The notes beneath the pieces are model-generated. The model was not told the origin of the DNA. It ran no database searches and saw only the letters and a program-made list of their open reading frames with translations. Below, in pieces: positions 1-30,193 of a DNA stretch of 30,193 bases. The stretch lies in IMG/VR virus record IMGVR_UViG_3300030104_001992, positions 1-30,193 of that record. One strand, written 5' to 3'. The position numbers and the translations under genes were made by a program. Position 1 is the stretch's first letter, and every line of letters starts with the position of its first letter. The stretch is from a virus.

Positions 1-211
1 TCTCATCAAACATACCTGAAGTGTCTGCTATCCTTGATTCCTTTGATGGGTACTTGGGATAGGGTCTCAACCCTGCTCTCATCTCATTACCCTTTCTTCT
101 TCTGATCTGATTACCAGTTTCAGGTATATTATTTTTATCCAACCAAGCAGTACCTAGTATCTCCTTGATCATCTCTTGTGTGTAACCGTTGGGATGTTTA
201 TCGGAAGTCAT
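1..211 (-). CDS. Hypothetical protein, 3' end outside window
   Basis: An open reading frame starts with ATG at 211 and runs off the left edge, so only about 70 N-terminal residues are seen. The visible part begins MTSDKHPNGYTQEMIKEILG and is basic in the middle (an RRRKGNEMRAG stretch), with no signal peptide or membrane segment. Its start overlaps the end of the upstream gene by 14 bases, like the other coupled small genes here. It is the last visible gene of the train downstream of nrdB. I do not recognise the family. The coding assignment rests on uninterrupted frame and tight packing. Confidence 0.6.
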   Translation of the reverse strand, partial: MTSDKHPNGYTQEMIKEILGTAWLDKNNIPETGNQIRRRKGNEMRAGLRPYPKYPSKESRIADTSGMFDE

Positions 212-359
212 ATTGATTCTCACTTATGAAATCAATATATGTATACCATTCCTCTTGACCAACCTCATGTTTATTGATTTCATCATACATTAGATCAACA
301 GTATTATAATGTGGGTGTACCCTAGTTTTCTTCTTTGCATATTCAGGTGTTACAAACAT
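198..359 (-). CDS. Small hypothetical protein (53 aa)
   Basis: This short frame encodes 53 residues beginning MFVTPEYAKKKTRVHPHYNT. It starts at an ATG sharing one base with the stop of the upstream gene (TAATG), and its end overlaps the next gene by 14 bases. Without it there would be a 147-base hole in an otherwise gap-free train. It is acidic and aromatic in the second half (QEEWYTYIDFI) with no transmembrane segment. Function is unknown. The coding call rests on spacing and coupling. Confidence 0.6.
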   Translation of the reverse strand: MFVTPEYAKKKTRVHPHYNTVDLMYDEINKHEVGQEEWYTYIDFISENQYDFR

Positions 360-637
360 TAGTAATGATCCTCCAATCCTTCTACGGGTGTGGGTTTCCA
401 GTCCTCACCATAATATTTTTGTAGTATATTATGATGTGGTGCATCTGTCCCTACTACTACCTTTTTAGGTGGTGGAGGTGGAAACATCTCCATCTGTATC
501 TCTGGTATAGAAAAGGTGTCACCACTCTTTCTATGATGACACCAATAGAATGTACCGTTCTTTTTCTTGTATAGATGATCTGCCTCGTGTGGACTCAACA
601 GTACCATCCTTACAATCTTGTCACCCTTTTCTATCAT
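359..637 (-). CDS. Hypothetical protein (92 aa)
   Basis: The protein is 92 residues, with a basic aromatic region (YKKKNGTFYWCHHRKSGDTF) followed by a proline run (FPPPPPKK, about residues 53-60) and an acidic tail. A Cys-His-His cluster at about residues 33-35 could bind metal, but no second pair is present, so I do not call a zinc finger. The ATG at 637 overlaps the stop of the exported-protein gene upstream by one base (TAATG), so the two are probably translationally coupled. I do not recognise a family. Confidence 0.65.
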   Translation of the reverse strand: MIEKGDKIVRMVLLSPHEADHLYKKKNGTFYWCHHRKSGDTFSIPEIQMEMFPPPPPKKVVVGTDAPHHNILQKYYGEDWKPTPVEGLEDHY

Positions 638-1200
638 TACCTAACTTCACCTTCAACAAGTTTAGTTGTCTTGAGTAGTAGTTTAGATGCCTTCTTAACA
701 TCCTTACCATATCCATATTTAAACTCTTGTATTAGTCTAGTGCCTTGAGCATCATCACCAACGATAGTAAAGAATCTTCCACTACGATTGCCACCTGCTC
801 CTCCACCTACCATTGTACCAGTTGACATAATTGATGGTGCTACTAGTAGACAAAAGGGACCAGTAAAGGCACAACTACCTAGTCCTACTAACATTCCACC
901 AGCAGTTCCAGCAACAGCACCAACTGCTGCTCCACCTACACTAAAGTCTTGCTCTTCTGTTTTCCATTGGACTACAGTTGTGATGTGTCCTACTGGTCCT
1001 TTAACACCAGTCTCATCTATTGTTATCTCACATTCCTGTGTAAACTTTTCTTCTGCGTCTTTACATAACGGTGTTCTAGATTTAACTTTAGAATTAAGTG
1101 AACTGTGAGTCACTCTACTTCCTGGTCTAATAGAAGATGCTAGTGTTGCAGTTGGTAACAGCATTGATGCAGCTACTAATGCTGTTAAAATTTTATTCAT
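637..1200 (-). CDS. Predicted exported glycine-zipper protein
   Basis: This 187-residue protein starts with a classical signal peptide: MNK, a hydrophobic core (ILTALVAASMLLPTATL) and an ALASS-type cleavage region near residue 22. The mature part has two cysteines (about 46 and 57). A long Gly/Ala-rich hydrophobic stretch follows (about 88-135), containing AAVGAVAGTAGG and a second segment ending GGGAGG, like glycine-zipper or outer-membrane-inserting segments. The C-terminus is basic. It would act in the periplasm or envelope of the infected cell, unusual for a gene in a nucleotide-metabolism operon. Start ATG overlaps the stop of the upstream 59-residue gene (ATGA). Function is unknown; a role in envelope remodelling or superinfection exclusion is only a guess. 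Confidence 0.75.
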   Translation of the reverse strand: MNKILTALVAASMLLPTATLASSIRPGSRVTHSSLNSKVKSRTPLCKDAEEKFTQECEITIDETGVKGPVGHITTVVQWKTEEQDFSVGGAAVGAVAGTAGGMLVGLGSCAFTGPFCLLVAPSIMSTGTMVGGGAGGNRSGRFFTIVGDDAQGTRLIQEFKYGYGKDVKKASKLLLKTTKLVEGEVR

Positions 1201-1376
1201 TTTTTTGTAGTGTTACTTCTTGTTCTATTAGTTATACTTATAAATTTGTCACCAGCAAACGTTCCACCTAATGATACGTCTATCTCGTCACCATCTTTCC
1301 AGTTTATATCACCATTCATTTTAGTATGTTGCATTGCAATTTGAATCTTGTCAATGACTTCTTGTGTTAATCTCAT
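1197..1376 (-). CDS. Small conserved-looking protein (59 aa)
   Basis: The frame encodes 59 residues beginning MRLTQEVIDKIQIAMQHTKM, then an acidic DINWKDGDEIDVSLGGTF segment and a polar, basic tail. Start and stop both form ATGA overlaps, with the oxygenase gene upstream (stop 1373-1375) and the exported-protein gene downstream (ATG at 1200). Those two couplings, plus filling what would be a 172-base gap, are strong evidence that it is translated. The shape (one helix, then a small beta unit) suggests a compact soluble protein. Function is unknown. Confidence 0.75.
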   Translation of the reverse strand: MRLTQEVIDKIQIAMQHTKMNGDINWKDGDEIDVSLGGTFAGDKFISITNRTRSNTTKK

Positions 1377-2041
1377 GAAAAATTAATCTCTGCTACATTA
1401 AAACTTGCTGTTATTCTTTCAACATCACTTGCATAAGGATATACTTGATGTTGAAGTTCTGCTGGAAATAAATAAATTTCTCCTTCAACTGGATACTTAC
1501 GATAAAATCCAGCACCATATCCAGTGTTTACCCATTCTAACATTCCTGGACACCTTGCATTTGATTCTATTGGGATACTTATATGTTCTTGACTAATTTC
1601 TTCAGGCACTTTGATCATAAGTACTGCACTAATTAGTCCAGTATGTCGATGCAAAGGATTAAATTCATTCTTTGTCATATAATTAAACCAAAGAGCAGAT
1701 ATAGAAAAATTTAATTTACTATAATCTCTTATTTCATTATCATCATTATCATAACCAGTATTGCCCATCAGTTTTATTTTTTCAGTAAAAAATTTTACAT
1801 ATTCTCGTACATGTGGAGCAAGAATATAAAAAATGTTTTCCTCTAGAGACTCTACAGCTCTTTGCTCTTGTATATTTCCCGATAAATTGTTACCTAATCG
1901 AAATGAATTCCTTGTATCTTCAGATAAATCCTGCAATACTTTTAATTCACTCGAATTAAATTTAGACTGATAAATTGGTGGACTAAACGGTAATCTGATA
2001 GTATGTTCTTTTACAAACTCACCATTATTTTCTTCAATCAT
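1373..2041 (-). CDS. 2OG-Fe(II) oxygenase-like protein
   Basis: This 222-residue protein matches the phage family of putative 2-oxoglutarate/Fe(II) oxygenases (TIGR02466-like). Within a double-stranded beta-helix I see the pattern NPLHRHTG (H131, H133), then GEIYLFPAELQHQVYPY (H198), then R209 in ERITASFNV. These would be Fe ligands and the 2OG-binding arginine. Substrate is unknown; members could hydroxylate a protein, nucleic acid or metabolite. It is one of three such genes in the window. It follows the 91-residue gene directly (stop 2042, start 2041) and couples into a 59-residue gene. Base composition is more AT-rich than the neighbouring nrd genes. Confidence 0.8.
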   Translation of the reverse strand: MIEENNGEFVKEHTIRLPFSPPIYQSKFNSSELKVLQDLSEDTRNSFRLGNNLSGNIQEQRAVESLEENIFYILAPHVREYVKFFTEKIKLMGNTGYDNDDNEIRDYSKLNFSISALWFNYMTKNEFNPLHRHTGLISAVLMIKVPEEISQEHISIPIESNARCPGMLEWVNTGYGAGFYRKYPVEGEIYLFPAELQHQVYPYASDVERITASFNVAEINFS

Positions 2042-2317
2042 TTATGTAGTCCTCGGTTTCTTGGTGACTAGATTCCACAATGTATAATCTTCAGGTTTAA
2101 GTTTTAATTTTTGTATGTGCTCACATGCACGATCATACGAACTCAACCATGATTTGTTGAATGCATCTTTCTTAACTGGATGTAAGTACCAAGGCATAGT
2201 ATTACCTATGTTACCATTACCATTGCCTAGTTCCCATTTAGCATCGGACTTGACTTTAGTAAAGACTGGTTTCTTATCACTCCTAGTCTTACGTGGTTGC
2301 GTTTTTGTCTTCATCAT
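2042..2317 (-). CDS. Small basic hypothetical protein (91 aa)
   Basis: This 91-residue, lysine-rich protein has a Gly/Asn repeat (GNGNGNIGNTMPWYLHPVKK) in the middle and a helical tail (SYDRACEHIQKLKLKPEDYTLW). Its start, MMKTKTQ, lies 29 bases inside the PsbN-like gene upstream, a longer overlap than usual here. The second Met is an equal start candidate. No membrane segment or catalytic motif is seen. Function is unknown. Translation is supported by close packing between two well-supported genes. Confidence 0.65.
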   Translation of the reverse strand: MMKTKTQPRKTRSDKKPVFTKVKSDAKWELGNGNGNIGNTMPWYLHPVKKDAFNKSWLSSYDRACEHIQKLKLKPEDYTLWNLVTKKPRTT

Positions 2318-2615
2318 GTGTGTGATTTTTTGTCAATTTACCAGACATCTCATAGGCATCCTTGTTACCACCATGTCCATGTGCAATACCTAGTTCATGC
2401 ATCTTGGCATGTTCGTCAATAGGATCTCGCAAATCCTTCTTTCCTGCTCCTAGTGTAAGATATAGTCCATAAGCAACCAAACCTATAACAACTAGACCAA
2501 AGAACAAAATGAATCCTTGATCAGGTGTAAGATTTAAATGTGGGACTATAGCATCAGGTTGTTTCTCCCATGTGCCAGGTAGATTATACACTGACGGGGT
2601 TGATAAAAAAATCAT
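2289..2615 (-). CDS. PsbN-like single-span membrane protein
   Basis: This 108-residue protein has one transmembrane helix (about residues 34-55, FILFFGLVVIGLVAYGLYLT) followed at once by LGAGKKDLRDPIDEH. The segment GYxLYxxxG...LRDPxxEH is the hallmark of the C-terminal half of PsbN, a roughly 43-residue thylakoid protein needed for photosystem II assembly and repair. Here it has an extra N-terminus of about 30 residues and a His-rich tail (HGHGG, NHTHDED) that ordinary PsbN lacks. The tail could bind metal. Start ATG overlaps the NifU-like stop (ATGA). The motif match is by eye; the role in PSII maintenance during infection is inferred from the family. Confidence 0.65.
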   Translation of the reverse strand: MIFLSTPSVYNLPGTWEKQPDAIVPHLNLTPDQGFILFFGLVVIGLVAYGLYLTLGAGKKDLRDPIDEHAKMHELGIAHGHGGNKDAYEMSGKLTKNHTHDEDKNATT

Positions 2616-2854
2616 AATACTTGAATAACTCCTGTGACATCTGGAATTTCTTCCATAAGTTTACGTTCTATACCTTGCTTTAAAGTAATAGAACTCATGG
2701 CACATGAAGCACATGCACCACCAAGTCTTACTTTAACATAGTTTCCTTCTTTTGTATAGTCGGTTTCCACATATTCTAACCAACCACCATCTGCTTCAAT
2801 GTATGGTAACAGTTCTTCTAAAACTGCTATTACATTATCGTCATTCAGTTCCAT
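2612..2854 (-). CDS. NifU-like Fe-S cluster carrier
   Basis: These 80 residues correspond to the C-terminal NifU (Nfu) domain. There is an N-terminal helix (DNVIAVLEELLPYIEADGG), a beta segment (YVKVRLGGAC), then the signature GACASCAMSSITLKQGIE with C48-x2-C51. Two monomers share a 4Fe-4S cluster through these cysteines and pass it to apo-proteins. In cyanobacteria the free-standing Nfu supplies photosystem I and other Fe-S proteins. Length equals the single-domain cyanobacterial form. It overlaps the upstream gene by 14 bases and the PsbN-like gene by 4, so this is a small photosynthesis/Fe-S block behind nrdB. Confidence 0.9.
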   Translation of the reverse strand: MELNDDNVIAVLEELLPYIEADGGWLEYVETDYTKEGNYVKVRLGGACASCAMSSITLKQGIERKLMEEIPDVTGVIQVL

Positions 2855-3077
2855 GGGTCTGGTATTTCTTGATGCTTTCCTCCCACTCCTTCATGCTGCT
2901 CTGACAGTCTGGTGGTTCTGGATCTGGTTTGATCCCTTTCTTCTTCTTCCAGTCGTTGTGCATAGCCTGCATCAACCAACTTTGGGATAGACTCTTCGGT
3001 CCATTCTTCAGCAAATCGCTCCTGAATTTTCCGTGAGACATCATCCCTGCGTATTCTTCTCGCCAATTCTCTGACAT
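2841..3077 (-). CDS. Hypothetical protein (78 aa)
   Basis: I place the start at the ATG at 3077 (MSENWREEYAGMMSHGKF), two bases after the stop of the upstream gene (TAGATATG). A farther in-frame start at 3098 would overlap that gene. The protein is small, polar and Trp-rich (NWREE, SWLMQAMHNDW, MKEWEES), with no membrane segment. A competing +1 frame across the same bases (2845-3126) gives a low-complexity Arg/Glu-rich translation and would overlap the upstream gene by 47 bases. Function is unknown. Confidence 0.6.
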   Translation of the reverse strand: MSENWREEYAGMMSHGKFRSDLLKNGPKSLSQSWLMQAMHNDWKKKKGIKPDPEPPDCQSSMKEWEESIKKYQTHGTE

Positions 3078-3079
3078 AT

Positions 3080-3313
3080 CTAAACATCTCTCCCCCATAG
3101 GACTTGTGTAGGTACACTAGTACCATTTAAAAAATTAGCCCAATTGACCCTGTTGAAATCAATACTGTTATCCCAACAAAACTGTTGCATAACTTTTAAC
3201 ATTTGATCCTGATCCAATTTAGTCCACCAGTATTCCTCGGTCATCTTAAGACTATCTTGCTGTTCTAGTAGTTCTAGATATGCTGCTACAGGTTTCTTCA
3301 TCGGATTATTCAT
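3080..3313 (-). CDS. Hypothetical protein (77 aa)
   Basis: This is a 77-residue protein beginning MNNPMKKPVAAYLELLEQQD, helical at the N-terminus with Trp-rich stretches (EEYWWTKL, QQFCWDN, RVNWANFL). The start ATG overlaps the nrdB stop (ATGA), so it is probably translated with the reductase. No known motif is visible. The genes between nrdB and the NifU-like gene look like small accessory proteins of unknown role. Confidence 0.65.
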   Translation of the reverse strand: MNNPMKKPVAAYLELLEQQDSLKMTEEYWWTKLDQDQMLKVMQQFCWDNSIDFNRVNWANFLNGTSVPTQVLWGRDV

Positions 3314-4440
3314 AGTTTAAATCCACTAAAAGTATTCTTATCTACATCTTGTTTGATGCTGCCTATCATATATGATTCTACTTCAGTCTCTTGTGGTGCT
3401 ACTTGCATACTCTTTGAGTTTAACCAATGCTCTGTCCATGGAAGAGGATTGTTATTTAATGGTACATCATATATAGGTTTCAATCCTATAGATTTCATTC
3501 TACGATTAGCAGTCCACTCAACATACTTCTGTAATAGTTTCTCATTTAATCCTATCATGCTACCATCTTTGAACAAATAGTCTGCCCACTTCTCCTCTTC
3601 ATCTACACAATCCCTAAACATTTGATAAACATTCTCTTCTTCTTCCTTTGCTATCTCCTGCATGATAGGATCATCACCTTTAATCCAATTTTTTATGATA
3701 TTTAAAGTGACAGTCATGTGTTGTGACTCATCTCGTGCAATTAAACCGATGATTTTTGCGTTACCTTCCATCATTTTTAGTTCACCAAAGGCAAAACTAC
3801 AGGCAAATGATACGTAAAAACGTATTGCCTCTAGAATATACACATTAACAACTGCCAAATATAATTTTCTCTTTAGATCTTTCTCACACCATTGTGAATT
3901 AGGATGATCTTTCCAATCTGTTTTCCAATTATTACTCTGACCCCATTCATTTGCTACGTTAATAAATTCATCGTATGCTTTAGTAACACTCTCTGCTCTT
4001 GATAATATATTCTTATCTTCAAGGATGGTATCAAGAACTTCTGTTGGATCTGAATAAACATTCTTAATAATATATGTGTATGATCTGCTATGAATCATCT
4101 CCATAGTCTGCCATATATTCATACATCCTTCTAGTTCTGGTAGAGAAACATAAGGAGCAAATGCCATACCAGGTGCACGTCCTTGTACACTATCTAACAT
4201 GATCTGATACTTTAAGTTAGAAGTAAAGATATGTTTTTGTTCTGGACGTAACGTATGATAGTCAGCACGATCTTTCTGAAGTGATACCTCTTCAGGTCTC
4301 CAGAAATATCCTAACATCTGTTGTGTTAACTTATCAAATACTGGATACTTAAACTCATCATATCTTTGGACTCCTAATGGAGCACCAAAGAACATAGGTT
4401 GTTTAATAGTATCAACAGAATTTGTATTGAATACCGTCAT
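3310..4440 (-). CDS. nrdB: Ribonucleotide reductase class Ia, beta subunit
   Basis: NrdB carries the di-iron/tyrosyl radical cofactor that starts ribonucleotide reduction in NrdA. In sequence I see EMIHSRSYTYII (Fe-ligand Glu and His, then the radical Tyr in SYT), FGELKMMEG, and GLIARDESQHM with the second Glu/His ligand set. The protein is 376 residues from the ATG at 4440 (MTVFNTNSVDTIKQPMFFG), ten bases after the nrdA stop, and I use that start. An in-frame GTG at 4470 would add ten residues and overlap nrdA by 20 bases. It has a strong AGGAGG seven bases ahead, formed by the Glu codons of the NrdA tail, so it may be the true start. The phage uses the enzyme to turn host ribonucleotides into dNTPs. 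Confidence 0.95.
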   Translation of the reverse strand: MTVFNTNSVDTIKQPMFFGAPLGVQRYDEFKYPVFDKLTQQMLGYFWRPEEVSLQKDRADYHTLRPEQKHIFTSNLKYQIMLDSVQGRAPGMAFAPYVSLPELEGCMNIWQTMEMIHSRSYTYIIKNVYSDPTEVLDTILEDKNILSRAESVTKAYDEFINVANEWGQSNNWKTDWKDHPNSQWCEKDLKRKLYLAVVNVYILEAIRFYVSFACSFAFGELKMMEGNAKIIGLIARDESQHMTVTLNIIKNWIKGDDPIMQEIAKEEEENVYQMFRDCVDEEEKWADYLFKDGSMIGLNEKLLQKYVEWTANRRMKSIGLKPIYDVPLNNNPLPWTEHWLNSKSMQVAPQETEVESYMIGSIKQDVDKNTFSGFKL

Positions 4441-4450
4441 CCCTTTCACA

Positions 4451-6760
4451 TCAGATTTTGCAGCTTTCACAATCTTCCTCCTCCATAGTAAGAATATCTT
4501 CCAATAAATTTGCTACTGCTTGTTTCTTTTCATCATCCATATCATCCGTCTTCGCATCATAAGTATTCTGATAGTAACTTGTCTTCCATCCATACTTATA
4601 AGTTGTTAATAAATCCTGTGCCATTACACTGACAGGAACTTCAGCATTTTCATAATGCTCTGGGTTGTAACTCCAATTACCACTGATTGCTTGATCAAAG
4701 AACTTCTGCATTACTGCTACCACTCTAACATATCCAGCATTACCAGACATGTCCCAGAGTAACGTGTAGTTATTCTTTAATGACTGATAGGATGGAACAA
4801 TCTGCTTAAGAGGTCCCTTCTTTGATTTCTTAACGGACAGGTATGCTCTAGGTGGTTCGATTCCATTGGTTGCATTTGACACAACGGAACTGCTCTCCGA
4901 TGGCATTTGTGCCGACAGTGTTGAGTGCCGTAACCCATGTAATCGTATGTCTTCCCGAAGAGATTCCCAATCAAGTAGTAAGTCATTCCTTACAATCTCA
5001 TCTACATCCTTCTTATATGTATCTATAGGCAGGATACCATCAGCATATTTTGTACGTTCATATCCATCACACTTACCTTTTTCTTTAGCAATTTGATTAG
5101 ATGACTTGAGTAGGTAGTATTGAAATGCTTCTGTTAATTCATGAACTAACTTTGGTGCTGTACCATCATCATAATGCTCACCATTTCTTGCAAGGTAATG
5201 TGCTAGTCCTATGAACCCTACACCTAATGATCTACGTGCTAATGTAGATCTTTCTGCTGCTTCAACTGGATAGTTCTGATAGTCAATTAATTCTTCTAGA
5301 CCTCTAACAGATAGGTCACATAATTCTTCTAACTCTTCTAGTTTATATACCTTACCTACATTGATAGCAGATAGTATACACAATGCTATCTCACCTTCAC
5401 CATCGATATGTTGGATAGGTGTAGTAGGTAAAGTAATCTCTTGACACAAGTTACTCATACTCACCTTGTCTTTAAAAGATGAGTGTGAATTACAATGGTC
5501 AATATTCATTATATAAATTCTACCTGTCTCTGCTCGCTCCTTAAGGAGATCGAGGATAAGTTCTTGTCCTCCAACTGTAGTTCTGGGGATGGATTTATCA
5601 CTCTCATAGCGAGTATAAAGGTCATCAAACTCACTGGTCCCAAAACTCTCATAAAGGTTAGGAACATCATGAGGCGAAAATAACGAGATTTCCTTATTGT
5701 CGATAAACCTTTGGTAAAATAATTCACTTAACTGGATGCTGTAGTCGAGTTTTCTGACTCGGTTGTCTTCTGTTCCTTTGTTGTTTTTGAGGACGAGGAT
5801 GTCTCTGATTTCTTTGTGCCAGATAGGAAAGTGGACAGTTGCTGATCCACCACGGATGCCATTTTGAGTACAGCATCTGACAGTTGATTCAAACTTTTTG
5901 AGGAAGGGGACCACACCTGTGTGTTGTACTTCGCCGCCACGGATTCTACTGTTGATTCCTCTGATCCGTCCTGCGTTAATACCGATACCAGCCCTCTGTG
6001 CGACATATTTGCCAATAGCCATATCAGAACTAAAGATACTGTCGAGGGTGTCATCACTATCAACCAGAACACAAGATGCAAATTGACGAATTGGGGTCCG
6101 TACCCCCGCCATGATCGGGGTTGGGATGTTGATTCTGTGCTTTGAGATTGCGTCATAGTATTTTTTTACGTAAGTTAATCTATTAGATAAAGAGTATTCA
6201 GCAAACAATGTCAATGATATCATCATGTACATATACTGTGGTGTCTCAAAGACCTCACCAGTACTTCTATCTTGTACCAGATATTTATCTACTACTTGGC
6301 GAAGTCCTGCGTAAGTGAAGATATAATCACGATCATGATCGATATAATTATTTAAAATATCCCACTCTTCTTCAGTATACTTGTCTAATATCTCTTCATC
6401 ATATACTTTATTGATTGTCGCATTATATACTACCACATCATACAAATGAGGCATACCCTTGGTCCATATATCTTTATGAAATGCCTGTTTCCTTGTACCA
6501 AACAACAATAGTCTTGCTGCCACAAATTGATAGTTTGGATTCTCTAATGTAATTAAATCATTAGCAGATCGCACCAAGATCTCTTGTATATCATTTGTCT
6601 CGATGCCATCATAGAATTGTAATCCAGAATTCATTTCAACTGCTGATGCAGAGACCCCTGCAAGACCCCTGCAAGCGTCTTCTACCATTCTATGAACTTT
6701 CTCCAAGTTAAGAGGTTCTGTGTCCCCTGTCCTCTTTAAAACACTAATGCCGTTGCTCAT
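4451..6760 (-). CDS. nrdA: Ribonucleotide reductase class Ia, alpha subunit
   Basis: NrdA (769 aa, close to the usual 750-760) reduces ribonucleoside diphosphates. The N-terminus has an ATP-cone-like region (residues about 5-95, LKRTGDTEPLNLEKVHRMVE). Active-site elements are visible: FASCVLVDSDD (redox Cys), SMSNLCQEITLPT with the thiyl-radical Cys, and SSVVSNATNGIEPPRA. The C-terminus DCESCKI is the swinging CxxC pair. Start ATG overlaps the gp61 primase stop (ATGA), and nrdB follows directly. Parts of the gene (about 5500-6120) are clearly GC-richer and use different codons than the rest, suggesting recombination between related phages. Confidence 0.97.
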   Translation of the reverse strand: MSNGISVLKRTGDTEPLNLEKVHRMVEDACRGLAGVSASAVEMNSGLQFYDGIETNDIQEILVRSANDLITLENPNYQFVAARLLLFGTRKQAFHKDIWTKGMPHLYDVVVYNATINKVYDEEILDKYTEEEWDILNNYIDHDRDYIFTYAGLRQVVDKYLVQDRSTGEVFETPQYMYMMISLTLFAEYSLSNRLTYVKKYYDAISKHRINIPTPIMAGVRTPIRQFASCVLVDSDDTLDSIFSSDMAIGKYVAQRAGIGINAGRIRGINSRIRGGEVQHTGVVPFLKKFESTVRCCTQNGIRGGSATVHFPIWHKEIRDILVLKNNKGTEDNRVRKLDYSIQLSELFYQRFIDNKEISLFSPHDVPNLYESFGTSEFDDLYTRYESDKSIPRTTVGGQELILDLLKERAETGRIYIMNIDHCNSHSSFKDKVSMSNLCQEITLPTTPIQHIDGEGEIALCILSAINVGKVYKLEELEELCDLSVRGLEELIDYQNYPVEAAERSTLARRSLGVGFIGLAHYLARNGEHYDDGTAPKLVHELTEAFQYYLLKSSNQIAKEKGKCDGYERTKYADGILPIDTYKKDVDEIVRNDLLLDWESLREDIRLHGLRHSTLSAQMPSESSSVVSNATNGIEPPRAYLSVKKSKKGPLKQIVPSYQSLKNNYTLLWDMSGNAGYVRVVAVMQKFFDQAISGNWSYNPEHYENAEVPVSVMAQDLLTTYKYGWKTSYYQNTYDAKTDDMDDEKKQAVANLLEDILTMEEEDCESCKI

Positions 6761-7749
6761 ACTTTTTTCCAGATGTTTAATTTTACTTGTGCTTCCAGAC
6801 CCTTGTAGGTATTTGATTGTACAATAGATTGCACGTCATGTCCAGCGAGAACCATATCATTGATATCTTTCTCAACTATATTTGATGGCCAAATCACAAC
6901 AGCTTGCTCGGAGGAGACAGTAGTCGCAACGTGCTTGACGATTTCGGGGTTTCTTGGCTCGTTATCATATACCCACACAGGGCTGCCAATCCCGATACTA
7001 GAAAGATGAACGTCACTTCCGCACATAGCAATCGAATTGCGAAGGAAGGTCGAGTCGAACGGACCCTCTGTGACGTATACTGGTCGTAGTCGATTGACCC
7101 TTTCGAGTCCATATATTTTGGGTTGATTTTCATCTATCAGTATAGTAATATATCTCATTTGTGGTTGAACTGCCAAGGATCTACCTTGGAATCCAAACAA
7201 TTTATTATCTTCTGTATACAGAGGTATAATAATACGTGGTTCATCTCCACGCATATCATCATAGGTATGCTTATAGGAGTTAGTCCACTCTTTGAACTTC
7301 GGACAGAAGTAGAAAAGGTCTAGTCTAACCTTTCTATCTTCTAGATATTTTCGGGCAGGATGTGATATATTTAGATCAGATACTTTCTCTAAATCTATCG
7401 GTTTACCCTTCTTACTAAAGACTGGTTTAGAATCTGGTATCACTAAATCTGGTGTCTGTGATCCTCTACCAGTAAGTCCAGCACTATATCTCTCCATGAT
7501 ATACTGATCATAGAGTAACTTATTCTGATCCTTTAGAAAATTTGTAAATGTTCTACCCATGCCACAGTTGTGACATTTGTATACGTAATCATTCTTGACT
7601 TGGAATATATAACCCCTTGCCTTACTCTTTTTCTTCTGACTATCCCCACAATAAGGACACCTAAAATTATACAGGTTTGCTTTCTTCTTCTTAAACAGAG
7701 TCAAAGAAGCAGAAGCAAGACCTATGTATTTCTGATCAATATAACTCAT
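6757..7749 (-). CDS. 61: DNA primase, T4 gp61-like
   Basis: A 330-residue primase of the T4 gp61/DnaG type (T4 gp61 is 342). A zinc ribbon is seen at C31-x2-C34 (RCPYCGDS) and C59-x2-C62 (YKCHNCGMG). A Toprim domain follows, with VYVTEGPFDSTF (catalytic Glu228) and WVYDNEP (Asp262). It makes short RNA primers for lagging-strand synthesis with gp41 helicase. In T4, genes 41 and 61 are adjacent; here they are separated by the 7782-15965 island. A consensus promoter lies just upstream. The leader has AGGA about 12 bases before the ATG. The segment 6890-7110 is GC-richer (about 50%) than its surroundings. Confidence 0.93.
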   Translation of the reverse strand: MSYIDQKYIGLASASLTLFKKKKANLYNFRCPYCGDSQKKKSKARGYIFQVKNDYVYKCHNCGMGRTFTNFLKDQNKLLYDQYIMERYSAGLTGRGSQTPDLVIPDSKPVFSKKGKPIDLEKVSDLNISHPARKYLEDRKVRLDLFYFCPKFKEWTNSYKHTYDDMRGDEPRIIIPLYTEDNKLFGFQGRSLAVQPQMRYITILIDENQPKIYGLERVNRLRPVYVTEGPFDSTFLRNSIAMCGSDVHLSSIGIGSPVWVYDNEPRNPEIVKHVATTVSSEQAVVIWPSNIVEKDINDMVLAGHDVQSIVQSNTYKGLEAQVKLNIWKKV

Positions 7750-7770
7750 AGTCCAGTTGTCCTGAACATT

Positions 7771-7799
7771 ATTATATCAAATTACCTTGTTTGTGTCAA
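7771..7799 (-). promoter_or_regulatory. Consensus sigma70-type promoter for gp61-nrdAB
   Basis: On the minus strand there is TTGACA (7799-7794), a spacer of exactly 17 bases, then TATAAT (7776-7771): a perfect match to both boxes. The predicted start is near 7764, about 15 bases before the gp61 ATG. The promoter sits inside the last codons of the upstream 124-residue gene. It would let host RNA polymerase with its housekeeping sigma factor express primase and NrdAB early, independent of the late island upstream. Confidence 0.85.
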
Positions 7800-8156
7800 C
7801 GTGGCAGGTCCAGATGCAAAATTGGTCATGAGTTTTTGACCTGGTACACTAACTAGGAAAGATATAACAGCAAGAGCACCAAAGATAGACCACATCTTCT
7901 TTTCCATTACTCGAAGACGATCATCTACCTTGCGAATATCTCTCTCACATCCTGCCTTAATCTCTTTAGTCGAACGATTGACTTCTCTATGAAGCGATTC
8001 AACTTTCTCGAATAATACGGCATCGATCCTGTCCTCTTTGTCTAACTTCTCATCATGGACAGCAAGAAGTTGCCCCATTTTAACGGAGTTATCTTGCAAA
8101 GATTGAACAACTTTTTCTAATCGTTCAAGGATGGCAGCGTTAACTCCTTCAGCCAT
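7782..8156 (-). CDS. Coiled-coil protein with C-terminal membrane anchor
   Basis: This 124-residue protein has a long charged helix (residues about 5-85) with heptad-like hydrophobics (LERLEKVVQSLQDNSVKMG, LFEKVESLHREVNRSTKEI). One hydrophobic segment follows (about 88-105, MWSIFGALAVISFLVSV), then a short polar tail. This layout resembles XhlA-type holin-associated proteins and other tail-anchored phage membrane proteins, but I cannot assign a family. It is the last gene of the late island, two bases after the 246-residue gene. Its 3' end carries the gp61 promoter. Confidence 0.7.
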   Translation of the reverse strand: MAEGVNAAILERLEKVVQSLQDNSVKMGQLLAVHDEKLDKEDRIDAVLFEKVESLHREVNRSTKEIKAGCERDIRKVDDRLRVMEKKMWSIFGALAVISFLVSVPGQKLMTNFASGPATLTQTR

Positions 8157-8158
8157 AG

Positions 8159-8899
8159 TTATTTACTGGAACTGCGAATAGCAAAGTCAAGAGCACTCTG
8201 ATAAGTAGAGGCATCTTTGTTTAATAGATACTGAAACTGGTTCTTGTGTGTATCATCTAGTTGACCATAGCAAGCAGCAATTCTCTTGGCAGAGAAATTA
8301 TCAAGGTTCTGTTCTGTTCCATCATCAAATTTAATCTTTGCGAATCCATGCTCTCCTGCTGGATTCAGTTCTGATGTTGCTACTTCCATAGCAACTTGGA
8401 TAACGTCATTATATGTTTCTACCATAATTTCACCTTCAGTTGGTTCATAAGAATTTTTTTGTGTTGTGGATCCTGCTTTCTTGGTCTGATCCGATGCTTT
8501 CTTTTTAAAGTCAGACATACGTGCTCTCATGAGTACGTTCATTTCATCAGACTTATCTTGCATACCTTTCTTTGCTTCAGCTCTCTTCTTCTGAAGTCCT
8601 TTTGATCTCTTAAGCTTCTTCATCTGATGAATCTGCTTTTGAGCACGTTCTGTTTCAGTAGGTGCCTTCTCTTGGATAGGTTCTACTTTAACTTCAAGTT
8701 CTTCCTTTTTCATTTTTCTTTTGTTAATACGAGAGAGCATAGTTTTAGCACCCTTTGTGCGTCCATCTACCTTATCATTATTTTTCTTATATTTGCGATG
8801 TGATTTAGTATTCACAAACACAAACGCTGGTGGCAGTGCTAGTCCAGAACCATCACCTGCCATCATTTCATTTATATTTGATTCAGTTGCTTCAGACAT
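8159..8899 (-). CDS. Hypothetical lysine-rich protein (246 aa)
   Basis: The N-terminal 30 residues are neutral (ending LALPPAFVFVN). Residues 30-150 are very rich in Lys/Arg/Glu and probably form extended helices (INKRKMKKEELEVKVEP, QKQIHQMKKLKRSKGLQKKR). The last 95 residues look like a compact domain (EGEIMVETYNDVIQVAMEVA ... FAKIKFDDGTEQNLDNFSAKRIAACYGQLDD). No known motif is seen. It overlaps the 118-residue gene by 28 bases. The charged layout and the late-gene neighbours suggest a scaffold or virion-associated protein, but that is inference. Confidence 0.7.
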   Translation of the reverse strand: MSEATESNINEMMAGDGSGLALPPAFVFVNTKSHRKYKKNNDKVDGRTKGAKTMLSRINKRKMKKEELEVKVEPIQEKAPTETERAQKQIHQMKKLKRSKGLQKKRAEAKKGMQDKSDEMNVLMRARMSDFKKKASDQTKKAGSTTQKNSYEPTEGEIMVETYNDVIQVAMEVATSELNPAGEHGFAKIKFDDGTEQNLDNFSAKRIAACYGQLDDTHKNQFQYLLNKDASTYQSALDFAIRSSSK

Positions 8900-9228
8900 T
8901 CTTGATCAATATCCTTATTCAGGGAATCGGGTAAACGGTTTAATGCCAGCATGAATGCTTTCAGTGCTGGCCAGTGCGTTGCCTCTATCTTATAAAAGAG
9001 TAGAGGTGTAGCAGCGTCATCAAAAACATTATACATCACGATAATATGATTTAAAATCAGATGCGTCTTCAACTCATTGTGAGTTTCATAACGACGAAAT
9101 AATCTTTTGATATACTTAATTTTATTTAGATCCTTTTCAAAATCCTCATAAGTAACAGAGTTTGGATTATCATAATTTTTAATCGCAAACATGACCCAGT
9201 TATTGGGATTCAACTCATCAAAATTCAT
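8872..9228 (-). CDS. Hypothetical protein (118 aa)
   Basis: Residues 1-118 look like a soluble alpha-helical protein: MNFDELNPNNWVMFAIKNYD, then a basic helix (LNKIKYIKRLFRRYETHNEL) and a conserved-looking hydrophobic core (LKTHLILNHIIVMYNVF). I believe proteins of this pattern recur in T4-like marine phages, but I cannot name a function. It starts seven bases after the Ig-domain gene, so it probably shares that late transcript. Confidence 0.75.
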   Translation of the reverse strand: MNFDELNPNNWVMFAIKNYDNPNSVTYEDFEKDLNKIKYIKRLFRRYETHNELKTHLILNHIIVMYNVFDDAATPLLFYKIEATHWPALKAFMLALNRLPDSLNKDIDQECLKQLNQI

Positions 9229-9235
9229 TTACATA

Positions 9236-9796
9236 TTAAGTAACGGTTAGTGTAGCCTCATCAGACATTACGGTAACAGCACCTTGTGAGGTACCAACTC
9301 TACATCTGTACTTGCCACCATCATCTCCAGCAACAACTGCTGCAGTCTCATAAGAAGCACTAGTTGCACCTGAAATGTCAACTTGATTAAGTTGCCACTG
9401 ATAGGTTTTTGTACCAGCACCAGTAACTGTAGTTGCAACTGTGAAGGTTGCTGTGTTGGATTCATTCGCTTCAACACTAGCATTTTGTGGTTGAGTATCA
9501 ATTGCTACTGAAGATGCTGCATCTCCTGCAATTGTATCATCTGCTTGTGTTTCAGTTGTGTCTGGGTTAGCAATAGTAACCAGCATTTCTGCTTTATGAC
9601 GTGTGTTTCCACCTGAATCGGTGAAGGTGTAGTATGACCACCATCCAGGAGCATTAATACCACGAGCTTTATTTTGTGCTAGTGCTGCTTCTGTGTTATC
9701 AACAAAGACTACAGTCTTTGCTTGTGATGAATTATCAAGACCAATTCCTGCTTTCGCTTTATTGGCATTGCTATCAGTTCTTCCGTATAAAGACAT
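9236..9796 (-). CDS. Virion structural protein with Ig-like domain
   Basis: The 186-residue protein has two parts. Residues 1-95 begin MSLYGRTDSNANKAKAG and contain NKARGINAPGWWSYYTFTDS, a module I associate with marine myovirus structural proteins. Residues about 95-186 form an immunoglobulin-like domain: IDTQPQNASVEANESNTATF, TYQWQLNQ (core Trp), GGKYRCRVGT (Y-x-C motif) and DEATLTV at the end. Ig domains on phage decoration proteins probably bind cell-surface or environmental glycans. A perfect T4 late promoter lies 33 bases upstream, with GGAGA as the ribosome site. Synthesis late in infection fits a capsid or tail decoration role. Confidence 0.85.
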   Translation of the reverse strand: MSLYGRTDSNANKAKAGIGLDNSSQAKTVVFVDNTEAALAQNKARGINAPGWWSYYTFTDSGGNTRHKAEMLVTIANPDTTETQADDTIAGDAASSVAIDTQPQNASVEANESNTATFTVATTVTGAGTKTYQWQLNQVDISGATSASYETAAVVAGDDGGKYRCRVGTSQGAVTVMSDEATLTVT

Positions 9797-9828
9797 GGTA
9801 TCTCCAACAATTACTCTGTGCTAACAAT

Positions 9829-9836
9829 TATTTATA
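9829..9836 (-). promoter_or_regulatory. T4-type late promoter TATAAATA
   Basis: On the minus strand the octamer TATAAATA, the T4 late promoter consensus recognised by the gp55 sigma factor with gp33/gp45, lies 33 bases before the ATG of the Ig-domain protein and just after the lipase stop. This is in one of the few real gaps (9797-9848). The RBS TGGAGATACC follows. Placement before a structural gene supports function. Confidence 0.75.
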
Positions 9837-9848
9837 CTGCTCCCAAAC

Positions 9849-10442
9849 TCATGAATAGTACTTCACTGCAGCATCATAGTAGTCACCTATGTTATGATCA
9901 GCAACACCATCAAATCTGGTATCGTTCTCATCATCTAATTTAACAACTGGATGAGTGTGTACATAGCCAGCAAGCCAAGGAGGAGTCCCTGGAACAATGT
10001 CATCACCATGCACAAACCGAAGATGTTCAAGATCTTTAATCCTCTTTCTTAACTTACGTCCACCTGGTCTGGGTGATCCAGCAGTTACTAATGCAATATT
10101 TGTATTGCCTGACTCCCATAATAAGTCTGCAATTAATGTTGCGGTTGCTCCACCAAGAGAGTGACCTGCTATAACAAGTTTTCTCTCTGGATTCAATCCC
10201 TCGTATGCTACCACTAGTTCTGCTAGTGTCCTGTTAGCATTGTTCTTGAATCCTCTGTGACAATCGTCACGTTTAATAAGAAACTTTAGATTAGTAATCC
10301 AATCTGTTGTTTCATTTGTTCCTTCTACTGCAAGAATGGTATGTCCTGCAATCTTCCTGCTTACTAGAAAATCTTTTTCATTAGGATAAACATCCCTACA
10401 ACACTTAAGTGCCTCAAGGATAACCTCCTTTGGTAATGTCAT
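9849..10442 (-). CDS. Class 3 lipase-like alpha/beta hydrolase
   Basis: This 197-residue protein matches lipase class 3 (PF01764-type). VEGTNETTDWITN is the oxyanion region, HRGF follows at about 62-65, and AGHSLGGATATLIA is the nucleophile elbow with Ser95. TAGSPRPG, FVHGDDIVPGTP (Asp147 or 148) and DHNIGDYY (His183) complete the triad. Such enzymes cleave ester bonds of acylglycerols or other lipids. There is no signal peptide, so it either acts in the cytoplasm on host membranes or storage lipids, or is carried by the virion. It sits between late-type genes, behind a late-promoter-like element and a hairpin. The domain call is secure; the substrate is unknown. Confidence 0.9.
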   Translation of the reverse strand: MTLPKEVILEALKCCRDVYPNEKDFLVSRKIAGHTILAVEGTNETTDWITNLKFLIKRDDCHRGFKNNANRTLAELVVAYEGLNPERKLVIAGHSLGGATATLIADLLWESGNTNIALVTAGSPRPGGRKLRKRIKDLEHLRFVHGDDIVPGTPPWLAGYVHTHPVVKLDDENDTRFDGVADHNIGDYYDAAVKYYS

Positions 10443-10446
10443 TTAA

Positions 10447-10467
10447 AAATAGCAACTGTCGCTATTT
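10447..10467 (-). terminator. Weak hairpin/T-run terminator before the lipase gene
   Basis: On the minus strand AAATAGC pairs with GCTATTT across a 7-base loop and is followed by further Ts (GCTATTTTT). The stem has only two G-C pairs, so it is weak. It overlaps the stop of the 164-residue gene and lies five bases before the lipase ATG. A late-promoter-like ACTAAATA overlaps its 5' arm. Confidence 0.4.
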
Positions 10468-10470
10468 AGT
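10463..10470 (-). promoter_or_regulatory. Possible late promoter ACTAAATA
   Basis: ACTAAATA on the minus strand differs from TATAAATA at two positions. It stands 21 bases before the lipase ATG, similar in spacing to the TATAAATA sites at 9829 and 11761. It overlaps the 3' end of the preceding gene and the 5' arm of a hairpin. The call rests on position and resemblance only. Confidence 0.4.
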
Positions 10471-10960
10471 ATGTTTTCTTAACAGGCTTGTCATCTTTTT
10501 GAGATTTTATAGCCTTTAGTAAGTATTTCTTATTACTTTTCTTATTCTTTTTATCACGTCCACCGTCCTCAATGTCAGGCATAATCTCAATACTTGCCTT
10601 GCTATTCTTTTTTACTTCCTCATTCTTCACACAGTTATCAACTGTCTTACCACCTTTCTTTTTAGTACCACGTTGACTATATCCTTTCCAACATGCCTTA
10701 CCATCTAAACCCTTTTTCTTTTCTGATACTACTTCTTGATTCTTTTCAACATTAATATAATGCTCGTGGTATTCCCTGACTAGAACTTCTAAATTTTCAA
10801 CAGAAACATTCTTAACAAGTCTATCTGAAAATAGCACATCATAATGTGTGATGTTACCATTCTCATCAAGAGTATGCATTTCTTTAATGCAATCTCCTAC
10901 ACCATACTCTTCGTGTTTTACTTTAGATGAGCAATCATGTCCAACCTTCTTCTTGCCCAC
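10466..10960 (-). CDS. Hypothetical Cys/Lys-rich protein, late island
   Basis: This 164-residue protein has two recognisable segments. Residues 5-65 (VGHDCSSKVKHEEYGVGDCI ... HYDVLFSDRLVKNVSVENLE) look like a small beta-barrel with two Cys. Residues 87-111 hold ACWKGYSQRGTKKKGGK plus VDNC, a short Cys/Gly/Lys motif I have seen at the ends of marine myovirus proteins. The tail is extremely lysine-rich. The best frame starts with GTG at 10960; the nearby ATG at 10965 is out of frame. Start lies six bases after the upstream gene's stop. Function is unknown; a head or tail assembly role is inferred from neighbours. Confidence 0.7.
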   Translation of the reverse strand: MGKKKVGHDCSSKVKHEEYGVGDCIKEMHTLDENGNITHYDVLFSDRLVKNVSVENLEVLVREYHEHYINVEKNQEVVSEKKKGLDGKACWKGYSQRGTKKKGGKTVDNCVKNEEVKKNSKASIEIMPDIEDGGRDKKNKKSNKKYLLKAIKSQKDDKPVKKTY

Positions 10961-10965
10961 CCCAT

Positions 10966-11733
10966 CTACTTTTTTGCTTTCTTACCCATTGCTTTTTTGA
11001 TTGCCTTATCTTTGGAACCAAAGTACTCATCCTTACCACTCTCTACCTTACCATCTCCATCATAATCCTTTGCTGCTTTCTTTTCTTGTAATCTTTTACT
11101 ATACTTAAACAGTCTCTGTGTAGTAGTCTCTGTTCTCTCTTTTAAATCTGATAGTTTAGCACCACGTACATGATACTTTGATTCAGTTAGTTCACCAAGA
11201 ATTTCTAATGCTTCGTTAACTACATCCCACTGATAGGTCTCTACTTCTTCTTTAGTTGCTTTACATTCTTTTGTTACATGGTCTTTTGAACCACATTTCT
11301 TACAACACTCTTCTTTCTCAACAACATGTTCTACTTCTTCTGCAGCAACCTTGGTTACATCTCTAATAGCAGCACCATGAGACTGCTTAACACCAGCACC
11401 AATACGTAAATTTGTAGCAGGATCAGGTAGTCCAGCATTTGCTTTTGGATCTTTGATTGTGAAGTTATCTTCACCACCTTTCTTCTGTAGTTCAGGGATA
11501 GATGTTGACTCATCCTTCTCAACTGCAGGAACCTTACCAATAGGGGTCTCAAATTCTCCACCACCTTCACCACTACCTTGCTTCTGCTCGGCAGGAATTC
11601 CATCCTCGGCAAGAGCAATTGGTTCGGATTGCTGGAAACCTGTTCCACCCATCCACTTGGAGTACGATTCGATCAGTGCTTTCGAATACTCATCATTGTG
11701 TTGAACACTGTTGACTGGTTTTTGCCTTTCCAT
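10966..11733 (-). CDS. Zinc-knuckle and EF-hand-like late protein
   Basis: The 255-residue protein starts with a polar, probably disordered region (1-140). It then shows a perfect retroviral-type CCHC zinc knuckle, C144-x2-C147-x4-H152-x4-C157 (CKKCGSKDHVTKEC). A helix (VNEALEILGELTESKYHVRG) and a basic segment follow. At 223-236 there is a DYDGDGKVESGKDEY calcium-loop-like motif, then a KKAMGKKAKK tail. Zinc knuckles usually bind single-stranded nucleic acid; the DxDxDG tail occurs in marine phage structural proteins. A TATAAATA late promoter lies 28 bases before the ATG, inside the upstream gene. The exact role is unknown. Confidence 0.75.
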   Translation of the reverse strand: MERQKPVNSVQHNDEYSKALIESYSKWMGGTGFQQSEPIALAEDGIPAEQKQGSGEGGGEFETPIGKVPAVEKDESTSIPELQKKGGEDNFTIKDPKANAGLPDPATNLRIGAGVKQSHGAAIRDVTKVAAEEVEHVVEKEECCKKCGSKDHVTKECKATKEEVETYQWDVVNEALEILGELTESKYHVRGAKLSDLKERTETTTQRLFKYSKRLQEKKAAKDYDGDGKVESGKDEYFGSKDKAIKKAMGKKAKK

Positions 11734-11983
11734 GTGTGAAGATAGTACTTTTTCTTTCTTTATTTATACTCTCATCGTAATTGATGAGTCTAATATCCTT
11801 TATCCATGCACGAAACATCTGTCCATGCTCTGAAATAGCAATAACATAGTTACCACCCTTCCTTTTTATAACTCCTTTGTCTCCTGTATTAGAATTCATT
11901 ATATGATCACCTTCAGAGAAAACTTCAGTCTGTCTAACCTGTTGACGAAGTGCTTGTTCTCTTATCTTTTTAAAATTTTTCAT
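11693..11983 (-). CDS. Small SH3-like-barrel hypothetical protein (96 aa)
   Basis: I choose the ATG at 11983 (MKNFKKIREQALRQQVRQ), four bases after the upstream stop (TAATATG); a start at 12022 would overlap that gene. After a basic helix comes FSEGDHIMNSNTGDKGVIKR, GGNYVIAISEHG and MFRAWIKDIRLI. This fits a small KOW/SH3-like barrel, a pattern I associate with proteins encoded in cyanophage head/tail regions. Its last 41 bases overlap the start of the zinc-knuckle gene and it contains that gene's late promoter. Function is unknown. Confidence 0.7.
   Translation of the reverse strand: MKNFKKIREQALRQQVRQTEVFSEGDHIMNSNTGDKGVIKRKGGNYVIAISEHGQMFRAWIKDIRLINYDESINKERKSTIFTHGKAKTSQQCSTQ
11761..11768 (-). 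promoter_or_regulatory. T4-type late promoter TATAAATA
   Basis: A perfect TATAAATA on the minus strand lies 28 bases upstream of the ATG of the zinc-knuckle protein, followed by an A-rich leader. It is inside the end of the preceding coding region, so transcription could start independently of the cassette upstream. Same motif and spacing class as at 9829. Confidence 0.7.
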
Positions 11984-11984
11984 A

Positions 11985-12317
11985 TTATCCTGGTTTTGAA
12001 TCGTGCCATTCTTCAGACCCACCTAATCGTTCAGATCCCCCTACGGCAAAAGGATTATACTTTGCTGTAGCAATTCTATATGCTTTCTCATGCATGGTCA
12101 CTACCTCTTCAGCACTCTTCTCATAGTCAGGTGTGTACTCATGACGTGAAGCATAGTTATCTGCTATCTCCTCTTCAGGTCTTGGGTTATCATCAAACCA
12201 ATGATCGTATGGAATTTCTGCTTTCTTTTCTGGAGCAAAAGGATCTTTAGTTAGATCAAAAAATTTAGACAAACGTTTAATGTTTGCCTCTATAATAAGT
12301 TTTGGATTAATATTCAT
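11985..12317 (-). CDS. Hypothetical protein (110 aa)
   Basis: This 110-residue acidic protein has an N-terminal helix (IIEANIKRLSKFFDL), an aromatic/proline segment (EIPYDHWFDDNPRPEEEIAD) and a helix ending in TAKYNPFAVGG. The ATG directly abuts the stop of the DUF6321-like gene (TAAATG). No motif or membrane segment is recognised. It appears to be the penultimate gene of the coupled series that begins at 15965. Confidence 0.7.
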   Translation of the reverse strand: MNINPKLIIEANIKRLSKFFDLTKDPFAPEKKAEIPYDHWFDDNPRPEEEIADNYASRHEYTPDYEKSAEEVVTMHEKAYRIATAKYNPFAVGGSERLGGSEEWHDSKPG

Positions 12318-12680
12318 TTAACACTTCCACTTTCGTAATGCGAGTGCTTTGCGAGTTGGTTTACCATCTTTTTTCATTGGTCCTTTAACACCACTCATTC
12401 TAGCACAGAATGATTTCTTTCTGGGACCACCTTCTGGTTGTGGTCTCTTCAAATCACTACCAGGATTCTCACGTTCATAAGACTTACGTCCCTTCTCGTT
12501 CAAACCACCTTCTTTATTCTTACCTTCCTTGCGTTGCCAAGCACTTTCAACTTTAAGAGTCTCTGGATAATCCTTATCACCTTTCTTTGCTTTAGGTTCA
12601 CCACGCTTTCTTTTAGCATGGATGTTATCCCACAATCCTCTTTTCTTACCTTCAGATACGAACTCTCGGAATGTTTTCAT
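12318..12680 (-). CDS. DUF6321-like basic protein
   Basis: This very basic 120-residue protein begins MKTFREFVSEGKKRG. Its C-terminal half is a highly patterned block: ESAWQRKEGKNKEGGLNEKG, SYERENPGSDLKRP, KKSFCARMSGVKG and GKPTRKALALRKWKC. I recognise this as the DUF6321 signature found in many marine phages; its function is not known. Net positive charge and two Cys suggest nucleic-acid or protein binding. It overlaps the nucleotidyltransferase gene by four bases (ATGA) and is thus coupled to it. Confidence 0.8.
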   Translation of the reverse strand: MKTFREFVSEGKKRGLWDNIHAKRKRGEPKAKKGDKDYPETLKVESAWQRKEGKNKEGGLNEKGRKSYERENPGSDLKRPQPEGGPRKKSFCARMSGVKGPMKKDGKPTRKALALRKWKC

Positions 12681-13249
12681 TTGAATTTTATAGGTAATCG
12701 TTGTTTAATTTCTTCCATTAAAGATTTGCAATCTGGATCTTTTAATGATGTTGGAATACCTTTCCTAAAAGTTTTAAAGTCACCAGCAAATGCTGCTCTT
12801 CTCATTTTAGTACCAGATATAGCAAACGTGTCACCATCTGCATCTCTACTACCAGAAGATACTATTTCAATCTTCCTAAAGTGGAAGTCCTTTCCTTCTC
12901 CATTGTATTTATGGAGGAATCCCATAGCATTAACCCTATCAGATCCTACAAGATAGATAACCTCATCATACCCTGCCATCATTAAATCTTGCATGATAGA
13001 AACAGGATCTCTTGGTCCACTAAAGATATGTCCCTTGTGTTCAGGGAACATTTTAACCATGTAATTATACTTTATATCTGGTGGTAATGGGTTAGTTCCT
13101 TTAGTGTCTACACTTTGTGAAATATAAATTCGATAGTCATGACCTCCAGCAGCACGTTTAACACCAGCAAAGTTCTCCTTATGTCCTGTAGTAGGTGGTT
13201 GGAACCTACCAAAGGTAACGTAACATTTTTTGCATATTAATCCTGACAT
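12677..13249 (-). CDS. HxGH-type nucleotidyltransferase
   Basis: This 190-residue protein has the two signatures of the cytidylyltransferase/NMN adenylyltransferase superfamily. FGRFQPPTTGHKEN (residues 13-26) holds the (T/H)xGH ATP-binding motif, and ISGTKMRRA (145-152) matches the ISSTxxR motif. Between them a Rossmann-like fold is visible (DEVIYLVGSDRV). The family joins NTPs to small phosphates such as NMN, phosphopantetheine or phosphocholine. N-terminal CKKC (residues 6-9) is unusual. Its start overlaps the stop of the ligase-like gene by one base and its stop overlaps the DUF6321-like start. The exact substrate cannot be read from sequence. Confidence 0.85.
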   Translation of the reverse strand: MSGLICKKCYVTFGRFQPPTTGHKENFAGVKRAAGGHDYRIYISQSVDTKGTNPLPPDIKYNYMVKMFPEHKGHIFSGPRDPVSIMQDLMMAGYDEVIYLVGSDRVNAMGFLHKYNGEGKDFHFRKIEIVSSGSRDADGDTFAISGTKMRRAAFAGDFKTFRKGIPTSLKDPDCKSLMEEIKQRLPIKFK

Positions 13250-14442
13250 TACCAGTCCTTTGATACTGTGAAATTATTATAAGCAAACTCAAGACGATTA
13301 ACAAACTTAATCATATCACCATCTTTGTGCAAAACATAACCTTCTGGTCCAGTTACTTTATATCCCTTTTCAGTTTTAATAAATGTCTTGAAGGTTTCAA
13401 GATGATCTAACTTATCTATAACCATCTGCTTAACGTGTTGAATCTCTTTGTAAAGAGAAAGCATTGCTGTAAACTTTGTCTTATTATCTTGTAGATAATT
13501 CTCACTATCGTATACTAACTTCCTTTTTTCTGCTTTATTTTTAGGAGTCTTGATAGCATCAAGCATCTTGGCAGTTTTTAAATGATAGAAATTTGTAAGG
13601 TTATCTAATGCATGATCAACATTACCTATACTACGAGCATTTCTAATCTCACTATTAAAGAACTGTTTTATATAAGATGATACATGCCACTTAAGATCAC
13701 CCTTTGTACCAGAAAATTTAACCAACTCATCAAGGAAGTCTCCACATATCTTACACATACTTTCAATCTTTGATACATGAGCATCGAATGTTTTTTCCTC
13801 ACTAGAAGACAACCCAACACGATCCATTGGAGTATCATTTTTAATTACTAAAGCATCTTTAGATCCAGTAACATCAGCACCAGCTTTTGCTTGCATTGAT
13901 TCAAGTTCATCACCTGTGTAATGAGTATGAAACACTACACCAATCTTTGCAGTACCTGCTGCCTTACCAATAGAATGATCTACTGGAATTGCATATGTAA
14001 TAGTGTTAGGTTTGAATGTATAAAGTAATTCACCATTGATAGTTTCTTTTTTTAATGTACTATCAGTGAACATAAGATCACCCTGAACTACTCCTTCAAT
14101 ATCTAATTCTTTAAAATAACGAAGAGAAAATTTAAGTTTTTCTGCAAGGTCTCCTTGATAATATTTGTCAATACCTTTTTCACTGTAACATACTTTAGGA
14201 TCGTTCTTATTGAATACAGATTTAGTTCCAACAAAGAACATACCAGAAAGAGGGTGTTTTCCACAGATAACAGCAGGTGCTCCATCCCATTTGGTTTGCA
14301 TGAAACCATCATTATCCTGTTGACCTAACATCTTACGAAGTTCTTTTAAAAAAGAGACAGCAGCTTTACAACCATCAACTCCATAGTTGAGCATCTCATC
14401 CTCAAGGTGTTCTAAATGTTTTAACTGTGTTACGTTTGCCAT
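13249..14442 (-). CDS. Ligase-like nucleotidyltransferase (DUF6267-like)
   Basis: In this 397-residue protein, FMQTKWDGAPAVICG (residues 47-61) carries K51-W-D-G, matching motif I (KxDG) of covalent nucleotidyltransferases such as DNA/RNA ligases. Further candidates are VGTKSVFNK (71-79), IEGVVQGDLMF (115-125, resembling motif III) and YTFKPNTITYAIPV (141-154, with K144). The rest is helical and charged. I think it falls in DUF6267, a phage family of uncharacterised function. If the motifs are real it would form a lysyl-NMP intermediate and either join nucleic-acid ends or modify a substrate. Its ATG shares one base with the stop of the 507-residue gene (TAATG), and its stop couples to the HxGH transferase. 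Confidence 0.7.
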   Translation of the reverse strand: MANVTQLKHLEHLEDEMLNYGVDGCKAAVSFLKELRKMLGQQDNDGFMQTKWDGAPAVICGKHPLSGMFFVGTKSVFNKNDPKVCYSEKGIDKYYQGDLAEKLKFSLRYFKELDIEGVVQGDLMFTDSTLKKETINGELLYTFKPNTITYAIPVDHSIGKAAGTAKIGVVFHTHYTGDELESMQAKAGADVTGSKDALVIKNDTPMDRVGLSSSEEKTFDAHVSKIESMCKICGDFLDELVKFSGTKGDLKWHVSSYIKQFFNSEIRNARSIGNVDHALDNLTNFYHLKTAKMLDAIKTPKNKAEKRKLVYDSENYLQDNKTKFTAMLSLYKEIQHVKQMVIDKLDHLETFKTFIKTEKGYKVTGPEGYVLHKDGDMIKFVNRLEFAYNNFTVSKDW

Positions 14443-15965
14443 TAAGAATACTTGTAGTATATTGATGAGTGGTCTGCTTGTGATCCACCAAAAAGATATA
14501 GTTCTTTGATTGCCATATCTGCATTCACATTTTCTTTACAGAGATATTCTAAAAAGCGAAGTCCTGATAGTTTACTATACCTCCAAGACTGTCTTTTACC
14601 AGCAATCTCACCCATCATTTGATCTCCGTCACTTTTATCAAATCCATTTGCACCAAAAGTATCTAATAATTTATATATTTCTTTTGTGATATCTGATTTT
14701 TGTTTAGCAGTAGCTTTCTTTGGATCACAAGCAGACCATTCTGGTTCGTCAGGTACACCTGTGAATCCTGTATGCTTTAATATAAACCTAGCAACATTAC
14801 CTTGAATCTTACCCATAGCAGCATGCTCGCCTTTAAGTTCTAACTTCCAATCACCTTTATTATCACCACCAAAATTTCTTAACTGTATGTTATCCTTTTT
14901 TCCAGTTCCATACTGAATGTATACATCCATTGGCCATCTCTTATGAGCATGTTCACCAGTAAAATTTGTTTTACTATCATAAACTAACATATCTATTGAT
15001 TTCTTTTTCTTAAACTCAACCCCAAGACTTGCTTTTCTCTCTTGTGGGGTGTCAGCATTCACAACCTTTACTGTACCAGTACCACCAGTCTTTTTTAAAG
15101 ATACTCCCATCAATTTTTCATCAGTAAAAAATTGTGATAGTGCATCATTAAATACTTCTATTGTAGTTGTTGTTTTTTTCACACCATATGGTGTTAATTT
15201 GTTAATTATTTCAGTCTTGGCACCCTTACTAACTATCCAAATATCTGATGGGTTCCACTTGTCTTCATTTTTTAACTCCTTGTGTACTAACGAAGCTTTA
15301 CATTGAGCAAAAGCTTTTTTTATTACACCATCATCTATTTCTTTATCTCCACGAACAAACATAAAATCATTTGAAGCAGCAGGTTTTACTTTATTATACA
15401 ATGCATTTGCACCATCTACAAAAACTTCTTTCCAATCAGGATCTTGGTTAGCAAATTCAATCATCTGTTCCAAAGTAGCATCTGGAGTATCAATCCATTT
15501 CGCTGCTTTCTCCATATCATCTGTAGTAAGAGTCATGGTAGGAGTTAATTTATTATTCGGATGTACATGAAAACGAAGTGAATTATATAAGCAAGATGTA
15601 CTTTCCTGAATTGTAGTTTGTTTTGACCCACCACCAGATCCTGAAGATTTGATTGGTTTAAACTGAACACGAATAACATTTTTTTCAGTTACTACTATAT
15701 CTATTTCTGGTATATTAGAACCTTTGGATTTCCTATGCTCTACTGTATACCCCGTATCCTCCATTGCTTTCTTTACATTTTCAGTAGCAGTCTTTCTTTT
15801 ATTTTCAGGAACATATACCTTCATGAAAACCTGAACTTTTTTTGAAGCATCGCTTTCGGTTTTTTTAACATCAAATACCAAATAACTATACTCATCCGTG
15901 GATAGACCTTCTCTAAAAAGATCATTCCATGCTTTATCAACTGTTGTTGGAATTGTTATTGACAT
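14442..15965 (-). CDS. Large protein (507 aa), possible PD-(D/E)XK-like nuclease
   Basis: I do not firmly recognise this 507-residue protein. A first domain (1-105) is basic and mixed alpha/beta. A glycine loop, KSSGSGGGSKQTTIQES (106-122), links to a middle domain. There NPSDIWIVSKG (238-248) and GVSLKKTGG (287-295) have the spacing and look of a PD-(D/E)XK nuclease core (Asp241, Lys291). The C-terminal part contains ELKGEHAAMGKIQGNVAR and a Trp/Tyr-rich end. It heads the coupled cassette with the ligase-like and HxGH proteins. The ATG comes directly after the T-run of a strong hairpin, with GGGGG in the stem as the only ribosome-site-like sequence. Confidence 0.65.
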   Translation of the reverse strand: MSITIPTTVDKAWNDLFREGLSTDEYSYLVFDVKKTESDASKKVQVFMKVYVPENKRKTATENVKKAMEDTGYTVEHRKSKGSNIPEIDIVVTEKNVIRVQFKPIKSSGSGGGSKQTTIQESTSCLYNSLRFHVHPNNKLTPTMTLTTDDMEKAAKWIDTPDATLEQMIEFANQDPDWKEVFVDGANALYNKVKPAASNDFMFVRGDKEIDDGVIKKAFAQCKASLVHKELKNEDKWNPSDIWIVSKGAKTEIINKLTPYGVKKTTTTIEVFNDALSQFFTDEKLMGVSLKKTGGTGTVKVVNADTPQERKASLGVEFKKKKSIDMLVYDSKTNFTGEHAHKRWPMDVYIQYGTGKKDNIQLRNFGGDNKGDWKLELKGEHAAMGKIQGNVARFILKHTGFTGVPDEPEWSACDPKKATAKQKSDITKEIYKLLDTFGANGFDKSDGDQMMGEIAGKRQSWRYSKLSGLRFLEYLCKENVNADMAIKELYLFGGSQADHSSIYYKYS

Positions 15966-15987
15966 AAAAAAACCCCCTATAGGGGTT
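15966..15987 (-). terminator. Strong Rho-independent terminator
   Basis: On the minus strand AACCCC, a TATAG loop and GGGGTT form a GC-rich stem followed directly by seven Ts (7 As at 15966-15972 on the plus strand). It ends the gp43-uvsX-gp41-mazG transcript after the 44-residue gene. The T-run touches the ATG at 15965. Confidence 0.85.
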
Positions 15988-15998
15988 ATTTATTTAGA
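15987..15998 (-). promoter_or_regulatory. Possible late promoter (TCTAAATAAATA)
   Basis: The minus strand reads TCTAAATAAATA, containing both TCTAAATA (15998-15991) and AATAAATA (15994-15987), each close to the TATAAATA late consensus. It lies 22-33 bases before the ATG at 15965 and immediately ahead of, or overlapping, the terminator's 5' arm. It would supply late transcription of the nuclease/ligase-like cassette. Confidence 0.45.
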
Positions 15999-16128
15999 AT
16001 TTCTCTTTTTGTATAGACAAGAGTTTTTGATACAATGGTTCGACCAAAGGTTCACCTTGATTCTTACGTGACTTCCATAATTGTGTCACAATAATATCTA
16101 ATTCTTTCTCATCAATCGGAAGATTCAT
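15994..16128 (-). CDS. Small protein (44 aa)
   Basis: An ATG at 16128, 17 bases inside the end of the upstream gene, opens 44 residues beginning MNLPIDEKELDIIVTQLWKS. The predicted product is a helix-turn-helix-like pair of amphipathic helices (ELDIIVTQLWKSRK and EPLYQKLLSIQKEKF). It ends in TAA just before the terminator. It fills a gap of 146 bases, and the leucine-spaced helices look selected, so I count it as a gene. Function is unknown. Confidence 0.65.
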   Translation of the reverse strand: MNLPIDEKELDIIVTQLWKSRKNQGEPLVEPLYQKLLSIQKEKF

Positions 16129-16327
16129 TTAGTGACTCCATTTTAATGAACTGCTCATTCAAATTATAAAATAATTTAAAGTTGGTGGTAGTAACATAGT
16201 ATCCTACTATATCATTACCATCACATTGATATCCATACCCTCTTAATGGTTCATTAACACCATCAATCTTGAAGGTCTTACCACCTTTCTCTAGGTAACT
16301 ATGAAATTTTTCATCAAGGTTAATCAT
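16112..16327 (-). CDS. Hypothetical protein (71 aa)
   Basis: This 71-residue protein begins MINLDEKFHSYLEKGGKTFK, with GYGYQCDGNDIVGYYVTTTN and a polar tail. Beta-strand-rich pattern, no membrane segment. The ATG overlaps the mazG stop (ATGA), so it is coupled to the pyrophosphohydrolase. No family is recognised. Confidence 0.65.
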   Translation of the reverse strand: MINLDEKFHSYLEKGGKTFKIDGVNEPLRGYGYQCDGNDIVGYYVTTTNFKLFYNLNEQFIKMESLNESSD

Positions 16328-16728
16328 CTATCTCCTACTTGTCTACACTCACTAAAGTGTACGTCAAATTCACCACCAGGATAACGCTTCTTAAGTTTAT
16401 TGACGTTAGTTTCAACTACTTCATCAAAGGATATATCAAGTGCCATACATGCTTGTGCTACGTACCACATAACGTCACCCAACTCAATAATAAGATGTTC
16501 TCTGTTGTCGTCGTTCCAAGGCTTACCTTGGAAAACCATCTTCTTAACGATCTCAAGGAACTCACCAGATTCAGCAGCAAGGCCAACACCAGCAGTGAGA
16601 AGACGTTCAATATTGGCACCCTCACGATCCAACTCGCCAATACGATCAGCGAAGTCAACAAAGTTAGTTGAAGCTTCTGAAGTAACTGCTGAAACAAACT
16701 CTTCATACTTCTTGAAATTTACTGTCAT
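16324..16728 (-). CDS. mazG: MazG-like nucleotide pyrophosphohydrolase
   Basis: A single all-alpha NTP-PPase domain in 134 residues. The Mg-binding helix AAESGEFLEIVKKMVFQ (the ExxE...E pattern) is followed by HLIIELGDVMWYVAQACMAL (E/D pair), the two halves of the MazG active site. Such proteins split NTPs or dNTPs to NMP and PPi. Cyanophage MazG was proposed to adjust (p)ppGpp, but biochemical work favours dGTP/dCTP hydrolysis, which could recycle GC-rich host DNA. It directly follows gp41 in the operon. The gene is locally GC-richer (about 45-52%) than its neighbours. Confidence 0.92.
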   Translation of the reverse strand: MTVNFKKYEEFVSAVTSEASTNFVDFADRIGELDREGANIERLLTAGVGLAAESGEFLEIVKKMVFQGKPWNDDNREHLIIELGDVMWYVAQACMALDISFDEVVETNVNKLKKRYPGGEFDVHFSECRQVGDR

Positions 16729-16729
16729 G

Positions 16730-18097
16730 TTATATTACGAATGATGTGAATTTAGATTTACTATTAACCACTGGTTCTATTGGTTCAAACTCTTCTTTAA
16801 CTTCGTTAGTTACTTCGGAGTCCTCAACATTATACAGCTTCATCTTTGCTCTGTCAATACCTACTGTAAATCTTTTAAAGTATGTAGGATCATTATATCT
16901 ATTCTTCAATTGTTTAACCATAATTCTACCAGATTGTTCTAACTCTTCTGTGCTAATCAAAGCAAACATAAAGTCAGCAGTAGCAGGTAAACCAAACGAT
17001 TCAGATGTATCTTCTAAACTAGGATCAGTGCTACCAAACCCTGATCTAGTAGTCTGTGTAGCAGATACTATAGGAAGATCCTGCTCTACTGCTAGACCAC
17101 GTAACTCTTCTGCTATACCCTTAACATATGTGTATGAGTTAACGATAGCACCTCTATACCTAGCACTAGCACATATGTTTAGGTAATCTATGAAGATGAT
17201 ATCTGGTTTGAAATCCTTTTTAAGATTCAAATCAGACAAAAGACCCTTGAAATGACCAACATGAGCACTAGCAGTAGGGTATTCTTTAATAATAAGTTTA
17301 CCTTGTGTCTTCCTACCTATCTCTCCTACCCTAGAGGTAAAGAGTTGTTCTGGAATAGCACCAATATCCTTGATATTTACATTCAATAGGTTAGCATCTA
17401 TCCTTTCAGCAATCTTTTCCTCTGCCATCTCCATAGTAATGTAGAGTACATTCTTTCCTTGTGAGAGACAAGCACTTGCCATGTGACACATGAACAAAGA
17501 CTTACCAACACCAGTACCAGCAAGGGCAATATTGAGTGTTTTGTTAGGTAGTCCACCTTTAGTTACTAGATTAAATTTCTCTAGATCAAATGGAATCTTA
17601 AGTTCATCCTTATGGTAGTACTCATACCTATCTAATGCCTGATCTACGTAATCATGACCAATATATTCATCAAATGATACTGCTAATGCGTCTTGTAAGA
17701 TGCTAGGTATAGCACCCTTGTCTAACTTTTCATCTCCACCGTCAGCAATCTTGATAGACTGAAGTAATGCGTTATAAACAGCACGTTCTTGACACCATTT
17801 CTCGGTGGCATCAAGTAACCATTCAGTATCTACCCACTCATCATTTAAATTATCTACTAGAGTAGTAGCATTTTTAAATGTATCATCATTAAGGTCAGTT
17901 CTCTGCTGCAATCCTATGTTAAGAACCTCTTTAGTAGGGATTTTATCATATTTTGTAGAGAAATCTTGTATCTCTTCAAAGATAACTCTCTCCGACATGT
18001 CCTGAAAATAATCAGGTTTGACAAAAGGAACTACCTTACGATAAAAATCCTCACTACACAGAAGATTCCTCAAAATTGTTGATTCAACCTTCTCCAT
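16730..18097 (-). CDS. 41: Replicative DNA helicase, T4 gp41-like
   Basis: This 455-residue DnaB-family helicase (T4 gp41 is 475) has an N-terminal helical domain ([20 protein letters not shown]), Walker [12 protein letters not shown], Walker [12 protein letters not shown], and the sensor SATQTTRSG. The C-terminal [20 protein letters not shown] and KMKLYNVE strands are typical. The hexamer unwinds the lagging-strand template and couples to gp61 primase. Its start overlaps the uvsX stop by 14 bases and mazG follows after one base. Confidence 0.95.
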
Positions 18098-19127
18098 AAT
18101 GGAATACCTTATTAGCAGTTTCTTCTAGTGCTTGAATTACATCTGGAGTAAAGTAGGTGTCTGGATCTGAAAGGATCTGTTTTGCGTAGATCTTTTTGCC
18201 TCCAATCTCATATCTTCCTGCAACATTCTTCCAGAGTCCTCCCATCTCACCCAGTTCCAATAGACCATAGTAACGGTCAAGACCACGAGAATCAAAAAAT
18301 AAACGAGTTTCAATTTTAGATCCTTCACGAGTTAAACGGGACTTTTTCGCCTCACATTTAATAATGTTTCCGACCAGGTCGGTTCCTTCTTTTTCTTTTT
18401 TCTTTGAGAGATATACAATTGTACTAGCAGAATACTTAAGACCACTACCGCCCCCCATCTCTTTAGCAGGTACATACGAGCCAATAACATCATAAGTATG
18501 GTTTGTAACTAACATGGGTATATTTGCCTTACCTAATTTCAAAGTAAGAATCCTAAAGCATGACTTAACCAGTTGTGCTTTAGTCATATCACGAACGTTC
18601 TTTTCATTAGAGGCATCTTCTACCTCTTTATTAGTCGCTAACATGCCTAGGGAATCTAGCACAAACATGAGAGGTTTTCTCTCTTCTTTGGGCTGCTCTA
18701 GGTATTTATCGAGTACTCTGACCGCCTGTGTTCTGAACTCTTCTATAGTATTGATAGGAAAAATGACCAATCTTTTTGAGTCTATTCCTCTAGTTTCAAC
18801 CATCTCTTTAGAGATAGCAGATTCAGTTTCAAAATATAAAACTCCAGCATCAGGATTTGTTTCTAAAAAATTCTTGGCGATAGAAAGACAGAAGAATGTC
18901 TTACCAGTACCAGTTTCTCCAGCAAGTGCTGTAATCTTATTAGAAGGAATACCTCCTACAATAGATCCACTGACTAGAGCATTGAAAATATGACTTCCAG
19001 TATCAACAAATGACTCTACATCACCTGCAGCAATACCATCAGAAGCAACTGTAGCATACTCGTTCTTACTATCTTTAATTATTTGTTTTAAAAAATCCAT
19101 GTTAGGTGTTGATCTTGTAATATTCAT
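18084..19127 (-). CDS. uvsX: UvsX RecA-like recombinase
   Basis: A RecA/UvsX protein of 347 residues from the first ATG. Motifs are Walker [14 protein letters not shown], catalytic Glu in [12 protein letters not shown], Walker [11 protein letters not shown], and [12 protein letters not shown] with the [11 protein letters not shown] loop for DNA binding. It drives strand invasion for recombination-dependent replication. An internal ATG at 19100 ([10 protein letters not shown]) may be the true start, since the family usually begins MDFLK; neither has a clear ribosome site. The first ATG overlaps the gp43 stop by one base. Confidence 0.95.
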
Positions 19128-21634
19128 CAGAAAAATTGGAGTAGAGATACTCTACGTTCGGAATCCCAACCGATACATTCTAGCACATTTCTTAAAGGTT
19201 GGTAGAATGACTTATCGAACTGTAAATTATAGTCTATGTAATTGTCAACGTTGAACTCTCTGGGTATAGTACCCATGAAAGAAACTACATTTTCTCCGAT
19301 AGGATTTGGTTGTTTTAGATAAAGAAACTTTATCTTTTCTCCCTCTTGTATAGGAGCATACTTATGTGATACCTTATTCTGTTTAACATAGTAATTATAA
19401 AGTAGAGCACCACGTACATGTATGGGTGTTCCCTTTACATATATGTCAGCATTACTCTTATATTTCTCAAGACCATTTACACCACGAGGGAATGCGATGT
19501 CAATCGGATCCTGCTTTCTTGTGTCCTCTTTTACATGGTCAATATAATCGAGAACATCCTCATTAGTACCCTTGATAATAGTCTTGAATGCCTCCAGAAG
19601 TTTGTTTCTGAAGTATTGTGGGGTTGAAGACCTTTGAGTCTCTAGACCCATGATTTTCATCTTGGGTTTCTCATATCTTACACCCTCACTATCCCATACG
19701 TCAAGGATATATCTCTTTTTCGCAGTCCAAATACCCTTCGAAGCAATATTCTCACGTGCCATGACCATCTTCTGATCATAAGCATTCAAGTAGTCGGCCA
19801 GTTCTTGGTAAGAACTCTCAATATACTTCTCAAATTCCAGATTACAGATCTTATCAAGGAACGTAACAACGCTTTCATCAGTTTTCTCTCTACCCTTGTA
19901 TACACTCTCAACCATAGGACCCAAGTTAAGGTACATAGAGTCAGTATCTGAAGCAATAACATAATCTTCTCCTTCAGTTTTGAGTATCCTATTGAGATAC
20001 TCATTCATTTTGTTACCAATCCACCTGATAGATAACTGTCCTGATGTGGTAATTGCCTCTGCAATCTCCAAACGATAGTATCTAAAATGCTCGTTACCAA
20101 TTGCACCATAAGCACTGTTCAATTGGATCTTCCTTGCCATCTGTATGTTATTACATCTAGCAATTTCTTTCTTTAACTGTACACTAGGGTTCTTTTCATA
20201 CTGCTTTTTAGCAGCAATCATCTTCTTCTTATAAATGGTACGTTCCTTATAGATTTTCTCCATAAGTTTAGGAAGAAAACCCTGAAATGTAGTGTCATAT
20301 AGAGTACCATTAGCACATACAGTACAACCCTTTAGGTCATCTAACGGTTCCTGTTTGTAAAGTAACCTGTCAATTTGTGCACTGGGGCGTTTTCCTGGTA
20401 GTAAGGTCTCTGGCGAGAGGTTATACTGCATGATGAGATGAGGGTACAGACTGTTGAGGTCAAAACTAACAACCCAATCGTATATACCTGGAATCGGTTC
20501 TTTAACATAAGCACCTATGTATTGATCATCTTTATTGCTTTCTCTTTTAGGAGGAATAGCAATGTTTTGACGTGCAAGATAAACATATATGATGTTATCC
20601 CACATCCTTACTTGAGAATATACATCCTCAAAATTAACTCTTGCATCATATGCCATAGTTATGGCTAAGTCAAGTAGTTTCATCTTGTCATCAAGTTGAT
20701 CTACCAACCTAACGTCATGAATGTTATACTCTACAAACTTACTCCAATCATTATCATAGAATTCTTTGAAAGTATCATACTCCGAGTGATCTAATTTCTT
20801 CTCACCCAGTTCAACAAAAGCAATATGATCTAACCTATAAGACTCTTGATTAGTATAAGTAAACTTTTTATATAATTCTAGATAGTCTAGTACTGCAATA
20901 CCAGAAATGTCATAAGCAATCTGCCTACGACCTTTGATGTATATTTCCCTGCAATAAACATTCTTCCATGGTGAGATCAATCTTGACTCTTTCTCTCCAA
21001 CAACTCTATTGATCCTACGGATGATGTAGGGCATATCAAAGAGTTGCACATTCCATCCAGTAATAACATCTGGATAGTTTGAAGACCACCAATGAACAAA
21101 TGCATTAAGCATAGCAGTCTCGCTACTGAAATGCATATACTTTACATCACCATGAACACCATCTTTAGTGTTGTGATCATAAGGTTTTGTACCAAAAACA
21201 GATATATTATTAGTATTTGAATCCTTGATACTTATTAAAAGTATCTCCTGATCAGCACTCTCGATATCAGGGAACCCATTCTCTGCACGTGTTTCAATAT
21301 CAAGGGTAAACACACGAATATCACCCATATCATACGACATGGATTCATCAGGGTATTGCTCGTAAAGATATTGATTTACGTATCTAGTCTGACCACAGAT
21401 GTCAAAGTCAGGTATATCTTTATGGTCTTGTACAAACTTTTTCGCATCACGAATTGTGCCTTGCTTAACAGGTCTAACATACTTACCATCTAATGTTCTC
21501 CACTCCGACTTTTCAGGTGAAGGGAGAAACAAAGTTGGATTAAATTTTACACGATCCTGATATGGTCTACCTTCATTGTATCCTCGTACCAGAATTGTAT
21601 CACCTGCTTGCTCAACACTGGTATAAAATTTCAC
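19127..21634 (-). CDS. 43: Family B DNA polymerase, T4 gp43-like
   Basis: The 835-residue polymerase has an exonuclease domain (Exo [13 protein letters not shown], Exo [13 protein letters not shown], Exo [14 protein letters not shown]) and polymerase motifs A ([16 protein letters not shown]), B ([13 protein letters not shown]) and C ([10 protein letters not shown]). A KKRY motif ([10 protein letters not shown]) follows. Slightly shorter than T4 gp43 (898). The C-terminal end RRVSLLQFF is the clamp-binding tail, comparable with the T4 tail. The start is a GTG overlapping the upstream stop (GTGA). Replicates the phage genome together with gp45, gp44/62 and gp41/61. Confidence 0.97.
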
Positions 21635-21870
21635 TTCTTATCATTATATAATTTAAGGATCTCATCGGTAGGTTCTGCTACCACAAAGATATCAGTAGAC
21701 CTTACAGCAATTTCCTCCTTTTTTGAATGAGGAGGATAATGCTGTAAAGTCTTTGCTTTCATCTCCATAGGAGATATTAATTTACAGTCTGGATCACCAA
21801 GTTCAACTCCACCGATTTCTTCAATCTCTGCAATGATCCAGATGCCATCAAGTCGTAGTATCTTGATCAT
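21631..21870 (-). CDS. Sm-like small protein (79 aa), coupled to gp43
   Basis: 79 residues beginning MIKILRLDGIWIIAEIEEIG, a twisted beta-sheet pattern. Like the 145-residue gene just upstream and the 97-residue gene at 27937, it has a VxxxxGxxVI-like N-terminus, an ISP turn, a YPP segment, and an ending AVRSTDIFVVAEPTDEILKLYND. I read these as diverged copies of one small-barrel family. It overlaps gp43's GTG start. Possible RNA-binding or replisome adaptor role is inference. Confidence 0.7.
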   Translation of the reverse strand: MIKILRLDGIWIIAEIEEIGGVELGDPDCKLISPMEMKAKTLQHYPPHSKKEEIAVRSTDIFVVAEPTDEILKLYNDKK

Positions 21871-22285
21871 GATCTGGATCCATAGAACCGTCAGGAAGAC
21901 TTTCTGCAGCAGGAACCATTCCTGTATCTGCCTCTGTAACTTGTTTTACATCTGGTGTCTGTCCTTTAGCAGCATCTTCAGCAGCAACTGCTTGTTGTAC
22001 TGTATTAGTATATGCTTGTCCAAGACCTGGATCAGCAGTACCTACTGCCATTACAGATGCAAAAGGAATCTTGAATTGAGTATCAGATGAATAAGGTAAC
22101 CACTTACTAAATCTAACTTGTACTTCTTGGTTAGCGTCAGTATTAACACTCTCTGTGTTGAGAATGTATGGACGTACAAACATCAAGCAAATTGGTTTGC
22201 CATCTTCCTTATTATCTTCACGTACTTCCTGAAGTTCCGTGATCACTCGCTCTCCAGTCTGAAGAACTGCTATTGCTATTGCCAT
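21848..22285 (-). CDS. Sm-like protein with disordered tail (145 aa)
   Basis: The first 95 residues form a small beta-barrel pattern (IAIAVLQTGERVITELQEV, then VRPYIL, VRFSKWLPYSS and IPFASVMAVGTADPGLGQAY). The remainder is an acidic, disordered tail ending DPDHDQDTTT. Sequence layout (TGExVI, WxP, V-x-x-V/I-x-x-A, Y-x-N) is shared with the gene at 27937, and more weakly with that at 21631. It is the first gene after a sigma70-type promoter (22310-22338) and has a good RBS (AAGGTG). This makes it and gp43 the start of an early transcript. Function is not known. Confidence 0.75.
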   Translation of the reverse strand: MAIAIAVLQTGERVITELQEVREDNKEDGKPICLMFVRPYILNTESVNTDANQEVQVRFSKWLPYSSDTQFKIPFASVMAVGTADPGLGQAYTNTVQQAVAAEDAAKGQTPDVKQVTEADTGMVPAAESLPDGSMDPDHDQDTTT

Positions 22286-22309
22286 CTAGTATTCACCTTG
22301 TTTGAGTAT

Positions 22310-22338
22310 ATTGTAGCATGCTATATTTATTCTGTCAA
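22310..22338 (-). promoter_or_regulatory. Sigma70-type promoter for Sm-like/gp43 operon
   Basis: Minus strand: TTGACA (22338-22333), 17-base spacer, TACAAT (22315-22310). A start near 22303 gives an 18-base leader with AAGGTG before the ATG at 22285. The spacer and flanks are nearly the same as the promoter at 22966, so both are copies of one element. Confidence 0.8.
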
Positions 22339-22355
22339 TAAAACCTTTTCCTTTT
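22310..22355 (-). repeat. Promoter-bearing repeat, copy 1
   Basis: About 46 bases nearly identical (roughly seven differences) to 22966-23011, offset 656. The repeat holds a sigma70-type promoter plus the last codons of the upstream gene (C-termini KKRKRFY and EKEKVLLTE arise from the two copies). The shared core includes TAGCATGCT and TGTCAA on the plus strand. Confidence 0.75.
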
Positions 22356-22940
22356 TTTCAAAACATTATCAAATCCACGAGTTTCTTCGGGTAAATCTAA
22401 AGAAAAATTGAATGCAATTGACATTCTATCTTCTTCTGGAACCTCTTGAGATACCCAATGCATAATCCATGCTGGATGAACAACTAATAACTTTTCAGCA
22501 GGAACAATTTTTGTATACATTCTAGTATATGGAGTAGATTCTCCAATAGCATCATGCGGAATCAAATGGTCAATAGTGTTGTTGGGATTTAATAAAGTTA
22601 GATTACCAGAATTATTTTTTGGATCATTTAAATATAAAATTGCTACAAAAAATGATTGTGGATGAGTGTGTGGTTCAGAAATAGGACGTGGATTTCCTTT
22701 ATTAAACCAAACAGTTTCAAGTTTTTGTGAGTGTTTAAATCCACATTCATTATAAACTTTATTTACTTTTTCAGTAACTAGTTTCGAAAGATTTTTTATA
22801 GGTTCTTCACTAAAGTCAACATAATAAGACTGACCATCAGGTCTCAATTGTTTATGACCATAATCAATCAATTGATCAACATCAATATCTTCCAAAAATG
22901 TCCACCCAATAGGGACTGCGAACATACTCTCAACATTCAT
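22335..22940 (-). CDS. 2OG-Fe(II) oxygenase-like protein
   Basis: This 201-residue protein is a second member of the oxygenase-like family. ISEPHTHPQSFFVAILYLND holds H91 and H93, HPAWIMHWV contains H161, and R172 lies in DRMSIAFNF. It begins MNVESMFAVPIGW, typical of the TIGR02466-like group, which starts with a xxFPxP-type segment. It has its own sigma70-type promoter (22966-22994) and is followed by a second copy of that promoter. No strong ribosome site precedes the ATG. Substrate is unknown. Diverged from the other two copies in this window. Confidence 0.8.
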   Translation of the reverse strand: MNVESMFAVPIGWTFLEDIDVDQLIDYGHKQLRPDGQSYYVDFSEEPIKNLSKLVTEKVNKVYNECGFKHSQKLETVWFNKGNPRPISEPHTHPQSFFVAILYLNDPKNNSGNLTLLNPNNTIDHLIPHDAIGESTPYTRMYTKIVPAEKLLVVHPAWIMHWVSQEVPEEDRMSIAFNFSLDLPEETRGFDNVLKKRKRFY

Positions 22941-22965
22941 ATTGATTGATTATGGTTTTGAGTCT

Positions 22966-22994
22966 ATTTTAGCATGCTGTATTTACTCTGTCAA
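22966..22994 (-). promoter_or_regulatory. Sigma70-type promoter for the oxygenase gene
   Basis: Minus strand: TTGACA (22994-22989), 17-base spacer, TAAAAT (22971-22966). It lies at the end of hsp20 and reads into the oxygenase ATG at 22940, with a short AT-rich leader. It is a near copy of the promoter at 22310. Confidence 0.75.
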
Positions 22995-23011
22995 CAACAC
23001 CTTCTCCTTTT
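22966..23011 (-). repeat. Promoter-bearing repeat, copy 2
   Basis: Second copy of the 46-base element at 22310-22355, covering the last codons and stop of hsp20 plus the gap to the oxygenase gene. The copies share the -35 box, the 17-base spacing and the TAGCATGCT (plus-strand) segment. Confidence 0.75.
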
Positions 23012-23438
23012 CTGTTGGAAGACTTTGATTTATAGCATACTTAATCTTGCGTTGATGTTCTGGAACAATTTTCTCTAGTTTAATCTTTAATAAACCATCC
23101 ACATAAGAAACATCAGATACCTTAACGTCATCCCCTAACTGCCATGAGTTGGTAAATGCTCGTTTAGATAATCCATGATGAAGGTATTCATATTTTTTAC
23201 TGTTACCTCTACTAGTCATTGAATATACTTTAAGTACATTCGTCTCTGTCTCTACATATATCTCTTCTTTCTTAAAACCTGCTAAAGCAATTTCTATTTC
23301 GTAAGTTGTGCTATCAACCTTGACAAGATTGTATGGTGGATAGTTAGTGTTGGTTGAACTCATCGATTCTAAACGGTGAAAAATATCATCCAGACCAACA
23401 TTGAATGGGGAATAAGTATCCCAAGCTAAAGTATTCAT
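22983..23438 (-). CDS. Small heat shock protein Hsp20
   Basis: This 151-residue protein has an alpha-crystallin domain (about 36-130): NLVKVDSTTYEIEIALAGFK (strand 2-3), EEIYVETETNVLKVYS, YLHHGLSKRAFTNSWQLGDD, and VSDVSYVDGLLKIKLEKIVP, which ends with the G-x-L type motif. Hsp20 proteins hold unfolding proteins; most T4-like cyanophages carry one, perhaps for photosystem or virion protein folding. It has a good RBS (AAGGAG, about nine bases from the ATG) and a separate 68-base leader with a late-promoter-like box and a hairpin. It is thus probably expressed on its own. Confidence 0.93.
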   Translation of the reverse strand: MNTLAWDTYSPFNVGLDDIFHRLESMSSTNTNYPPYNLVKVDSTTYEIEIALAGFKKEEIYVETETNVLKVYSMTSRGNSKKYEYLHHGLSKRAFTNSWQLGDDVKVSDVSYVDGLLKIKLEKIVPEHQRKIKYAINQSLPTEKEKVLLTE

Positions 23439-23506
23439 TTTAGTTCTCCTTATTAAGCGAGTTTAAATATGATCCCCGAAGGCAATCAATTTTATTTAGA
23501 GTTATA
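23439..23506 (-). promoter_or_regulatory. hsp20 leader with late-like box and UUCG hairpin
   Basis: This is the longest gap in the window. Minus-strand features in order are TCTAAATA (23500-23493, like late promoters), then a hairpin at about 23471-23487 (GATTGCC, TTCG loop, GGGATC, with a bulged G), then AAGGAG before ATG. No T-run follows the hairpin, so it is not a terminator; it could stabilise the mRNA 5' end. Confidence 0.5.
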
Positions 23507-23884
23507 CTACCACTTTTCAGCAACTATTTCTATGGTGTTCTCTACACTTTTTTGTTCGGAGACTACGGTGTAACCTTGCTTCTGTACGGTTTCCATAACC
23601 GTCTCTCTAGCATACTCTTGAGTAACTTTCTCAAGAAATCTTTCAATTGTAATTGGTTCTTTCCATGCATCTAATTCAGCAACCAAATGAAGTGCTCCAT
23701 CAGCACCTATCTTAAACCCTACGTAACGAGTTATTCCTACCTCTACTTGAACCTGCTCATGTTTATGATTAACTGGGTTGTCCAGTAATACATTCTCTTG
23801 AGTATCATAATTCAATGTATTAAGTGCCTTAACAAGAATGCCTGTATCTGTAAGTTTAGTCTTTAGTGTTGTGAAGTGTGACAT
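23507..23884 (-). CDS. Ycf35-like protein (DUF1257)
   Basis: Starts MSHFTTLKTKLTDTGILVKA, the signature N-terminus of DUF1257/Ycf35, a family found in cyanobacteria, plastids and cyanophages. Residues 45-80 (VQVEVGITRYVGFKIGADGA and LHLVAELDAW) match the family core, and EYARETVMETVQKQGYTVV its end. 125 residues, full length. Its function is not established. It overlaps the DUF2997 gene by 29 bases, the same pairing as in cyanobacterial genomes. This points to transfer from a phototrophic host. Confidence 0.88.
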   Translation of the reverse strand: MSHFTTLKTKLTDTGILVKALNTLNYDTQENVLLDNPVNHKHEQVQVEVGITRYVGFKIGADGALHLVAELDAWKEPITIERFLEKVTQEYARETVMETVQKQGYTVVSEQKSVENTIEIVAEKW

Positions 23885-24059
23885 CTGTTACGGTTTCTTG
23901 TTTCTGATAGTACTCTGGTTTATGTATACGAGAGACTATATTACCTAGGTTCTTTTCAACTTCAGAAGTTAATCCCTCGCACTCGTTTCCAACAGCACCC
24001 ACAACCTCCTCGGTTACAGTGCCATCTTGTCTGATCGTAAATTTAATTCTCTTTGCCAT
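23856..24059 (-). CDS. DUF2997 protein
   Basis: 67 residues from ATG 24059 (MAKRIKFTIRQDGTVTEEVV), which shares one base with the regA stop. A TTG three bases earlier is less likely. KFTIRQDGTVTEEV and CEGLTSEVEKNLGNIVSRIHKPEYYQK match DUF2997, the small partner of DUF1257/Ycf35 in cyanobacteria. Function unknown. The pair sits directly after RegA, so it is probably made with the replication proteins. Confidence 0.85.
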   Translation of the reverse strand: MAKRIKFTIRQDGTVTEEVVGAVGNECEGLTSEVEKNLGNIVSRIHKPEYYQKQETVTDVTLHNTKD

Positions 24060-24481
24060 CAAACGGTAGTTTTCTTTCTCCCAATATTATACTTGGACTC
24101 AAGTGTCCACTCATCCTTATCCTTAAAACTTAATACTTTTATTTGATTCAAAGGAGCAATATCTTCTACAGATGTCTTTTCAATAATAGTTACTAGTCCC
24201 CAATCTGATAGCAATTGTGCTATTCTATTACGACGTTGAACATCATTGTTAGTAAGATTAGTTTTCTTACCGTCAAGAGCAAACAACTCTTTGAAATGAA
24301 CAATATAATATCTTCCTTGCTTGTGTAAAATGTGACAGGATTGATATAACTTCCTCTCTTTTCTAGAAGCTACACCAATTCTTGTTAATGTTTCACGAAC
24401 TTTTAAAAAATCGTCTGGTTCTGAAAGACTGACCTCCACCATATCAGATGGCTGCCATTCTATCTCAATTTCAGTAGTCAT
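24059..24481 (-). CDS. regA: RegA translational repressor
   Basis: The 140-residue protein aligns with T4 RegA (122 aa): EPDDFLKVRETLTRIGVASR, LYQSCHILHKQGRYYIVHFK and AQLLSDWGLVTIIEK are clear counterparts, and the end YNIGRK matches YTIGN. RegA binds ribosome sites of early mRNAs such as gp44, gp45 and gp62 and blocks translation. It lies next to gp62, as in T4 (45-44-62-regA), with AAAGGTGGG three to eleven bases ahead of the ATG as RBS. The N-terminus is extended by about 10 residues (MTTEIEIEWQPSD). Confidence 0.95.
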   Translation of the reverse strand: MTTEIEIEWQPSDMVEVSLSEPDDFLKVRETLTRIGVASRKERKLYQSCHILHKQGRYYIVHFKELFALDGKKTNLTNNDVQRRNRIAQLLSDWGLVTIIEKTSVEDIAPLNQIKVLSFKDKDEWTLESKYNIGRKKTTV

Positions 24482-24483
24482 CT

Positions 24484-24882
24484 TTACCCACCTTTATACA
24501 ATAGTAATTTTATTTCATCAAGTTGGGATTTTGTGAGTATCCTTAAGGCAGCAATAGCTTTATTATGACTATATCCATAATATTCTTTCACCAAATCAAG
24601 GTTCTCAAGAGTGTCCCTCTTGATCCACGGAGAATGTCTCTTCCTCGGCTTCAAACTATTTATGTAAAAGTCGTACTGCATCTTTCTATCTAAAGAATAA
24701 TGCTTGTTCATTTCATTAGCATATAAAACACTGTCAAGATGCTGACTCAATGCTTTATTTACAATAAAAGGTTTATACTGTTTTGGTTCAACAGTACCAT
24801 CAGACATAAGATTCTTTTTGGATTGATTGATACTGTAAAGAACATCTATTAAGTTCTTTCTATCACGTTCTTTTTTATTCAT
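24484..24882 (-). CDS. 62: Clamp loader small subunit, T4 gp62-like
   Basis: This 132-residue protein is the gp62-type partner of gp44 by context and pattern: RKNLIDVLYSINQSKKNLM, FIVNKALSQHLDSVLYANEM and RKRHSPWIKRD (small basic motif). T4 gp62 is 187 residues, so this is shorter, as in other cyanophages. It has no ATPase motif; it joins four gp44 to open and load gp45. It lies immediately before regA and overlaps the upstream Cys-rich gene (ATGA). Confidence 0.85.
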   Translation of the reverse strand: MNKKERDRKNLIDVLYSINQSKKNLMSDGTVEPKQYKPFIVNKALSQHLDSVLYANEMNKHYSLDRKMQYDFYINSLKPRKRHSPWIKRDTLENLDLVKEYYGYSHNKAIAALRILTKSQLDEIKLLLYKGG

Positions 24883-25250
24883 AAGTCAAATAATGCTTCC
24901 TGTATCTCTTCTTTACTAAGCCATTTGTTATGTCTATGACACAAATTACAAACATACTTTGCGTTGTGAAATAATTTTGGTGTTAATACTACTCTCATAG
25001 TAGAGCATTCACAATCCGTACATTTACATTTATGTTCTACATTCCAATTTATAGTATTCTTGACATCTTCTATTATATCATAATAAATCTCTTCTTGCCA
25101 TTTCTCATATTCTAGATTTCTTTTATCCTCCTGCATCTCCGTTTCGTATTGAAGATACAAATTCTTAAGTCGATCAGAATCCAAACGTTTGGGATCCCAA
25201 TCAACTCTTTGCAATGCATTTGATAAACGATCTAGTGCTACTTTCTTCAT
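24879..25250 (-). CDS. Cys-rich zinc-binding hypothetical protein (123 aa)
   Basis: The N-terminus is helical and charged (LKNLYLQYETEMQEDKRNLE). Residues 74-107 contain a cluster C-K-C-T-D-C-E-C followed, after a spacer, by YVCNLCHRHNKWLSKEE (CxxC). Together four or more Cys could bind zinc; the ending resembles phage zinc-ribbon tails of unknown role. It is coupled to gp62 by ATGA and to the 268-residue gene upstream by four bases. A DNA- or RNA-binding role next to the clamp loader is plausible but unproven. Confidence 0.75.
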   Translation of the reverse strand: MKKVALDRLSNALQRVDWDPKRLDSDRLKNLYLQYETEMQEDKRNLEYEKWQEEIYYDIIEDVKNTINWNVEHKCKCTDCECSTMRVVLTPKLFHNAKYVCNLCHRHNKWLSKEEIQEALFDL

Positions 25251-26053
25251 ATCCCAACATCAAGATGAGTAGGATATTCTTTTGTATCTTGTTTAAAGTT
25301 TTTAGAGGATACTCTAACACCACCTCCACGATTTCTAGATGCCCAATTAACTTTAGATCCTTTATTGGGTTTTAATATTGTTACTCCTGGTTCATGTAGT
25401 TCTTCATGTGATACAGAATAATCTTTTTTTGATATCCAATCTGGAATGTCAGCAGAAATATGCTCTACTTCCCAATACCCTCTATCAAAAACAGGTTGCC
25501 AAAGAGATTGTTCTTGAAGCACATGATCATCAGGATAACCAAGTTCTTCAATTCCCTGATCCTGTGCATGATGTTCTAACAAATAAAGGGGTCTCATACC
25601 TTTTCTTTTCAATGCTTTTTTATTTTCTTTCCTATCTTGAGACCATTCTTCATGTATTTTATGTTGAAATTGAATGTATTGATCCATATCAATAACTCCT
25701 TCATTCAATAATTCTTTATACTTATCATGTTGTATCTCTCTCATTACTGCTTCTTCTTTTTCTTCACGATACATTCTTTCAACTATTCTTTTATCCCATC
25801 CCTGATCTCTACAACTTTTATTAAAAATAGATTCAATTCTTTTTCCAAGTTTTGTACGATGATCAGATAGTTTTTTGAATGTTGATTTAAGTGCAGTATC
25901 ATTTTCCATAATCTCCTCATCTTCATGATTATGATCTAATAAATCATGAAATCCCCAACATGCATAAGTACCTTCTCTTGCACCATCAATCATCTTAACC
26001 ACATTAGGATGAAATGCAATACGATAAGTTCTTTTATAAATTTTATTTGTCAT
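25247..26053 (-). CDS. Hypothetical charged protein (268 aa)
   Basis: I start at ATG 26053 (MTNKIYKRTYRIAFHPNVVK), eight bases after the stop of the small gene upstream; the longer frame from 26113 would overlap that gene and adds only 20 hydrophobic residues. The body is Lys/Glu-rich with long helices (FKKLSDHRTKLGKRIESIFN, MYREEKEEAVMREIQHDKYK), and the C-terminus is basic (ASRNRGGGVRVSSKNFK). No known motif is visible. The gene is very AT-rich. Possibly a DNA-associated or scaffold protein; unknown. Confidence 0.75.
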   Translation of the reverse strand: MTNKIYKRTYRIAFHPNVVKMIDGAREGTYACWGFHDLLDHNHEDEEIMENDTALKSTFKKLSDHRTKLGKRIESIFNKSCRDQGWDKRIVERMYREEKEEAVMREIQHDKYKELLNEGVIDMDQYIQFQHKIHEEWSQDRKENKKALKRKGMRPLYLLEHHAQDQGIEELGYPDDHVLQEQSLWQPVFDRGYWEVEHISADIPDWISKKDYSVSHEELHEPGVTILKPNKGSKVNWASRNRGGGVRVSSKNFKQDTKEYPTHLDVGI

Positions 26054-26060
26054 AATTTTA

Positions 26061-26204
26061 TTATGTAAATACAGCAGTAACACCCATAACTTTGGCGTTT
26101 GGATTACGAGCAAGTGCTACTTGTCTTGCTTCTTCGTAGTTACGTGCCTGTACAGTCTCTGTAAATACAGTTCCTGCTACGTAGAGTTTTACTTCACACT
26201 TCAT
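26061..26204 (-). CDS. Small conserved-looking protein (47 aa)
   Basis: ATG at 26204 opens 47 residues, MKCEVKLYVAGTVFTETVQA followed by RNYEEARQVALARNPNAKV and a VMGVTAVFT ending. It is a beta-strand/helix/beta-strand unit. The start lies 11 bases inside the Dam methylase end; the gene finishes eight bases before the next ATG. The pattern (strand-loop-helix with EEARQxAxARNP) is typical of a conserved cyanophage micro-protein. Function unknown. Codon usage matches the neighbours. Confidence 0.78.
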   Translation of the reverse strand: MKCEVKLYVAGTVFTETVQARNYEEARQVALARNPNAKVMGVTAVFT

Positions 26205-27066
26205 AATTTGTAAGGACTAGTTCCTTCCTCTCTGCTTGATCTGTATTATAGCACCCCACAGACCTCATGGTGTAAGTGTGTGCAAATTCTCCAACTGACC
26301 ACTCCTTGAAACGATTCTTAACAATTTGATCAGAATTATAAGAGATCAACATAGGGGAAGTCCAACTGTCACACTCTGTTGCAAACATATCATGGTCAAA
26401 CTTCTTGTGCATACTACCCTTCTTGCCATAAAGATTATCTTTAATATCATATGGTGGATCTAGATATGTAAATACATTCTTCTCATCACATAACATTCTC
26501 TCATAAGAAAGATTTGTTATTGTCCAGTTTTGGATTAGTTCTGAATATTCTACCAATCTTCCTATGCCTGAAGCACTGAAGTTTTGAACAGATGCTTGCT
26601 TACTAAAGGATGATGATTCAGTAAGACCAGAAAAACTACACTTATTAACAACATAAAAATATGCTGCTCTATCAAAAGCAGGTTGATTGTGATCATTGAG
26701 TAGAAATTTAGCATCATCAAAAAGTTTCTTGGCAGCATATTTCTGAACACCTTTAGGAGGATCTGGATACTCATCCTTTAATTCAAGCAATCTTTCTTGC
26801 AATTGTTTACCACTATGCTGCAACTCACACCAGAAATTATAAAGAGGTTCGTATAGATCATTGACCCAGATCTCTATGTTAGGATATCTCTTTGTAATTT
26901 CTAATGATACAGACCCACCACCAAGAAAAGGTTCTCTAAATTCTTTTACCTGGGAAAGGTTTGGGAGGTACTGCAGAAGTTTGGTTACTGCCCTGCTCTT
27001 CCCTCCTGGATATCGTAAGGGTGTCTTTAAAGATTTGATTGTTCTCTTCATAATCATTGTAGTCAT
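26194..27066 (-). CDS. dam: DNA adenine N6-methyltransferase (Dam, D12 class)
   Basis: The 290-residue enzyme has the D12-class set: PLRYPGGKSRAV (motif X), FREPFLGGGSVSLE (motif I, SAM binding), and FTYLDPPYDIKDNLYGKKGS (motif IV DPPY). VVNKCSFSGLTESSSFSKQA and MLISYNSDQIV are further family elements. It likely methylates GATC-type sites to protect phage DNA or mark it. Start could be 27066 (MTTMIMKR) or 27051 (MKRTIK). The first 131 bases overlap the upstream 108-residue gene, a long overlap for this genome. Confidence 0.93.
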   Translation of the reverse strand: MTTMIMKRTIKSLKTPLRYPGGKSRAVTKLLQYLPNLSQVKEFREPFLGGGSVSLEITKRYPNIEIWVNDLYEPLYNFWCELQHSGKQLQERLLELKDEYPDPPKGVQKYAAKKLFDDAKFLLNDHNQPAFDRAAYFYVVNKCSFSGLTESSSFSKQASVQNFSASGIGRLVEYSELIQNWTITNLSYERMLCDEKNVFTYLDPPYDIKDNLYGKKGSMHKKFDHDMFATECDSWTSPMLISYNSDQIVKNRFKEWSVGEFAHTYTMRSVGCYNTDQAERKELVLTNYEV

Positions 27067-27262
27067 TCTTCACTTGTTTCGGAGGTACTGGTGGATTGTT
27101 TTTGCGATCCAGTTCTAATCTTAATTGACGTTCAAGTTCAAACTCTAACGTACATAATGCATCGTTAAGAAAATGTTGATACTCATTATCTTCAATGAGA
27201 TCATGTAAGTGTGCTACATGCTCTAGTGCAAAAACTAGTTTAGTTTGATTGTTCATTCTCAT
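26936..27262 (-). CDS. Hypothetical helical protein (108 aa)
   Basis: Residues 1-55 (MRMNNQTKLVFALEHVAHLH, then LIEDNEYQHFLNDALCTLEF and ELERQLRLELDRK) are a helical pair that looks conserved. The C-terminal 43 residues are polar/proline-rich and are read out of frame from the start of the Dam gene. A second ATG at 27256 (MNNQTKL) is equally good; the RBS is AAGGA. The long overlap may mean the real protein is shorter, or that this is a true overlapping gene. Function unknown. Confidence 0.65.
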   Translation of the reverse strand: MRMNNQTKLVFALEHVAHLHDLIEDNEYQHFLNDALCTLEFELERQLRLELDRKNNPPVPPKQVKNDYNDYEENNQIFKDTLTISRREEQGSNQTSAVPPKPFPGKRI

Positions 27263-27296
27263 TTTGGATATGTTCCTTACGATAGAATTTGTTTAT

Positions 27297-27935
27297 CTAG
27301 GCGAGTTGTATATTAAAACTAAAAGTTAACCTCATCTTATCACGATTCTCTTCTCCTATAGTTACACTATGCTGCAAATGTGGTGGAAATAAACAAATAT
27401 ATCCATCAGGAATACCTGATGGCCACGTATCTCTATAGTAATCTGCTAAAGAAGTTTGATGAAAATCATATGGTTGCTGTGTACGCAAAGAATAATCAGA
27501 TCTTTTAAATTTTAACTGACTATTAAAACAATTTTTAGCAAAATAGATACCACACCAGAATGGATTGTTATTATTTTCTGCTAGGTGGTTATGCAACTCT
27601 TGTCCTTGTCCTTCATAGTATGCATTATACCAGAAATTATACAATACAATATTCCTTGTCATATTATAGCACTCAAATACATCTCGAAGATGTTCTGTTA
27701 TACTATTTTTAATTTTATTGCGTGTTTCTTGTGAGATATAAGGATCATCATCTTTCTTAAAAGATGAGTTTACTGATGAATGATTCCAGTTTTCTGGTGT
27801 CCTATCAACTTTTTCAAAAGATTCGATATTATATTTTTCATGATCATTGAATTTGGTAACAATGATAGGAGTAGAAAACAAAGGAACGTCATCTACTTCT
27901 ATCTTTTTTCCATATCCATTATCAAATATCTTCAT
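27297..27935 (-). CDS. 2OG-Fe(II) oxygenase-like protein
   Basis: Third member of the oxygenase-like family in the window. 212 residues; ELHNHLAENNNNPFWCGIYF with H115 and H117, DGYICLFPPHLQHSVTIGEE with H189, and R202 in KMRLTFSFNI. Its N-terminus (PLFSTPIIVTKF) is the usual lead-in strand. Substrate unknown. It lies between the Sm-like gene (one-base gap) and a small coiled protein. Very AT-rich, unlike the neighbouring gp44. All three copies keep an HxH...H...R arrangement. Confidence 0.8.
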   Translation of the reverse strand: MKIFDNGYGKKIEVDDVPLFSTPIIVTKFNDHEKYNIESFEKVDRTPENWNHSSVNSSFKKDDDPYISQETRNKIKNSITEHLRDVFECYNMTRNIVLYNFWYNAYYEGQGQELHNHLAENNNNPFWCGIYFAKNCFNSQLKFKRSDYSLRTQQPYDFHQTSLADYYRDTWPSGIPDGYICLFPPHLQHSVTIGEENRDKMRLTFSFNIQLA

Positions 27936-27936
27936 C

Positions 27937-28230
27937 TTAAAGTATGAGTTGTTTCTCTGGAGGTGTAATTACATTAGAAGTAATATTTTCATATTGTTTT
28001 CTAATGTTATCATTTGCAAAGGAAATATAAAGAACATGACTCATTTGTATGCTCAATTCTTCACTTTCTTTTAACAAAGGAGACCATGGAGCAAATCCAA
28101 TCTGTCCTTCACCTGTAGGTACTGCAACGATAGGGTCTGTGACTGTAATATACTCATCTTCAATAGAAACTACATTACAAATTACATCCTCACCACTGGA
28201 TACTCGTACTAATCTTGTGTCTCTTTCCAT
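27937..28230 (-). CDS. Sm-like small protein (97 aa)
   Basis: 97 residues: RLVRVSSGEDVICNVVSIED, then EYITVTDPIVAVPTGEG and FAPWSPLLKESEELSIQMSH, then VLYISFANDNIRKQYENI. Alternating strands give an Sm/Lsm-like small barrel. The layout (SGExVI, DP, WxP, V-x-x-I, Y-x-N) repeats in the 145-residue gene before gp43. It directly follows gp44 with eight bases between. Probable RNA- or protein-binding accessory of replication or of RegA-type control; unproven. Confidence 0.72.
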   Translation of the reverse strand: MERDTRLVRVSSGEDVICNVVSIEDEYITVTDPIVAVPTGEGQIGFAPWSPLLKESEELSIQMSHVLYISFANDNIRKQYENITSNVITPPEKQLIL

Positions 28231-28238
28231 AGTTTTTT

Positions 28239-29186
28239 TTATTTAAATTCACAACTCATCATGATTTCAGTTAAACATGCTAACATGTTTATCTCTTGAT
28301 CAGCAACTTGAGTCACTTGTTGTTGATACTTCGCAATAATTAATACTGCTTCTGGTATAGATGGACCTTTCAAATAATCATACAAAGAATCATAGATCCT
28401 ACGTAAGATTAAAACTGGATCGTTGTCTATATTATCAACAACCCACTTCCTCACTACAGTAAACTCTCTATTCTTTAATGATTTAATTAAATCATCTATT
28501 GGTATGTCAGCAATATCTATTAGGATAGAAGAATTAATAGATCCAGCAGCAGCAAACCTCTGTGCCTCATTAATTAATCTACGCCAATCAGGATAGTACC
28601 TAGAGATAAGTTTCATAAGAATCTTATCATCATGCTCAACAGAATTTTCTTCGAGGATTGTTTTTAATCTCTGGAAAAATGCATACTGTAATTTTGGTTT
28701 ATTACCATTCTTAATCTTAAAATCAATGACAGTACATCGTGAATGTAATGGTTCAATGATCTTATTAGGAAAGTTGCATGTAAATATAAATCTACAATTT
28801 GAATGAAACTCCTCTACAGCAGTCCGTAAGGACAATTGTACATCAGAAGTCGTATTGTCTGCCTCATCAATTATAACGACCTTGTGGGACGTGCTAGAGG
28901 TCAATGAGACTGTTGAAGCAAATGTTCTTATCTTATCCCTAACTGTATCTAAAAATCTTCCTTCATCTGATCCATTAATAACAATATAAGATGCTCCAAT
29001 CTGATCACACACAGCTTTGGCAACAGTTGTCTTACCAATACCAGCAGACCCAGTTAATAAAAGATTAGGAATCTCACCTTGTTTAATGAATCCTCTGAAC
29101 GATTCTTTAGTAATGTCTGGAAGAATACATTCATCAATTGTTCTGGGTCGATACTTCTCAACCCACAAGAATGCTTTATTTTCCAT
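28239..29186 (-). CDS. 44: Clamp loader large subunit, T4 gp44-like
   Basis: AAA+ ATPase of 315 residues (T4 gp44 319). Motifs: WVEKYRPRTIDECILP at the N-terminus, Walker A LLTGSAGIGKTTVAKAV, Walker B VVIIDEADNTT, arginine-finger SRC (LHSRCTVIDF), and YYPDWRRLINEAQ (sensor 2). With gp62 it loads gp45 onto primer ends in an ATP-dependent way. Start shares one base with the gp45 stop (TAATG). Confidence 0.96.
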   Translation of the reverse strand: MENKAFLWVEKYRPRTIDECILPDITKESFRGFIKQGEIPNLLLTGSAGIGKTTVAKAVCDQIGASYIVINGSDEGRFLDTVRDKIRTFASTVSLTSSTSHKVVIIDEADNTTSDVQLSLRTAVEEFHSNCRFIFTCNFPNKIIEPLHSRCTVIDFKIKNGNKPKLQYAFFQRLKTILEENSVEHDDKILMKLISRYYPDWRRLINEAQRFAAAGSINSSILIDIADIPIDDLIKSLKNREFTVVRKWVVDNIDNDPVLILRRIYDSLYDYLKGPSIPEAVLIIAKYQQQVTQVADQEINMLACLTEIMMSCEFK

Positions 29187-29890
29187 TAAGGTTCCAATGC
29201 AATATAATATGTTAAATCAAGACCTTTGTGTTTCCATTCTGTGATAAGATTCTTGGAAATTTTCACATCATAACCACCTGCTGCTACCCTAACATTATCC
29301 ATCTTCATATACACCTCATATGATCCAGATGAATGTCCTTTTATTTTTTGTGAATACACATTACATGTAGGATCTTCTCTATCACATACCTCTAATTTAA
29401 TAGATCCATCTTCATCTGATTTGAAAGATAAGTCTGGTAATTTATATGCACCTGCTCCTTTCTGTAAAGCAGCAAGATCATCTGGTTGAATACTAAATTC
29501 CATATCAGCAGAAGGAAAATGGATATCCTTTTCTGGTGCTGATTTCAATGTAATTTCTGGACTAGAGAAAAAATACCTTGCTGTATATGCTGCAGCTTTA
29601 CCTCCTCCATGTATTGTTACATAAGAATCATTATCAAATTCAAGAACAGGTTCAATACCATTTACATCTTTGACAGTGAACAAGTCAATACCCTGTAAGA
29701 ATTGACCTAGATCATAGATCCCAAATGTTTGTGGAAAAACCTCTTCACATTCATATTCAGCAATAGCATTCTCACCAACACTTATAGTCTTGATCTTACT
29801 GCCCTTACGAAATAGAATAGAACTATTAATCGTAGCAAAATTTTTCAAGATTGCTTGTGTTTGTTTTGTTAGTATTACTTTATTTGTCAT
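29186..29890 (-). CDS. 45: Sliding clamp, T4 gp45-like
   Basis: 234 residues from ATG 29890 (MTNKVILTKQTQAILKNFAT), close to T4 gp45 (228). A frame start 28 codons farther out lies within the preceding gene and is not expected. The sequence shows repeated beta/alpha layout of trimeric clamps (SSILFRKGSKIKTISVGENA, LEFDNDSYVTIHGG, DLSFKSDEDGSIKLEVCD, and EVYMKMDNVRVAAGGYDVKI), ending LDLTYYIALEP. It tethers gp43 and is a co-activator of late transcription in T4, which fits the late promoters downstream. The start overlaps the previous gene by 11 bases. Confidence 0.94.
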   Translation of the reverse strand: MTNKVILTKQTQAILKNFATINSSILFRKGSKIKTISVGENAIAEYECEEVFPQTFGIYDLGQFLQGIDLFTVKDVNGIEPVLEFDNDSYVTIHGGGKAAAYTARYFFSSPEITLKSAPEKDIHFPSADMEFSIQPDDLAALQKGAGAYKLPDLSFKSDEDGSIKLEVCDREDPTCNVYSQKIKGHSSGSYEVYMKMDNVRVAAGGYDVKISKNLITEWKHKGLDLTYYIALEP

Positions 29891-30193
29891 AATCAACTGT
29901 AAATGATGTAGCTCCAGTCTGGGCAGCATTTGCTGCTGCACGTTTGTCATTGAAGTGGAGCAGGAGCAATCCATAATGAATGATCTTTATGATATCCTTA
30001 CGTGCTGTTCCTTTTCTATCGAAACGTGATGCATACTTAAGGACATTACTCCTACAGAATGCTTCAGCATCACCACAAGCATCTATTAGGTCAAGAGTCT
30101 GGACGTTACCAGCAGAGTAATGACCTCGGTATGTTGAACTGATGTAATCACGAACCTCATTAATGAGTTCTTCTTCATTATATTTCAAATCAA
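29880..30193 (-). CDS. DUF3310-like protein, 5' end outside window
   Basis: Reading begins at the right edge; the first possible in-window start is a TTG at 30188, and the frame stays open to the edge, so the true start is probably outside. About 102 residues are seen. The segment GHYSAGNVQTLDLIDACGDA, then AFCRSNVLKYASRFDRKG and DIIKIIHYGLLLL, follow the DUF3310 pattern (HY...GxxxxDxxE, then GNxxKYxxRxxxKG, then AxxYL). DUF3310 proteins occur near phage nucleotide-metabolism genes; their activity is not settled. It overlaps the gp45 start by 11 bases. Confidence 0.75.
   Translation of the reverse strand, partial: DLKYNEEELINEVRDYISSTYRGHYSAGNVQTLDLIDACGDAEAFCRSNVLKYASRFDRKGTARKDIIKIIHYGLLLLHFNDKRAAANAAQTGATSFTVDYDK

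Follow-up and report, generated by a model that had tools for sequence, protein, structure and literature searches.

A promoter-like repeat at both ends of a cyanophage oxygenase gene as the probable scar of the gene's insertion

Introduction

How does an accessory gene come to stand between two near-identical promoter-like sequences, and did these sequences move the gene or did they arise when it arrived? The question is raised by a 30,193-base virus record (the window, meaning the whole stretch analysed here), a fragment of a marine T4-like cyanophage genome (Kyanoviridae). Phages are known to gain and lose accessory genes, whose junctions are seldom fresh enough for reading. Morons, accessory genes of phages that have a promoter of their own, lie inserted between genes that are adjacent in relatives, and T4-like phages reportedly also carry PeSL (promoter-early stem-loop) cassettes, said to have been described by Arbiol in 2010 and Comeau in 2014. 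The gene in question encodes a 2OG-Fe(II) oxygenase of a group (PHROG_81 / PF13759) that is widespread among cyanophage accessory genes (PMC3037559). A sequence-only reading of the window had proposed that this gene forms a cassette that could be gained or lost by recombination between its flanking repeats.

Results

Gene order around the oxygenase

On the - strand, the window reads gp62 (24484-24882), regA (24059-24481), two small genes, hsp20 (22983..23438), the oxygenase gene (22335..22940), g176 (21848..22285), g177 (21631-21870), the DNA polymerase gene gp43 (19127-21634) and a uvsX homologue. Of the named viruses, AG-345-P14, a single-cell virus of the Kyanoviridae, comes closest (96% identity across the oxygenase region), and the closest relatives are all metagenome or single-cell contigs, with no isolate among them. 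Hsp20 is a small heat shock protein of 151 aa (PHROG_432, 3e-50; PF00011, 4.1e-14), and a gene for a DUF1257 protein (PF06868, 9.3e-18) lies directly upstream of it at 23507-23884. g176 (T4-GC 176; PHROG_431, DUF6561), which follows hsp20 immediately in relatives, opens the g176-g177-gp43 operon. The oxygenase, of 201 aa, matches PHROG_81 (5e-27) and PF13759 (2.6e-14; 53.8 bits against a curated cut-off of 27), and its His91-x-His93 and His161 are invariant in six relatives. The insert consists of this one intact ORF with conserved motifs, and the only repeat flanking it is direct.

The direct repeat and its promoter-like boxes

The sequence-only reading had described two near-identical 46-nt elements with TTGACA-17-TAnAAT boxes. 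Both elements and their boxes were confirmed on the - strand, with 40 of 46 positions matching over that span, but the alignable repeat is longer, at 55 nt (22301-22355 and 22957-23011; 48/55 identical, 7 mismatches), and its longest exact runs are shorter than 11 nt. In an all-against-all scan of the window, every other pair of 46-mers fell short of 36 matches, and the best pair in 12 simulated Markov-1 windows reached at most 32/46, as against 40/46 for the real repeat; a degenerate form of the element occurs twice in the window, compared with 0.00 expected per shuffled window. Copy 1 (22957..23011) contains the 3′ codons of hsp20, TTGACA (22989-22994), a 17-nt spacer and TAAAAT (22966-22971), together with the late-like sequence AGTAAATA (22980-22987). 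Copy 2 (22301..22355) contains a relic of the hsp20 tail, TTGACA (22333-22338), a 17-nt spacer and TACAAT (22310-22315), together with the late-like AATAAATA (22324-22331). In each copy the sigma-70-like boxes match the consensus at 11/12 positions with a 17-nt spacing and a TG preceding the -10 box, and each carries a late-promoter-like (A/G)TAAATA. The layout that had been proposed, an oxygenase gene bounded on both sides by promoter-like elements, was thereby upheld.

This AT-rich window holds no excess of sigma-70-like matches as such (58 found, 60.6 expected); the weight of the case rests on the duplication and on conservation in relatives, and we infer from the sequence that both copies act as promoters. 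A perfect 12/12 sigma-70 match (TTGACA-17-TATAAT) is located within a long gene at 16829-16857 on the - strand. A strict hairpin search, of a kind that bulged stems escape, found no hairpin with a T-run in either copy. An independent contig, L090, has the same two-copy layout and is 99.8% identical to the window over 8.6 kb (16 mismatches, one gap), so the arrangement is no accident of a single assembly.

Empty sites and other locations of the gene

It had been predicted that some relatives would have a single copy and lack the oxygenase at the hsp20 junction. Seven such relatives were found (L001, L008-L011, L119, L121), in which hsp20 is joined straight to g176 with a single element between them. 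The hsp20-to-g176 gap is 42 bases in L001, L008, L009, L010 and L011, while L119 and L121 are more distant, with hsp20 genes 75 and 67% identical to that of the window. Both of these outgroups and nearly all other Kyanoviridae lack this gene at hsp20/g176.

Six relatives carry the oxygenase at other sites, including the junctions that flank the regA/gp62 pair, and their proteins are 76-81% identical to that of the window. In L001, L011 and L114 the gene separates regA from g68; in L008 and L009 it precedes gp62, and in L088 it stands one gene further upstream, ahead of a g24879-like gene. A search by oxygenase alignment added just one of these contigs, L114. Each record holds one copy. The gp62-regA backbone is 98% identical between the window and L011, yet the oxygenase site differs, and at least three changes of position are required on trees. 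At these other sites the gene fits tightly into the operon, and the element flanks it in none of the six relatives. The stretch 5′ of gp62 (24882-26194) is another variable spot, its gene content differing in L008, L009, L088 and L114.

Other genes at the junction, also predicted, were encountered as well: oxygenases of another 2OG family, PF13640 (L012:3565-4107, L014:3005-3595, L015:1902-2444, L029:5516-6058), a small ORF in L050-L086, and, in other phages, a second g176-like gene between hsp20 and g176. No clear flanking duplication was seen around any of these inserts. The hsp20/g176 junction is a repeated target for insertion.

The two joins

The hsp20 stop codon (TAA, 22985-22983) lies inside the GAG-TAA-ATA of copy 1, and the copy-1 TTGACA therefore encodes the final Leu-Thr of Hsp20. 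The oxygenase stop codon (TGA) sits within the copy-2 TTGACA, in a frame other than that of hsp20. Copy 2 still holds the hsp20 tail in the hsp20 frame (KKEKVLLTE*), now 3′ of the oxygenase gene, and the oxygenase, which ends LKKR* in L088, ends LKKRKRFY* in the window by reading the duplicated tail in the other frame. By these ends, the natural stop codon of the oxygenase was lost in the 3′ join, at which microhomology is visible (TTGAAAAArAGG against the hsp20 tail, AGAAAAGGAAAAGG).

At the 5′ side, a 16-nt leader, ACCATAATCAATCAAT (22941..22956), fills the gap between copy 1 and the ATG exactly. It repeats the oxygenase codons of 22857-22872, ATTGATTGATTATGGT, exactly but inverted (as their reverse complement), and is the same in L090. 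The oxygenase genes of relatives also contain these codons, intact or almost so, and the gene was therefore the source of the leader and not the reverse. A filler templated in this way is indicative of template switching while DNA was being synthesised. The leader RNA is predicted to fold into a hairpin that encloses the oxygenase start codon (z -3.6). A second exact inverted repeat, of 18 nt (TGGTCTGCTTGTGATCCA), occurs in the window at ~14468-14738; its two arms are on the same strand, with about 250 nt between them.

The element across cyanophages

A search of 2.9 million viral contigs for a loose form of the element located it solely at the hsp20/g176 junction. Two copies occur only where the oxygenase is inserted, and there is otherwise one per genome (for example, 2 in the 30-kb window and 1 in a 79-kb relative). 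Looser searches revealed no donor or dispersed copies of the element, and no donor carrying the exact window junction was found. Because the element is restricted to this junction and oxygenases elsewhere lack it, it is taken to be the gp43 operon's own promoter, ancestral and fixed in place. Conservation leads to the same view: the best sigma-70 match before g176 averages 10.3/12 (7.2 when shuffled) and reaches at least 10/12 in 31 of 39 distinct junctions, consistent with an old promoter of this operon. The -10 box, the 17-nt spacing and the TG extension, all outside coding sequence, are kept in all eight elements of the clade, and most other lineages have a promoter at the same place built from different bases. 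In 27 of the 39 junctions, the hsp20 stop codon is part of TAAATA.

Folding revealed a terminator hairpin with a T-run at hsp20/g176 in 28 of 36 other cyanophage junctions, and in 19 of the 36 the -35 box lies within the 3′ arm of the hairpin. Terminator and promoter are fused in L004, L003, L020, L061, L068 and others, where the -35 box (TTGAC/TTGCC) is in the 3′ arm and the T-run forms the spacer. The clade of the window has lost this hairpin, and the last codons of hsp20 serve as its putative -35 box.

In S-PM2 and RB49, middle genes are thought to be driven by overlapping early and late promoters, the cyanophage late motif being NATAAATA (PMC2984593). The motif overlaps TTGACA-17-TANAAT before the gp43 operon in the same manner here, although the promoter of the window is duplicated. 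Copy 2, with AATAAATA, agrees with the motif, while copy 1 has AGTAAATA rather than NATAAATA. On this ground the oxygenase may be expressed mainly early, a contrast of early-only with early-plus-late expression. Our search for cyanophage 5′-end mapping yielded no usable published study.

Discussion

The relatives have one promoter, no oxygenase gene at this junction and the gene elsewhere, and so the promoter pair is best read as an insertion scar. We consider it probable that the oxygenase was inserted by illegitimate recombination that duplicated the hsp20 tail together with the promoter. In T4-like cyanophages, the hsp20/g176 junction would be the border of a transcription unit, at which a conserved host-type (sigma-70) promoter, overlapped by a late-type TAAATA in the clade of the window, serves g176-g177-gp43. 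An ancestor of the window lineage probably gained here, by illegitimate, synthesis-associated recombination, a gene that sister phages would already have carried elsewhere in this gene cluster. The 3′ end of the gene would have been joined to the hsp20 tail through microhomology, and its 5′ end, via the 16-nt template-switch filler from its own codons, to sequence just past the promoter. With joins that overlap by 55 nt, both the hsp20 tail and the promoter would have been duplicated; Hsp20 is left intact, copy 2 would be the native promoter that gp43 has kept, and copy 1 the one acquired by the oxygenase. That copy 2 holds the hsp20 relic and that the oxygenase reads into it indicate that the repeats arose with the insertion. 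The likely order of these events is reconstructed from the repeat, the single-copy empty sites, the other gene locations, the relic tail and the filler.

The copies differ at 7/55 positions, so either the event is not recent or two parents were joined; L009 alone shares two of the differences in copy 2, which is not enough for assigning the copies to different parents by SNPs. Compared with relatives, the tract from ~21,930 to 23,340 (mid-hsp20 to mid-g176) is 82-94% identical while its flanks are 97-100% identical, which suggests that the finished arrangement probably spread later, into this lineage, as a block of ~1.4 kb by ordinary homologous exchange, although fast local evolution instead of import could also account for the divergence.

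One rival account, in line with gain as the sequence-only reading proposed it, has the repeats themselves bring in the gene: the element would be a PeSL-like recombination site, and the oxygenase would have been gained by homologous recombination between the element copies of two phages. The gene does lie between two promoter-like elements, most other cyanophages have a terminator-promoter composite at hsp20/g176, and such shuffling is known in T4-like phages (PMC4503421, citing Arbiol 2010 and Comeau 2014). Gain by this route is nevertheless largely refuted by an element that keeps to one junction and is single in the genome of every contig that lacks the insertion, and by oxygenases that sit elsewhere with no element beside them; the window copies lack the hairpin, and the hsp20 relic in copy 2 speaks for target duplication. 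We regard this origin as very unlikely. Loss by recombination between the repeats, the other half of the sequence-only proposal, could occur, yet the hybrid element that it would leave was seen in no genome. If the oxygenase were original to this junction, the single-element relatives would be the products of such excision, and their sites do resemble the expected deletion product; the outgroups and nearly all other Kyanoviridae lack the gene here, however, the single elements lack the marker bases of copy 1 (GAG, TAAAAT, AGACTC), and the relatives that have them carry the oxygenase at other sites, all of which makes an ancestral two-promoter cassette very improbable.

Templated inverted fillers also occur in amplification chimeras, and a filler of that kind could have been produced, along with the repeat, during amplification or assembly. 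The identical arrangement in the independent contig L090, which differs from the window by 16 mismatches and a single gap in 8.6 kb, and an insert that is an intact ORF with conserved motifs leave this explanation with hardly any credibility. Rather more room, though the idea is still unlikely, is left for a repeat that is a neutral scar, in which the copy-1 TTGACA is simply Leu-Thr coding sequence and expression of the oxygenase depends on upstream transcripts or on the late-type motif. The C-terminus of Hsp20 (LLTE) is conserved at the protein level, which places the copy-1 TTGACA under constraint as codons, and TAAATA is common at the stop; against this, the non-coding -10 box, spacing and TG extension are retained throughout the clade, and most other lineages place a promoter here with different bases.

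Set beside known systems, the locus is a variant of accessory-gene traffic in T4-like phages that is near to morons and PeSL cassettes in effect and, by the features tested, neither. It resembles PeSL cassettes in its T4-like genome, its variable spot, its accessory gene flanked on either side by a strong sigma-70-type, putatively early promoter (11/12, 17-nt spacing in both copies), and its repeats, which might recombine. The stem-loop terminator joined to the promoter is absent from the window copies and present at this junction in most other cyanophages, the element is not dispersed in many gene-exchanging copies over the genome, and the repeats, unlike those of PeSL, would be the result of gene gain and not its agent. 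As with morons, the gene is inserted between neighbours that adjoin in the seven empty-site relatives and has a promoter-like element of its own (copy 1); unlike a moron, it has no terminator of its own, and its promoter would be a copy of that of the neighbouring operon, made at insertion. A transposable element with target-site duplication was rejected, the insert being a single ORF without transposase or terminal inverted repeats. Compared with other cyanophage oxygenases of PHROG_81 / PF13759, the subfamily in the window shifts place within one replication-gene cluster among near-identical phages.

A tentative extension, to which we attach little weight, is that operon-border promoters are preferred landing sites at which cyanophage accessory genes are captured with promoter duplication. 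If so, a phage could add an instantly expressible gene with its flanking core genes unharmed, and T4-like phages would have a route of gene relocation in which a mobile element is unnecessary. The empty site, the filled site and four gene locations are legible in backbones up to 98% identical, and the relic tail, the filler and the duplicated promoter can still be read at the window junction. The addition of a gene at an operon border can thus spare the flanking genes while acquiring a promoter, and promoter repeats beside a gene do not prove that the repeats moved that gene.
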